Assembly: GCF_017591425.1 (NCBI RefSeq)
Contig: NW_024466218.1
Coordinates: 8,300,001 to 8,364,000, forward strand
DNA: 64,000 nt
Origin: Ochotona curzoniae
Taxonomy: Eukaryota > Chordata > Mammalia > Lagomorpha > Ochotonidae
Direction of reading: 5' to 3'
Of this stretch, positions 1 to 64,000 are shown piece after piece. Positions within the stretch are counted from its first letter, which is position 1; the number at the start of each line of letters is the position of its first letter. The notes under the pieces were generated by a model. The model made no database searches. It saw only the letters and a program-made list of their open reading frames with translations, and was not told where the DNA came from. A program made the translations under genes and the position numbers.

Positions 1-389
1 AAAACAAAAATCAAAATAAAAAAATTACTAGCAGGGCAATGCGGTGATTAAACCTAGCAGTTACCAGTGAAGACCTCCATGTCACAAAACACACAACATG
101 TGCTGGAGTCCCAGCTCCACTTTGTTCTAACACAGACACTGGGAGGCAGCTCAATGCTAGGGGTTCCTGCCTCACTCGTGGACTTCAACGGTGCTCCTGG
201 CATTCTTTGTCCCTAGGAAGGCCATTGGAAGCACTTGCAGAATAAATCAGCAGAAAGAACTGTTCTGTTTCTGCCTTAAAAAAAAAAAGAAATGAAAATT
301 TTGAAACACAGGCAAAATTAAAATAGTAAAACACTGACAAGTGATGATGACAAAAATTGGAAAGTAAAATATTTGTTTAAGTGACTGAT

Positions 390-700
390 ACAATGGTGAG
401 ACTAGCTAATCCTCCGCCTTACAAATGCTAGCATCAGGTAAGGGCACCAGTTGCTGACCTGGGGGCTTTAATTTCCTTCCAGCTTCCTGCTTATGGCTTG
501 GGAAAGCAACAGGTCCAAAGCCTTGGGAAACTGGACACACAGAGGTGACCTGCAGGAAGCTCCTGGCTCCTGGCTTTGTATCAGCACAGCTCAAGCAAGC
601 CGGGCAGCCACATGGAGAGCGACTGACAGACTGGAAGATCTCTGCCTCCACTTCTCTGTCAAACTTTCCTATAAATAAAAGTTTTTAAATCATTTTTAAA
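390..700 (+). mobile_element. CSINE, plus
   Basis: Core CCAGCTTCCTGCTTATGGCT with AGCTCCTGGCTCCTGG and tail TATAAATAAAAGTTTTTAAA. The 5' third is diverged. Confidence 0.8.
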
Positions 701-839
701 AGTCTTTATGAAAAATCTCCTTAAACATAATTCTAGTACCTACCCTAATTTGTACAAGCTCTCAAAACATACAACAGAAATATATGATCAACCGTACTGT
801 GCTCATTTCCAGGTCTATGTCAACAAGTGGTCTTCCTTC

Positions 840-1000
840 TTATTTCCCAGTCTTCAGTGGAAAAGCAGAGAGACGGTGATCTCCCATCTACGGGATCACT
901 CCCAAATGGCTGTACTAAGCTGGGATGGGCCAGGCTGAAAACATTGGTGGCAAGGTCCAACCCACCTGAGCCACCCTGTGCTGCTTCCCACAGTATATAC
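840..1000 (-). mobile_element. CSINE fragment, minus, old
   Basis: GATCTCCCATCTACGGGATC, ACTCCCAAATGGC and TGGGCCAGGCTGAA are the reverse of the SINE 3' half. Strongly diverged. Confidence 0.55.
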
Positions 1001-1444
1001 ATCTTTAGAAAACTGGATCCGAGGCAGAGTCGCTGGCACTCAAACCAAGCACTCCCATCTTGAAGCTGTGATGAAAACACCAAGCCATGTACTTACTCCA
1101 AGGAATGTTCTTCCCAATGCTGCTAGATCGCATGGCTAGATTTAAGTAAGTAAATCCCCCCCAGACGGACACTGAGGAAGACATCAGCTGTACACAATCA
1201 GTAGACACTAATGGACTCCAAAAATTATTTTCACTACAAAGTCACTAGAAGGACATAGCCACAGACTGCAAAGGTCTTGAGGGGGAATGAAGTTCTCACT
1301 TTACCAAGCGCCTTCCTTTTGCACACTCCAGATTCAGATGACTGTATTACAACAGAAGGAAATGATACAAGCATAAAGAGCACAATAAGGCTATGATGTC
1401 CATTCCTTTATCTAGCCAACACTGCTTCTGTCTGCATGACTTAC

Positions 1445-1542
1445 CATTCCCTCCAAGCCAACTCGAAAGAGGCTCTTAGCACCATTATCCCAGAGAACAT
1501 GGGCTGCACTGTGGATTTCTGCACTGCCTGGATTTCTGGAAC
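1445..1542 (-). pseudogene. MIB1: MIB1-like exon with splice sites, 7-nt deletion
   Basis: The minus strand reads HSAAHVLWDNGAKSLFRVG LEGM, 19 of 23 residues identical to the second MIB/HERC2 domain of MIB1 (E3 ligase of Notch-ligand endocytosis). The match starts right after an acceptor (ACTTTTGTTAG) and stops right before a donor (GTAAGT). The exon is 98 nt; I infer 105 nt for the MIB1 exon. A 7-nt deletion in the first third shifts the frame, so it is broken. Intact intron borders mean it is not an mRNA retrocopy but a piece of duplicated genomic DNA. A possible remnant of the next MIB1 exon (CTGGAGTGTGC) lies near 1300-1341. Assignment is from memory of MIB1. Confidence 0.65.
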
Positions 1543-2106
1543 CTAACAAAAGTTTTGCAGAAAAGAATGGTGTTTCAAGCAGAGAAAAAAGGCCACTTCT
1601 TGGCATGATCATTTTTAAATTTTGAAAAATCTTTTTACCCGAGCCTATGTAACAAATCATACGAAACAAACACTTACTTGCCAAACACAAGTTCCTTCTA
1701 ACATAATGAGATGATGAGTCAAACGTAGCTTATCAACCCACTGTAAAAGGTTCAAGTCAAAACATTTTAGGAATTAAGTCACAAAACAAAACGTTACATG
1801 TTAATTTGTATTCTTAAAAATGTTTAAGACCTACATATTCATCTAAGCCCATTCCTCAAAACAAACTTCTCCATGTTTGATCAAATATTCAAAATCATTG
1901 TCAAGAAATCTACACTCTCAGGAGCTACAAGCTAAGAGCAGAAGGCTCTGGGAGAGACAATGTCCCAGAGGACTGGAGTTTCTTTTTTCCTTCAGCAGTC
2001 CACCTTGCTTGCTGCACCAAGAGCAGGCAAGGAAGTTAAACTGGCATACATCATATAAGAAAGCCAAACAGGATTTGTTGGCCCCTCAATCAACCAGGCT
2101 GATTAT

Positions 2107-2400
2107 CTCTTTTTATTTCTTGGAAAGGCAGAGCTGGGGAGAGAGAGAGGGAGAGACAGAGAGAACATGTTTCCATCTGTTAGTTGACTCCCCAAATGGC
2201 CACAGCGGCTAGGGCTCATCCAAGCCAGGAGCCAGGAACATCCTCTGCTCTCCCACATGGAGAGCAGAGACCCAAGGATTTGGCCCATCTGCCACTGCTT
2301 TCCCAAGTGTATAAGCAGGATCTGTATCAATAGCAGAACAGTCAAGACAAATCACCACCCAAAAGGGAGGCCTGCACCCAGGTGCCAGCTTGATTCACAA
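2107..2400 (-). mobile_element. CSINE, minus
   Basis: Starts with a TTTTATTTCTTGGAAAGGCAG tail (21 nt in the element), then GACTCCCCAAATGGCCACAG, CCAGGAGCCAGGAAC and GCCTGCACCCAGGTGCC at the head. Diverged about 20%. Confidence 0.8.
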
Positions 2401-2574
2401 GGCCCCAGGTGTGACCCCAACCACACTGATTCTTAAACTCATTTAACTAATACACACTCACACACAAATGCATACAATCTTCAGAAAGCTCATGGAAACT
2501 GAGTATTCCTCAAGAGTGTACACAAGAATTTGTATTTTATGTCACTTTGTTGTTGTTGTTTTGCTGCTGTTGTT

Positions 2575-2760
2575 TTAGTTACTTTTACTTATTTCAACAG
2601 CACAACAGAGAGAGTACCAGCGGGCATCTGCTAAGGGTTCACCTCCCAAATCCTGCTACAGAGCAGGCAGAAGCCAGGAACTCCAAGCTGCACTGCCTCC
2701 ATGGGGACAGTCATTCAAACACTTGAGCCATCACCAGTTGCCTCCCAGAGCAAACTGGAG
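2575..2760 (-). mobile_element. Possible old CSINE, minus
   Basis: TTTACTTATTTCAACAGC, AGAGAGAGTACCAGCGGGC and GAAGCCAGGAACTCCAAGC fit the reverse SINE order but with many gaps. Confidence 0.4.
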
Positions 2761-2954
2761 CAGCAAGCTGCACTTGGGCAGTGATCTGACACTGGGTAGA
2801 ACTGCAGCACAGGAAATGCAGGAGGGAGCACCGGAAGGCCCTGTATTTTTCATAACAACACTTGTACACACGTGCTGGGGAAGCGGAGCCAAAAGGGTGA
2901 AGGGACCAGTGGGCTCTGGAGGGGCAGGGCAGGGTGAGGCCTGTGCCCGAATTC

Positions 2955-3045
2955 CAGGCACCTCCAGGCAACAGTTTGTTGCTAACCAACGCCCATTGTG
3001 AGCTGCCTATATAAGACCCAGCACATACTGGTCTGGCGACACTTT
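2955..3045 (+). promoter_or_regulatory. TATA promoter with RFX-like half sites upstream of the coiled-coil ORF
   Basis: TATATAAG lies at 3008-3015, 54 nt before the first ATG, which places initiation near 3038-3045. Just upstream (about 2961-2983) is GGCAACAGTTTGTTGCTAACCAAC-like sequence (24 nt, split here as GGCAACAGTTT and GTTGCTAACCAAC). It contains GGCAAC and GTTGCT half sites resembling the RFX X-box. Such a TATA plus X-box layout occurs in some testis or ciliary genes; function here is inferred. Confidence 0.5.
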
Positions 3046-3068
3046 GTGGGACTGTCCAACTGAGCTGG

Positions 3069-5231
3069 ATGCTCTCTGAAGCTCTCTCAGGGACCCTCAG
3101 CCAAGTCCTTAGGGATCCGTGGCGTAGGCACCAGGCTAGGCCACTGCCTGTGACAGGCAAAGGACACCAGCAGCTATTTCACAGAATACCTGTAAAAGGT
3201 GTGTGGAGGAAGCACCTCCAAGGATGTGAAGAGGACATGCTGTCAAGTCTCTCCACAGACCTGGAAACATGCTGTCAGACATGGGAGCTGCACGCCAACC
3301 AGCACACTGCCCATCCACAGGCTTTCCCGAAACAGCTGGATGAATTCAGAATTGAATCTGAACTCTTTAGCACCGACTCCACCCATCACGACGGAGATGA
3401 TAAAACAAAAACTGGAAAGCTCAGAAAGGAAGTGGCCTGGCCCTTGCAAACGGTTGGGTGCTTTTCCACCAGAGAGGATCTCCTCAGAGCACCAGCACCT
3501 CTACCAGAGGCCTCCAACAAGCTGACCTTTCCTGAGGAAACAAAACCTGTGGCCTGCCGTGAGCCTCCTCAGTGGCTCCTCCAAGAGAATGAAAAGCTCA
3601 AGATATCACTAGCCACCAAAGAAGAAACCATCAGGCTCCTCCAGGAGTGGATCCACACACTACCTCAGGACATGGCAAAGGCCACACAGCTGGAGACACA
3701 ACACCACCAACTGTCACTTGAGCTCAAACAACTCAAGAAGAAACAACAGGAGCTACACAAGCTAATGAAAGGCAAAGAGCTCTTTTGGACAGCCAAAAAG
3801 AAGAAACTGAGCTCTCTGCAGAACCACCTGGCAAAGATACAGGAGGAAAATGAGACGCTGAAACAGACCATGATGAAACTAAGTGACTCGGAGTGGTTTC
3901 TTGATACCACACATCACATTGACCAGGAATCAAGTGACACCGACTTGGCACACAACCTCATCGATACTAACGTCACAGCCACAGAATTCAAGGAGGAATC
4001 TGGCCAAGTCCTGGAGACACTTGAACACCTTTCTCCAACCAAAGAAGATTGGCTAAGACACCTCCAAGGTTCTCCAGAGGCCTCCAACAGGAGACAATTC
4101 GCACAAGAGTCTCCACAGCTCACGGAACCTGGGACCCTGAGTGAGTCTTTTGAACACCTCAAAGGAGCCACCAAGAAGCCAAAAGCATCACTCACAGCAA
4201 GACAAGCCACAGCCACGCTCCTCCTGGAAGAAAGACACACAATGGATTCTTCAAAGACTGACACCACATTGGAGATGGAATGCAACCAAATGGCTCTGGA
4301 GATCAAGCAACTGAAGGACAAACAGGAGTACTTGCAGAAGTTACTGAAAGGCAAAGATCTTTTCATGAATGCCAAAACGAAGCAGCTACGATCTCTCAAC
4401 AAGAGTCTTGCAGACAAAGAGAAGGAAAATAACACTTTACGGCAAACCGTGAGAAAACTCTCAGGCTCCATGACTGACACCATGACACTGGAGACCCAAC
4501 ACGACCAAAACTCTTCAACACTCGAGGAAATGAGGAAGAAGCAACAGACACTAGAGAAGCTAGTACATGGGAAAGGACTGGTTCTCAGACACAAAACTCA
4601 GCAGTTACGCACGCTCCAGGACACCCTTGTCCAGAAAGAGGAGGAGAATCGGATCTTAAAGCAATCTGCGACCCAATTAGAAGAGGCCGTGTCAACACTG
4701 CAGAAGGAGATTCAGCAAAAGACACAGGAACAGGAGATGAGACCTGACACAGCTCAGGAAAAGGCGACACTCAAAGACTCCAACACAGTGAGGATGACAT
4801 CCTGTGCAGAGGATGAGTTCGCTGCCCATTCACTCAGGGAGGAGCTCTGCACTCGTGAGCGGCTGCTGAAAGAAAAAGAGGACCAATCCCAGAAGCTCTT
4901 CAGTGCCACAGAAGCCATTCTGAAGCAGATCCTAGTGTTCCAGCAGGAGAAAGATGCAATGCTGCTGGCCATGCAACAGAAACACCTGCAGGAACAGGTT
5001 CTGCAGAGCTCACTGCAGAGCTTACAAGAAATGTTCAGCCAGGAGTGCAACAGGGACCACCTCCAATGCTGCTGGCCCGGGGACACCGATGCCCTGGGGG
5101 GAGCAGCCCATGATGACACAGTTGGCCCTGGTCACCTGCACCAACACCCCGAGAGGCAAGGCCAAAGCCGACACCGAGATCCAGCAGCAGTTGCCCTCCA
5201 ACCCCAAGCACAAGCCTTCCACAAAGGGTGA
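3069..5231 (+). CDS. Intronless 720-codon coiled-coil protein with duplicated units, unknown family
   Basis: Open for 720 codons, far beyond chance. I do not recognise the family. Residues 1-130 are non-helical; from about 165 to 660 it is Leu/Glu/Lys/Gln-rich heptad-like coiled coil. A 68-residue unit occurs three times without gaps (207-274, 400-467, 473-540; shared core KGK-L-F/L with L-SLQ/N). The first two sit in a larger ~190-residue duplication (both start T-R/K-ED-LR and contain PEASN). Leucines shared by units 1 and 2 nearly all use different synonymous codons, which points to selection on the protein. The first ATG (3069) has a poor context; the second in-frame ATG (3237, codon 57) has G at -3 and could be the start. 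The last ~55 residues are read from YBX1-derived DNA in another frame. A germ-cell role is only a guess from the promoter. Confidence 0.7.
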   Translation: MLSEALSGTLSQVLRDPWRRHQARPLPVTGKGHQQLFHRIPVKGVWRKHLQGCEEDMLSSLSTDLETCCQTWELHANQHTAHPQAFPKQLDEFRIESELFSTDSTHHDGDDKTKTGKLRKEVAWPLQTVGCFSTREDLLRAPAPLPEASNKLTFPEETKPVACREPPQWLLQENEKLKISLATKEETIRLLQEWIHTLPQDMAKATQLETQHHQLSLELKQLKKKQQELHKLMKGKELFWTAKKKKLSSLQNHLAKIQEENETLKQTMMKLSDSEWFLDTTHHIDQESSDTDLAHNLIDTNVTATEFKEESGQVLETLEHLSPTKEDWLRHLQGSPEASNRRQFAQESPQLTEPGTLSESFEHLKGATKKPKASLTARQATATLLLEERHTMDSSKTDTTLEMECNQMALEIKQLKDKQEYLQKLLKGKDLFMNAKTKQLRSLNKSLADKEKENNTLRQTVRKLSGSMTDTMTLETQHDQNSSTLEEMRKKQQTLEKLVHGKGLVLRHKTQQLRTLQDTLVQKEEENRILKQSATQLEEAVSTLQKEIQQKTQEQEMRPDTAQEKATLKDSNTVRMTSCAEDEFAAHSLREELCTRERLLKEKEDQSQKLFSATEAILKQILVFQQEKDAMLLAMQQKHLQEQVLQSSLQSLQEMFSQECNRDHLQCCWPGDTDALGGAAHDDTVGPGHLHQHPERQGQSRHRDPAAVALQPQAQAFHKG

Positions 5232-5901
5232 CAAGAAGCTGATCAACACCAAGGTTCAAGGAACCATAAAATGGTACAACATGAAGACCAGATATGGCTT
5301 CATCAGCCAACATGATACAAAAGACTTCTTTGACCACCAGACCACCATTCAAAACCGCAAGCCCAGGAAGTACCTACCAAGTCTAGGAGACAGCAAGACT
5401 GTGGAGTTCGACGTGGTACAGAGCCAGAAGGGTATGCAGGCCTCCAACTTCACAGGCCCCATTGCAGCTGCAGTGCGCGGCAGCACATACCTGGCCCACA
5501 GGGGCCGTTCCCTGAGCTGCCGTCGACGCAGGGCTCCTCGGCGCTATCTCCCACAGGGTCACCTCACCAGCGACACGGAGGGCTCTGACAGCACCTGGGA
5601 AGACCAGGACCCACCTAGGAAGGCCAGGCCCCACCTTGCTGACCTACAAGGCTGGCCAAGGCTCCCACCCTGCTATCAGCAGAGACCCTATGGGCGCCAA
5701 AGGCCGCATTCCCACACCCCACTGCCAGGGCAGGCTCAAGGGGTTCAAGATGCCCAGGGCCCGGCTGCACCCAAACACCAAATGCACACCCAAGACCAGG
5801 GAGGAGACCCCCACGGCCAGCAGCCAACTCTCAGGCGCTCTCCACACAGCCAGCCAGACAGCCTGAAACACCAAGATGACACAGAGGTCAGGGCTGCCTA
5901 G
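4954..5901 (+). CDS. Open frame through the YBX1 retrocopy (+1 relative to the coiled-coil frame)
   Basis: A 315-codon frame overlaps the last 278 nt of the coiled-coil ORF and is shifted by one base relative to it. Residues 1-38 are out-of-frame coiled-coil DNA, about 39-73 come from the YBX1 5' UTR, 95-169 are the cold-shock domain and the rest the basic tail. No promoter or good start is visible for it alone. It could be reached only by a frameshift, splicing or internal initiation. It may equally be a non-translated relic. Confidence 0.3.
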   Translation: MQCCWPCNRNTCRNRFCRAHCRAYKKCSARSATGTTSNAAGPGTPMPWGEQPMMTQLALVTCTNTPRGKAKADTEIQQQLPSNPKHKPSTKGDKKLINTKVQGTIKWYNMKTRYGFISQHDTKDFFDHQTTIQNRKPRKYLPSLGDSKTVEFDVVQSQKGMQASNFTGPIAAAVRGSTYLAHRGRSLSCRRRRAPRRYLPQGHLTSDTEGSDSTWEDQDPPRKARPHLADLQGWPRLPPCYQQRPYGRQRPHSHTPLPGQAQGVQDAQGPAAPKHQMHTQDQGGDPHGQQPTLRRSPHSQPDSLKHQDDTEVRAA

Positions 5902-6310
5902 CTTGCTCCCCACAATCCACTTGCTCCCCAAGCTTGGTAAGGAAGCCCTGTCTCAACACCCCCACCACCATCCCCTTGACTCATCCAACAACCAGGGAAT
6001 TGGACATACAACTCCAACACCTCAAACACCTCCACACAAAAGACCACCCTCAGCACTTAGGATCATTCCTTGACCACTGAACCTCATGAACAGATCTATT
6101 ACATGCTTCACTGAGCTGATGTTTACATGAGGCTGTCTCTTTCTTGATCATCAAAATGGACTTTGTTTCCTCAGTACACCTTGGAAGGTTTACTGAGTGA
6201 GTTGTTTCCTATCTGTCCAAGTGGACATTTTGAAGAAATTTGGATTTGGCCACATGTCATCTGCCAACTTTTAACTCACAACTTGTTGGCAAGAAAATAA
6301 ACCAATGAAC
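5067..6310 (+). pseudogene. YBX1: YBX1 (Y-box protein 1) retrocopy, diverged
   Basis: Intronless copy of the YBX1 mRNA. YBX1 5'-UTR-like sequence starts about 5067. The cold-shock domain is at 5236-5460 (GTIKWYN, YGFIS, PRKYL, TVEFDVV), with about 45 of 76 residues identical to YBX1 by eye. The Arg/Pro/Gln-rich tail (e.g. QRPYGRQRP) runs to TAG at 5899-5901, where YBX1 also stops. 3'-UTR similarity (TCATCCAACAA, later AAGGTTT...GTTGTTTC) continues to an A-rich AAAATAAACC near 6293. The YBX1 start codon is lost. RNP1 keeps YGFI, but RNP2 VFVHQ has become FFDHQ. The frame has one in-frame codon loss and no stop over ~275 codons despite heavy divergence, which is odd for a dead copy. It is fused to the end of the coiled-coil ORF. 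Confidence 0.8.
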
Positions 6311-6859
6311 AAGCCAAGACGACATACTGGCTCACCTCATGCCATTCTCATAGTAGAGGCACAGCTAGGAGAGGCGAGTTTTACACACTAAGGCAATGGA
6401 AAGGACTCAACCACAGGTAGCCTCAGGTAAGCAACGCAGAAAAGCTTCGAGAGGCCAGCTCAGCAGACACACAAAAGGGCGTTACAGCCTTCTGCTTCAG
6501 AAGACAAAGAGAAGCAGTGCACTGTGCCACTCACAGAGTGAGAAGAAAAGTTGACCATTTTATAACAAATGTCTATAGAAGAAGATCTGAAGAAAACCAA
6601 CGGCAAGAACAAGCTGCAGCACAAGCAGCAAGACAAGGTCCTACAGGACGCGCTACGCACTTTCCAGAGACCGAAGAAATTTATAGTGTCCACAAGACTA
6701 GGTGGACAAGTCCTAATAAAGTTTCTCACATCCCGAAACTGGTTGCTGTAGTATCTGTAGAACCCTCCAATGAGCCCCTCACAAAACACACAGCAAGCCA
6801 GTTTCTGCTTGAGGGTGGGTATGGCATGGGAGGGGGAGGGGATTCACAGACAAGGGAGC
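6311..6859. other. Nothing recognised between YBX1 retrocopy and SINE
   Basis: Contains short A-rich, Gln/Arg-type frames (6517-7041 and 6569-6751, plus) that are mutually overlapping. I see no homology, promoter or splice context. Confidence 0.4.
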
Positions 6860-7190
6860 TCCTGGGAACCAGCACGGTGACACCGCACATCAGGGAGACA
6901 TCTTCTTGGGTGCCAGCATCCCACATGGGCACTGAGTCTAGTTCCAGCTACCCCTCTTGCAATCCAGCTCCCTGCTACCTGGCACAGGCAAGCAGGAAAG
7001 GAAAAACTAGGTGCCTGACCAACTGCCCTACACATGGGTGACCTGCATTAAGCTTATGACCCCTGGCTTCACTCTGGCCCCGCCTAGCCCCTTCCTGCTA
7101 TTTTAGGAGTGAACCAGCAGATGAAAGATCTCAGCCTCTCTCTCTCATTCCCAGCAATTCTGCCTTTCAAATTAAGATCTTTTTTCTGAT
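6860..7190 (+). mobile_element. CSINE, plus, old
   Basis: CATCCCACATGGGCACTGAG, CAATCCAGCTCCCTGCTACC, AGTGAACCAGCAGATGAAAG and the tail CTGCCTTTCAAATTAAGATC in order. Confidence 0.75.
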
Positions 7191-7211
7191 AACAAAGATC
7201 TTCGTTTTGTT

Positions 7212-7540
7212 GTTTTGGTTTTTAATAACTGAAAGGCAGTTTCATGGAGAGACTAGGAGAGACAAAGATCTTCCTACCTCCATTGGATCACTCCCCAAAT
7301 GGCATCAGCAGCCAGAGCTGGCACAGCCTGAAGTCAGGTGCCTGGAGCTTCCGCCGACAAACATGCAGGAGTACAAAGACTTGAAACAGCCTCTGATGCT
7401 TTTCCAGGCACGACAGCAGAGAGCTGGTTTGGAAGTGAGGCCGCTGCCACTAAAAAAGGTCCCCACTTGGCAATACTGGTGCCACAAGGGAGGCTTAGCC
7501 TGCCAGGCCACAGCACTGGCTCCTCAAGTTAAAATCTTCT
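7212..7540 (-). mobile_element. CSINE, minus, old
   Basis: TTTAATAACTGAAAGGCAG, GATCACTCCCCAAATGGC, GTGCCTGGAGCTTCC and GAGAGCTGGTTTGGAAGTG in reversed order. Meets the previous SINE tail to tail, forming an imperfect hairpin-like pair. Confidence 0.75.
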
Positions 7541-7651
7541 AAAAACATTGATGTGCCAACATGCAGAGCAACGAGTCCACAGCTATGGCTCAAGTCCTAT
7601 GCTCCTCAAGGAGGGGGAAAGGTAGTCAATTATTTAAAGATCAGTTGCTTT

Positions 7652-7972
7652 TGGGCCCAGAATGGCCTACTGGTTAAACATTCACCTTGCGTGTGCCGAG
7701 ATCCCAGATAGGCATCATTTCGTGTCCTGGCTACTCCACTTCCCATCCAGCTCCCTGCTTGTGGCCTAGGAAAGCAGTCGAGGATAGCCCAAAGCCTTGG
7801 GACTCTGCATCCATGTGGGAAACGTGGAAGAGCCTGGAGCTCCTGACTTCGGATTGGTTCAGTTCCTGTGGTTGGTGAATAAATCATCGGATGGAAGATC
7901 TTCCTTTCTGACTCTCCTCCTCTCTGTATATCTGACTTTGCAATAAAAATTTTAAATCTTAAAAAAAAAAAG
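7652..7972 (+). mobile_element. CSINE, plus, near full length
   Basis: Head GGGCCCAGAATGGCCTACTG, core CCAGCTCCCTGCTTGTGGCC, end GATCTTCCTTTCTGACTCTC and the tail CAATAAAAATTTTAAATCTT plus an A-run. Confidence 0.9.
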
Positions 7973-8239
7973 AGGAAGAGTTAAACCCCAAAACAAAGCT
8001 ATAAAGTACTTCCCACCATGTTCAATAAACACAAGATGTTCCAAGTCCGCTATTCACAATGCATCTTATATTCCATATTTCTGAATGAAATCCTTCAATT
8101 TTTCAGGAAAAACATACCGCCCATTCTGAAGCTAATGCTGAACTAGTTAGAAAAGCTTGCTCGCCGCACCTGTAGAATCTATCAGCCACAGGTTCAACCT
8201 TGCAACTCTCCGCCCAGTTAACAGCTCTCTAATGAGATG

Positions 8240-9060
8240 AATACTGAGATCAGGACGGCCGCTCTCCTAGCCGCGGGATAAGCGACTCTCTCCTGCGGCT
8301 GCAGCGCAGCTGGCCCATGCACACTTTGAGTCCCCTCTGCCGTTCCCTCACGCTCGTGGGCCAACCGCACGGACAGAGTGAAAACAAGCGGTCACATGGG
8401 CAACCCGTGACTCCCACTGCGCGGCAGTCCTTGCTCGTCACAGAAACTGAAAAGTTACCACGGACGCCCGAGAGTCCCGGGAGCCGCGGCTGAGGACCAG
8501 GCAGGTGCCCGCGGCGCGCGCACAGACCCGAGCCCCAGGGCCGTGCCCGCACACACCGCCCCGCTCGGCCACCTCCCGCACCTTCCTCCCGCCCAGAAGC
8601 CCCCAGCCCCGCGCGCCGTCCCGGAGCCTCGACCCTGCCGGACCACCGTCCCCACAGCCGCTTCGAGAAGCCCACGTCCCTCCACCGCGGCCGCTCCTGG
8701 GGCTCCCCGAGCACCAGCCCGGGACCCCGGCGACACGGCTCGGCCGCCAGAAACTCACCGACGCCGCCCCTCGCTCCGGCTCGCCCGCTCGCTCCGGCTG
8801 CCACGCCCCGAACACCCGCGCGCCCCGCGCCACGACCCGCTGTCCTCGCGGCCGCCCGGGGCCACAAGGAGGCGGCCCGCCCCGCCAGTGGCGCCGCCCT
8901 ACTGGCCGGACCCGCACCACGCAGGCTGCCGGGAGCACGTGACTACCGCGTGGGGCCACGCCCCGCCCTCGCATCGCTCCTATTGGTCCCAGCCAACCAC
9001 GCCCCGTTTCAGGCCTTGCCTGCAGCGTCCTGGAAAGGCTCAGGTGACAGGTGACAGGTG
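8240..9060. promoter_or_regulatory. Orphan CpG island, probable promoter
   Basis: About 0.8 kb of very GC- and CpG-rich sequence (densest 8460-8980) in an otherwise AT-rich window. It contains an E-box CACGTG at 8936-8941 in a CLEAR-like setting (CACGTGACT), GC boxes near 8957-8971, and ATTGG at 8982-8986, i.e. a minus-strand CCAAT box. A canonical donor (GTCG|GTGAGTT, minus) ends at 8758, so a minus-strand first exon of about 8759-8900 is plausible. It is not the TRAPPC8 promoter, which lies far to the right, and no B4GALT6-type first exon is visible. Confidence 0.6.
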
Positions 9061-9298
9061 ACATGGAGCACTCCATGCAGAACTGCAAGTGCCTGGGACC
9101 AGAGGCCCACCCCCTCCATCCCAACTCAAGCAAAATGAAAATACTGGGTTAGTATTTTGGAAATTTGTTGTTAAACAAACACATCCAGACTTTGTGCTTA
9201 TTCTGCTTTGCCACCTCTGTACAGACTGGATGACAATGGGTCTAGCCAGAGGAGTTTATGCCAGTGTGAAGGCTCAAATTCTACTATATCTATAGTTA

Positions 9299-9621
9299 TT
9301 TTTTTAAGATTTATTTTTATTGGAAAGTCAGATACATAGAGAGGAGGAGAGACAGGAATATCTTCCATCCAATGATTCACTCCCCAAATGGCCACAATGG
9401 CTGGAGTTGAGCCAGTATGAAGCCAGGAGCCAGACGCCTCTTCCGGGTCTCCCAAGCAGGTGCAGGGTCCCAAGGCTTTGGGCCATTCTTGACTGTTTTC
9501 ACAGGCCACAAGCAGGGAGCTGAATGGGAAGCAGGACCCTCAGGATAAGAACCAGTGCCCATATGGGATCCCAGCATGTGCAAGACGAGGACTTCAGCTG
9601 CTAGTCTACTGCGCCAGGCCT
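9299..9621 (-). mobile_element. CSINE, minus, near full length
   Basis: AAGATTTATTTTTATTGGAA tail, CCCATATGGGATCCCAGCA, ending in the reversed head ACTGCGCCAGGCC. Well preserved. Confidence 0.9.
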
Positions 9622-10629
9622 ATCTACAGTTTAAAAAAATTATGAAATTACAATTATTTTTGTCTTATAGACCATGTTTGCATAATTGAACAACGTGGGA
9701 AGGACTGAGGGTTAGGGAAAAGTGGGTGAGAGCATTGTTTCCAAATTTTCTTCTTCCTGTACCTGGGGGGAAGGGAGAAATAAGGGGAGAAGCCCCACTC
9801 AACTTCCCAACCACCCCAGTACACAGCAATGGGGAACAGGCACCCGATATCAACCAAGCCTCCTTGATGTGGAGCTCGTTCTGAGAGTTCTGTTTGAGTG
9901 GTTTTGATAGTTCTGAAATTCTGTCAATCTCACAGATTCAAGGATGAGGCCAATGTCAGGCCAATGTCAAGCCAATGTCCATTGGCTGACATAGTCAACC
10001 TAAGAGTCTCCATTTGCCCAGATATTTGCTGGCACCTCTGGTTTGGGGAAGTTATCCAGTTTGTTTTGCCCTATGGTACCAGCTTTCCTCTGCAGGCTCC
10101 AATGGGCTGCCATATCTTCTGTGTGCATATGGTTCTTCCATCCAGTGCTCCATCATTACCTCTGAGGAGGCCCAGTTCTGCCTCATGCACTCCATGGTCA
10201 GACCACCAACCCTGAACGTGAGCCCTCTTTTTGCCACACGCCCCCATCTGTGCTATCCCCCAGACTCCCTGCAACCCCATACACCAAACCCCCTCAAGAC
10301 CCTCACACCCAGGCCTCACGGACCTACCTGGCACCCACCATACAGGTGGGCCAAAGGACCCAGGCTAGGTGACCCTGGCTCCACTGGAACCTGCACTCCC
10401 TGGGCTCACAGATCTGGCACCCACCACTCAGGAGTGCATAAGGGCCCAGGCAGGGCAACCCCGAGTCTAACAACACATTCTCAGCATCAGATTCTGCATT
10501 GCAGTTATTTACAACAGGTTCAATACACTTTGATCTTCCCTTGTTTTTACTTAGATATAAATGGATTGTCTGAATTTGTAACAAAGCATAAAACAAAGCC
10601 ACAAGTAACTTTAACAACATATGTGAGGG
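9622..10629. other. No gene; possible unclassified repeat
   Basis: C/T-rich sequence with short repeats of GGCCAATGTC (9949-9985) and CACCCACCAT/CACCCACCACT motifs (about 10330-10430). The style resembles retroelement UTR sequence, but I cannot assign a family. The 212-codon frame at 10014-10652 has no recognisable content. Confidence 0.35.
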
Positions 10630-10862
10630 ACCTTTGTGGTATAGATAGTTAAGCTGCCCCTGCTAATAACCTGGAAAAGCTGAAGATGGTTTAAATGCTT
10701 GGATCCCAGCTACTCATGTGGGAGACCCAGATGAAGCTCCCGGCTCCTGACGTCAGCCTGGCCCATTCCCAGCTATCGTGGTCCTTGGGGAGTGAATTCA
10801 ATGATGGAAAAGATCTGTCTCTGTCGTCCCCTCTCTCTCTCTAAGTCTGACTTTAAAAAGAC
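10630..10862 (+). mobile_element. CSINE, plus, internal deletion
   Basis: Head GTGGTATAGATAGTTAAGCT, then CATGTGGGAGACCCAGATGA and GGGGAGTGAATTCAATGATGG. The central CCAGCTCCCTGC part is reduced. Confidence 0.75.
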
Positions 10863-10914
10863 CAAAGACTAGAAGCAGGTATCATCTGCAGTTGTAGATA
10901 CATGTATCTGTATC

Positions 10915-11215
10915 TCACCGTGGAATGCCTGGATTGGATAACCATGTCCAGCCCCAAACTCCAGTGTTCTGCTAATGCAGATCCTGAGATGGAGTAGTAA
11001 TGACAGCTCAAGGAATACAAGCTCCTGCCACCCATGTGGGAAACTTGACTGAATCCTCAACACCAGCGTCAGCCCTGCCTGGCCCAGCAGCTGCAGGCGT
11101 TCAAAGAGTGAACCAGCAGATGGAAACTTTATCTGTGTTTCTATCTCCTTTTCAAAAAATTAATTTTTTAAAAACAAAAAGAACAATAAGTAAATAAATA
11201 AATAAAACAAAGACT
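10915..11215 (+). mobile_element. CSINE, plus, old
   Basis: CCACCCATGTGGGAAACTTG, GAGTGAACCAGCAGATGGAA and an A-rich AAATAAATAAATAAA tail; the front is diverged. Ends about 150 bp before the inferred TRAPPC8 poly-A site. Confidence 0.7.
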
Positions 11216-11364
11216 ATACGTTCAGTTTTAAAATGATGATAAAGCTTTCTCAGAAAACCGGGCTGGGACTTGCTATAATCATACAGTTGGCATTTATTTT
11301 AAGTAGAAAATATATTAAACCCTTAGAAACCTAGGTTTTAAAAAAGCAAGAGAACCACTAAATA

Positions 11365-12172
11365 CATACAGTGAATAGCATGTCTTTATTCTATTTACAG
11401 TACATTTGTTATAAATATAATACATTTTGAAAAGCTTACTTTTTTAATTAACTTGAGCATTAATCCTTTAAACAGATCAACTCAATTGTTAAAGTTATAT
11501 AGTAAGAATATGATAATTTTAATGACAAAAATCTCATATTGTGAAATAGTGCATTCTATACTGAGATGAATGGGAGGAAAGTCAAACTTTCAAAACTATA
11601 TTCAAAGTATCAGAAAAAAGTTTTCTTTTTACAAAGTTATGTATAAGCCATAGGGACCACCAGATACTGAAATATGAAGACTCTATAACCAAAGTTCAAA
11701 ACAGATTTTAGAGAATTTTGTGAACATGGAAAAATTTGGATTTAACACTCTATAGAATATAGAATTTCACAGTAGAGCTGGAATTTATAAACTAATGGCT
11801 TAGCAGGAGAACTTTCCCAAAAAAGTCTTTCCTCAGAATCATCTCTGATTATTCATATGCCATCGACAAGTTGTAAGAGTAGACCCAGACATTCTTTTTC
11901 AACATGGGGCTTAATGAGGTACATGGGTAGTTGAAATTCTGTATTATAAGCATGTAAATTATTACCAGGGGTTAAGAAATAATAAACAAAAAAAATAACA
12001 CACATATTCTCAGTCCAATGTGCTTTATATCCTCAACAGAATGGCAATCAAAGAATTCTGCAGTGATCAGACTCCAACCTCTGTAACAAGTTAGGCATTT
12101 CACATACTGCTGTAAAACCCATTCGGCAAATTAAACTGATGCCTGTGGATTTCAGCACACACTTGCAAGCTG
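11365..12172 (-). other. TRAPPC8: TRAPPC8 3' UTR
   Basis: About 0.8 kb of A/T-rich unique sequence between the TGA and a minus-strand AATAAA. It holds no SINE, although SINEs lie on both sides, as expected for transcribed 3' UTR. The exact cleavage position is inferred. Confidence 0.75.
11385..11390 (-). terminator. TRAPPC8: TRAPPC8 polyadenylation signal AATAAA
   Basis: TTTATT on the plus strand reads AATAAA (AATAAAGACATGC) on the minus strand, about 780 nt after the stop. GT/T-rich sequence (AGTGGTTCTCTTGC) follows about 40 nt downstream. I judged it the best candidate near the end of the repeat-free stretch. Confidence 0.65.
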
Positions 12173-12407
12173 TCATACGTTGTTGATGACAATCAGGGCA
12201 GGCATGGAGTTCTGCTGACTTGTTTCAAACACTGTGACTTGGTCCGACAGCTTGGCAAATACTCTAGGAGTACCAAGGTTATAGACACCTGTATGGACAA
12301 AGCATGCTTTCAGCTGCAAACTGTGCATCTCCTGGCCTTTAAGCTGAAATTTATACTGTGTTTGTCCAAGCCATGTGAATGATCCGTGGAGTTCCAGTGC
12401 TTCTGGA
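12173..12407 (-). CDS. TRAPPC8: TRAPPC8 terminal coding exon w19
   Basis: 235 coding nt. The first T completes Ser, then PEALELHGSFTWLGQTQYK to NSMPALIVINNV, followed by TGA at 12173-12175. The acceptor is CTCCTCCTTAG. The C-terminus is 77 codons from the last junction, the same length as in human TRAPPC8. Confidence 0.98.
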
Positions 12408-15400
12408 CTAAGGAGGAGCAAAATGGTAAGTTAGTGTTTTCCCCGTAATAATGCTCTCCCTAAAGTCCCATAGATATTCCTTACATTCCACAATTCTATT
12501 TCTAGCAATTGTTTTATGAAGCTGCTACTTATTAACAGTAACAATGCTACTATTTTTACTATACCAGATAATATTTATTAATGATTTGTAGGCATAATGC
12601 TAATAGTGGATTATCTCACTTAATTCTTACATCTAGTAAATAGTGAAACCTAATTTTAAATCTGAGCTTTTAATTCCTTGATTATTCATATATAAAAAAT
12701 AAATGTGTTGGGGGCCTGGCACCATAGTCTAGCGACTAAAGTCCTCGCCCTGAATGCACCGGGATCCTATATGGGCACTGGTGCTAATCCTGGCAGCCCC
12801 ACTTCCCATCCAGCTCCCTGCTTCTGGCCTGTGAAAGCAGTCGAGGATGGCCCAAAGCCTTGGGACAGTGTACCCGTAGGAGACCCAGAAGGAGCTCCAG
12901 GCTCATGGCTTTGGATCAGCTCAGCTCTGGCTGTTGCGGACACTTGGAGACTGAATCAGAGTATGAGGAGATCTTCCTCTCTGACTCTCCTCCTCTCTGT
13001 GTATCTGATTTTGCAATAAAAATAAAAACATCTTTAAAAAAATAAGTAAATGTGTTCACAATACTGAAACTGGGGTCAGCATGGTGTGGTAGCATAGCAC
13101 ACTAATCTTTCACCTGTGGCACCAGTTCCAGTTCCAGCTGCTTCACTTCTAATCCTGCTCCTTGTTAAATGGCCTGGAAAAGCAGAAGTTGGCCAAGTAC
13201 TTGGGTCCCTGAACCCATGTGGGAAACCCAGAAGAACCTCCTGACTCCCAGCCTCCAACCAGCTTAGCTCTGGCCCACTGTGGCCATCTGGGGAGTAAGC
13301 CAGTGGATACTACACTTGATCTTAATCAAAAGATTGAGAAGCAATGAGCCAGTGGATAGAAGATCTCTCTCGCTCTTTCCTTCTTTCTATAACCCTGACT
13401 TTCAAGTATAACAGATTGAAAAAATAATTGCTTGTCAGCCTTTTGGCTGAGATCAAGTACAGTTATAAATATGAAAAAAAAAAAAACTGAAATTGTTTAT
13501 AATGCTGAAAAATGGAAAACAACCCACTTTCCACTAAAGGCTTTAGTTGACTATGTTATGATACACATAACTAAACTTACTTATAATGTATTTGGAGATC
13601 AAAGAACTGCCAAAATCTTATTTAAGATATATTAGAGCATATGCTATAAACGATTTTTTTTTTTCGAAAAATCAAATATTTCTAAATGTCAAGAAGCATC
13701 CTGCTTTAGGAATGTTAGATACAGGAGTATGGATCCAGATTTTTTCTAAGTATTCTTTTATAATTGGGAAATAAAAACTTTAACATTTAGTATCTCTATA
13801 ATACTTCTTTTTTTTTTTAAAGATTTATTTATTTTTATTGGAAAGTCAGATATACAGAGAGGATGAGAGACAAAGAGGAAGGTCTTCCGTCCAATGATTC
13901 ACTCCCTAAGTGACCGCAACAGCCAGTACTGCGCCGATCCAAAGCTGGGAACGAGGAACCTCTACTGGGTCACCCATGTGGATGCAGGGTCCCAAGGCTT
14001 TGGGCCATCCTCGACTGCTTTCCCAGGCCACAGGCAGGGAGCTGGATGGGAAGTGGGGCTGCCGGGATTAGAACCAATGCCCAAATAGGATCCTGGTGCG
14101 TTCAGGGCGAGGACTTTAGCCGCTAGGCCACGCATTTCTATAGTACTTCTACTTGTATAAAACTTTTATAGCACACATACAAAATCAAGGGATGTTTTGA
14201 GTAGATTTTCTCTATCCATGTTAGAATATTATTTATACAATTAAAAACATCAAATTGCTCTAAAATTATTTGGGAAACAAAGGCCACAAAACAAACTTTC
14301 ATTAAAATAATCTGTACCTTGTTATTTTATGCTGAAGATCAACTATTACATCTACATCAGCCTGAGAACAGTTGGAAAGCAAAAGGGTAACCGGTACCAA
14401 ACAAAGGCTGTGGAAGGAAAAACAAAAACAGTTAGTTTGCATCTGTTTTTCTGAAAATTAACTCTCTCTCTCTCTCACACACACACATATCAATATTCCA
14501 TGCATTTGTTTACTTTCCAAATGACTGCAAAAGCTGAGGCTGTCCAGGCCAAGCACTGGAGTCCATTATTCGATCTCCCATGTGGGCTAGTAGGGACCCA
14601 AGTAGTTCAGCCATCACCTGCTGCCTCCCAGGGTATACATAATCAGGAACCTGGACTTGGAAGTAGAGCCAAGTTCAAATACAAGCACTCTGATACTGAG
14701 TGTAGGAATCCCAAGTGCTGTCTTAATTGCTATGCCCAATTGCATTGCTTTTACACTCATTTGAAAACTCATTCAGTTATTCAGAACTTGTCCTGGATTG
14801 ACATTTGCTTTCCTATCTAACCCCATGAAGCCAATCTATTTTGGGGAACCTGAATGTTATTTCTGTGTAAGATATAAAATTTCTTTCAAGTGGACACATG
14901 TACTCAGTTAACCTAGTTTCTGATATTGCTTCATCATTAATAAACGATCAAAACCTAGGAAATGAACAAGCAGTAAAAGAGGAAATGTGAACAGAGGGGT
15001 GAGACTTCAAATCAAGAACCCAAGAGAGGCCAGAACTGTGGTGCAGCTGTGAAATCACTGTGATATTGGCATCTGTACCGGATTGCTGAAGTGTCAGTCT
15101 GAGTGTAGCTATGTGTGCTTGGGAAAGCAGAAGATGGTTCAAGTATTTTGGCCTCTGCTACCCAGAAGGGAAAGAGTTCCTGGCTCCCATTTTTTATCTG
15201 ATCCAGCCCTAGCTGTTGCTGTCTTTTGAAAAATGGAGCAGGGGATAGAAGACGTCTTTATCACTATTCCTCTGTCCTTGGCATTCTGTCTTTCAAATAA
15301 ACCTTAATTTAATTAAGTAAGTCAATAAGAAATGAACATAACCTATGCATATATGAAGGCTGGGATCTTTAAAACACTCATGGAAAATGCAGTCTACAAT

Positions 15401-18400
15401 ATTCAGGATGTACATGAAGCAAGAGAAGTTTGATAAATATGAATAAAGTAGAACAGTTTAGTCAATAAGCAATGCTGTGGAATTCACCTTGCAAATGTAT
15501 GTGAAGGCAAGGCTAGTACAGTCATTATAAATATGAAAAATATGAAAGTTTCTTCCTTCTGTGGCTATGCATCAGACTCACCTTCAGACCTTTAGAAAAT
15601 CCAGATGCCAAACCTTTGCCACAGGCCAAACATGCTGGATAGTCAGGGTGCAAAATACACCTAGCCTCTGTGTTTCTTAAATTTCCCCTGGTGACCCAAT
15701 GCATATCTGTGTTAGATGGAGTCACAGAAAGTGAATACTGGGCAAGGTTAAGACCTAGATATCAAGAAGTATTCCTATGTATGTTTAATGTACATATTGC
15801 TAAAGGTGCAGGGCAGAAGAAATTTCCACATGCTAACAATGGATGTATGCATATTATATTAAGGAAAAAAAAAATTTAAAGGCAAGAACACATTCAACAG
15901 CCAAAACATTCAAGACTATTCACAGCAACAGAATCCAAAATAGTGAAAATGCAAGAATTATCCAAAAGTTTCTCCACAGCAGAACAATTCTGGTATATTC
16001 AAATACAGCCATATGGCAATGACAATCTTACAGCTTCATGAAATGGTACACTCTTTATAACAAAATATTAAGTGGAAGCAAGTAGACGTAAAAGGAATAT
16101 AGTCTATAAAACTCCACTTATATAATAAAGCTCAAAAAATTCCACAGAAAAGTATGCAGTTGTAAATAAGGAGAAAAGACATGATGGTTGATCCTGGATA
16201 TGAACAGGGAAGTGACTAGAAAGGAAAATGCGGGGGGAGGGGCGCTTCCAAGATGCCAGCCCTGTCCCATTGCGAAAAACTCCTATGATCATACATTTTT
16301 GTTTTGGCACTTCTCTGCGTGTTGTATTTCACAACCAGGGTTTCAAGACAGTTAGTACTACTGAAGTTCCTTTTGAATTTGTCTCTGTACAGGTCTCAGT
16401 TTTGCCCAGCACACCTGCGCATCTTTACCGTGTCACTTCTTACCCTTTTAAGCAGTTATCCCATATTTTCACTTTTATTTAATCCCCTACAACTGCTATG
16501 CCCTACATCACACTGAGCAGTAAACTCAGCTACTTAAAATATGTCCTAAAATGGAGGCAGGCCACAATATGTAAACTTTTACAATTTCTCCTTACTTTGG
16601 TCTTTGTCACAAAACTCCTACTTTAGTTTTAATACTCACAAAACTCCTACTTTAGTCCAAAACTAATCCCCCACACGGGTGCAGGATCCCAGGGCTTTGA
16701 ATCGTCCTCAACCGCTTTTCTAGGCCATGAACAGGGAGCTAGATGGGAAGTGGGGCTGCTAGGACTAAAACCAGCAGCCATATGCAATCCCGATGCATGC
16801 AAGGTGAGGGCTTTAGCCACTAGGCTACCACTCCAGGCCCTGATGATCTTTTTATCCTAATTCTTTGAGTTCTTTTCAGTCCTCTTCATGGGTTCATTTT
16901 TCCTTACCTCATGTCTCAGATGACACTATGCTATGGGGCATTATTTTAATGAGACTCACATAAATTAACCATCACCCACAGCCTCGTGTAACAGGATCCT
17001 CTCCATGTTAAGTCAGAAATGCACATCCTCTTGACATATCATCTTACGCGGGACTTATCACTTTTAGATTGTCAGGTTTATATACTCAACTTACTATTTA
17101 TCACAATTACCACTGATATTTACCAGTATCATCCTTCATGAACTTTATCACTTAATATATCTTAGGTGAATGACAGCATCTAAATTTAAACTAATAAATC
17201 CTGAATCCACATTACAATTATCCTTAAGTTTTATGTCCAAAATAAAAGAAAATGTAACAAGTTCCCTTTTTTTTTATAATAAACCTGTTCTCCAAAAGGA
17301 AATGTCAGGTACCTCAGAGGTGGCTCGGGCACTACACATTTTTGTTAATGGTTTACTTGCTTGCTTACTTGAGATGCAGAGAGACAAAGAATCTTTCAGA
17401 CAACACTTTGGCTGTGCCAAGCAAAAGCCGTGAGCCCCAAACTCCATCTGGGTCTCCTGTGTAGTGGCAAAAGCTCAAGTACTAAGGTCATCACACTGTG
17501 CTTTCCCAGACACGTCAACAGGGAGCTGGATCAGAAGCAGAGCAGCTGCAACTAGAACTGACACTCTGCTGTGGGTTGCCAGTGTCACCAGCTATGGCTT
17601 GTCTCTTCACCACAAGGCCTGCTCTTTATTTTATACCTTTAGCTGTAACAACACCATGTTTAGAAGTTGTAATAAACACTAAAGTATTTAGGAGTAATTT
17701 CCAAAAACTCAATATTATTCTAAATTTCTTAAACACGAGAAGACACTGGTTGCGATACTTGGGTTCCACAACAGAGCACCTGGATTTGAGCTGTAGCTCC
17801 AGACTCCAATCTCCTGCTAATGCAGAGAGACGCAATGAATCAAACAACCAGGTGCCCCTGCCATCCATGTGGGGGATCTGGACTGAGCTTCCATCTCCTG
17901 GCTTTTGCCTAGGCTAGTCCTGGCCATTGCAGCATCTGGGGAGTAAATCACCACATGCAGTGCTGGTTCTCTCTCTCTGACTCTCTAATTAAAAACAAAC
18001 AAATTTCTTCAATATCTGACTAATACAATTGCCTAAATAATTAAAGGGGTGTGTTTGTATGTGCATGTATGTGTGTGTACACTGAAGAAAAATTTTAAAT
18101 AAAATTAACCCTCAAACCTTTTTTGATGAAATGGATGGCTAAATGATTCTGGGTAATGAAAACTCGTTTTAATGAGATTAGAAAGCTGTTCTACTGATGG
18201 CCTTGAGGGAACTGTAGTGTTTTCTGGTCTGAAGAACTTTAATGGTTCCATTTCTGGTGGCTCCTGAAAAAAATTAAAAAAAAAAAAAAAAAAAAAGATA
18301 ATCAAGCACTGTTTTGTTTAAAAAAAAAATAGTTGTATACAAGCAAAAGTTAAATTTGTTACAGATAATATAAAGTACGAACACTAAAGTGCCTTTTCTG

Positions 18401-21400
18401 CTACTATTTAACAGTTGCTATCATCTGCAATTACTAATATAAGCTAAAGAAATTAGGATCTTAAAAAAAAAGAAATTAGGATCTGGAATATTTATTAATT
18501 TCCCACTTAGAATGTGCTTGAATTATATTTAAGTTCCAGCAACTTCACATATTAACTCTTTGATTTTAGATAAGTTACATAATACTTTAAATTTAATTTC
18601 CTGTTGGAAAACACCTGTCAGCAGGTGTTGTACCATAGTAAGTAAGACTCCTGCTTTTGATGTTGGTATCCTGTATGGGCTCTGGTTCATGTCCCAGCTG
18701 CTCCAATTCTTATCCAACACTCTGCTACTGGCCTGTTAAAAGCAGTGAAGATGGCCCAAATACCTGGGTCCCAACCACCAAGGTGGGACACCCATAGGAA
18801 GCCCCTGCTTCTAACTTTGGCCTGGCTCAGTTCTCCAGGTTGCAGACATATAGTGGGTTTCCCACCTTGGCAGTTTATTATAAAGTCTGCCAACTACTAC
18901 CTCACAGGTATCTTTAGCTTATCTTCAGCTAAATTCAAGTTGCAAAATACAAGGATTGCTCTCTGAGGTCTTATATATTTTCCAACACATTGTGAAGTTT
19001 TTAAAAACTTAAATAAGTTATACTATAAAATTTAGTTTTATAGGGATAATGTATGTTCATTGACATTTTTTTTCATTATAGAAATTTTAAGTACAAAATG
19101 TATCTGTTAAAATAGTAAAAATACCTTGAGATTCTCCATTCACAGATTAATGCTTTAATACTTTAATGCTTTTAATGCTTTAAAGAAAAATGCTTTAAAA
19201 CACTTACGACTGATGGTTTTTATTAATCAGAAACAATCAAATTAATGAACTCTTAAATTTAAGCAAAAGCATGACTGCAATTTCAGTGTGGATAGAGATA
19301 TGACAGATACTGCCTTTATTTAAATGACACATCACTAACAATGAAACAAATTAATACTATGTATATTATCTGATGTATGCAAAGGACATAGTGTCACTTA
19401 CGTGCTATTTCCACATATACACTCTTAATGTAATCATGAGAAAGAAACAGGTACTATTCTTAAAATTAACTGGACTGTTTTATTCAAAAATAGCAATGTC
19501 ACTTGAATTCTACATAGACAAAAATAGATGTAAAGATATAACTGAAATCTTTAATGATAGCCAAATGTAATCTGAATATAAAAGTACTACACATCAATCT
19601 TAAATCTCCCAAACGTAGTCACTTGTCATTAGGTAAGAAACCATCTTTGTCATTAGGAATAGTTAGGAGCAAAGGTATAAGATTGTTGCAATTTACTTGA
19701 GAGTAACTGCTTGCAACTGGTTAAAGAAAAAAAAAAAAAAATATATATATATATACACACACACACAGAGAAATAACTGCTAACCACTTGTAAAGCTGCA
19801 TGAAATGACTAAGGGAGTCCTGTTTAATATTCTTGCCCATTTATTCTGTAAGCTCGAAAATTTTTTATCAGAATAAAAAATGGTCAAAAATATTGGAGCA
19901 GGAGTTAAAATTGTAAGAATAAGAATCATTATTTATAAATATAATGCACTATCAGATTGGATTCTATCATTATTGGGATCACTGCTTAAATTTTGTTCAC
20001 ATGTACTAAGAATGTTTCCAAAAGATTAAACAGCATTGGCACTGGTGTAGTGCACAGCATCTTAATTCACCCTCTGTGATGCTGACATCCCATGTGAGCA
20101 CTGGTTTATGTCCTAGCTGATCCACATTTGGTCCAGCTCCCTGCTAACGAACCTAGGACGGAGGAGAAATATGGTCCAAGCAATTAGGTCCCTGCCACTC
20201 AAGTGGGAGACCCAGATGGAATTCTGTCTCCTGGCTTTTGCCATACCCTCTGGTGGACTTTTGGGGAACAAAACAACAGATGAAGCATCTATTGCTATAA
20301 CTCTGCCTTCCAAACAAAATTAAAAAGAAAAAGAAAAAAAAAAAGAGCTTACATAGAATTTAGGAAAAATAAGGAAGCCCAATCAAAGCTATCACCAGTT
20401 GCCATAGAACTCCAGAGAGCATGCTACTATAGGTTGCAGTACACACCTGGAATTCTGTCGTGGTGTGACACGGTTCAATAAATAACAAAATACAGAGAAT
20501 ATTTCCCTTCCTTCTTAAGCATATCAATTCTTTTCCTAGCTATGAATTCTAGATTTACTAGACAAAAACCCTAAGATCATAGATACCTTACAATACTCTT
20601 AATAAAAAGGCTAACAAATTTTAAAATAATTTTCATTTTTAATTTCGATCAGTCTTTCTGTCAACAGTCTGTGACCTAAGTCCCAATATAAAACACCTGA
20701 ATCAATCATGCCTTTACAAAAATACAAATATGAGACCAACAAATCCATATAAATTCAGAGGACAATCCCAAAGCAAACCATGATATTACCTGTTTCTGGG
20801 GTTGTGAAAAGGCTTCTTTTCCTATAGCATGAAGAATCACATGATGCTGACCTTCCAAAATAAGCTGCTTATTGTCTTCTACAACATATGCCTAAAAAAT
20901 AAAAGTACAGTTTACTGCGTGGCAGTAACCTCAAAAGAACCACACAATGTTTGATGGGATGTAGAAATACGGCTAATAAGAACTATCAAGACGCATAACT
21001 GTCTACATCTCCAAATTATTCAAGCAGTCATCTGTCCTGAAAATCTGTCTTGCCTCAAAATAGCACTGATATGTAAGAGAGACACATCTTGAAACCTTTT
21101 CTAATATACTCCAGAATTCCTAAGAAACTACTTAAAGAGCCCAGCACCATGCCTCAGCAGAAAAATCCTCTACCTTCAAGCACCAGCATCATATATGAGC
21201 AGAAATTTTGTCTTCCAGCTGCTCACTTCTGATCCAGCTCCCTGCTTATGGCCTAGGAAAGCAGCAGAGGATGGCCCAAGTCCGTGGGACCCTGTATCCT
21301 TGTGGAAACCTGGAAGATGCTCCTGGCTCCTGGCACTGGAACAGCTCAGCCCCAGCCACTGCAGCCATTTGGGGAGTGAACCAGCAGATGGAAGATCTTT

Positions 21401-24400
21401 CTCTGTGTCTCCTTCTCTTTGTAAATCTGCCTTTCAAATGAATGAATGAATGAATAAATAAATCCTTTTTAAAAAACTTACTTAAAAAGAATGATGTTGC
21501 CAGCCACGGAACAGCAGTCACAAATATTAAGAGTCCATTATGCATTTATTTAATCCATGGTGGTTTACATTAAGGTGCACTGGTACTGAGTCTGAAAATG
21601 AGACCTCCTTGATTCTAAACCTTAGGAATATTCGATTTTAAGCTAACAATGTATAGCTCATCTTAGTAGCACAATACCCTCTATAATAAAGTTACCAAAT
21701 TATTTAAGCAATACTTCATTTGAAATTCACACAAATCCAGCTTAGTTTAAATGCAAATCCAATCGCCTACCAAACTTAAAGACCCCTCCTCCTTCAGCCT
21801 CCCCCACCACCCTGGGTAGGGAACATCATTAGTGCACAACAGGTTAAGCTGCTGCCTGCTATGCAGGCCTCTTACATGGGTGCCCTGTTGGAATTCTGGT
21901 TCCTTCATTGCACATTCAGGTCCCTGCTAATGTGACTGGGAAAGCAGTGGAAGACCTGGATGGAGTTCTAGCCTTTGGTCTGGCCCATCATCCAGTGGTC
22001 AGTTAGGAAGTGAACCAGTGGATAGAAAATCACAGCCTGGTCTGTAATCTCCTTTTCTTTACTTTTCAAGTAAATAAATAAATACTTTTTTGATACAAAG
22101 ATTTATTTGAAAACTCACTGCTTAACATAAAGAATACTCTGGAACAGCTGAATCAGTTCAAAATATGTGCAATGATCGTTTACTTTTTCTACAATGGCTC
22201 TTACATCAGACAACACAAATTCATAACATGATCACATAATTCAAGTATTTTTGAACAAGATACTGAATTCCAGTAAAGAATCATGTTTTAGTAGATAATG
22301 CATGTACATGACATGAAAAGGTACAACGCAAAAAAAGGAAAAAGCTATATTCAACACAAAAAGTCATCTGATATTAAAAACATAAAATAAGAAACCAGAA
22401 TCTTTAAGTGGAAAAAAACCAACGGTGGTACACATTTATTTTTGAGCTGAGCAATCAAGTACCTGTGAGATCTATTTAGTAATGCATACCTTCCACAATA
22501 CTATAACATTCAGATCCACCTCACTGCACTTTTGAATCAACCTCACAGCATCCTCTGCTGGTCGTTTTTCTGTATGCGCAGACAACTGGGCTTGTGGCTT
22601 CTTCAAGTCTGAAGATAAACTTCTGTAAAAGAAGTCTGCACATGGACTTGCTGAACTTATTATCTGTTGAAGGAAAGTAACTTAATAGTTAATAATGACC
22701 ATTAGATAAGTCCTACCTAGCATTGCTTTGTATTACATAGATTTAAATCTCAAATACATCCTGCCACAATTTACATTTCTATAATAAGTAAATTATCAAA
22801 AGTATTTAATGACAAACATGACAAAATTGCAATATTAATATAATTTAGTAGTCTTGTTGATATTTCTAGAAATTTAAAAACATTTTAAAGGGATAAACAA
22901 AACAGGTAACTGAAGTCCTGAAAGTTAAATTCAACCGCTCAGGAAGCAAAGTATCCACAAAGTCATTCGTGTCTGGGAATCACTGTGTTTTTGGAGTTTG
23001 GCCATATTTCTGAACAGCTGCTTCCTCAAATGGTGAACTGATAATCCTAACAGTCAAATGGGAGAAATAAAAGCAGTACAGAAGTATAAGGATGGTTCTA
23101 CTTATCAAGAATAGCACAGAGCACCAGTGCACAATTAATATGGAACTTTACACAAGACATTCAGGATTTTTCCAGGCAAGTTGCCGAAGAACCTCTTTAG
23201 ATTACTGCGAGATTTGTTTAAAAATGTGTAACTTCTCTCTCTACCCAAGACATAATGACCTGGAGTTTTAGAAGTAAAGGGGCAAAACCCGTGTTTTCAT
23301 AATATCCTCTAGATGTAAGTTCTTGATACTGAAAATTAAACTAGGATTTACAGACTAACACCCCAGCTTTACTGGGGTGTAAAAAACTCAAGTTCAATCC
23401 CAACTAAGCTAAATCAGAATTCCCAGTGACTTACTGTGCAATTTTTGAGAGTTGGAAAACACTGCTGTAGGTGACTCTTGGCCTAGTTTATTATTTAGGT
23501 CTCAGAAACACCAAAATTATCAAACAGTTAAATGTTTACTGTGGTCGCAGAACTAAAAGGAAATGTTTCCTTATACAATTCTTTTTAATTTCAAGAATAA
23601 TACTTTTGTCACATGATAGACTCAATGTTAATTTTAAATATTTGAAGGTTTTTAGGCGATGGAAGTAGTAGAATGCAAACTCAACAAAGATTAGAAGATA
23701 TTCATCCTTTGGTTGAAGATTACAAAAGCTGCAGCTTTCCAAAAACAATCACAGTCCAGAACAACTTGGAAATAAATCAAGCACTACTGTGCTATCTTGC
23801 ATACCTGTTCATTTCCAAAGATGATATCTGCAAAGGTATATTTTTCTGAGGACTCTGTATTATCTAAAAAACAGGGAAGAACAAACTAATGATATCATTG
23901 AAACAACATACAAAAAGATCAGTTAAGAAAGTGTGAAAGTAAAATCAATTTACCTTCTTTTTCCTTACATCTTATTGCTTTAAAGCAAAACTTTCCTTTC
24001 TCCCTACTGGCAAGTCTGGCATCTAGGAAGAAAAAAAAGAGGAGAATTTCAAAACCCTTTCTCAGTTTATGACCTGGTGAAATCTAACCCATTATTAATA
24101 TTTCTTGGGTCATGCTGAAAAATAATTATAAATAATGCTTAATGAGAACCATTTCTGCTTTTAGCAATGAAATAGAGCTTACAACCTCTTAAAAAAGTTT
24201 TCTCAAGATACTTATATATGTTTGCACATGCATACATTCATGAGGATTCTTGAAAAAGTCACAAAAAAATGGAATGAAAAGATGTTGATTTGGGCACAAA
24301 AATTTCAAATTCATGGTATGCGGAGTCTTCAGAAAGCTCGTAAAAAACTGGATTATTAAAAATTGGCATGAATTCCAAAACTTTTTGCACCAAATAAACT

Positions 24401-27400
24401 TATCTTTAGCATTCATTTTTCCACAATTTTTAATAACCTTAGTGTCTGTGTGACATTCCTGATTCAAACGAAATTTGAAAGAAACTGGGAGGTGAAGCCC
24501 CAATGCCACCTCTCCAGCATTTCTTTTCTCTTTGGAGTTTTTAGAATAGGCATATCTTAGACCAATATTTTCATATGCATGTTCTTTGCCCCTGTGCATT
24601 TTACTACTGTTGCATTTTCCACACATTACATTTATCATTTTTAAAACTGCATGTAATTATATTTAAGTTCAGACACAAGTCTGAACTTCTGCACAATTTA
24701 AATTAAAGCTATACTAGAATCAAGATGGCGGAATAGGGTAAGGACGCGTTTAAATGGACAGAGAAACATTTAATCAGGATGAAGCAGAGAGGACATATTT
24801 CAGGAAATAGGAAAGGACAGAACAACAGCAAAGGGGTACCTGGAGACTGACAGACACAGGAAAGCAGCGGAGACAGCAGTGTGGTATTGCAGTGAATGAT
24901 ACTCCAGTGGTATTCAGTTAACGGGCGATCTGAACTCCACCAGCAGCCGGAACACCACCAGCAACCAGGTGGATAGGGACGTTCACTGGGAGCTTGGCAG
25001 GTGAACCCAGACAAAGAACTGTCCGTCTTGCTGGTCCATTTAACTTGACCAGGAGCAGAGACGGAGCAGCAGATCTCAGACGGGCAGTGCAAGAACAGGG
25101 TGGATTTCATAGCCCAATCAGCCCCCTAGAGCTGAATTGGGAGCCATTTTGCATAGGGAGGAAAGGGCAAGGGAAAGGATTGAGCATGCGCTGAGCTGGG
25201 GGTGAACTCATTTCTGACTCAGTGAACTGCATCAACGTGGCATTCTACTGGTTCCACCCGGGGCAGGTCTGGGTAGCCCTCATATTTGATGGCCAGCAGA
25301 TCAAAGAACTGTAGTGGTGGTACATCAGGCGCCATTTTTACACTGTGGCAATTTAGGACTGCAGGAAACAACAGTGAACTGAGCATGTGCTGAACTTGCC
25401 AGAACTCAGAGATCACTGGATTGCACTGCTCCCGCAGGAAAGTAATACCAACTGTGGCATTGTACAGTCAAAATAGGTCTGTATGGCACCCAGACCTAAT
25501 GTCCAACAGGTTCTGGCAAAATCAGCACCACCAACAACCTAGCTATACAGGACACCTGGTGTCTCCCTAATCCTGGGACCTGCTCCAACCAGAAGTGGGA
25601 GAAAGGTTGTACAGACAACGGTGCAGCCTCAGCACAGTATCACAGGAAGAGGAGATTGGTGAGGCTATGGAGACCACAGTAGAAATCTAACGTAAGAACC
25701 CAGACCTGCAACTCGCTGGAAGGAGTGGCACAATTGGCTGCAAGCAAAGAGTTGTGTGCCAACTGCAATAAGTAAAATCACATTGTAGACCTGACACAGC
25801 TTAGAAACCTGCCCCCCAAAAAACCAAGGAGAAGACTCTGCTAACCAGAAGTACAATGATCAAGAGCAAAAGAAGAGACAAAGGCACAATGAATATGACT
25901 AAAAACTCCCCTGCAAAGGAGCAAAACCCTATGCCAACCTCAGAGTTAACTGAGGAAGACATCGAGAAAATGGGGGACACAGAATTCAGAAAACTCATTT
26001 TAAAGATTCTAATCAACAATGAGAAGCACATACAAAAGTTCAAAGAATTTAAGGGCTATTTTACACAAGCAATAGCAGCCATAAAGCAAATCAAGGCTGA
26101 TAATATCAGAAATTAAGAACACAGTAGAGCAAATTAAAAGTACAGTGGAGAGTCTCCAAAACAGAATGAAGCAAGCAGAAGAAAGAATCTCAGAATTGGA
26201 AGGTATTTCCTGTCATCAGGGGGAAGCAAACAAAAAGCTGGACACAGAGCTGGATCAGGCCAAAAAAGTATTCAAGAATTGAAAGACACTAGTAAGAGGC
26301 CAAATATAAGAGGTATGGGAGTCCCAGAGGTGCAGAAACAGAAACCGGTTTGATCAAATACAAACTTCACCAAGACACATGATCATCAAGCTCTCTTCAG
26401 TTGAACATGAGGTAAAGATTCTTAAATGTGCACATGAAAAAAATCAATTGACATATAAAGGAATTCCAATTAAACTCACAGGAGGTCTCTCACAGGAAAC
26501 TCTACAGGCAAGAAGAGAATGGAGTGACATATTCCAGATTCTAAAAGAAAAAAAATTGGCAGCCTAGGATAACATATCCAGCAAAGCTTTCCTTTGTCTT
26601 TGGAAATGAAATAAAATTCTTCCACAGTCTAGAAAAGTTAAAAGAATTTGCCTCTTCCAAATCTGACCTACAAATGATATTTCAAGATGTTCTCTTGAAG
26701 AGAAGAGGAATAGTACCCAACAAAACCAAAGGCAAATGGGAAGAACATTCCAGTAAAAAGACAACAGAAGACTAAACCAATGAACAACCCCTTCCTAAAA
26801 TGACAGGACCAAAGTACTATCCATACATATTATACTCTGAATGTAAATGGCTTAAGCTCAAACATCATAGATTAGTAGACTGGATTAAAAAAACAAAACC
26901 CATCTGTTTATTGTCTGTAGGAGACACTTCAACAAAGATCAGCACAAACTATATTGCATGGGTTTTGTTTTTTTTTTGTTGGTTTCATCTCTTCAAAACA
27001 CTTATTTCTGATTAAATCATTCAATGACTCCTAGATCATGCAATGGCACCATTTTCTTCAAGAAGGTTCTTGATTTTCATTTTTTCAGCTGCATGTTAGT
27101 CATTCAGTAGCATGTTATTTAATCTCTTGGTGTTCTTAATTTCTTTTTTCTCCCTGATGTTGATTTTGTTTTGTGGCTTTTCATTTAAGGGGATGTATAG
27201 TAGCTGTGTAATGGAGACTGTTATATCTAGTAACATGTTATTTAACTTCATGGCACTGTAAATTTCTATTTTTCTTTCTATTGTTGATTTTGTATCATGA
27301 CTTTTCATTTGAGGGGATGTACAGTAGCTGTGAAATGGAGACTAACATCCAGATATGACGATGCAGTGCAGCATGCATTTCTGCTTCCAGACAAAGATGG

Positions 27401-30400
27401 ACTTACAATGAAACTGTTTACTATATCTTAACAAGAAGATGCTGGACTCTTTGCCATTGTCCATGCCCGCAATGATGGACATATGACTGTGTATGAAGAA
27501 CTATATGTTAGTAATGATAGAGAGGAACTAGGTGGGGGGGAGGGAATTGGGGAGAGGATAAAGGAATATGGAACTGTACCATAAAATGATAATAATAATA
27601 AAATGTAAAAAAAGTGAAAAAAAAAGCTACACGAAATTTTTCTCTGTAAGTATACAATCTGTAAAAAAAAAAGTTCAGTGAATATATAAATCTTCTCATA
27701 TTTTGAGTTAATTCCTTTGTTTAAATTCCAAAACTGAGGATTAACATGAGACTCAGGGTTTAAACATTTTTATGGCTTTGGAAATATATCACCCAATTCT
27801 TTTCCAATGAGAGCAAATACAGTTTTGCCAGCTACACCTAATCTTCCAATTGCTGCCTCCCAAGGTGTACATTAGCAGGGAGCAGGACCAGGAATCAAAC
27901 CCAGACAAGTGATAATTGGACATGCATATCCCAAGTAGAGTCTGGACTGCTAGGCCAAATGCCCACCACAGAAAAACTGTATGTTGATCATAGAACTCAC
28001 TGATTTCACAAATAAAGAAACAAAAGAAGAAATGTTCAAGGAAATAAAGATATGGGAAATACAGGATCAAGATACGTGATTCAATTTACAATCACATAAA
28101 ACAATGAAAATACAATATACCAATGATCTTATGATACATGACACTAAAACCAAGCAATGATGTCAAATTGATTATGAAAGAGAAAAGGACACAAACCTTT
28201 GTTTTCAGAGAGATTTACAGATTTGTGTAATTTCCAGTGTTTGCTACTACTTGATACTTGTACTATATGGAATTCCTTAACACCTGCTTCACTCTGTAAA
28301 AATAAAGAGTTATACAGAATTTAAGAGCAGTAAATTAGAAAATTCCAATTAAAACAACATCGCTATCAAAGCTATATCAGTTAACCTAATAAGAAATTTA
28401 GATTTTGAAAAAAAAATAACAATACATATTTCGGGAAGTTTGGGTTATTTAAATCTCTCTCTAAACAATCTTGAAAGAGAGAAATCAACATTTTATGTAA
28501 GAAGCATTTTCCTCCTCATTTGAGGAGCCATCAAAGAGAAAAATGTGGTAGGGTAAGAAGGTTTGGAAAGAAATGCAACAGCAGACCCTGGGCCATTCCT
28601 GAGTCTACAGCTCAGTCTACACCTCCCACCTGGTACCAGAAACCCAAGTATTTGATCCATCACCTGCAATCACCCAGGGTGTGCAGTAATAGGAAGTCAG
28701 GATTGGGAAGGGAGCAAGGACAATATGAAATGTGGGCATCCCCAGTGGCCAATTAACTGCTGCACCAACTGCTGCTCCTGAAATCTCATTTAGATTGAAT
28801 ACTGCCATATGGAGCTATTTATTCTAACAATATGCCTAATACTACATAGAAATCTCATTTAGATTGAATTATTACTTTATGGAGCTATGTATCATAAGAA
28901 TATGTCTACTACTATTACTATCTTAAAACTATAAGATTATTTTACTTGAAGAGAATCTGAAAAATAAAATTACAAAAAGTAATGGAGAATTAAGATGGTT
29001 TTACATTGTTTCAGCTTTATTCTCTTGGGAAGGAAAAAAAAAACCCACTGCTAAAAACAAAGGCAGCACTTCAGACATAATTAAAAACCAACTTACAGTA
29101 TTGGTATTTTCCACATCCACAAAGACTAGCATATTGCCTCCACTGCCTTCTTCATCTTCAAGAGAATTACTTCTGCAGACAGTGGCTCGTACATTCAAAG
29201 ATCGGCTGGTACAAATTACTGCAGTGTGTCTTAATATTCTGTGACTAAAAAAAGAAAAAAAAACAAATTTAATCTAAAACACTTCCCCTATTTTCTGATT
29301 CTCTAATTTCAAATAAAGATTTGAAAAAATGGATAAATCCAGCGAGTATTTGGCTTAGCAGTTAGCTACAGATTAGAATGCCAGCATACTGCTTAGCACA
29401 GCCTGAAATTTCTGAATCCCAGCTTGGATTCCCAAATACACCTTCCTAAAGATGCAGATCCTGGGAAGCAACAAGCTAACGTACTTGGTCTCCTGCCTCC
29501 TCTTGAGAAGAGATGGATTGACTTTCTGGTTCCTGACTTCAACCCAGCCCAGTGTCAGCAACTACAGCCATTCCGGGAGTGAACCAGTGGATGAGAGTGC
29601 TATCTTCCTCTCAAATTAAAAACAAAAACCATATAATAAGATAAAATGAGGCAGTAATCCAATTTTTGTTTTATTCCTTCTTGTCTACTTGAAGGGCAAA
29701 TGTTCAGACACATCCACCACTCCTAGAATGCCCACAAGTTCTATTGCTTATGCCAAATTCGGAAAATGTTCACTCTCCTTGGAGGAAACTCACTTTACAG
29801 TTACCACAGGCCACTCAGCTTTCCCAGACTGGGTCAGAGGACTTCCCCTATCAAAGTTAAGAGAATTAACATTCATTGAATATCTAAAGTATATTCAGTA
29901 CTGTAAAATAGTCTCTTATTATGGCCTCACAATAAGGTTTAGAAGATATTTTATTTGGATAATCTGTTAAATAAACTAACTGGAGGACAATTACTACTAA
30001 TTCTCTGAAATTCACAACAATGCTATCACAAACTATTCTGCTGTACAACACACAGGCAACAGATCCCGAGAAAGGTAGATCCAGTTTCATCAGTGAGCAA
30101 CCAGCATAACAACAATACTCTGCAAGTGTATACATTTTTTTTCATATATTCTCAGGGAAGGGAAAATGTAAGGGGAAAGCAAATGTATATTAATTTTCTT
30201 TAAAAAAGATTGAATATAAACAGCTTGTCTTTAGTTACACAAATGATATTGTTTTAATACATGGTTCATGTTAATGTCATTATCGCATAATGCCTTAGGT
30301 CATAATACTGCTACTTACAATTTATAGTTATATTTGGGACAACCAGATTTGTATAATTTGGAAAGAGCAACTTCTTACTACACAATGACATGCATTAGTA

Positions 30401-33400
30401 AATATTAGAATGTTTACTTGAAGATACATATATATACTGAACATAAAGGTTAAATCAAAACTGTTTTATGACACTTACCGTATTTTAGGCTGCCTCGCAA
30501 CATTTTGATAGTAAAACAAAAAGTTAATTTCATGAACACCTTCCTCATCTGGCCCACGTAACCACATTGGCAGCTGGACTGAAGCTCCAGGCAGAAGAAC
30601 GGCATTGGGAAGGGGAACAGGAATCACCTCTGGCTGGCTTCCTATGCCAGTGCCAAAGTCTACAGAAGAAGCTGATGAAATGAGTGCTGTGCACTCACAG
30701 GTAGAATCTGTCACAACAGTCTTGTAAGCGCTGCAGTTTTCAGAAGCGGAGGGACTTAGTGGTGTTAGAACAGCAGTATTACCACCGAAAGTGAAGAACT
30801 CTGGACGTTTAGACACAACCTTCAAGCCAGTCAGAGGGCATTTGCTGACATTGACAAACTCTACATATGCTTTTCGGATTTCTCCACAAAGAAGCCCTGT
30901 AGGAAAATGTATAAAGAACACCTGCATTGGAGGGAAAAAATATTATTATATTGTCTGTCAAAATTTCTGAACCTCTGATGACTAACATGTTAAGATACTA
31001 CATTTCTTTACTGAAGTTTTACACAAATTTCATTCATTGTGCATATAGCATTAACAACTCCATTTCGGAAAAGATGAGACAAGGAGAAAAAATCTGGTAC
31101 GTAGCTTTGAAATTGTGAATTGAAGGGGAAAATATCAATAATACAAGGCCTAACACTAAAACACACACTACTTTGTAGATTATAAACAAGAATTAAACAT
31201 GTTCTATGAATACCTATCAGTCTTACAACCTTCATCAGTGTCAATTTAAGAGACTCACTATCAATTTTTGCACCATTACATTGAAAAGACACACCATGGC
31301 TGTTAAGGGAGAAGACTGTGCAGATTCATGACTCCAAAAGGATTTGAAAATCACAAAGAGCTCTAACCACTTTTGGCTTTTACCAAGTCATGTAAGGCCC
31401 AATTTTGACCCAAATCAGACTTTTAATAATCTTTCCCAGTTACTCCAAAATTCAGATACATCACACAAGAGACAATGATGTGTTTCGCCAAGGACTAGGA
31501 ATAAATAAGAAATCTGGACTACAAAGGTTACTGAGTGGCATACTTAAAAGATCCCTGAAGGGGCTGGCAATGTGGTAACAATTAAGCTGCTACCTGAAAT
31601 ATCAACGTCCCATCTGAGTACAAGTTTGAGTTCAAACTGCTCCATTTCCAATCCAGCTGCCTACCAACATGCCTCAGCAGAACATGGCCCAAGTTTTTGG
31701 GCCCCTGCCATGCACAGGGACACCTGAATCAAGCTCCATTCTCCTGCAGGTCAACAACTCAAGAGTTAGTACATAAGGCGCCATTTTTACACTGTGGCAA
31801 TTTAGGACTGCAGGAAACAACAGTGAACTGAGCATGTGCTGAACTTGCCAGAACTCAGAGATCACTGGATTGCACTGCTCCCGCAGGAAAGTAATACCAA
31901 CTGTGGCATTGTACAGTCAAAATAGGTCTGTATGGCACCCAGACCTAATGTCCAACAGGTTCTGGCAAAATCAGCACCACCAACAACCTAGCTATACAGG
32001 ACACCTGGTGTCTCCCTAATCCTGGGACCTGCTCCAACCAGAAGTGGGAGAAAGGTTGTACAGACAACGGTGCAGCCTCAGCACAGTATCACAGGAGGTG
32101 GAGATTGGTGAGGCTATGGAGACCACAGTAGAAATCTAACGTAAGAACCCAGACCTGCAACTCGCCGGGAGGAGTGGCACAATTGGCTGCAAGCAAAGAG
32201 TTGTGTGCCAACTGCAATAAGTAAAATCACATTGTAGACCTGGGGGTGACACAGCTTAGAAACCTGCCCCCCAAAAAACCAAGGAGAAGACTCTGCTAAC
32301 CAGAAGTACAATGATCAAGAGCAAAAGAAGAGACAAAGGCACAATGAATATGACTAAAAACTCCCCTGCAAAGGAGCAAAACCCTATGCCAACCTCAGAG
32401 TTAACTGAGGAAGACATCGAGAAAATGGGGGACACAGAATTCAGAAAACTCATTTTAAAGATTCTAATCAACAATGAGAAGCACATACAAAAGTTCAAAG
32501 AATTTAAGGGCTATTTTACACAAGCAATAGCAGCCATAAAGCAAATCAAGGCTGATAATATCAGAAATTAAGAACACAGTAGAGCAAATTAAAAGTACAG
32601 TGGAGAGTCTCCAAAACAGAATGAAGCAAGCAGAAGAATCTCAGAATTGGAAGGTATTTCCTGTCATCAGGGGGAAGCAAACAAAAAGCTGGACACAGAG
32701 CTGGATCAGGCCAAAAAAGTATTCAAGAATTAAAAGACACTAGTAAGAGGCCAAATATAAGAGGTATGGGAGTCCCAGAGGTGCAGAAACAGAAACTGGT
32801 TTTACAAATATATTGAATGAAATAATAAAGGAAAATTTCCCTAATCCAGAGAAAGAATTGGGAAACAAGATCCAGGAAGGGCACAGAACTCCCAACAGGC
32901 TTGATCAAAAGCAATCTTCACCAAGACACATGATCATCAAGCTCTCTTCAGTTGAACATGAGGTAAAGATTCTTAAATGTGCACATGAAAAAAATCAATT
33001 GACATATAAAGGTATGCCAATTAAACTCACAGGAGGTCTCTCATAGGAAACTTTACAGGCAAGAAGAGAATGGAGTGACATATTCCAGAGTCTTAAAAGA
33101 AAAATTGCATGAACTAGAAATCTGGGAGCTGGAGCCAGAATTATGGTGTTGCAGGTGAAAATGCTGCCTACGATTCCAGCACCATATTTCAGTGCCAGTT
33201 CACGTCTAGCTCCCTGCATATGGGCCTAGGAAAAACAGGAAAATGTCCAAGTGCTTAGGCCTCTGCACGCATATGGGAGAACTGTACCAAGCCCCTAGGT
33301 TTCTGGCATCAGCTGGCTCAGTCCCCAGCTGTTGTGGCCATGTGGGGTATGAACCAGCAGTTTCAGTATTTCTTTCTGCAAATCTTTCAAATAACTAAAG

Positions 33401-36400
33401 AAATGTTAACCAAAAAGTAAAAAAGTCCTGGTGCCTGAGTTGTGATGCAGCACATTAAGCCATCACCCATAGAGTGATTTCTTGAGGTGAGGTCGGATTA
33501 AAATTTTAGCTGCCACTTCCAATACAGCTCCCTGCTAATGATCCAGAGAAAACCCTGGAAGACCCCAAGTACCTGGGCCCCTGCTACCTACAAGGGAAAC
33601 TTCGGAGGAGTTCAGTCTCAGGGCTTAGTCCTAGCCGAGCACTGGCCCCTGAAACCATTTAAAAAATAACTAGTGGATGGACTAACTCATTCTATATAAA
33701 TAACACTACGTATAACTTTGCCTTTAAAATCAACAACATAAATATCTTTTTAAATATCTCTACATAGAAATTTACAATACCATGAAGTTAAATAACACAT
33801 TACTAGATATAACAGTCTCCATTACACAGCTATTAATACATCCCCTTAAATGAAAAGCCACAAAACAAAATCAACATCAGGAAGAAAAAAAGAGATTAAC
33901 AACGTCAAGAAGTTAAATAACATATCTTTCTTTCTATTGTTGATTTTGTATCATGACTTTTCATTTGAGGGGATGTACAGTAGCTGTGAAATGGAGACTA
34001 ACATAACCAGATGTGAGGATACAATGCAGTATGTATTTCTACTTCCAGACAAAGATGGACTTACAATGAAACTGTTTACTATATCTGAACACAAGGATGC
34101 TGGACTCTTTGCCATTGTCCATGCCCGCAATGACGGACATATGACTGTGTATGAAGAACTATACGTTAGTAATGACATATAAGAAATAGGTGTGGGGGGT
34201 GGGAATTGGGACTGGGATAAGGAAAATACCAGGGATCTATGGAACTGTATCATAAAAATAAATAAATAAATCCTGGTTCATACAAAAAAAAAATCTTTAC
34301 ACAGAGATACCAAATCAAGGATGACACTGTGGTGCAAACAGTTAAGCTGCCACTTGCAATGCTGGCATCTCCTAGTGGTACTGGTTCAAGTCCCAGCTGC
34401 TCCACTTCTAATCCAGTTCCCTGCTAATGTGCCTGGCAATGCAGCAGACAGACACCTGAAGCCATGTACAAGACCCAGATGAAGCTCCTGGATTCTTGCT
34501 GTTCTAGACTTTTGAGGAATGAACCAAAAAATGGAAGATCAATCTTTAGTCTCTCTCTCCTTCTCTTCCTTCTCTTTCTCATTGTAACTCTACCTTTCAA
34601 AAAAAATTTTTTAGAAAAGTAAAAAAAAATTAAAAAAAACACATACACACAAAAGCTACAAAGAGTCTATTTAAAAAAAGAGAGACACTAAGCCAGTCAC
34701 AATAAGTACAAAACTCATGTATCAGGAAGTGTCACTCAGGTCCTTCTCTAACTCGTTTATCTGCCCTGTAAGAACACTTTACACACAGAATTCAGCAGGG
34801 CACAATGTGTATAGCTCAATAATATCTTTTGCTCAACAAATACACACCACCTATTTTATTGACGGAACTGTCCTGCAAGTATAATTATAGGTTGTTAAAA
34901 TCATCCAATAGGTAAAAAAGGAAATAGTACCCAATTCTTAGAGTTTTAACAGGCAAGCATATGAACATACATAGGGAGAATATCATATGGAGAAAAAAAT
35001 AAAGAATTTTCAATTAACTATCAAAAATGATAAAAACGGGCCTAGTGTGGTACCCTAGTGGCTAAAGTCCAAGTCCTCCCCCATATTGGCCGCCAGTTCC
35101 AATCCCAGCGGCCTCACTTCCCATCCAGCTCCCTGCTTGTGGCCTGGGAAAGCAGTCAAGGACAGCTCAAAGCCTTGGGACCCTGCACCATGTGGGAGAC
35201 CGGAAGAAGCTTCAGTCTCGTAGTGTGGGATCGGCGCAGCAGCAGCCGTTGCAGCCGCCTGGGGAGTGAATCGATGGATAAAAGATCTTCCTCTCTTGTC
35301 TCTCCTCTGTATATCTGACTTTCCAATAAAAACAAATGAATCTTTAAAAAAAAAAGAAAAGAAAAGAAAAAAGAAAGAAAGTAATGGGGTGGGACCAATG
35401 TAAGAACTCATATACTTAGATAATGCTTAATTTTATAAGCATTTACACATTTTGAAAAATTATAATAAAATGAAATGCTGATTTTAATATTAACCACCAT
35501 TTCTGACTTCCATTAATATATTCAGAGTTAAACTTTAGAATGCCTATAACATAATGCAAACTGTTATGACTGTCTCATTTTTCTGAGTTTCTATTAAACA
35601 CTAGTTAAAAAAAATATGGTCCAATATAATATGAACAGCCTTAAACTCTAATATTAACTGATTCAAAATACCATATTTAAGTCCATGAAACTTTAAAAGT
35701 CAAAATACCTCCAACAGTGGCATTTCTTCAGTGATTATGGGATCTAGACGTCGGTCAGGGCCATATTTAATAGACGTTTTTTCTTCTTTTGTGTTGTTAA
35801 GTCGAGGGCCTTGAATTTCTAAGTCCTGTCTCCCTCGGACTGACATACTCAAGGAATATTTTCCTAAAATGAAAAACAACCAATGCCCTAAAGTAACCTG
35901 ATACTTTAACAGACAACAATTTAGCTTAAATATATAAACTCTGCTTTACCAAATTTCTGGGGAAAATCTAGACAAATACTAGTAAGAATAAACAAAAACT
36001 TCAGTGATAATAACTCCATGTTTATTTTAGTTGCAGAGAGACTACACACCACTAAGTAGGAAATCTTTTGAAACCTGTATCTAATCATAATGCAGACTAA
36101 TGAGACCTGAAAAAGCCACTATCTGGATACAGACCAGAAGAGATACATTTTTTCAAAGGAAAAAAAAACTCAAACTACTAAATAGGTAAACTTTCCATTT
36201 TTACTCACATTGACATATATACACAAGTGTGAATTATGTTTGGATTACAAATAACTACATCCTCTAAAGAGACTCAACAAAGAACATTTACTCTTTTAGG
36301 TAGTTGTCTCCAGATTAAGCTTATTTAATGCATATGATATTTTCCCCAAAGGCTTCCACTCAGTGCTTATGCACGTGAATAGTTAGCACATGCGACTATC

Positions 36401-39400
36401 TTTCCAGAAAAACAACTCACAATCTTTGATGTGAAGGTCACAGTGAAGGTTAAAGATGATACAATAAAACACTTCCTCAACCTCAACTGACCAAAATTCC
36501 TAGTAGCATTCTACATAATAATGAATTACCACCCCCCACCCCCAAAAAAACCCACAAAAACTCTGCATATGATTGATTTTCAGTTAATTCAGGGTCTTCT
36601 TACACTAATATAATGCAGTAACATACAAGCCATAACATTCATGCACAATTAACTGCTTTCTATCGACAACCTTAATTCCACAGTACTAGATGGATGATTT
36701 AGTTAAATATAAATAAATAAACCAAGAGCATCAGAATGCTTAGCAGAGTGCACGTGTGTGTATACACAGGTTCTATATCAGAGTGGCCAGGACTGAGTCC
36801 CACCTCCACTTCCCACTCAACCTCCTGCTAATATATCCAGGAGGCAGCAGCTGAGGGTCCAAGACTTGGGTTTCTGACGCTCTGTGGGAGATCCAGGGAT
36901 GCAACTCCTGGCTCCTGGGCACCAGGCCGTAGGCATTTGGAGAGTGAAACAGCAGATTCAACAGCGATCTCTATGGCTCTCTCCCATATCTCCCTCTCAC
37001 CTCCCAGATCATCTGTCTCTAAGCCTTTCAAATACATAAAAGAAGTTCTTAATATGCATTTATTCTTCTTTTAAAATATACCTTTATAAATAAATCATCT
37101 CTGGGATTCATCAACTAAGTAATAAAAATATACTAGTATAATGCAAATTACCACACTCAGTAGAATTTTTGTTTATAATTTTTTTCATTCTTATACATTC
37201 ATTTCACTTTAAAACAGTTTATCCTATGAATACAACTAGAAACATTCAATTAAAGATCCACCAATACATTTTTCAACTATTCTAGAAAACAGGTCAACAT
37301 AAGCAATCAGCTTCTGTTGCTCATTTCATGTCTGTCAACGACTAGTCAGTTACCTTAACATGCTACAAAATAAGACCCATCTAATAAAATGAAAGACTGA
37401 AAATAGTTGGTTACGTTTAAACTCCCTCCCTGGCATCTGGTCAACCTATGCTGAAATAACTACATATAGCAAATACAAGGAAATATTTGATCTGAAAGGT
37501 TCTCTTGAATATTTTTTTTTAAATACACTTTGTTAAATACATGAATAAATCTTTTATTTTATAATTTCAGAGATGTGTAAAACATTCCATCTAGAGCATC
37601 AAGATTATCGGCATCAGACGAAATCCCTACAGTATTTACATATTTGAAAATGGAAATGAAAGTGTCTAGCATTCAATGATATGGGAAACACTGATCTTAA
37701 GTTTACTGCATGAAAACAGCAAAGAAATAAAATATGTACAAGACTTATTATTTTGGCAGTAGACATCTCAACTGATGGCTAGAATTTATTAAATTTGGAC
37801 CACTAACCTTACAGAAAATACCAAAAGTATATATCTGAAGGAAATAAAGTTGTTTATTTTTACAGCTATGGTAAAGGTTAAAATAATCTCAGTTGGGCTG
37901 GCCTTGTGGCATAGTGGGTACAGCTGCAGCCTGGAGGCCAGCTACACACCATAGCACATAAGCCTCCATTTGCGGAGCCTGTTCTAGTCCTGGCTGTTCC
38001 ACTTGGAATCCAGCTCCTTGCTCATCTGCCTGGGAGAATGGTGCCAGACAGCCAAAGACCTTGGGTCCCTGTGACTACCTGGGACATCTGAAGGAAACTT
38101 TAGGCTCCAGTCATTGAATCAACCCAGCTCTGACCACTGTTACCATTTGGGGAGTGAACCAACAGAAAGAGGATCTCTCTCTCACTTCTTCTCCCTCTCT
38201 CTAAGTAAATTTACCTTTCAAATTAGATAAATAAATCTTGAGAAAAAAAAAGAAAGAAAGAAAGAGAAAGAAAAGAAAAACGGCTGCAGCCTGCAAATGC
38301 CAGAATTCCAAATGGGCACCACTCCATGATCTAGCTGTTTCACTTCTGGTCCAGCTCCCTGTTAGTGAAAGTGCGTGGGTTCCTCTTATCCACATGGGAG
38401 ACCTAGAAGAAGCTCCTGGCTGCTAACTCTGGCCTGGGCCATCCTTGGCCGTTGTGGCCACCTGAAGAATGAACCAGCAGATGGAAGCATCTTTCTCACT
38501 CTATGTAGCTCTGATTTTCAAATAAATAAGTGAATCATTTTACAAAATCTAATTATCTTGTGACATAATGCCTTTACCTAGATTCATTTAAATCTATTTT
38601 GTCATTTAACTCTCAGAAAGTAATTCAAGTATTAATTCTCTAATTTTATAGCAATGCTACAGCATTACCTGTGTGACATCCAGGAAGAGCAGCAGTGCCA
38701 TCTACTGCCAGGGAGCCCTGAATAGTGCCAAGATTATAAACAATTCCCAGAATATGCAGCTCCCCTATGTGATGGGGAAAGAGCTTTAATCTTGCCTGTG
38801 GAGACAGTTAAAGTCACCCTTATTATGATTTTATATATCTTCAATAGCATTACATGCAAATTCTGTAATGTTATAGAAATACAAACATTCTGAAATGTCA
38901 ATTTTTCATGATGAAAAGCATCTTTCTCAATAGAAAATCTCTAAAAGATCTTCATAAAGTAAAGCAAAACTTTAACTTTTTGGTTTTCAACAGGATATAA
39001 GATAGAATGATTAAGCAATTACCACTTTAGATTCTTCACAATTAATTAAAAATTCTGAAATAACTTCAGTTTCAATAATTTCAGGATAACTTGTAACCTG
39101 AAAAACAAATAAGTTTTTTTTTAATAAAATACATATTCTAGTAATAAAATATCAGATTACTAATACTCCTATATATCAATACTTACTTACAAAGAATAAC
39201 ATTAACAATGAAACTTAGCATTTATTAGATTGTTACTATACCTAGAGAAAAGCCATACTGTGGTATGCATTTGATATGCTTCTATTTTGTTCAGCCAAAC
39301 TCAGCTAAGAAGTGATCTGTTCAAAGATACAGCCACACAGAATACAAGACCCCCAAGAAAAAGTTCAGCTGCTTAAAGCCAGCAATTCAAAAGAAAAAAG

Positions 39401-42400
39401 AAAGAAAAAATCACTTAATTTAATCTTTATTGTAACCAAATTTCTCTACATTTCATCCCAACCACGCTCTTGTTTTGCAATTTGGTAAATTTACACAGAG
39501 TAAAGATGACAGCAGCTTAGATGTGATGTAGAACAGATAGGGGGATAATAAACACAGTGAAAGGAGAAAGGCCTGTTTCCTCCAACCAGTGCTATTTATA
39601 AAGCACTACAATCTCTGGTTAAGTCATAAAGTAGATTCACAGGCAATTGCAGAAGGTAAAACTCTTCAAAAACACTATTTTTTACCACGAAATTAGTCAC
39701 TTGACACAAGAAATAAAAATCAAATCTCCTGGGCCCGGTGCGGTGGCGCAAGTGGTTAAAGGTCCTCGCCTTGCACGCCCGGAATCCCATATGGGCGCCG
39801 GTTCTAATCCCGGCAGCCCCACTTCCCTTCCAGCTCCCTGCCTGTGGCCTGGGAAAGCAATCAAGGACAGCCCAAAGCTTTGGGAACCTGCACCCATGTG
39901 GGAGACCCAGAAGAAGTTCCTGGATCCTGGCTTCAGATCGGCGTAGTATCGACCCGTTGCGCTCACTTGGGGAGTGAATCATCGGATGGAAGATCTTCCT
40001 CTCTGTCTCTCCTCTCTGTACATCTGCCTTTCCAATAACAAAATAATAAAAATAAATCTTTAAAAAAAAAAATCAAATCTCCTTAAACTCCAGTTCAGCA
40101 CCTTAGTCCATCACCACTAGAAGTTTTATAAAAGAAAATTTGAAGTTTACAGGAAGATTACATTTATACTAAAGAAATTTCATAAAATTACACAAAAAAT
40201 TTCACTGTGTAGTATGAAACCTCCTCTAAAATACTCAAGTTTGCTAGGAATCAATGAAATGCATGGGTCAGCATTGTATCATACAGGTTAGGTAGCTGGT
40301 TTCCCATATGTGTGCTGGTTCAAGCACTGGCTGCTCCACTTCCGATCCAGCTCTCTGGTAATGCACCTGGGAAAGCAGCATGGAAGGACAAGTGCTTTGG
40401 CACCTGCACCCACTTGGGACTAGATGAAGTCGTTGGCTCCTGAATCTTGGCTTCAGCCTGGCCCAGTTCTGGCCATTCCAATCATTTGTGGAATGAACCA
40501 GCAAGCTCTCTCCCTCGCTAACTCTGCCTTTCATATAAATGAAACTCTTTACAAAATGAAATAGGGGCCCGGCGCCGTGGCCTAGCAGCTAAAGTCCTTG
40601 CCTTGAACCCACCGGGAGCCCATATGTGCACCAGTTCTAATCCTGGCAGCTCCACTTCCCATTCAGCTCCCTGCTTGTGGACTAGGAAAGCAGTTGAGGA
40701 CAGCCCAAAGCCTTGGGACTCTGCACCCATGTGGGAGCCAAGGAGGAAGTTCCTGGCTCCTGGCTCTGGATCGGCAAAGCACCGGCAGTTCCACGCACTT
40801 GGGAAATGAATCATCAGACGGAAGATCTTCCTCTCTAGCTCTCCTCTTCTCTGTATATCTGATTTTGTAATAAAAATAAATAAATCTTTTAAAAAAAGAA
40901 ATCGAAATAGAAAATAAGACAAAGGTGGTTTTACTGACCAAATTCAACAAAGCTTTTATAAATAATAATGCTTCTTGTTACAAAGATAATCAACACCACA
41001 TGCTGCTGGTGAGAAGCTTGCTCATCTTAGTGTGTGTGACATCCGTGTCAAAATACCTACTTCCTAGGGTTTTCTAATTTCATGTCTCAAAATATTCCCT
41101 TCAGAAATAATCTGAAGGCTATCTACCACAGTACCGTGACAGTAAACAAACTAAACCTTCTAAAACAACTACCAATGACCTCAGAATAGCTTAGGAATCA
41201 TCCAAATGATGGACCACTAAAAATGAAATGCTGAGAAATTTTATTCAGAAAATACATAAAACTCAATGTAAAAAGCAACATATATAATATGAAAGAATAT
41301 AAAATATAAGAGTGTAAACAAGAAGTTAAAAGGTAACTAATTTATTGTGAAAATGTTTAAATATATGCACAGACCTTTTATAATACATGGTCTCCGTGAA
41401 CTTTCTGGAAAGCCCCCCAATAAATGAGGGAAAACCTTATAAATGTCAATGATCAGAAAGACAAAGAGTAAATGTTATACACATTACTTCTAAATGTTGG
41501 GAAAACAATTTCATACCATATGCTTTTCTATCTTCTCAATTTTCAACAATGCACAATTTTTAAAAACAAAAATAAGCCAAAAATAGGAATTAATTACAGC
41601 TCACTGGATGATAGAACTTGAAATGGTACAATAGCATCTCAGACTATAACTGAAACATGCTTATTACAAATACCTTTTAATAACTTACTATTTCTTTAAC
41701 TTCCTTATCCTTTCCACTTAAATCTTTGGGATGAAACTTCCAGAGTAACGACAAATCAGTCAACAAAAGTGGAACCTTCAAAGGATTTCTAAAAGCCACT
41801 TCCACTGTAATTGGTTCTATAAAATAAAGACCTAAATTAGTAACTTTAATAAACCTCACATCTCACCCTAAGCTTTGATTCTCTAAACAAACTTTGCTTT
41901 GACAGTTTTGTGTTCTGCATAGACTACCTTTTACTAGCTCGTAAAATGTTCATTTACCCAGGATTTCATTTTAAAATCACTTTCTCTGCATCTCCCCAAT
42001 TTCTTCCTACTAAAGAATGTTGTTCCTTCATGTATATTCGAACATCATATTGACTATGCAAATACATGACTCACAGTGTAGTTATACCCTAATAAATCTA
42101 CAAATTGAAAATACCCTCAGTCGGTATTTACCTTCAGTATGCCTAAAATACCAAACATTATTGCTTACTGCAGGCTGCCTTAGGCAGACACACACAAAAT
42201 GACTGTTTTGTATTGCTAGTCTAGGGAAAAAAACAAACTAAAGCAGTTTCTACTGATATGTACTTTTCTTTTTCCTTTAGGTATGACTGCATTGTTCCAC
42301 ATATCTAGAACTGGAACTTTCTGCAAACTACCACCAATGAATACTTCATAAAGCGAGTCAGAGAGCTGAAAAAAACATAGCTGCCACAACATTTGTATTT

Positions 42401-45400
42401 CTTCACTCCAATGTCAAGGGTATATAACAGCCCAGTTTTCCCATTAAATGTTGCTTTCCTCTTTGTAATGAAGGCGTATGACTGGGACAAGGGATTCTAT
42501 GGTTGCAATAGCTTCCCCACCGTTTGGCGTTCTAAATGCAGCTCAGTAAATCACACACTTCTAATTTACCTCTACATTACAGCCTCTAGCAGATGGTATA
42601 CACTGGAAATTAAATTAAACAGGCCCATAATTTTTAAAAAAATCAAAAACGCAATTATATCACCTTCAACAACAGCAAGTGGAAATCTTGAATTATCTGA
42701 AAAGCTGTTCAAACAATATTGTGTGGGATGGAAATTGGAGGGAATTACTCCTTTGTTAACCACAGCCACAACTTGCTCCTCAAGTTCCTGCCACTGCTGA
42801 GAGGATTCAGAGTCATATTCTTGATCAAGACTTACATGAGTAGCTGCTTGCTTTTCACCTAAGAAAACAAGTATCATCATTAAATACACATTTGATAATA
42901 TCTGCACTTTAAATAAAAATACTTTTAAAAAAACTGAAGTTGCCAATTCATATACACATTTTTTTCCAATTGTTTTTTTCCTTCTATTTCCAATTCTATG
43001 AGTGAAAATGAAGTTTGCATCAACCCTAGCCAAGCTGCAGCTTAGTTTAGAATATTGGTGTTTTTTCTCCTTAATTTTGAGAAAATGTATTTTCTCTAGC
43101 TTCACAAATAATTTTTTATAAATTATTTTAAATATTTACAGAAAAGGCATGAGGAATGACAGAAGAAATAGCATATTGAGCTTTTTAAAATGCCAACTTT
43201 TAAAAAAGATTTTTAAATTTGATAAGCAGAATGACAGGAATGAAGAGGAAGAGAGAGAGAGCCTTCTGCTTCCAAATGGCAGTCAACTGTTAGGGGCTGG
43301 GCACGATGAAACCAGGAGCTTGAACTTCATCTTAGTGACCCAAGGAGATGTAAGGGACAGCGCATTCGGACTATGGTCCATGGCCTTCCCTAGGACATTA
43401 GCAAGCAGCTGCTAGATTAAAGGGGGGCAGCTAGGACTCAAAACAGTGCCCTAAGGGATGCTGACATTACAGGCAGTATAACTGGCATCACGCTGGCCTC
43501 CCAAAGACCAGCTTCTGTCATGTTGTCCTGACGATGTTTTCACAAATGGAGGTTACAGAGCTGATGTTCTCTGCAACTCTCACCAATGCCTTTACTCTTC
43601 CCCACCTCAACAGCATCACTTCTGCCAGAGCTTTTCTGAAACTAAAGTGAATCATTTTCATTCATGCTATTTTTATCATACTTGAATAGTACATACACAA
43701 TGCATGAAAATTAGCTTAAATGTTTGAAATTCACACTGTAATTGAGTATTTTTCACTTAACACTATGCTATGGCAATTATCCATAATGAAACAATTAGAA
43801 AATTATCCTGCAGCATGAATCATTATACGAATCAAAATCTGTCAATTCACTATCAGAAATTTTGTATTTTTTATATTAAGAAACATTCTGCTATACACAC
43901 CATGACTTTTAGAAAGCAAATTTACCTCTCAAAAATTACAGTTTATCTCAACACAGATCAAGGGTCTTAACATATTTATAATTCTAACTCCACAGTACCA
44001 TTCTAGGGCTCGTGCCTAAAGGAAAATCGTATTAGAAAAAAATCCTTAAAATAGCTAAATGCTCTCTGCCTCTGTATAGATTTGAAAATTTACACAATAA
44101 AACATTACTCATGATACAGAAAGATTTTGAAAGAATGTCATTTCACATATGATTTTACGTAAGCAAAATGATGGAGGGGAGAGATGTCCCCTTGAGACGC
44201 TCATATCCCACAGCAGTGACTGGATTCCAGCCCCAGCTCTGCTCCATTTCCAACTGCCCACTAATGTACACTATGGGAGGTCACTGCGACAGTTACAAGG
44301 CCCTGGGCTCCTGCCACTCACACGGAAGAACCTGAGCCTGCACCAGTGTCCAGCTGTTGTAGGCATCTAGGACACAAGCCAATGTAAAGCAACAGATGGG
44401 AGATCACTATCTTCTGTTGCTTTCTTTCAGACTGTCTTCCACAGTAAATTTTGAAACAACAGAAACAGTCTAATAGTGGACAGCGTGATGGTTCAATTAG
44501 CTACTCCTCTGCTTGCAAGTGCACGCAAAGGAGACCTGGAAGAGGCTCCTGGCTCCCGGCTTCAAATCAGCTCAGCGATGGTTCTTGTGACCATTTGCAG
44601 AATAAGCCAGAGCGTGAAAATCTGTTTCTCTGACTTTCAAATAAAAATAAAGAAATCTCAAAAAAAAAGGAAGCAATCTATTAAAGTAAGGAATGTTAAA
44701 TTATAAGTATCTAATGGTGTATCATGAAAAAAGCTGATATAATTACAACTGTTTCCAATGTTTTTGTGAAGGAAGAACCACCAAAGAGTAGCTACCTTAA
44801 ACTAGCAGGACAATCCATGAAACAGCAGTTTTTTATTTTCCAGCAATGAACTACACATTATTTTTTTACAAGGTGAAATTAAAAAAAAAAAAAAAACCAC
44901 TTTTTAAAGTTATTCTTAGGTCAATGGGACAAGCAAAAACTATACTAACCATCAGCTGGTCGTCTATCATGTCCAAAGAAAACACGTGTTGCTGAACTGT
45001 TAATGTATGGTAAAGGAAGCTGTGGTAAAGGACCATCCGGTGAGAGCTGACTCACGTTCTGGGAGAAATAAAAAAGAAAAAAAGTACTAAAAAAAACCAG
45101 ACATTTTCTTCATGTATGTTTCCTCAGTTAAAAATACATTCAAGGTATTAAAGATCTGTTAAGCAAGAATATTAGGCATATAGTTTTAATTATTAAATCA
45201 CAGTCACAAAATTATATAACTGAGAACTTTAGATATCATTTACTCTGCCTCAAGGCTCTGCAGCTGGTTACTTGTCCTTCGATACAGAACATCCGAATGT
45301 TACGTGGTGTGGCTTGTACTTCCTGTGAATCGGTATAGTATGCTACCTGCCAAGCACCTAACCTGATACAAGTCTAACATCTCCCTGCACGATATATCAC

Positions 45401-48400
45401 AATCACAACTTTCAATATTCTCCTTAAATAATTTTTTAACCCCCTGTCTCAGTAAAACATCCTTTCTCCCTATTACTCTAGGCTATAACATATTTTCCAC
45501 AGATGCACACCTTCTCATCTTTCCTAAGGAAAACAAAGGTACTATGTTCACAAAGGATGGTAAAAGAATCTACTTTAATTGTAAAATCAGCAGTGAGCCT
45601 ATAAAAATACAAAGTATAAACAGTCCAGAAAGCTTCTGGTACCTTTTTCCTTTTTTAAATGAAAATAGCCACAAATCACATGTTTATAGAAATGCTAAAA
45701 ATTGTCCCATAAATAAAAAAAATTGAGGAGGCAGCAATTTAACCCAGATCTGTGACCAAGAGGCCTGGATTTATTATGACAGTTAAACATATTCTAATAC
45801 AAAAACTTGAATAGATTTTCAAGAGACACTAGCAAATATGCTTCTTTTTCTGAAACTAACCACTTTACACAACAGCAGTATCTATACCTGAAAATAAGTA
45901 CTCACCTTATAAACATAAAGGTATTCTCTGAGGAAGGCCCCCTGTTGGGCAGCAGACTGCTTACTTTCATTGATTAGAATATGCCTAAATGCAGAGACAG
46001 CATTGTCCAGCTGCCTAAGCGTGTAAGACTGGCGTCCAATAGTGAAATTAATGTGATCCTCTGCAAGAGACCATCCTTTCCCTTTGTAAACTTGCATGGC
46101 TTGACAATAGCAACGTAAAGCATGCTTTTTCTGTAGCAAAATAAATGAAACAAAGTATTTTAGTGCAAATTTTCATAACACAAACTAAGCAATCAAGTAA
46201 ATGCTTTTTCATCTAATAGAGAATTGAGAGGAAAATGAAATTTAACATTTTGGTAATCTCTTTTTCGTTAAATGTGGATAATACTCTATGGATTAAGTTT
46301 GTGCATGTTTATGGTAAAGGAAGGAAGAGAAAATGAGGAGAAAGGAAGATCACTCTACTGTGGCATCCATCCATGGTTTCTGTGAGCAGTATCTGACAGG
46401 TGAACTTCAGAAACAAAAGTTTACCTCTTGACTTCACCCACCTTGAATTCTTTCTCGGGGAATGCAAACTAATAATATTCAGCAGCTAAATTTGCAAAGT
46501 GATTTCACTAATACTGTGATTAAAACACATTCTCACACAGTACCAAGAGGCAAACTGTTCTCAAATAATATTTTCCTTCAAGTAAAACAATATTTATATC
46601 ATGCCTTTATCCCTTTGTTTTTAAAGGCTTTCAGTGAATTTATGTGGTGACAAATGCCATAAGCTAATTTGCATCACTATAAGTAAACCTTAATTTTTTC
46701 CTATTAAAAATTCACCTACTGGGCCCGGCATGATAGTGTTAGGGCTAAAGTCCTCTCCTTCAACGCACCAGGATCCCATATGGGCATTGGTTCCAATTCT
46801 GGCAGCCCCACTTCCTGTCCTTGATTGTAGCCTAGGAAAGCAGTTGAGGACAGCCAAAAGCTTTGGGACCCTGCACCCACGTGAGAGACCCGGAAAAGGC
46901 TCCTGGCTTCGGATCTGTGCAGCTCCAGCCATTGTGGTTGCTTGGGAAATAAACCATCAGACGGAAAATCTTCCTCTCTGTCTCTCCTTTCTGTATATGT
47001 CTTTCCAATAAAAATAAATCTTTATAAAAAATTCACATACTGGCCCCTGCTATCCACAGGAGACCTGGACACAGGTCAGGAATATGGCCTTCTGCTGGCC
47101 CAGCTCCAGTCATTGTAGCCATTTGGAAAACAAACCAGCAGAAGCAGATGGAAGACATTTGTCACTCCTCTCTGTAACTCTGACTTCCAAATAAAATAAA
47201 TCCCAAAGAAAAAAGTTCAAAGTTCCACTCAGTTACAATCAGGAGATAGCTTTCTCTAGAGCTGACTGTGGACTCACTAGGCACTACTATTCACTTTGTC
47301 ATCCCTACTTACCCGATGAAAGACCTGGGACATGCTGAAGAAGGCTCCATTAGAAAGGATCAATAATTTCAGGAAAAGCCCTTCAGAAAATTACAGAGTT
47401 GAAGCTGATGTTCAATTCCAAAAATCTCTAATGAATGAAAATTAATCCCAAAGAAACAATTCAAAGAAAATCACAACTGCAGTCTGAAAACCAAGAGGTT
47501 GTAAAGCAAGCAGCACCTCCTGTGATCCACGGTAAATGTGGTAAGTCAGGAAAACAACAGCTGTGAAAAACCACATGGGAGTTACCAGTGCAGCAGCATA
47601 TGGAGCCATGAATCAGAATTAGAAGCTTGGTTGTTGGATTGTAACTGATAGCTATTTTAAAGGTTTGGTTTTACAAGCATTAAAAAAGTTTTATTTGAAA
47701 GACAGACATAGGAAGAAAGACAGAAAATTTTATCTGCTGCTTCACTCCACAAATGGCTGCGATGGCCAGAGGTGAGCTGATCCAGGAGACAGCGTACAAT
47801 CTCCCGCACAGGTGCAGGGGCACAAGGAATCTGAGCCAACTAACAGAGGGATGGACTGGAATTTAGAGCAGCTAGGATGTGAACAGGTGCCCTTACGAGA
47901 TGCCAGGGGCCAAAGGCGAAAGCTACACCTACTATCCCACATGGCACCAGCTCCTATATTCATTTCGTACATTTGCATGGAGCTGAATAGAAATATGCAC
48001 CGTATACTATAACTGCGTGCATGAATATACCGTGTAACAAAGGTTCTGATGCTTGCTTGGTAGTGACAGCCTGACAATTTCCTTTAGCTCAATGCTACAT
48101 CCCATCATGATTATGAACAGAGAACACTGACAACCCCTGAACTCAGACAATCTCCATCTTCAAAATAGAATTTCATGTACCACAAAGGTTTTTTTCCTTA
48201 TTAATCCCTACTTCAGAGTAAGTTTCTACACAGACCATTGCTCTTGAAGTAGGACGTTATAAATTTTGTATCATGCACAAAGTCGTCTTGGTGAGTTTTT
48301 ATAATTCTTATTGGAATCTCAGATATACAGAGGAGAGACAGAGAAAGATATTCTATCCACTGATTCATTCCCCAAATGGCTGCAACAGCTGGTGCTGAGC

Positions 48401-51400
48401 CGATCTGAAGCCAGGAGCCTCTCCCGGGTCTCTCACATGGATGCAGAGTCCCAAGGCCTTGGGCCAACCACGACTGCTTTCCCAGGCCACAAGCAGGGAG
48501 CTGGATGGGAAACAGGGCCGTCAGGATTAGAACCGGTGTCGATATGGGATCCTGGTGTATTCAAAAAAACGTGAGAACTTTAGCCACTAGCATGACCTAG
48601 TGAGTTTTTTTTTAAGTGCTTTCTTGATTAAGGGATAGTATAAGGAAATCTTGCAAAAACCATGTCACTTGAAGGCCTCCTGTGAGACCAGAATATCACT
48701 TCGTAATATTCCAGCTATATCAAATTTGAATTGCATCATGAGAAAAAATAAAACAGAATTTGAAGAACATGCCATAATTATCCTGTAATTTGCCTAAGTC
48801 CAAGGTCATAAGTCAAAGAATCCTTTGACTAAAAGAAAAATGTGCAGTGAATGTATATTCTGTATAATGATTCCATAGTACAAGATTCTCGTTTCTACAA
48901 AACAGAGAATGTACAGCAAAGAGGAATGCAGGGCAGAGGTAAGGAGAATAATGTACCTCCTAGACAATGCATATTAAAAAAGTTCTAATATTTGCAACTG
49001 GAGGATGTCATATTGAATGACAAAGACTGTAAATACTGCCGCTCTCCGTTATGCATAGAAGCCAAAATTAAAACCAAAACCAAAACAGAAACACCTGTGT
49101 ATATCACTATTGTTGAAAATAGTTTTGTAACAACTGCATTTATACCCTTGTTAAACTAGTGGTTAAGATAATCTTACTAGTATTTTATAATCTTGCTGTA
49201 AAATTCACTGCATACGGGTAAGATGGCCATTTCTTGATTAATTATATGCCATGGCATTTGCCTATGTTCCTACTCAACTGGGTGTTTGCTTTCTACTGGG
49301 TTAAATTTCTTGTAAATAAATAAATAAATTGCTTTTTATTGGAAAGGCAGATTTACAGAGAGGAGGAGACAGAGAAAATCTTCCATCCCACTGTTTCACT
49401 CTCCAGCTGGCCATAACAGGAGGAGCTGAGCTGATCCAAAGCCAGGAGCTAGGAGCTTCTTCCATGTCTCCCATGTGGATGTAGAGTCCCAAAGCTTTAG
49501 GCCATTCTCTGCTACTATCCCAGGCAACTAGAATGGAGCAGCCAGGACACGAACCGGCACCCATATGGGTTGTCAGCACTTGAGAGTGAAGGATCAGCAT
49601 ACTGAGTCATAGTGATGGCCCCTACTTGTTACATTTCTTACCTAGCGAAGCATTAAACCTTTTTACTGGAATGTAAAGTTAAACTGTCATCTCAAAAACC
49701 AACCAGAAAGAAGAAGAGGAAGAAGGAGGGAATTAATACGGCTATATTCTTCATTTGTTTCTAATAAGTATGTTGAATCTGTTAAAAATCAATTCTGCAA
49801 ATTCTAAAACAAATTTTTTTTAAAAGTTAAATGAAAGACTGAGAGATAAACCAGGACATGTGGAAAAAGCAGTGATGGCAGACAGAGCAGGAAAGAAGGG
49901 AAGCCCGATCTGGGAACTTGATTCTAGAGTAGGTCAGTGTCCATAGCCCCTTCTAGTCTGCATTTTATAGTTTTGTTACAATAAGTGTCCTGCTCTGCTT
50001 AATCCTATCACCTGCTGCCAAGCCCTGACTAATTATGACGAAAATTGCTGCTACTTTTTTCCCCTTCCTCTTTGGTAGCCATACAACTTTGATCATAAGG
50101 TAATGCAACATTATATTTTTAACTAGTAATTGAAATATAACTGACATAGCAAAAAAAATTCCTACACTGACTTGTAGCTTTTGTAATAAATCTACCACTT
50201 TCTTAAAATAACTGTTATCTCTTAGGAAAAAAAGAATTGTAATTGCTATATGGCATCAGTAAAACAAACAAAAAAAAAAGCAGTCTTTAAAACTGGCACA
50301 AATAACTGAATACAATTAAGTGTGTTAGGTTCAAGTGCATTTATTAAGATTTCCTAGAAAAGTACCCAAGAATATTTAAAAGAGCTAACAAGAATTAAGA
50401 ACAGAAAAATTATCCAAGTTATACTGTATACATTGCATGCATTTTTAAATGACTTCAAACTTTAATAATACCAATTCCATATTTTTTTTAATTTTATTTA
50501 TTTTCATCTACTGGAAAGCCAGAGTGATGAGGACAGAGGACAAGACAGATTGTTCCTCCACTCACTGGCTCATTTCCCAGATGCTTTCAATTACACTTTT
50601 TTTTTTTGAAAGATATGCCTTAATTTTTATTTCTGTAGATGATATACACAATAGGTATATTATAAACCTATGATATAATATTTAATTTTTCCCAATATAC
50701 TTCTAAACATTTATTTATTTTTATTGCAAAGTCAGATACATAGAGAGAGGAGGAGAGACAGAGAGCCTGTAGGGGAATAAGGGGAGGTTCCCTTGCTGGA
50801 AAGCTACTCCCACTGGAGAATGTGAGCTGGGATGGGGACAGACCAGACCAGGCAGGGCTACAACACCTGTGGTCCTCAATTGGACTAGATCAGGGAAAAG
50901 CCAGGATGAGCTGATTATTCCTACTGGTGCTAACTACAAGTAGAGTGGGTTATGGTTGTTGGGGCTTAGCCACAGCATCAGCTGGCAGAAGCTGGCACTG
51001 GGGTCTAATTCTGTCAAGTCTAACCACAGAACCACCTGGAGAGTGCATAATCCAGGAGTGGGAGTAGCCTGGGAGGGAAATAGAGGGCTCCTCCCTCTTG
51101 GGTTACCACTCCCATGGGAAGTCACAAAAACCAGGACAGGGGCTGGGGTGGCTAGACAGAAAGGCACTCAACAACATCTGTGTGGGCTGGATAGTGGAGC
51201 TGGTTAGATGGAACTAAGCTTCAATACCCATCGACATGTACGAGCACCAAATGGGATGTGGGACAGACTGGACTAGTCTACTACACATACTGGCAAACCA
51301 GGGTAGGGGGTGAGCCTGGTGGGGGTTATTGTGGGTCACTCCAACTAGGCTGCAGCTCCCACTGGTTTATGCGAGGGCCGTGTGTGTGCTGGGCAGAACC

Positions 51401-54400
51401 AGGCTGGACTGCAACACCCATTGGTTCCAGTGGAAGTCGGGGCTGAAAACAGAACCAACCCAGTGATTGCAACCACGAGCTGATCAGGGCAATGGACTGT
51501 GCCATGCCCTGTACTTGCTAGTGCATACAAGAATCTGGTCTGGGAACACCTCAAAGTTTCCTTGAGGATCTTCCCAATCAAAATGGCAGACTCAGAACCC
51601 TGACCATGAAAAGATGGAAGATGGAACAGGTCAATCAACCATCTCAGCTATATGTTGGCAGCGAAATACTGGGCAAATGGAGACTGTATGATGGACTATG
51701 TCAATCAATGGATTCTTCAACGATCTCATGATGCTTGGAGTGGTGAGACTGGCAGCGATTCATAACTGGTGAACTATCAAAACCTTTTGAGCAACTATCT
51801 CAGAGCATGCCTCACATCCAGGAGCTGGGGTGGGTGGGAGACTGGGTGGGGCTTCTCCCTCAATATTTCCTTTACCTCAGGTATATGAAGGAAACAATAG
51901 GGAAATAATAGTCTTACCCATTTTCCTATAGTCCTTATACCTTTTTTCCCTAATTAACAATGTAAAGATTGTTAAAAATGTAATAGGGAGAAAAAAAGAT
52001 ATGCCTTAATTTTTATTTCTGTAGAGGATATACACAATAGGTATATTATAAATCTATGATATAATATTTAATTAATTTATTTTTTACTGCAAAGTCAAAT
52101 ACATAGAGAGGAGAGACAGAGAGAAGTATCTTCCGTCTGATGACTCACTCCCCAAGTGAGCACAACAGCCAGTGAATGCTACCCCGATCCAAAGCCAGGA
52201 GCCCAGATCCTCTCCTTCCAGGTCTCCCACGCACGTGCAGGGTCCCAAGGCTTTGGGCTGTCCTCAACTGCTTTCCCAGGCTACAAGCAGGGAGTGGGGC
52301 TGCCAGGACTAGAACTGGTGTCCATATGGGATCCTGGCATGTTCAAGGAAAGGACTTTAGCCACTAGGCCATGGCGCCGGGCCCTCCAATATACTTTTTT
52401 TTTTTTATGACACACTTTCATAGGCTTTGAGATTCCCCTAACCCCTCTAAAAAGCTCTCCCCTCATGTTGGATTCCTCCACATTGTTACAGTAGAAAGTT
52501 CATATCCAGTCATGATTCCTTCATTGTGGGCATGGACCATGCGTAGAGTCCAGCATCTTATTGTCCAGATAAATTCAATAGTTTCATTGGGAGATCATCC
52601 CTGGTCTGAAAGTAGAGCTGGCAGAATATCATTCCTCCAATGAAAAGCCACAAAACAACTTCAACAACAATTTACAACATTATGAGGTTAACTGACATGT
52701 CAATACCATGTCAATAACACTTTCAATAGTCATAGCTGAACCAGGCCGAAGCCAGGATCTAGAACTCCAACCAGGGTTCCCTCATGGTGGCAGTGGCCAA
52801 TCACTTGGGTCCTTGTCCATGGACTCCCAGGATACATTTTCAGGAAGCTAGACTGGAAGTACAGCAGCCAAGACTCAAACCCACACTGCTTTACCAGAGA
52901 AAGGTATTGCAAGCAGAAACTTAACGTTCTCTGCCATCATGGCTTCCCATGGTCTCCTTTTTAATTGTGATATTTTAGTTTCAATGATATTACAATTCTT
53001 ACAAATGAAACCATTTGCAAAAGTGGACAAAGGCATGGAGAAAATAAATTATTTTTAGTATTACAATGAATCATTATTAATGGGGCACATAAGTAAAAGA
53101 TACATATTAATACATTTTGTTACTTTTGTAATATTCAACTTTAAGCAGAGATAAATAGTAATACAGTATGTTTCATTTCATTTGTACACACTGTAGAGGT
53201 AAGGACTGTGAAAAAACGTTATGATTTTCAATATTTTTCCACTTTAAAGGTTGAGAAATTTTAACTAATATACTATATCAATTATTGTAAAAATATTTAG
53301 TTTACATGAATGTTTTAATGGTTTTTAAATTTAATGTAAAGCAAATCACATATTTTTTTACTCTCCACAGATTCTAAAAGTAGAGGAATTCAATCCTAAA
53401 GTGGTTAAAAATTACAGTATTTTTACATGAAATTAAGGGGAATTTTTAAACATCTTTGTTTCAGGATAACCTAAAAGAATATACACTTAAAATACTAGTA
53501 TGTGCTGGTTAGCGCAGACCATCAAGATGCACTAACATATTAATGAAAATTTGCATTAACTGAATTTTAAGTTTCCATAGACTCTACCTTGCTAAATCAA
53601 AAGCTCCGTCAGAGGCAAGACCAACTTGATCCTGTCTGTGTGTGTTCAGTTCCTTGCGCAACCTCGGAGCCATACTGAGGTGACTATTCAGATCAAATTC
53701 CTGTCTAAATCCACAGCAAACCACACTCTCAATACTCAACTCTTCTCCAGCTCCAGCAAAGGGTTATGAGGACAACTGGGGTGGAGACACCTCCTAAACA
53801 GGAAGGATCCCTTCACCTTAATTGCTTTCAGAGACAGAAGCCAGAAGGCCTCAACACATTTAGTATTAAATGAACACCATCATAAAACAACATATGAAAC
53901 AACAGATGAGAGCTTAAGTGAAGATAAGCTCTAATTTATATTGGAATGTATAGAGTTGATATGACCCTTCATACATAATTTGGTTTAAATTTAACAAAAT
54001 CATAATCTCCACAAAATTTGTAATAATAATAATTCATAATTTAAAAATACATAAAAACTAGGCTTAGAGAAGTCAGGTTTCTATTTGAGCAAAGTTAGGC
54101 TGCAAATAGAAGATAAAAATTAAGGCTTGGATTTGTTCAAATTTTATGCCTGTAACGTATTGGCTCAGAACACAATTGATTCAGTTTTTAGGACTAATGT
54201 TACATCTTAAAAAAAATGACCAAGGACACACTTTATAAAATTAGTTTATAAATTTAGTTTTTTATTAAAAAAAATACACTCACCTGTCCTGCTTTACTAA
54301 ACCGATGACCTGCCAATATCATATGAAATGCATACTTTCTAACCATTGGACTCTTCATATTTATAAAGCAATGCGCTGCCTGCTCCAAAAGAAGTGCACT

Positions 54401-54491
54401 TCGAAGATCAGAATCCTACGGAATTTTTAAAAGAAAACAAAGTTTCACAAAATCAAAAATAAAAAAGTAATTGGTGACAAAACATTTACTT

Positions 54492-54530
<39 letters not shown>

Positions 54531-57500
54531 TCTTAGCCAAAAGGTAACATACAGCATTTCAATGTATTAACTTAGGAGGGCAAAGACAGGGACAATCATT
54601 CTTCCAAAAAGCACAGACTTTCAGAAATGACTTCAAAATATCCCCTAACATGTAACGTTCAGCTTCTTATTAAAGAAATGTCTGGTTATGACATGAGAAA
54701 TATAACAAATTCTGAAGAACAATTCTTGTTGAAAAGGCCAAAAAAAATTTTTTAAAGCATTTAAAAACCCAGAATTAAATATACACCAATGAAATGCAAA
54801 CTAGGAAAGAAATGACAGAAAAAAATATTTCTTGTGCAATTTTATCTGTGACGTCTCATATTTCTACCCACACAAGAATAAAGGATCCAACTGAACTCTG
54901 AAATAACCCAATCTTCTACTTTACTCTCTGTAAAGTTTTACAGTGTTTAAGGGAATCCTCATTTTTTGCCCTAATTCAGGAGGTTAAAATGACTTTTTCA
55001 TAAAAATGTTGAGAATGTTTCCCTGTGTTTGGTTTTGACTGAGCAATTAAGATGAGTAAACAGAACAACTCCAATCTATTTCAACCAAGCATCTAAAAAA
55101 AACTACGTATTTATATTGTCATGTTAAAACCACCTTTCAATTGAAAGTCATCACTTTACAAGCAACTGAGAAAGTACTGAAGGTTGTTGATTAAGTATCA
55201 ACAACATTTTCACCAAAACTTTCTCTAGGTTCTCAGCTACTCTTGAGCTGAACTTACCATGCCCTTCCATGTGTTCTGCTGCCATTATTTTCCCCAGGGA
55301 AAGTTGAAAACAGAAAACATCGACTTTAAATGCAATAGTTTGAGCAAACTATAGTTAAATAGAATTATGTCATTTAAAAGCTTAAACATCTTTGTGGAAA
55401 CCATTTAAAGAGCACTTATTTGGTGGTTACTATCACCTTAATTCTCTCATGCCAAGAAAAAAAAAACACCCTAAGTGATCAGATTTCTCTAGTAATAATG
55501 TAAAAGCAAAAAAAAAAAAAAATCAATAGCATATAATTAACAAGTAATTCTTAGCCAAGAGGACATAGAAAAATTACGTAGGGGATTTTAAGAGCTTATG
55601 TTTATTATACAGGAAATGTATTTCTTTTAAAGTTTTAAATCTTTTTTTTAAGAACAAATGAAGCAAAAGCAAGTCTTTGACAGAGATAACTTATTTCCAG
55701 CTTGATGTTTCACATGCTATTTCTCTTTTTCCCCCTCACTGCAGCTCTGCATGTGTTGTGAACATACAGAGGACTATATGCTTAATATATATGCCTTTTT
55801 AAAAATGCAGTATTTTTTTCACACATGAGCGGTATCAAAGTGTCTTACTTTGTTCACATAATACCATGGGTTTCTTCGAAGCTGTCTGTTTCTTTGAAGC
55901 TTTTAGTCTTCACTTCTTACAAAGTTCCACTGCATTCCGGCACAAATGTTCTATAACTTATTAATACAACCCTCAGTTTACTCCCAAGCTGATCCAAAGC
56001 CAGGAAGCAGGAGCCTCCTCTGGGTCCTCCGCATGGGTATACAGTCCCAAGAATCTGGGCAATCTGCTACTACCTTCCCAGGCCACAAGCAGGGAGCTGG
56101 ATGGGAAGTCGGGCAGCCGGGACATGTGATGCAGGCACTTGCTTGGAGGTGGAGAATTAAACAGTGGAGCCATTGTGCAGGTACCAGCAATGGATCTTTC
56201 ATATACTGGAAACTTAATCACATTGTAATAGTGTTAGGAAGTGGGATCAAGTAAGAGACCGGTTCTACCCTCATGAATGGATGAATGTCTTTAACAGGAA
56301 GGGGTTATTTATCATAAAAGGGATTTTTTTTAAAAGCAGTTCCACTCTATATTGTTCTCCTGTTCTCTTGTCCATCTATCACCCTCAGCACCATAGATTA
56401 ACACGAAGTTAAGTCTTCAGACTATGAGCCCAATAAACTTCTACTCTTTAAAGTTTTCCAGGTGCCAGCTTAGAAGGCTAATCCTCCACCTGTGCTAATA
56501 ACATTCCATATGAGTCCTGGCTGTTCTGCTACCTGATCCAGCTTCCTGCCTGTGGCCTGCGAAAGCAGCAGAGGATGGCCCAAGGGCTTGGGTCCCTGCA
56601 ACCGCATGGGAGACCAGGAAGACACTCTTAGCTCCTGTCTTAGCATCTACTCAGCCACGGCCAATGCAGTCATTTGGGAAGTGACCCAGCAGAAAAAAAA
56701 TCCGTCTCTCCTACTCTCTCTGTAAGTTTGAATTTCAAGTTAAAACAATAAATCTGGCCTCAACATGATGGCTTGGTGGCTAAAATCCTTGCCTTGCCGA
56801 GCCAGGATCCCATATGAGTGTCAGTTTGTGTTGGCTATTCCACTTTCCATCCAGCTCCCTGCTTGTGGTCTGGGAAAGCAGAACAAGGCCCAAAGCCTTG
56901 GGACCCTGCACCACCAGGGGTGACCTGGGAACACTCCTGGCTCCTGGCTTTGGATTGGCTTAGCTCTGGCTATCATGGCTATTTGGGTAGTGAACCATTA
57001 GACAGAAGATCTTTCTGTATCTCCTTCCTGTAAATCTGCCTTTCCAATAAAAACAATCTCTAAAAAATAAAAATAAAATAAAAATAAAAATGATAAATCT
57101 TTTAAAATAATGTTATCAAGTTAATCCCATTCCATTACAGCAACACAAAATACAGAAGTCAATTATCATTTCCGTAAAAAACTATTGATAAAGGCAATTA
57201 ATTAATTTCAAATGAAAGCCTCATGATTTTAAATTTTGCTAATTTAACAGGAAAAGTATTATCAGATAAACAATTTCTCATAGGAATAATTGCTCCCAAA
57301 TTGAAATAACATAAGAAATTGCTATTAATACCCATGAACACTGATTTGTCATATCTTACATATAAATACAGACACAAAGCCTTATGAATTCAAAATAAGT
57401 GCTTAACACAAACATGAAAAGTAGGACTAAATCTTTTTTTTTTAAAGATTTATTTATTTTTATTGCAAAGTCAGATATACAGAGAGGAGAGACAGAGAGG

Positions 57501-60500
57501 AAGATCCTCCGTCCAAAGATTCACTCCCCATGTGGCCACAATGGCTGGTGCTGCACCAATCCGAAGCCAGGAGCCAGGAACTTCTTTCCTGGTCTCCCAC
57601 ACAGGTGGAGGGTCCCAATGCTCTGGGCCATCCTTGCCTGCTTTCCCAGGCCACAAGCAGGGAGCTGGATGGGAAGCAGGGCTGCCGGAATTAAAACCGA
57701 CACCCATGTGGGATCCCAGCACGTTCAAGGTGAGGACTTTATAGTCACTAGGCCATGGCGCCAGGCCCAGACTAAATCTTTAGAATCAAATTCATACATA
57801 ATTCCCTATGGGATAAGAAATGTGACATGTCTAATTAAGCTGGGTTTGCGCTGTCATTCTGACAGCATGAAAGATTCACTTGTCAATAAACTGGCAGTCC
57901 CAAAAATGAAGTAAAAATATTTCTTTTCACCCTTATCTAACAGCTATCTTTTGCTACAATTTGTGGTACCGACAAAAATCTAGGAAACACAATTCCTGAG
58001 TGTCTAAGTGTGTAACTCAGATCTCTAATCTCAAGACCAGTATACTTTCCGGATCGTACAAGCCTTTGTACTTTACAAAATACTAATAAATTACTGGTTA
58101 AGACTTAATGTAATTATAGGGTTGCAGTGCCCACATTTTTAGAGGCATTGGTTCAATTCCTAGATGCTCGATTTCCAATCCATCTCCCTGCTTATGAGCT
58201 GGAAGACAACAGAGGATGACTCAACTCCTTAAGCCTCTGTACCCACTTGGGAGACCCAGAAAAATGCTCCTGGCTCCCAGCTTTGGATTGTTTCTCTAGC
58301 TGTTGAAGGCATTTGGGGAGTGAACCAGTAGAAGGAAGAACGTTCTCTCTCTTCTCTCTGTAAAATCTGCTTTTCAAGTACAAAAAAAATAAATGTTTAA
58401 AGGAAAAAAATCCACACACATTCTTTTTTAGGAGTCTTTGCTCTCAAGTTATATTGCAAGAAAAATATCAATAGTATAGCATAAAAGAACGCTGACAATA
58501 ATTTCTAGGCAAATGCATGACCATGTGGCCCAAACTTCCACCCAAGGCAATAAAGACTGTGATACTCTTTCTAATCCTTCATGACAAAATGAACTGCCCA
58601 GATTTCAGAAATAAGAGTGAAAAAGAACCAAAAACAATGACACCAAATGGTAAGGTTTGAATGCCAACAGAAACACCTACTCTAAAATTAAATTCACATG
58701 AGACAGAATGGCAGATTTAGGCATTTAAGCCAAGAATATAAAAGAAATTTTAGTCTTGCTCTTGAACTATAATTTTTCACACTTAACTGATAACTTGCAA
58801 AAACACAGCAAAAAACTTGAAAAACACAGCAACACACTGAAACTCAAAATCAGATTATTTATTATAACAGAGAACATCAGCACACTGAGCAGCCTGTATT
58901 CAGCTATGCCAAATAGTTCATAGCTATACAGTATCTGCTCACATCTGTCAGTCAGTATCCACACAAGACCAATTATTAAGCAATCTTCAGTCACCTATAA
59001 ATCTAACTGATTATACTTTACAAAAGGTTTTTCTGGAGGAATTAATGCTGCAATTTAACAAACATTAGTAGAGCATCTACAATGGGCCACACCCAGTGTT
59101 AAATAATAAAGTATAAAAATAAGACAGCATGGTTCCCTGCTTTCAAAGAGCTAATAGCTTAAACATCAACTCCCAATACAATATAACAAGTCAGGCTTTA
59201 CCACACTACATGAGAAAGCACAACACAAATATGTAGGATGATGCAGAGAAGAAAAGATCATCTGAAGCACATGACTAGTAGGTAACAAATTAGAGGATTC
59301 AAAAAGACAAAATGCATGGCTCAGGAGAAAGACATTAAGGACATTAAGTAAAAGGAATTTCTAAAAGCAGAGAAAAAATGCTAATAGGGAAGAATACAAG
59401 AGCATCTTAAGCAATCTCTGTCATGAACAAATGAAGAACTACTAGTGATAATATATTTTTAAAATATCACTATATCAGGTAGGAAATTTTCAGGTTTCTG
59501 CTATGTTAATTTAAGGAGGATGAAAACAATCGAGAGTAGAATATGACAGAGTATTAAGATGCAGTTTTGGATGCCCATACCCCAAAATAGAATGCCTGGA
59601 ATCAAAGTTTTATCTTGGCTCCTGCTAATGCAAACCTTCTGGAGGCAGCAGATGACAAAGTAGTTAGGTCCATGCTACCCTCAGGGCAGAACTGAACTGA
59701 GCTCACACACCCCACTTCCAGTCATTATAGGAGTGCGGGGAATTCTACAAGATGGGAGATATTTATCGCTCTCTGCTTTTCAAATAATAAAATGAAAATT
59801 CAAAACATAAAGATGCCCTGAGAACACTGTCCAAAACAAACATGAAGTTCAGAGACATTTATTACAGACATGTTTAAAAATAAAAATCCAAATAAGTCTG
59901 TAATAAATGTCTCTGAATAAAAATTCAGGTCCGGGCCTTGGGGTTGGGGGCGGCCTGCAGCTCCCTGCAGTGTGGCGACTGTGGGGGGCGTGCCCGCGCC
60001 GGGCCAGACTCAAGGCTGGGGACTCAGGCCAAAGCCACTGCTGAAAGGCAACGACTGAGTCCTTGGCTTTGGGAGGCCAGTGTGCCAAATGCTGCTAGGC
60101 GCTGCCTGCTGGTGAGCTCTGGGTTTTTTAGAATATGAAATTGCTACCTAAGGACACCCATGAATAACGCCAGTTTTAGTGTAGGTGAGAGATGATTCCG
60201 GGTGATTCCCAGTAACAGGCTCATAAAACTTTCAGGCAAGCGTGGAGACTGAAACCTGAGAGTTTGGAGGGGAGTGTCTATAAGATCTATTTGGGCCAGA
60301 CTGAATCACCAGCCAAATTAGCAATCCTGAGATGGGCTGTTAGCATAGAGCAGCACTGATTGCCACACACCAGTCTACACCAAAGCTATGGATGGGGGCC
60401 TGTCTGGCAGGGCTAGATACCATTACTTGACTGGGTGGTGGAATAGTGGACTGGTCACATTTGGCAGGGTCAAGACACTAACCAGCACACGATATAATCT

Positions 60501-63263
60501 GGTTCCGGGACAAACTCTGTGGGGGAAGTATGAGCTCAACCCTGTGGAAATACAAGTCCCACAGGTTAGCTCACGAGCTGGGGTGGCGAAGAGCTAAGCT
60601 AGGAGTGACCACAGCACCTGCCATCACTTACGGGTAAAAATCCAATGGCAATCCAGGCAGGTCAAAGCAACACCACCCGAAGGTGCATCCTAAATAGGAT
60701 GTGGCATGGGCCAAGCTGCAACTGGAAGGGGGCAGACCCAGGCAGGGCCAAGCAAACTTCAACACACAAAAAAGAATAGAAATCAGGATGGAGCACATGT
60801 CATTCCAACCTAGGCTCTTACATCAACTGGTCTGCATGAGGCAGGGATACTATGTCACAGCATTGAAGGCAAAAGCCGAGACAGGTGAGGGGCTAAGCAA
60901 ATTGGGTCAGAGTACCCACTGGCATGTGCGCAACCTAGGGATGGGAATAGACTTGGTTAGGGAGCAGTGAGAGTACACCCTTCCTGGGTCGGGATATCCA
61001 TGGGAGGGTGACAACTGGGGTGGGGGGAAAGAGGCAAAGCTGGCAGGGGAATGTGGGTTCCCCTGCTGGACAACTACTTCCACTGGAGAGCATGAGTTGG
61101 GATGGGAGCAGACCAGACCAGGCAGGGCTACAACACCTGTGGGCCTTATATGAGCTAGATTGGGGAAAGGCCAGATTGGGCTGACAGTTACAACTGGTGC
61201 AAGCAAAAATTAGAATGGTTGGGCTTAGCCGCAGCATCAGCTGGCAGAGGCTGGCACTGGGGGGCAATTCTGTTAAGTTAAATGCCAGAACCACCTGGCA
61301 AGTGCATAATTCAGAAGTTGGAGTGGCCTAGTAGGGAGATGGTGGGCACCTCTCTCATGGGTAACCACTCTCACTGGAGAGCATAAAAACCAGGACAGGG
61401 GCAGGGGTGGCTAGACAGAAAGGCACGTGCCAGTATGTATGTGGGCTGGATGATAGGTTGGTTAGGTTGAGCTAGGCTTCAATGCCCATTGACAAGTACC
61501 AGAGCTAAATGGGATGTGGGACAGACTGAACAAGCCTGCAGTACATACTGCCATGCATGGGTACCAGGGTAGGGAGCAGGACTGGTGGGGGTTATGGGAA
61601 GTCACCCCAACTAGGCTGCAGCTCCCACTGGTTTGCGTGAAGACTGTGTATGAAGTGGGTAGGATCGAGCTGGACTACAACAACACCCATTGGTTCAAGT
61701 GGATGACAGGACTGGAAACAGAACTGACCCAGCAATTGCAACGACCAGCATGTGCATAAGCTGACTGGGGCAACAGACACTGCCAGACTGTGTATTTGCA
61801 AACTCACACAAGAATCAGATCTGGGATCATCTCAGATGAAGTTTCTTTGGACATCCCTCCAACTGAACTGCTGATCTCAGAACCCCAACCATGAAGAAAC
61901 TATGTCAGCCAGTGGTTTCTGAATAGGTTTCATCGTGACTAAAACAGTGATTTTGGCAGCAATTCAGACCTGTTGAACTACCAAAACTGCTTGAGCAGGA
62001 CCCTTGGAGCGTGCCTCACATTGGGAACTTGGGATGGGTGGGAGGCTGGGTGGGGCTTTCCCTTCGTTTCTCCCCTGACCCCACATACAGGGGGAAAAAA
62101 TGATATTAGTGTGGAAGCAATGGTCTTACCCACTTTCCAGTAGCCCTTGACCCTTTGTACCCTAATCAACTAAGTTAGTTCATTTTTAAAAATAAATTAA
62201 TTTAAAAATAAATAAATAAAAATAAAAATTCATACATACTTTTAGAGAATGTATAAAATGTAGTGCTCAAAATTTAAAATTCCAAGACAACTTACCACTT
62301 AAAAGGCAAATAAAAGAAATACTTAATTTTGTTACTTTGTTATTGAATATTCATCTAAAAATCGTATCCTGGTGAATGGAGCTTGGTTTAGTGACTAAGA
62401 CCTTAATGCATCACATGGGAAGACCTGGATACCATCCCCTCTTCTGACTCCACATCCCACTAGTGTTGACTCTTGTCAGGCAGTGGTCCTGGAGTGAGAA
62501 CTTGGGCTCCCACGATCTACGAGGGAAACCTGGACTGTGCTCACTAAACCACTGCAGGCATAGCGGAGTAAATCAGCAGGTAGGAGCTCACTCACTCTCT
62601 CCTCTCCGGATCTATATATGTTATATAGATCTATATGTCTTCAAGCATAATTCTAATAGAACTGCCATTATGCTTTACAGGCCTATAGTCAATGTAAATC
62701 AAAAATGTCTTACAAAACCTTCCAAAGAAACAATAAAAGGGAAAAAAAAGGATTACTTTTTCTTCCTTCTGAAACAGCAATGATGTTCTTATAATCTTAT
62801 CAACTATTTACAAAGCTCATACTAATTAAAAATGAGATTAAAACTTCCTCAGAGATAACTTTTTATGTCAGAAACATTGCACATGCATGTTGTCTGATAC
62901 TGTTTTGCACAGGACAGAACATATGTAAGTCATGCCAAACACAAGTTTGTGTTTAATAACAAAATATAGATTTAAAATACATAAGTAATGTCAATTGATA
63001 AAAAACTACACTTAAAACTAACTCAGCAAGTAACTAAAATATCCACGCTATAAATCGCCAAAGAGATTTCTCCTAATTTTGTCTGTCTACCCTCTCAAAA
63101 ACAAAGATATACTTTTACAATAATGCACAATGCCCATGAACACACACGCTTCAATACCTCGCTAGTCAACCGTATCAGGAGAGCTGCTGCCTCTGAATAC
63201 TTGCTCTGACTTTTTAAAATTTCAGCACTAAGCAAGACACATCTTTCAGCTAATGCCATGTTC
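12173..63263 (-). CDS. TRAPPC8: TRAPPC8, 3' two thirds (19 coding exons; 5' part outside the window)
   Basis: Trafficking protein particle complex subunit 8 (Trs85 homologue), the subunit that defines TRAPPIII, a Rab1 GEF and tether in ER-Golgi traffic and autophagy on early secretory membranes. The exons translate to the known C-terminal two thirds, e.g. FFIHFPTGLLCGEIRKAYVE, EEGVHEINFLFYY and FETSQQNSMPALI. Coding exons in transcript order: 63263-63158, 54415-54284, 46130-45906, 45058-44950, 42858-42664, 41816-41689, 39097-39023, 38795-38669, 35863-35709, 30921-30479, 29244-29097, 28293-28197, 24022-23954, 23863-23805, 22663-22490, 20891-20790, 18263-18118, 14407-14318, 12407-12173. All 19 have AG/GT borders, the phases agree at all 18 junctions and there are no internal stops. 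The sum is about 937 codons against about 1435 in human, so roughly the first 498 residues lie to the right. The C-terminal part is the beta-sandwich-rich region of the family. Nothing suggests a pseudogene. Confidence 0.97.
12710..13048 (+). mobile_element. CSINE, plus, full length
   Basis: GGGGCCTGGCACCATAGTCT head to CAATAAAAATAAAAACATCT tail, about 85-90% to the other young copies. In the last TRAPPC8 intron. Confidence 0.92.
13073..13420 (+). mobile_element. CSINE, plus, split by a U2 fragment
   Basis: GGGTCAGCATGGTGTGGTAG head, CATGTGGGAAACCCAGAAGA; the 3' part is interrupted at AGCCAGTGGATA by the U2 insertion (13306-13345) and then resumes. Confidence 0.85.
13306..13345 (-). pseudogene. 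RNU2: U2 snRNA 5'-end fragment (tailless retropseudogene)
   Basis: The minus strand reads ATTGCTTCTCAATCTTTTG followed by ATTAAGATCAAGTGTAGTAT. This is the first 40 nt of U2 snRNA with only a few C-to-T/G-to-A changes. It is bounded by a perfect 12-bp target-site duplication AGCCAGTGGATA (13298-13309 and 13347-13358) inside an older SINE. It has no poly-A tail, so it is a 3'-truncated, tailless retroinsertion. Confidence 0.8.
13427..13464 (+). pseudogene. RNU2: Second U2 snRNA 5'-end fragment
   Basis: ATTGCTTGTCAGCCTTTTGG then CTGAGATCAAGTACAGT matches U2 nucleotides 1-38 with about five changes. An A-run (about 13472-13484) follows a few bases later. It is in the opposite orientation to the U2 piece at 13306-13345, about 80 nt away. 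Confidence 0.7.
13806..14134 (-). mobile_element. CSINE, minus, full length, young
   Basis: AAAGATTTATTTATTTTTAT tail, CCGATCCAAAGCTGGGAACG, ending in AGCCGCTAGGCCACGC. Confidence 0.92.
14318..14407 (-). CDS. TRAPPC8: TRAPPC8 exon w18
   Basis: 90 nt. The first base completes Ser, then LCLVPVTLLLSNCSQADVDV to DLQHKIT, ending two bases into a Ser codon. The acceptor is CCTTCCACAG and the donor GTACAG. Confidence 0.96.
14463..14488 (+). repeat. (CT)n(CA)n simple repeat
   Basis: CTCTCTCTCTCTCTC followed by ACACACACA, just left of an old SINE and 55 bp before exon w18 in transcript sense. Confidence 0.9.
14500..14740 (-). mobile_element. CSINE, minus, old
   Basis: CTTTCCAAATGACTGCAAAA, CTCCCATGTGGGCTAGTAGG and AATTGCTATGCCC in reverse SINE order. 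Lies just upstream of exon w18 (transcript sense). Confidence 0.7.
15027..15320 (+). mobile_element. CSINE, plus, old
   Basis: GTGGTGCAGCTGTGAAATC head, CTTGGGAAAGCAGAAGATGG and CTGTCTTTCAAATAAACCTT tail. Confidence 0.75.
15880..16240 (+). mobile_element. Ancient LINE-1 (L1M-type) 3' end
   Basis: CAGCCATATGGCAATGACAA, AAATATTAAGTGGAAGCAAG and ACTCCACTTATATAATAAAG resemble the old mammalian L1 3' end (compare 'ctaagtgaaagaagccaga ... ccatttatatgaa'). Heavily diverged. Confidence 0.55.
16669..16840 (-). mobile_element. CSINE 5' half, minus
   Basis: CACACGGGTGCAGGATCCCA through GGGCTTTAGCCACTAGGCTA to CCAGGCCC. The 3' half is absent (truncated copy). Confidence 0.88.
17340..17620 (-). mobile_element. 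CSINE, minus, old
   Basis: TTACTTGAGATGCAGAGAG, CATCTGGGTCTCCTGTGTAG and AACAGGGAGCTGGATCAGAA in order. Confidence 0.7.
17750..18000 (+). mobile_element. CSINE, plus, old
   Basis: CTCCAATCTCCTGCTAATGC, CCATCCATGTGGGGGATCTG and CATCTGGGGAGTAAATCACC. Ends about 115 bp from exon w17. Confidence 0.7.
18118..18263 (-). CDS. TRAPPC8: TRAPPC8 exon w17
   Basis: 146 nt starting in phase 0 (EPPEMEPLKFFRPENTT) and ending two bases into a Ser codon after HPFHQK. The acceptor lies directly after a run of more than 20 T on the minus strand, unusually strong and prone to length change. The donor GTTTGA is weak, but the phase fits w18. Confidence 0.95.
18612..18870 (+). mobile_element. CSINE, plus, old, 3' end missing
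   Basis: CAGGTGTTGTACCATAGTAA head, GTATGGGCTCTGGTTCATG and AGATGGCCCAAATACCTGGG; fades after GGCCTGGCTCAG. Confidence 0.7.
19727..19767 (+). repeat. Compound A/TA/CA simple repeat
   Basis: An A-run, then (TA)7 and (CA)6, typical of a decayed retroelement tail. Intronic. Confidence 0.9.
20034..20345 (+). mobile_element. CSINE, plus, old
   Basis: GGCACTGGTGTAGTGCACAG head, TCCAGCTCCCTGCTAACGAA and CTCTGCCTTCCAAACAAAAT before an A-rich tail. Confidence 0.78.
20790..20891 (-). CDS. TRAPPC8: TRAPPC8 exon w16
   Basis: 102 nt, 34 codons, phase 0 on both sides (AYVVEDNKQLILEGQHHV to FSQPQKQ). The acceptor is TTTTTTAG and the donor GTAATA. Confidence 0.96.
21137..21480 (+). mobile_element. CSINE, plus
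   Basis: AAGAGCCCAGCACCATGCCT head, ATCCAGCTCCCTGCTTATGG and an AATGAATGAATGAATAAATA tail. Confidence 0.87.
21815..22095 (+). mobile_element. CSINE, plus, old
   Basis: GTGCACAACAGGTTAAGCTG head, CATTCAGGTCCCTGCTAATG, GTGAACCAGTGGATAGAAAA and a CAAGTAAATAAATAAATAC tail. Confidence 0.78.
22490..22663 (-). CDS. TRAPPC8: TRAPPC8 exon w15
   Basis: 174 nt, 58 codons, phase 0 on both sides (IISSASPCADFFYRSLSS to VDLNVIVLWK). The acceptor is TTCAACAG and the donor GTATGC. Confidence 0.97.
22664..23804 (-). other. TRAPPC8 intron w14-w15, repeat-poor
   Basis: About 1.1 kb of AT-rich sequence without a recognisable SINE or LINE. Nothing else seen. Confidence 0.5.
23805..23863 (-). CDS. TRAPPC8: TRAPPC8 exon w14
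   Basis: 59 nt, the smallest exon here. It completes Asp, then NTESSEKYTFADIIFGNEQ, ending in phase 0. The acceptor is TTTTTTAG and the donor GTATGC. Confidence 0.95.
23954..24022 (-). CDS. TRAPPC8: TRAPPC8 exon w13
   Basis: 69 nt, phase 1 on both sides. It completes Asp, then ARLASREKGKFCFKAIRC, ending one base into the next Asp. The acceptor is TTCCTAG and the donor GTAAAT. Only a 90-nt intron separates it from w14. Confidence 0.95.
24715..27622 (+). mobile_element. Internally deleted LINE-1 (5' UTR, ORF1, start of ORF2, 3' UTR)
   Basis: It begins with a LINE-1 type head (CAAGATGGCGGAATAGGG, 24721 on) and ends in an A-rich tail at about 27600-27622. An imperfect 10-bp duplication flanks it (AAAGCTATAC 24705-24714, AAAGCTACAC 27623-27632). 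The 5' UTR runs to about 25855. ORF1 starts at 25856 (MIKSKRRDKG) but hits a stop at 26113-26115 through a frameshift; later ORF1 blocks are visible (SSVEHEVKIL, YKGIPIKL, ETLQARREW). ORF2 is represented only by its first part (26810-26960; cf. LVDWIKKTKP) before the sequence jumps to the 3' UTR. It lies antisense in a TRAPPC8 intron. It cannot encode its own mobility. Confidence 0.85.
27106..27345 (+). repeat. Internal ~124-bp duplication in the LINE-1 3' UTR
   Basis: The block CTTTTCATTTRAGGGGATGT with AGTAGCTGTG and ATGGAGACT occurs twice (about 27177-27220 and 27300-27345), with GTTATTTAA upstream of each. The 3' UTR is thus built from tandem monomers of roughly 120-125 bp. Confidence 0.6.
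27800..27970 (-). mobile_element. CSINE fragment, minus, old
   Basis: TTGCTGCCTCCCAAGGTGTA, GCAGGGAGCAGGACCAGGAA and CTGCTAGGCCAAATGCCC are the reversed front half. Confidence 0.6.
28197..28293 (-). CDS. TRAPPC8: TRAPPC8 exon w12
   Basis: 97 nt starting in phase 0 (SEAGVKEFHIVQVSSSS) and ending one base into an Asp codon after VNLSENK. The acceptor is TTTTTACAG. The donor GTTTGT is non-consensus but follows AAAG and is fixed by the phase match to w13. Confidence 0.94.
28600..28778 (-). mobile_element. CSINE fragment, minus, old
   Basis: CACCCAGGGTGTGCAGTAAT and TTAACTGCTGCACCAACTGC match the reversed SINE front (compare 27.8 kb). Confidence 0.6.
28780..28920 (+). repeat. 69-bp tandem duplication
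   Basis: GAAATCTCATTTAGATTGAA begins at 28780 and again at 28849. Both units continue with ATGGAGCTAT and ATATGYCTAMTACTA at matching offsets, about 80% alike. Intronic. Confidence 0.8.
29097..29244 (-). CDS. TRAPPC8: TRAPPC8 exon w11
   Basis: 148 nt. The first T completes Arg, then HRILRHTAVICTSRSLNVR to MLVFVDVENTNT, ending in phase 0. The acceptor is a T-run followed by AG and the donor GTAAGT. The serine/cysteine-rich CRSNSLEDEEGSGG loop is recognisable. Confidence 0.97.
29345..29625 (+). mobile_element. CSINE, plus, old
   Basis: GTATTTGGCTTAGCAGTTAG head, CTGACTTCAACCCAGCCCAG and GGGAGTGAACCAGTGGATGA. Confidence 0.7.
30479..30921 (-). CDS. TRAPPC8: TRAPPC8 exon w10 (largest)
   Basis: 443 nt, the largest exon here. 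It starts in phase 0 with VFFIHFPTGLLCGE and ends two bases into an Arg codon after NVARQPKI. The acceptor is CCAATGCAG and the donor GTAAGT. Conserved blocks include YVEFVNVSKCPLTGLKVVSK, RPEFFTFGG and VQLPMWLRGPDEEGVHEI. An in-frame ATG lies within the acceptor region just before the exon and is not a real start. Confidence 0.98.
31560..31757 (+). mobile_element. CSINE 5' two thirds, plus, cut by a LINE-1 block
   Basis: GGGGCTGGCAATGTGGTAAC head to ACACCTGAATCAAGCTCCAT; it stops where the LINE-1 ORF1 block begins, and its 3' third is not found on the far side. Confidence 0.75.
31770..33105 (+). mobile_element. Second LINE-1 5'UTR/ORF1 block, nearly identical to the 25.3-26.5 kb part
   Basis: From about 31776 it follows 25327 onward base for base, with about six substitutions in the first 1 kb plus two small indels. 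It carries the same ORF1 start (32311) and the same premature stop. It keeps about 95 nt (from about 32803) that the other copy has lost, so MNEIIKENFPNPEKELGN is present. It lacks both the LINE-1 head and any 3' UTR or tail: it begins in a truncated SINE and ends beside an old SINE. Confidence 0.85.
33120..33405 (+). mobile_element. CSINE, plus, old
   Basis: GGAGCCAGAATTATGGTGTT head, GTCTAGCTCCCTGCATATGG and GAACCAGCAGTTTCAGTATT. Confidence 0.75.
33428..33745 (+). mobile_element. CSINE, plus, old
   Basis: CTGGTGCCTGAGTTGTGATG head, ATACAGCTCCCTGCTAATGA and CTTTGCCTTTAAAATCAAC tail. Confidence 0.72.
33764..34265 (+). mobile_element. LINE-1 3' end with 5' inversion
   Basis: 33925-34265 matches 27258-27617 (LINE-1 3' UTR, about 90%) and ends in an ATAAATAAATAAAT tail. 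33764-33923 matches the segment just upstream of it (27106-27256) in inverted orientation. This is the twin-priming arrangement. The frame at 33850-34182 across it is a by-product. Confidence 0.75.
34315..34640 (+). mobile_element. CSINE, plus
   Basis: CAAGGATGACACTGTGGTGC head, CTAATCCAGTTCCCTGCTAA and CTCTACCTTTCAAAAAAAAT tail. Confidence 0.8.
35037..35385 (+). mobile_element. CSINE, plus, full length, young
   Basis: CGGGCCTAGTGTGGTACCCT head, GGGAGACCGGAAGAAGCTTC and CTGACTTTCCAATAAAAACA, then a long A/G tail. Confidence 0.93.
35709..35863 (-). CDS. TRAPPC8: TRAPPC8 exon w9
   Basis: 155 nt. It completes Gly, then KYSLSMSVRGRQDLEIQGP to ITEEMPLLE, and ends in phase 0. The acceptor is TTTCATTTTAG and the donor GTATTT. 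It contains the charged loop NNTKEEKTSIKYGPDRR. Confidence 0.96.
35864..36744 (-). other. TRAPPC8 intron w8-w9, distal part
   Basis: AT-rich unique sequence; a short C-run followed by an A-run at 36530-36550. The similar stretch 37046-37892 is also empty of recognisable elements. Confidence 0.5.
36745..37045 (+). mobile_element. CSINE, plus, old
   Basis: CACCTCCACTTCCCACTCAA, CTGTGGGAGATCCAGGGATG and GAGAGTGAAACAGCAGATTC; the head is diverged. Confidence 0.68.
37893..38280 (+). mobile_element. CSINE, plus, full length, older subfamily
   Basis: GTTGGGCTGGCCTTGTGGCA head with an extra ~35-bp front segment (GCAGCCTGGAGGCCAGC), CCAGCTCCTTGCTCATCTGC, then a long AAAGAAAG tail. Confidence 0.82.
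38282..38545 (+). mobile_element. CSINE, plus, in tandem with the preceding one
   Basis: GGCTGCAGCCTGCAAATGCC, GGTCCAGCTCCCTGTTAGTG and AATGAACCAGCAGATGGAAG, with a CAAATAAATAAGTGAATC tail. It sits directly behind the A-rich tail of the previous copy. Confidence 0.82.
38669..38795 (-). CDS. TRAPPC8: TRAPPC8 exon w8
   Basis: 127 nt starting in phase 0 (ARLKLFPHHIGELHILG) and ending one base into a Gly codon after GTAALPGCHT. The acceptor is CTGTCTCCACAG and the donor GTAATG. A 227-nt intron separates it from w7. Confidence 0.96.
39023..39097 (-). CDS. TRAPPC8: TRAPPC8 exon w7
   Basis: 75 nt, 25 codons, phase 0 on both sides (VTSYPEIIETEVI to INCEESKV). The acceptor is GTTTTTCAG and the donor GTAATT. 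Skipping it would keep the frame. Confidence 0.94.
39729..40071 (+). mobile_element. CSINE, plus, full length, youngest looking
   Basis: GGGCCCGGTGCGGTGGCGCA head retains CpGs (CGGCAGCCCC, GATCGGCGTAG), which marks a recent insertion. The tail AAATAATAAAAATAAATCTT ends in an A-run. Confidence 0.95.
40265..40545 (+). mobile_element. CSINE, plus, old
   Basis: GGGTCAGCATTGTATCATAC head, GATCCAGCTCTCTGGTAATG and CTCTGCCTTTCATATAAATG tail. Confidence 0.8.
40564..40902 (+). mobile_element. CSINE, plus, full length, young
   Basis: GGGGCCCGGCGCCGTGGCCT head, CGGCAAAGCACCGGCAG and a TAATAAAAATAAATAAATCT tail. Confidence 0.95.
41689..41816 (-). CDS. TRAPPC8: TRAPPC8 exon w6
   Basis: 128 nt. It completes a Glu codon, then reads PITVEVAFRNPLKVPLLL to KDLSGKDKEVKEI and ends in phase 0. 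The acceptor is TTTATTTTATAG and the donor GTAAGT. This is the first strand-rich, Ig-like segment, in which short hydrophobic strands alternate. Confidence 0.96.
42664..42858 (-). CDS. TRAPPC8: TRAPPC8 exon w5
   Basis: 195 nt, phase 1 on both sides (GEKQAATHVSLDQEYDS to NSRFPLAVVE). The acceptor is TTTTCTTAG. The donor GTGATA is weak, and the frame stays open past it for about 30 codons, so intron read-through would not be caught at once. The exon end was set by the match to the next exon (VVE then EPITVEVAF). Confidence 0.95.
43200..43505 (-). mobile_element. CSINE, minus, old
   Basis: AAAGATTTTTAAATTTGATA tail, GAAACCAGGAGCTTGAACTT and GCAGCTGCTAGATTAAAGG in reversed order. Confidence 0.7.
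44160..44450 (+). mobile_element. CSINE, plus, old
   Basis: CTCATATCCCACAGCAGTGA, CATTTCCAACTGCCCACTAA and ACAAGCCAATGTAAAGCAAC. Confidence 0.6.
44460..44670 (+). mobile_element. CSINE, plus, middle deleted
   Basis: A short head fragment is followed directly by GGAGACCTGGAAGAGGCTCC and GGCTTCAAATCAGCTCAGC, with the tail GACTTTCAAATAAAAATAAA. Confidence 0.68.
44950..45058 (-). CDS. TRAPPC8: TRAPPC8 exon w4
   Basis: 109 nt starting in phase 0 (NVSQLSPDGPLPQLPLP) and ending one base into a Gly codon after RVFFGHDRRPAD. The acceptor TTCTCCCAG is good; the donor GTTAGT is less canonical. It is proline-rich and links the helical region to the beta-rich C-terminal half. Confidence 0.95.
45906..46130 (-). 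CDS. TRAPPC8: TRAPPC8 exon w3
   Basis: 225 nt, 75 codons, phase 0 on both sides (KKHALRCYCQAMQVYKG to FLREYLYVYK). The acceptor is TTTGCTACAG and the donor GTGAGT. The HINFTIGRQSYTL and LDNAVSAFRHIL stretches are characteristic of TRAPPC8. Confidence 0.97.
46720..47030 (+). mobile_element. CSINE, plus, near full length
   Basis: CTGGGCCCGGCATGATAGTG head; a ~12-bp loss in the CCAGCTCCCTGCTTG core; tail CCAATAAAAATAAATCTTTA. Confidence 0.92.
47041..47215 (+). mobile_element. CSINE 3' half, plus, old
   Basis: CCCCTGCTATCCACAGGAGA, CCATTTGGAAAACAAACCAG and GACTTCCAAATAAAATAAAT. The 5' half is absent. Confidence 0.72.
47675..47945 (-). mobile_element. CSINE, minus, old
   Basis: GTTTTATTTGAAAGACAGAC, CACTCCACAAATGGCTGCGA and CTATCCCACATGGC in reversed order. 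Confidence 0.72.
48293..48600 (-). mobile_element. CSINE, minus, near full length
   Basis: TATTGGAATCTCAGATATAC tail, GAGCCGATCTGAAGCCAGG, GATATGGGATCCTGGTGTAT and the head remnant TTTAGCCACTAGCATGACC. Confidence 0.92.
48601..49315 (-). other. TRAPPC8 intron w2-w3, plain segment
   Basis: AT-rich; the AAAACC/AAAACA repeats at 49060-49090 are the only feature seen. The same holds for 49623-50479. Confidence 0.5.
49316..49622 (-). mobile_element. CSINE, minus
   Basis: AAATAAATAAATTGCTTTTT tail, CCATGTCTCCCATGTGGATG and CACCCATATGGGTTGTCAGC. Confidence 0.85.
50480..50590 (-). mobile_element. CSINE 3' end fragment, minus
   Basis: AATTTTATTTATTTTCATCT, GGAAAGCCAGAGTGATG and CCTCCACTCACTGGCTCATT; stops early. 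Confidence 0.6.
50611..50765. repeat. Left copy of long direct repeat flanking a retroelement
   Basis: AGATATGCCTTAATTTTTAT onward, then SINE TSD sequence CCAATATACTT (50692-50702), then the first ~55 bp of a minus-orientation SINE. It is repeated at 51997-52123 with a ~24-bp loss. The right copy continues into the rest of the same SINE. Confidence 0.85.
50769..51995 (+). mobile_element. Unclassified poly-A retroelement, short copy
   Basis: GC-rich repeat (landmarks GGGATGTGGGACAGACTG, CTAGGCTGCAGCTCCCACTG, GGTGGGAGACTGGGTGGGGC) ending in GTAATAGGGAGAAAAAAAG. It is homologous along its length to 61020-62200. It interrupts a minus-orientation SINE and is flanked by a direct repeat of about 155/127 bp (50611-50765 and 51997-52123). 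It has no long ORF. It could be a lagomorph LINE-1 3'-UTR or LTR-type derivative. Confidence 0.7.
51997..52123. repeat. Right copy of long direct repeat flanking a retroelement
   Basis: It matches 50611-50765 except for a few substitutions and the missing CCAATATACTT region. It shows that the retroelement at 50769-51995 inserted into a pre-existing SINE with an exceptionally long target duplication. Confidence 0.85.
52073..52384 (-). mobile_element. CSINE, minus, disrupted by a retroelement
   Basis: AATTTATTTTTTACTGCAAA tail to GCCATGGCGCCGGGCCC head. Its tail end is also present at 50703-50765. Its own duplication CCAATATACTT is at 50692-50702 and 52386-52396, on the outer sides of the later insertion. 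Confidence 0.92.
52490..52735 (-). mobile_element. LINE-1 3' UTR fragment
   Basis: The reverse complement contains the same 3'-UTR landmarks as the copies at 27.4 and 34.1 kb (GATGCTGGACTC, CATGCCCACAATGA, GTGGCTTTTCATTGGAGG), but more diverged. It lies next to a SINE fragment that starts near 52739. Confidence 0.6.
52739..52945 (-). mobile_element. CSINE fragment, minus, old
   Basis: CCGAAGCCAGGATCTAGAAC, CACTTGGGTCCTTGTCCATG and GACTGGAAGTACAGCAGCC in reversed order. Confidence 0.65.
52946..54283 (-). other. TRAPPC8 intron w2-w3, proximal 1.3 kb
   Basis: AT-rich with no young repeat. The part near 53600-53830 (GGCAAGACCAACTTGATCC and similar) could be a very old MIR/L2 fragment. No gene seen. 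Confidence 0.4.
54284..54415 (-). CDS. TRAPPC8: TRAPPC8 exon w2
   Basis: 132 nt, 44 codons, phase 0 on both sides (DSDLRSALLLEQAAHCF to RFSKAGQ). The acceptor is ATTCCGTAG and the donor GTGAGT. The helical repeat character continues. Introns of about 8.7 and 8.2 kb flank it, the two longest in the window. Confidence 0.96.
54495..54526 (+). repeat. (AC)16 microsatellite
   Basis: An uninterrupted AC dinucleotide run in the TRAPPC8 intron, 79 bp upstream (in transcript sense) of exon w2. Confidence 0.98.
54530..55970 (-). other. TRAPPC8 intron w1-w2, 1.4 kb without recognisable repeats
   Basis: AT-rich single-copy-looking sequence with A-runs at 55460 and 55510. I see no ORF, SINE or LINE in it, unusual for this SINE-dense locus. 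Confidence 0.45.
55975..56190 (-). mobile_element. CSINE fragment, minus
   Basis: AAGCTGATCCAAAGCCAGGA, CAGGCCACAAGCAGGGAGCT and GATGGGAAGTCGGGCAGCC. The A-rich 3' end is missing. Confidence 0.82.
56461..56755 (+). mobile_element. CSINE, plus
   Basis: GGTGCCAGCTTAGAAGGCTA head, ATCCAGCTTCCTGCCTGTGG and AATTTCAAGTTAAAACAATA tail. Confidence 0.83.
56757..57080 (+). mobile_element. CSINE, plus, in tandem with the preceding one
   Basis: GGCCTCAACATGATGGCTTG head inserted at the tail of the previous SINE; CCAGCTCCCTGCTTGTGGTC; tail CCAATAAAAACAATCTC followed by AAAATA repeats. Confidence 0.88.
57431..57768 (-). mobile_element. CSINE, minus, full length, young
   Basis: AAAGATTTATTTATTTTTAT tail, CAATCCGAAGCCAGGAGCC and GCCATGGCGCCAGGCCC head. 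Confidence 0.95.
58120..58405 (+). mobile_element. CSINE, plus, old
   Basis: GGGTTGCAGTGCCCACATTT head, ATCCATCTCCCTGCTTATGA and GGGGAGTGAACCAGTAGAAG. Confidence 0.75.
59050..59165 (+). mobile_element. LINE-2 3'-end fragment
   Basis: GAGCATCTACAATGGGCCAC and GGTTCCCTGCTTTCAAAGAG match the well-known L2 3' motifs (gagcacctactatgtgcca ... ggtccctgccctcaaggag). Confidence 0.65.
59550..59790 (+). mobile_element. CSINE, plus, old
   Basis: GGATGCCCATACCCCAAAAT, TATCTTGGCTCCTGCTAATG and CTGCTTTTCAAATAATAAAA. Strongly diverged. Confidence 0.6.
59848..59917. repeat. Perfect 22-bp inverted repeat with 26-nt loop
   Basis: TTCAGAGACATTTATTACAGAC (given as its two ends TTCAGAGACA and TTTATTACAGAC) at 59848-59869 is exactly reverse-complementary to 59896-59917. 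The right arm runs into the target-site duplication of the retroelement starting at 59928. Confidence 0.9.
59928..62220 (+). mobile_element. Unclassified poly-A retroelement, long copy (~2.3 kb)
   Basis: A perfect 12-bp duplication AATAAAAATTCA (59916-59927 and 62221-62232) bounds a 2.3-kb unit that ends in an A-rich tail. It starts with a short CpG-rich head (59930-60020), followed by variant internal repeats (GCAGCATCAGCTGGCAG, ACCACCTGGCAAGTGCAT, CATAAAAACCAGGACAGGGG). The last 1.2 kb matches 50769-51995. No coding capacity is evident. Retroposition is shown by the tail and duplication; the family is unknown to me. Confidence 0.75.
62372..62630 (+). mobile_element. CSINE, plus, old
   Basis: GGAGCTTGGTTTAGTGACTA head, CTCCACATCCCACTAGTGTT and AGTAAATCAGCAGGTAGGAG. 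Confidence 0.65.
63158..63263 (-). CDS. TRAPPC8: TRAPPC8 exon w1 (first in window)
   Basis: 106 nt. The first base completes a codon from the exon outside the window, then 35 codons run from NMALAERCVLL to LIRLTSE. The acceptor reads TTTCTTTAG and the donor GTATTG. The segment belongs to the helical, TPR-like part of the protein. It ends in phase 0. Confidence 0.95.
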
Positions 63264-64000
63264 CTAAAGAAAAAAGAAAAATGTGATCAACATTATAGCA
63301 CCTTGCCACATCAAAAGTTGGCAATATTTCAAATATGGTTTACAAAACAGTCTACGTCCTTCATTTCCACTTACCAAAGAGATTAAAAAGGAAATCCCCT
63401 AAAAGAATCTTCAAAGAATTTTCATAACTCATCAAAGCATTTTATCATTAAATAATGTTGTAGTAAGAATTCAATACAAAGTTTCCTATACGCAAAATAC
63501 TAGAACTCAAGTAGTATCTTGAATCAGCAGCTAATTACCATACAGATTGCTTTGAAATGAAAGAAATATAAACATTTCACTCAGGTTTTTCTCCTGCCCC
63601 ATTTCAAATTCTGGTCATGTGTGCTTCATTTGCTGGATACTTTGGGGATGTTGACACATGCTGATAACAGGACTGTCTCAGCTGGAAATGACTTACAGCC
63701 AATGGTGCCTGATTTTTGATTCAAATTTTTTTGGGGGAGGGGGTAAAGTTATATAATTTTTCTTCATGGACTACCACACATTAGAAATCTAGAATAACAT
63801 TATCCATTCTTGAACAGAAACAAAACCACTTTTTATAGCTCTTGTATCAGAATATCACTTAACTTTAAAATTACAACCAAAGCTAAATAAGTTTTGAATT
63901 CATTGTGGATGATGTTTTAAAAACACAATTAACTACTCTAAAAAATTACCATGGTGAGGGTACATATCCAGCCTAGTAGTTTGCCAATATTACATATCAA
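63264..64000 (-). other. TRAPPC8 intron upstream of w1
   Basis: Intronic sequence to the window edge. The next upstream exon is not reached. No repeat recognised. Confidence 0.6.

Follow-up and report, generated by a model that had tools for sequence, protein, structure and literature searches.

An Ochotona curzoniae open reading frame as a probable damaged copy of an intronless gene family with a TRIP11/GMAP-210 coiled coil in front of a YBX1 tail

The golgin TRIP11 (GMAP-210) is a long protein encoded by many exons, and its C-terminus carries a GRAB domain. The sequence of the ALPS motif at the GMAP-210 N-terminus is printed in PMC2744908, and the section of that paper cited here describes an ALPS-coiled-coil-GFP construct of GMAP-210 that goes to the Golgi. 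Y-box proteins, according to the relevant sections of PMC7226217, reach high levels in germ cells, where they repress translation; the same sections describe the roles of the RNA-contact residues in their cold-shock domain. A third described system is that of the core-duplicon genes GOLGA6 and GOLGA8 in primates, which the part of PMC6920530 devoted to them presents as golgin-derived and closest to GOLGA2 (GM130).

The window analysed here is a stretch of 64,000 nucleotides of Ochotona curzoniae DNA (C682:8300001-8364000). A sequence-only reading had singled out within it an intronless open reading frame (ORF) of 720 codons, with a TATA box 54 nt upstream, in the neighbourhood of TRAPPC8. All three features were recovered, the last of them through a Pfam match:

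Positions 3069-5231, plus strand: reported ORF, 720 codons, open with 0 internal stops.
Positions 3008-3015, plus strand: TATA box TATATAAG, 54 nt before the ATG at 3069.
Positions 30475-30927, minus strand: TRAPPC8 exon (Pfam PF24544, 1e-55).

Our reading, to which we assign a probability of about 0.8, is that this ORF, with damage at its 5' and its 3' end, belongs to a family of intronless pika genes in which a TRIP11/GMAP-210 coil is followed by a YBX1 tail, and that the in-frame copies of this family are predicted RNA holders at Golgi-type membranes. The family falls into three groups, here called A, B and C, and compares with the described systems as follows. The coil derives from TRIP11, as does the N-terminus of groups A and B, and the match stays colinear to the point where the giant TRIP11 exon ends; A, B and the window copy follow TRIP11 past that point as well. 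The family differs in being intronless, in lacking both the GRAB domain and about 1,240 internal residues, in the triplication of one unit (groups A and B) and in its Y-box tail. The cold-shock domain and tail at the C-terminus come from YBX1, with the RNA-stacking residues Trp65, Phe74, Phe85 and His87 kept in all five B copies compared; here the differences are the long coil in front and, in group A, the missing domain core. The ALPS-coiled-coil-GFP construct, as described in the cited section of PMC2744908, resembles groups A and B in joining an ALPS segment to a distant TRIP11 coil, but it is man-made, uses another coil segment and carries GFP instead of a Y-box domain. GOLGA6/GOLGA8 share with the pika family a golgin-derived coiled-coil gene that multiplied in a single lineage through tandem and segmental duplications, although the nearest golgin, in the part of PMC6920530 that deals with them, is GOLGA2 and not TRIP11. 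The nearest kind of system is a golgin-derived core-duplicon family, and the new element is the Y-box fusion. We know of no RNA-binding domain fused to GOLGA6/GOLGA8. Among open-licence PubMed Central papers we found none on this family or on a golgin-coil/Y-box fusion with about 40 open copies, and none with both Ochotona and TRIP11; in the main text of the American pika genome paper (PMC9635661) the terms TRIP11, thyroid, Y-box and cold shock do not occur.

The genome that contains the window (2.08 Gb, 1389 contigs) was searched for relatives; 62 of 288 candidates were scored, so that the counts are lower bounds. At least 39 other matches cover no fewer than about 570 of the ORF's 720 residues, and at least 35 of them are stop-free: at least 12 in group A, at 64-68% identity, and at least 23 in group B, at 48-50%. 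The remaining four near-full-length matches carry 1, 2, 5 and 18 stops, and partial and broken matches rank lower among the family matches. Since the same frame is open in so many further near-full-length matches in the same genome, the ORF is beyond chance. Group C comprises 4 further intronless ORFs of 808-839 aa with a cold-shock domain, three on contig C277 and one on C1. A Pfam search finds this domain in 19 group B ORFs of at least 864 aa; the other 4 of the 23 end at about 650 aa, ahead of it. The native ATG is in frame in 10 of the 12 open A copies, the exceptions being the copy at C452:331887, which has none, and that on C883, whose frame is shifted just after the ATG. The family thus has roughly 40 open intronless copies, a number that may be inflated, as small unplaced contigs may be haplotigs. 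The TATA box is common to the relatives as well: TATATAAG precedes the start site by about 95 nt in every one of the 12 stop-free A copies, and in several B copies too, and a variant, TATGTAAG, occurs in L030 and L036. The view that this is a pika coding sequence, intronless and shaped by protein-level selection, is borne out.

Members of the family already have names. NCBI calls at least one each in O. princeps and O. curzoniae 'thyroid receptor-interacting protein 11-like'; P0004, the O. curzoniae entry, is identical to L019 over residues 1-646, and an O. princeps relative, P0003, combines the coil with the cold-shock domain. In word-limited protein searches, no named fusion member appeared outside pikas, those among the matches listed being Ochotona-named or unnamed. 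Two unnamed members, P0002 and P0005, lie on contigs of 3,703 and 1,786 bases and could be assembled transcripts.

The source of the coil emerges from a weak family match at C351:6922251-6922793 (31%, E 2e-14), which lies inside a 1040-aa exon-like open frame. From this frame, 297 residues (L051) are 65% identical to residues 1209-1512 of a rodent TRIP11 (P0007), which identifies L051 as a pika TRIP11 exon. The exon ends in GAACAG/GTATGT, with a donor-like CAG/GTATGT (the slash marks the exon end), and a profile search including L051 retrieves vertebrate TRIP11s, with seven TRIP11-type proteins among the matches listed. The family coils align to TRIP11 residues 1270-1580, approximately, with composition-corrected E values against the pika exon of 1e-8 for the window copy and 5e-18 for group C. 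Against the rodent TRIP11, with composition correction off, residues 178-665 of the window copy match 1068-1581 at E 9e-34, where off-register coil matches reach about 1e-13, and residues 135-433 of group C match 1280-1600 at E 9e-29. In one A copy, one B copy and the window copy the coil runs past the TRIP11 exon end without an intron, and for none of the three did any of 1000 shuffles reach the score of this further segment; for group C, 184 of 1000 did, and its segment past the exon end has no match to TRIP11. The N-terminus of groups A and B, MSSGI..GLG..LGHY, resembles that of TRIP11: when its 30 residues are set against TRIP11 1-60, the score is reached by 0 of 1000 shuffles for a B copy (L030) and by 1 of 1000 for an A copy (L009). 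Its ALPS-like character is weak, the helical moment being reached by 9-24% of shuffles versus 0.5% for GMAP-210. The GRAB domain PF10375 is listed in 4 of the seven TRIP11-type proteins; in Pfam searches at E up to 1 it was not listed in the window ORF, L030, L034, L010, L049 or P0003, and for want of this domain the family is not TRIP11 proper. From these alignments we infer that the coil is a processed, internally shortened copy of TRIP11 in which one unit was later triplicated.

The other end of the fusion is of Y-box type. Pfam PF00313 is matched in members of groups B and C, and the tail of L049, a group C copy, has YBX1 as its best PDB match (126 bits, versus 115 for YBX2). The domain is in the same frame as the coil in the 19 B and 4 C ORFs but not in the 12 A ORFs: in 11 of the 12 open A copies its core is deleted in frame, with a glycine/alanine-rich insert ahead, and the copy on C1215 ends earlier. 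As these 12 copies lack the domain core and 4 B ORFs stop short of it, RNA binding cannot be the role of the family at large. Five B loci were compared, and all keep 10 of 11 RNA-contact residues (Trp65, Asn67, Tyr72, Phe74, Asp83, Phe85, His87, Thr89, Asp105 and Lys118), with Asn70 replaced by Ala or Ser; in group C the number is 9 of 11 in L048, 8 of 11 in L050 and 6 of 11 in L049. AlphaFold gives poor models, with a mean pLDDT of 42 for a B protein and 34 for its cold-shock domain.

Within the coil, a 68-residue unit had been described as present three times and a unit of about 190 residues as duplicated. The three short units are there:

Positions 3690-3893, plus strand: 68-residue unit 1, residues 208-275 (omega 0.54).
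Positions 4269-4472, plus strand: 68-residue unit 2, residues 401-468 (omega 0.52).
Positions 4488-4691, plus strand: 68-residue unit 3, residues 474-541 (omega 0.60).

The longer duplication stands as a repeat at 193-residue spacing, but is weak outside the 68-residue core. Units 1 and 2 are identical at 37 of 68 residues, with different codons at 18 of the 37 shared positions, in keeping with the earlier estimate of about half. NG86 omega between units is 0.20-0.37, at a dS of 1.4-1.7, near saturation. The purifying selection that had been read from these codon differences dates to an ancestor: since the triplication is common to groups A and B, the codon differences record ancestral selection and not that on this copy. 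Group C has one 68-residue unit only.

The copies are embedded in a larger shared segment, which appeared when positions 1-12000 of the window were compared by blastn with 29 loci:

Positions 713-7612, plus strand: segmental duplication unit, a block of about 6.9 kb, colinear with several dispersed A copies, promoter and 3' flank included (blastn).

Because colinearity covers the promoter and the 3' flank, these copies spread as DNA and not by new retroposition. The outer edges of the block enter repeats at about 475 and 7778; those at 390-680 and 7660-7965 of the window, which look like lagomorph CSINE repeats, are a possible seed of the duplications. At the start of C682 (1868-62096 of a 39.9-Mb contig) stand six near-identical B copies, five of them in tandem at a spacing of 12.10-12.11 kb and the sixth inverted, in an array that is possibly collapsed from a larger one.

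Set against its relatives, the window ORF follows the family frame at residues 37-660, approximately, and nowhere else; the first 36 or so residues and everything past residue 660, approximately, are out of that frame:

Positions 3069-3176, plus strand: first 36 codons of the reported ORF, leader and N-terminal region, out of family frame.
Positions 3103-3105, plus strand: family start-codon site, AAG in the window copy, ATG in 10 of 10 aligned relatives.
Positions 3151-3153, plus strand: TGA in the original family frame of the N-terminal ALPS-like segment (from the alignment).
Positions 3177-5048, plus strand: core, TRIP11-derived coiled coil, residues 37-660, in family frame and stop-free.
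Positions 5061-5231, plus strand: tail of the ORF, out of frame after the 3' lesion, ending in TGA 5229-5231 ahead of the cold-shock domain.
Positions 5257-5457, plus strand: cold-shock domain of YBX1 type (60 bits to PF00313), read in another frame, that of an ORF at 4954-5901.

The N-terminal lesions were read from a nucleotide alignment with ten relatives. An 8-nt deletion in the leader causes the N-terminal stretch to be read off the family frame, and a later 1-nt deletion restores that frame near 3177, before residue 37 or so; through the two, the leader ATG at 3069, upstream of the native start site, shares the frame of the core. The equivalent of this ATG in L009 lies 14 codons ahead of the main start and is followed by an in-frame stop; L030 and L034 have an ATG starting at the base equivalent to 3069, and the other seven aligned relatives have none there. 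At the 3' end, a deletion of about 0.12 kb near 5060, relative to the B copy L031, shifts the frame. The cold-shock domain beyond it has one residue deleted in comparison with B copies, and its detached frame is still open. NG86 omega of this domain against two B and two C loci is 0.23-0.32 at dS 0.9-1.8; the open frame and low omega are compatible with a recent 3' break, the pairwise values also reflecting the other lineages. Neither the native start nor the ALPS-like segment survives in the window copy, and its cold-shock domain is no longer in frame.

Selection on the family is real, but moderate and regional. NG86 comparisons of the window copy give a median omega of 0.50 with group A (13 pairs) and 0.51 with group B (6 pairs), and the bootstrap intervals lie below 1 in all 4 window pairs tested; the alignment left out L022, L035 and L037, the last two of which carry long ORFs. 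These values (0.5) imply stronger constraint than the codon models, run on 9 of the 20 aligned sequences over 618 codons, in which omega is 0.70 under GY94 and 0.74 under MG94 (2dlnL 19.1 against omega 1). On the branch leading to the window copy omega is 0.64 (2dlnL 3.42, p about 0.06) or, in the other model, 0.65 (2.68), not significantly below 1. Within group A it is 0.71 (2dlnL 6.7), and within the group B coil 0.90, not below 1. Along the coil, constraint is found at residues 37-110 (0.62) and 166-207 (0.47) and in each of the three units, all with 2dlnL above 3.84; residues 111-165 give 0.75, not significant, and linker and tail are close to 1 (1.13 for 276-400, 1.03 for 542-600, 0.94 for 601-660). 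For the cold-shock domain, 7 of 8 in-frame pairs give an NG86 omega of 0.19-0.37, and the eighth, the nearly identical L029 and L033, gives 0.46 (interval 0-1.88); intervals reach above 1 in 3 of the 8.

Substitution divergence overlaps between the core (11-28%) and the flanks (13-30%, blocks with fewer than 70 aligned sites excluded), and as core divergence is not clearly under flank divergence, the constraint is moderate. The frame signal from indels is stronger than that from substitutions. Against six A copies, all core indels are multiples of 3 except for 1 nt at about 3185, seen against all six and corresponding to the N-terminal frameshift of the window copy, and 1 nt at 5039 against L009 only, whereas in the flanks 3-8 of 19-47 indels are multiples of 3, indels of 60 nt or more being left out of the tally. 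When the window core was made to drift neutrally in simulation, at 0.05-0.19 substitutions per site, it acquired a mean of 4-13 stops and stayed stop-free in at most 2% of runs.

These results bear on several other readings of the ORF. The sequence-only reading had proposed a lone unrecognised gene under selection, and its factual basis (the ORF, the TATA box and the codon differences between units) is sound; yet a single pika gene with no known relative deserves hardly any credence beside the 35 or more other open near-full-length matches, the homology to TRIP11 and YBX1 and the names already given by NCBI. That the block is a mobile element, with the ORF as its own gene, would account for numerous dispersed copies with similar edges. 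We regard this as very unlikely, since the coding part comes from two host genes, the Pfam matches of the six members scanned include no transposase or reverse transcriptase, and the 12.1-kb tandem array looks like segmental duplication.

The present state of the window copy is a closer question. It could still work as a coil-only protein, translated from ATG 3069 or from an in-frame ATG such as that at residue 57, which would pair with intact members and modulate them. For this speak the 624 core codons without a stop, where neutral simulation leaves the frame open in no more than 2% of cases even at 0.05 substitutions per site, a window-branch omega of 0.64, the two compensating deletions that leave the upstream ATG in frame with the core, and the retained TATA box. 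That omega is not significantly below 1 in either model, however (2dlnL 3.42 and 2.68), the copy retains neither the native start nor the N-terminal segment nor a cold-shock domain in frame, and the detached cold-shock frame, open and with low NG86 omega at high dS, fits a recent 3' break; we hold a working coil-only protein possible, with the odds clearly against it. At the other extreme, the ORF could be a dead pseudogene, long by chance. The lost start, the N-terminal TGA and frameshift, the 3' deletion, a core substitution rate near that of the flanks and the non-significant branch omega are all what such a pseudogene would display. But a stop-free core is improbable if the whole branch was neutral, and the core indels, unlike those of the flanks, are almost all in frame; neutrality is tenable for the last part of the branch only, which a damaged family copy allows as well, and we consider chance preservation unlikely. 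A recently disabled copy of the family is the most likely description of the window copy, a coil-only partner a less likely one.

If the ORF is such a damaged family copy, the order of events would be a processed (retro) origin, then triplication of the 68-residue unit, then tandem and segmental amplification. In the intact proteins the ALPS-like N-terminus is predicted to bind curved membrane, the coil to dimerise and the cold-shock domain to bind mRNA, so that the in-frame copies (19 in group B and 4 in group C) would be dimeric coil proteins docking RNA on Golgi-type membranes, with expression predicted in male germ cells. For group A, which has no domain core, and for the window copy, with neither end left, the most to expect would be a role as coil partner. 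A bolder version, which we consider unlikely, has dozens of curvature-anchored Y-box proteins docking mRNPs on the Golgi, in sperm cells on the acrosome side, which would be a new way of attaching messenger RNPs to Golgi membranes; in this version, group A and coil-only copies like that of the window serve as RNA-free partners or inhibitors in an arms race of the male germline. The family is a naturally occurring case in which to ask whether an mRNA dock can be made out of a membrane tether. Present in two pika species and fast-evolving, it also allows birth, amplification, domain loss and copy death to be traced, and scattered pika 'TRIP11-like' annotations become one chimeric family.

Several minor observations accompany these results. 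Taken alone, the window ORF gave matches to a FIP domain (0.2) and to ELKS (0.02) among Pfam and PDB sequences, which we read as coiled-coil noise, and positions 1-10000 of the window had no Rfam match at the gathering threshold. In L015, L017, L018 and L019 the 3' part of the ORF contains a long repeat whose translation in the genomic frame is glycine/alanine; in the NCBI model P0004, this kind of 3' repeat region comes out glutamate-rich beyond residue 646. Three group C copies (L048, L049 and L050) have a hydrophobic, membrane-helix-like start instead of the ALPS-like N-terminus, and a fuller YBX1 tail. Finally, contig C906 carries, at about 8.25, 8.46, 10.48 and 10.51 Mb, four open frames of 1603-1749 aa that are weakly similar (29-31%) to the group C coil, and which may be either long exons of other coiled-coil genes or a further amplified TRIP11-like group.
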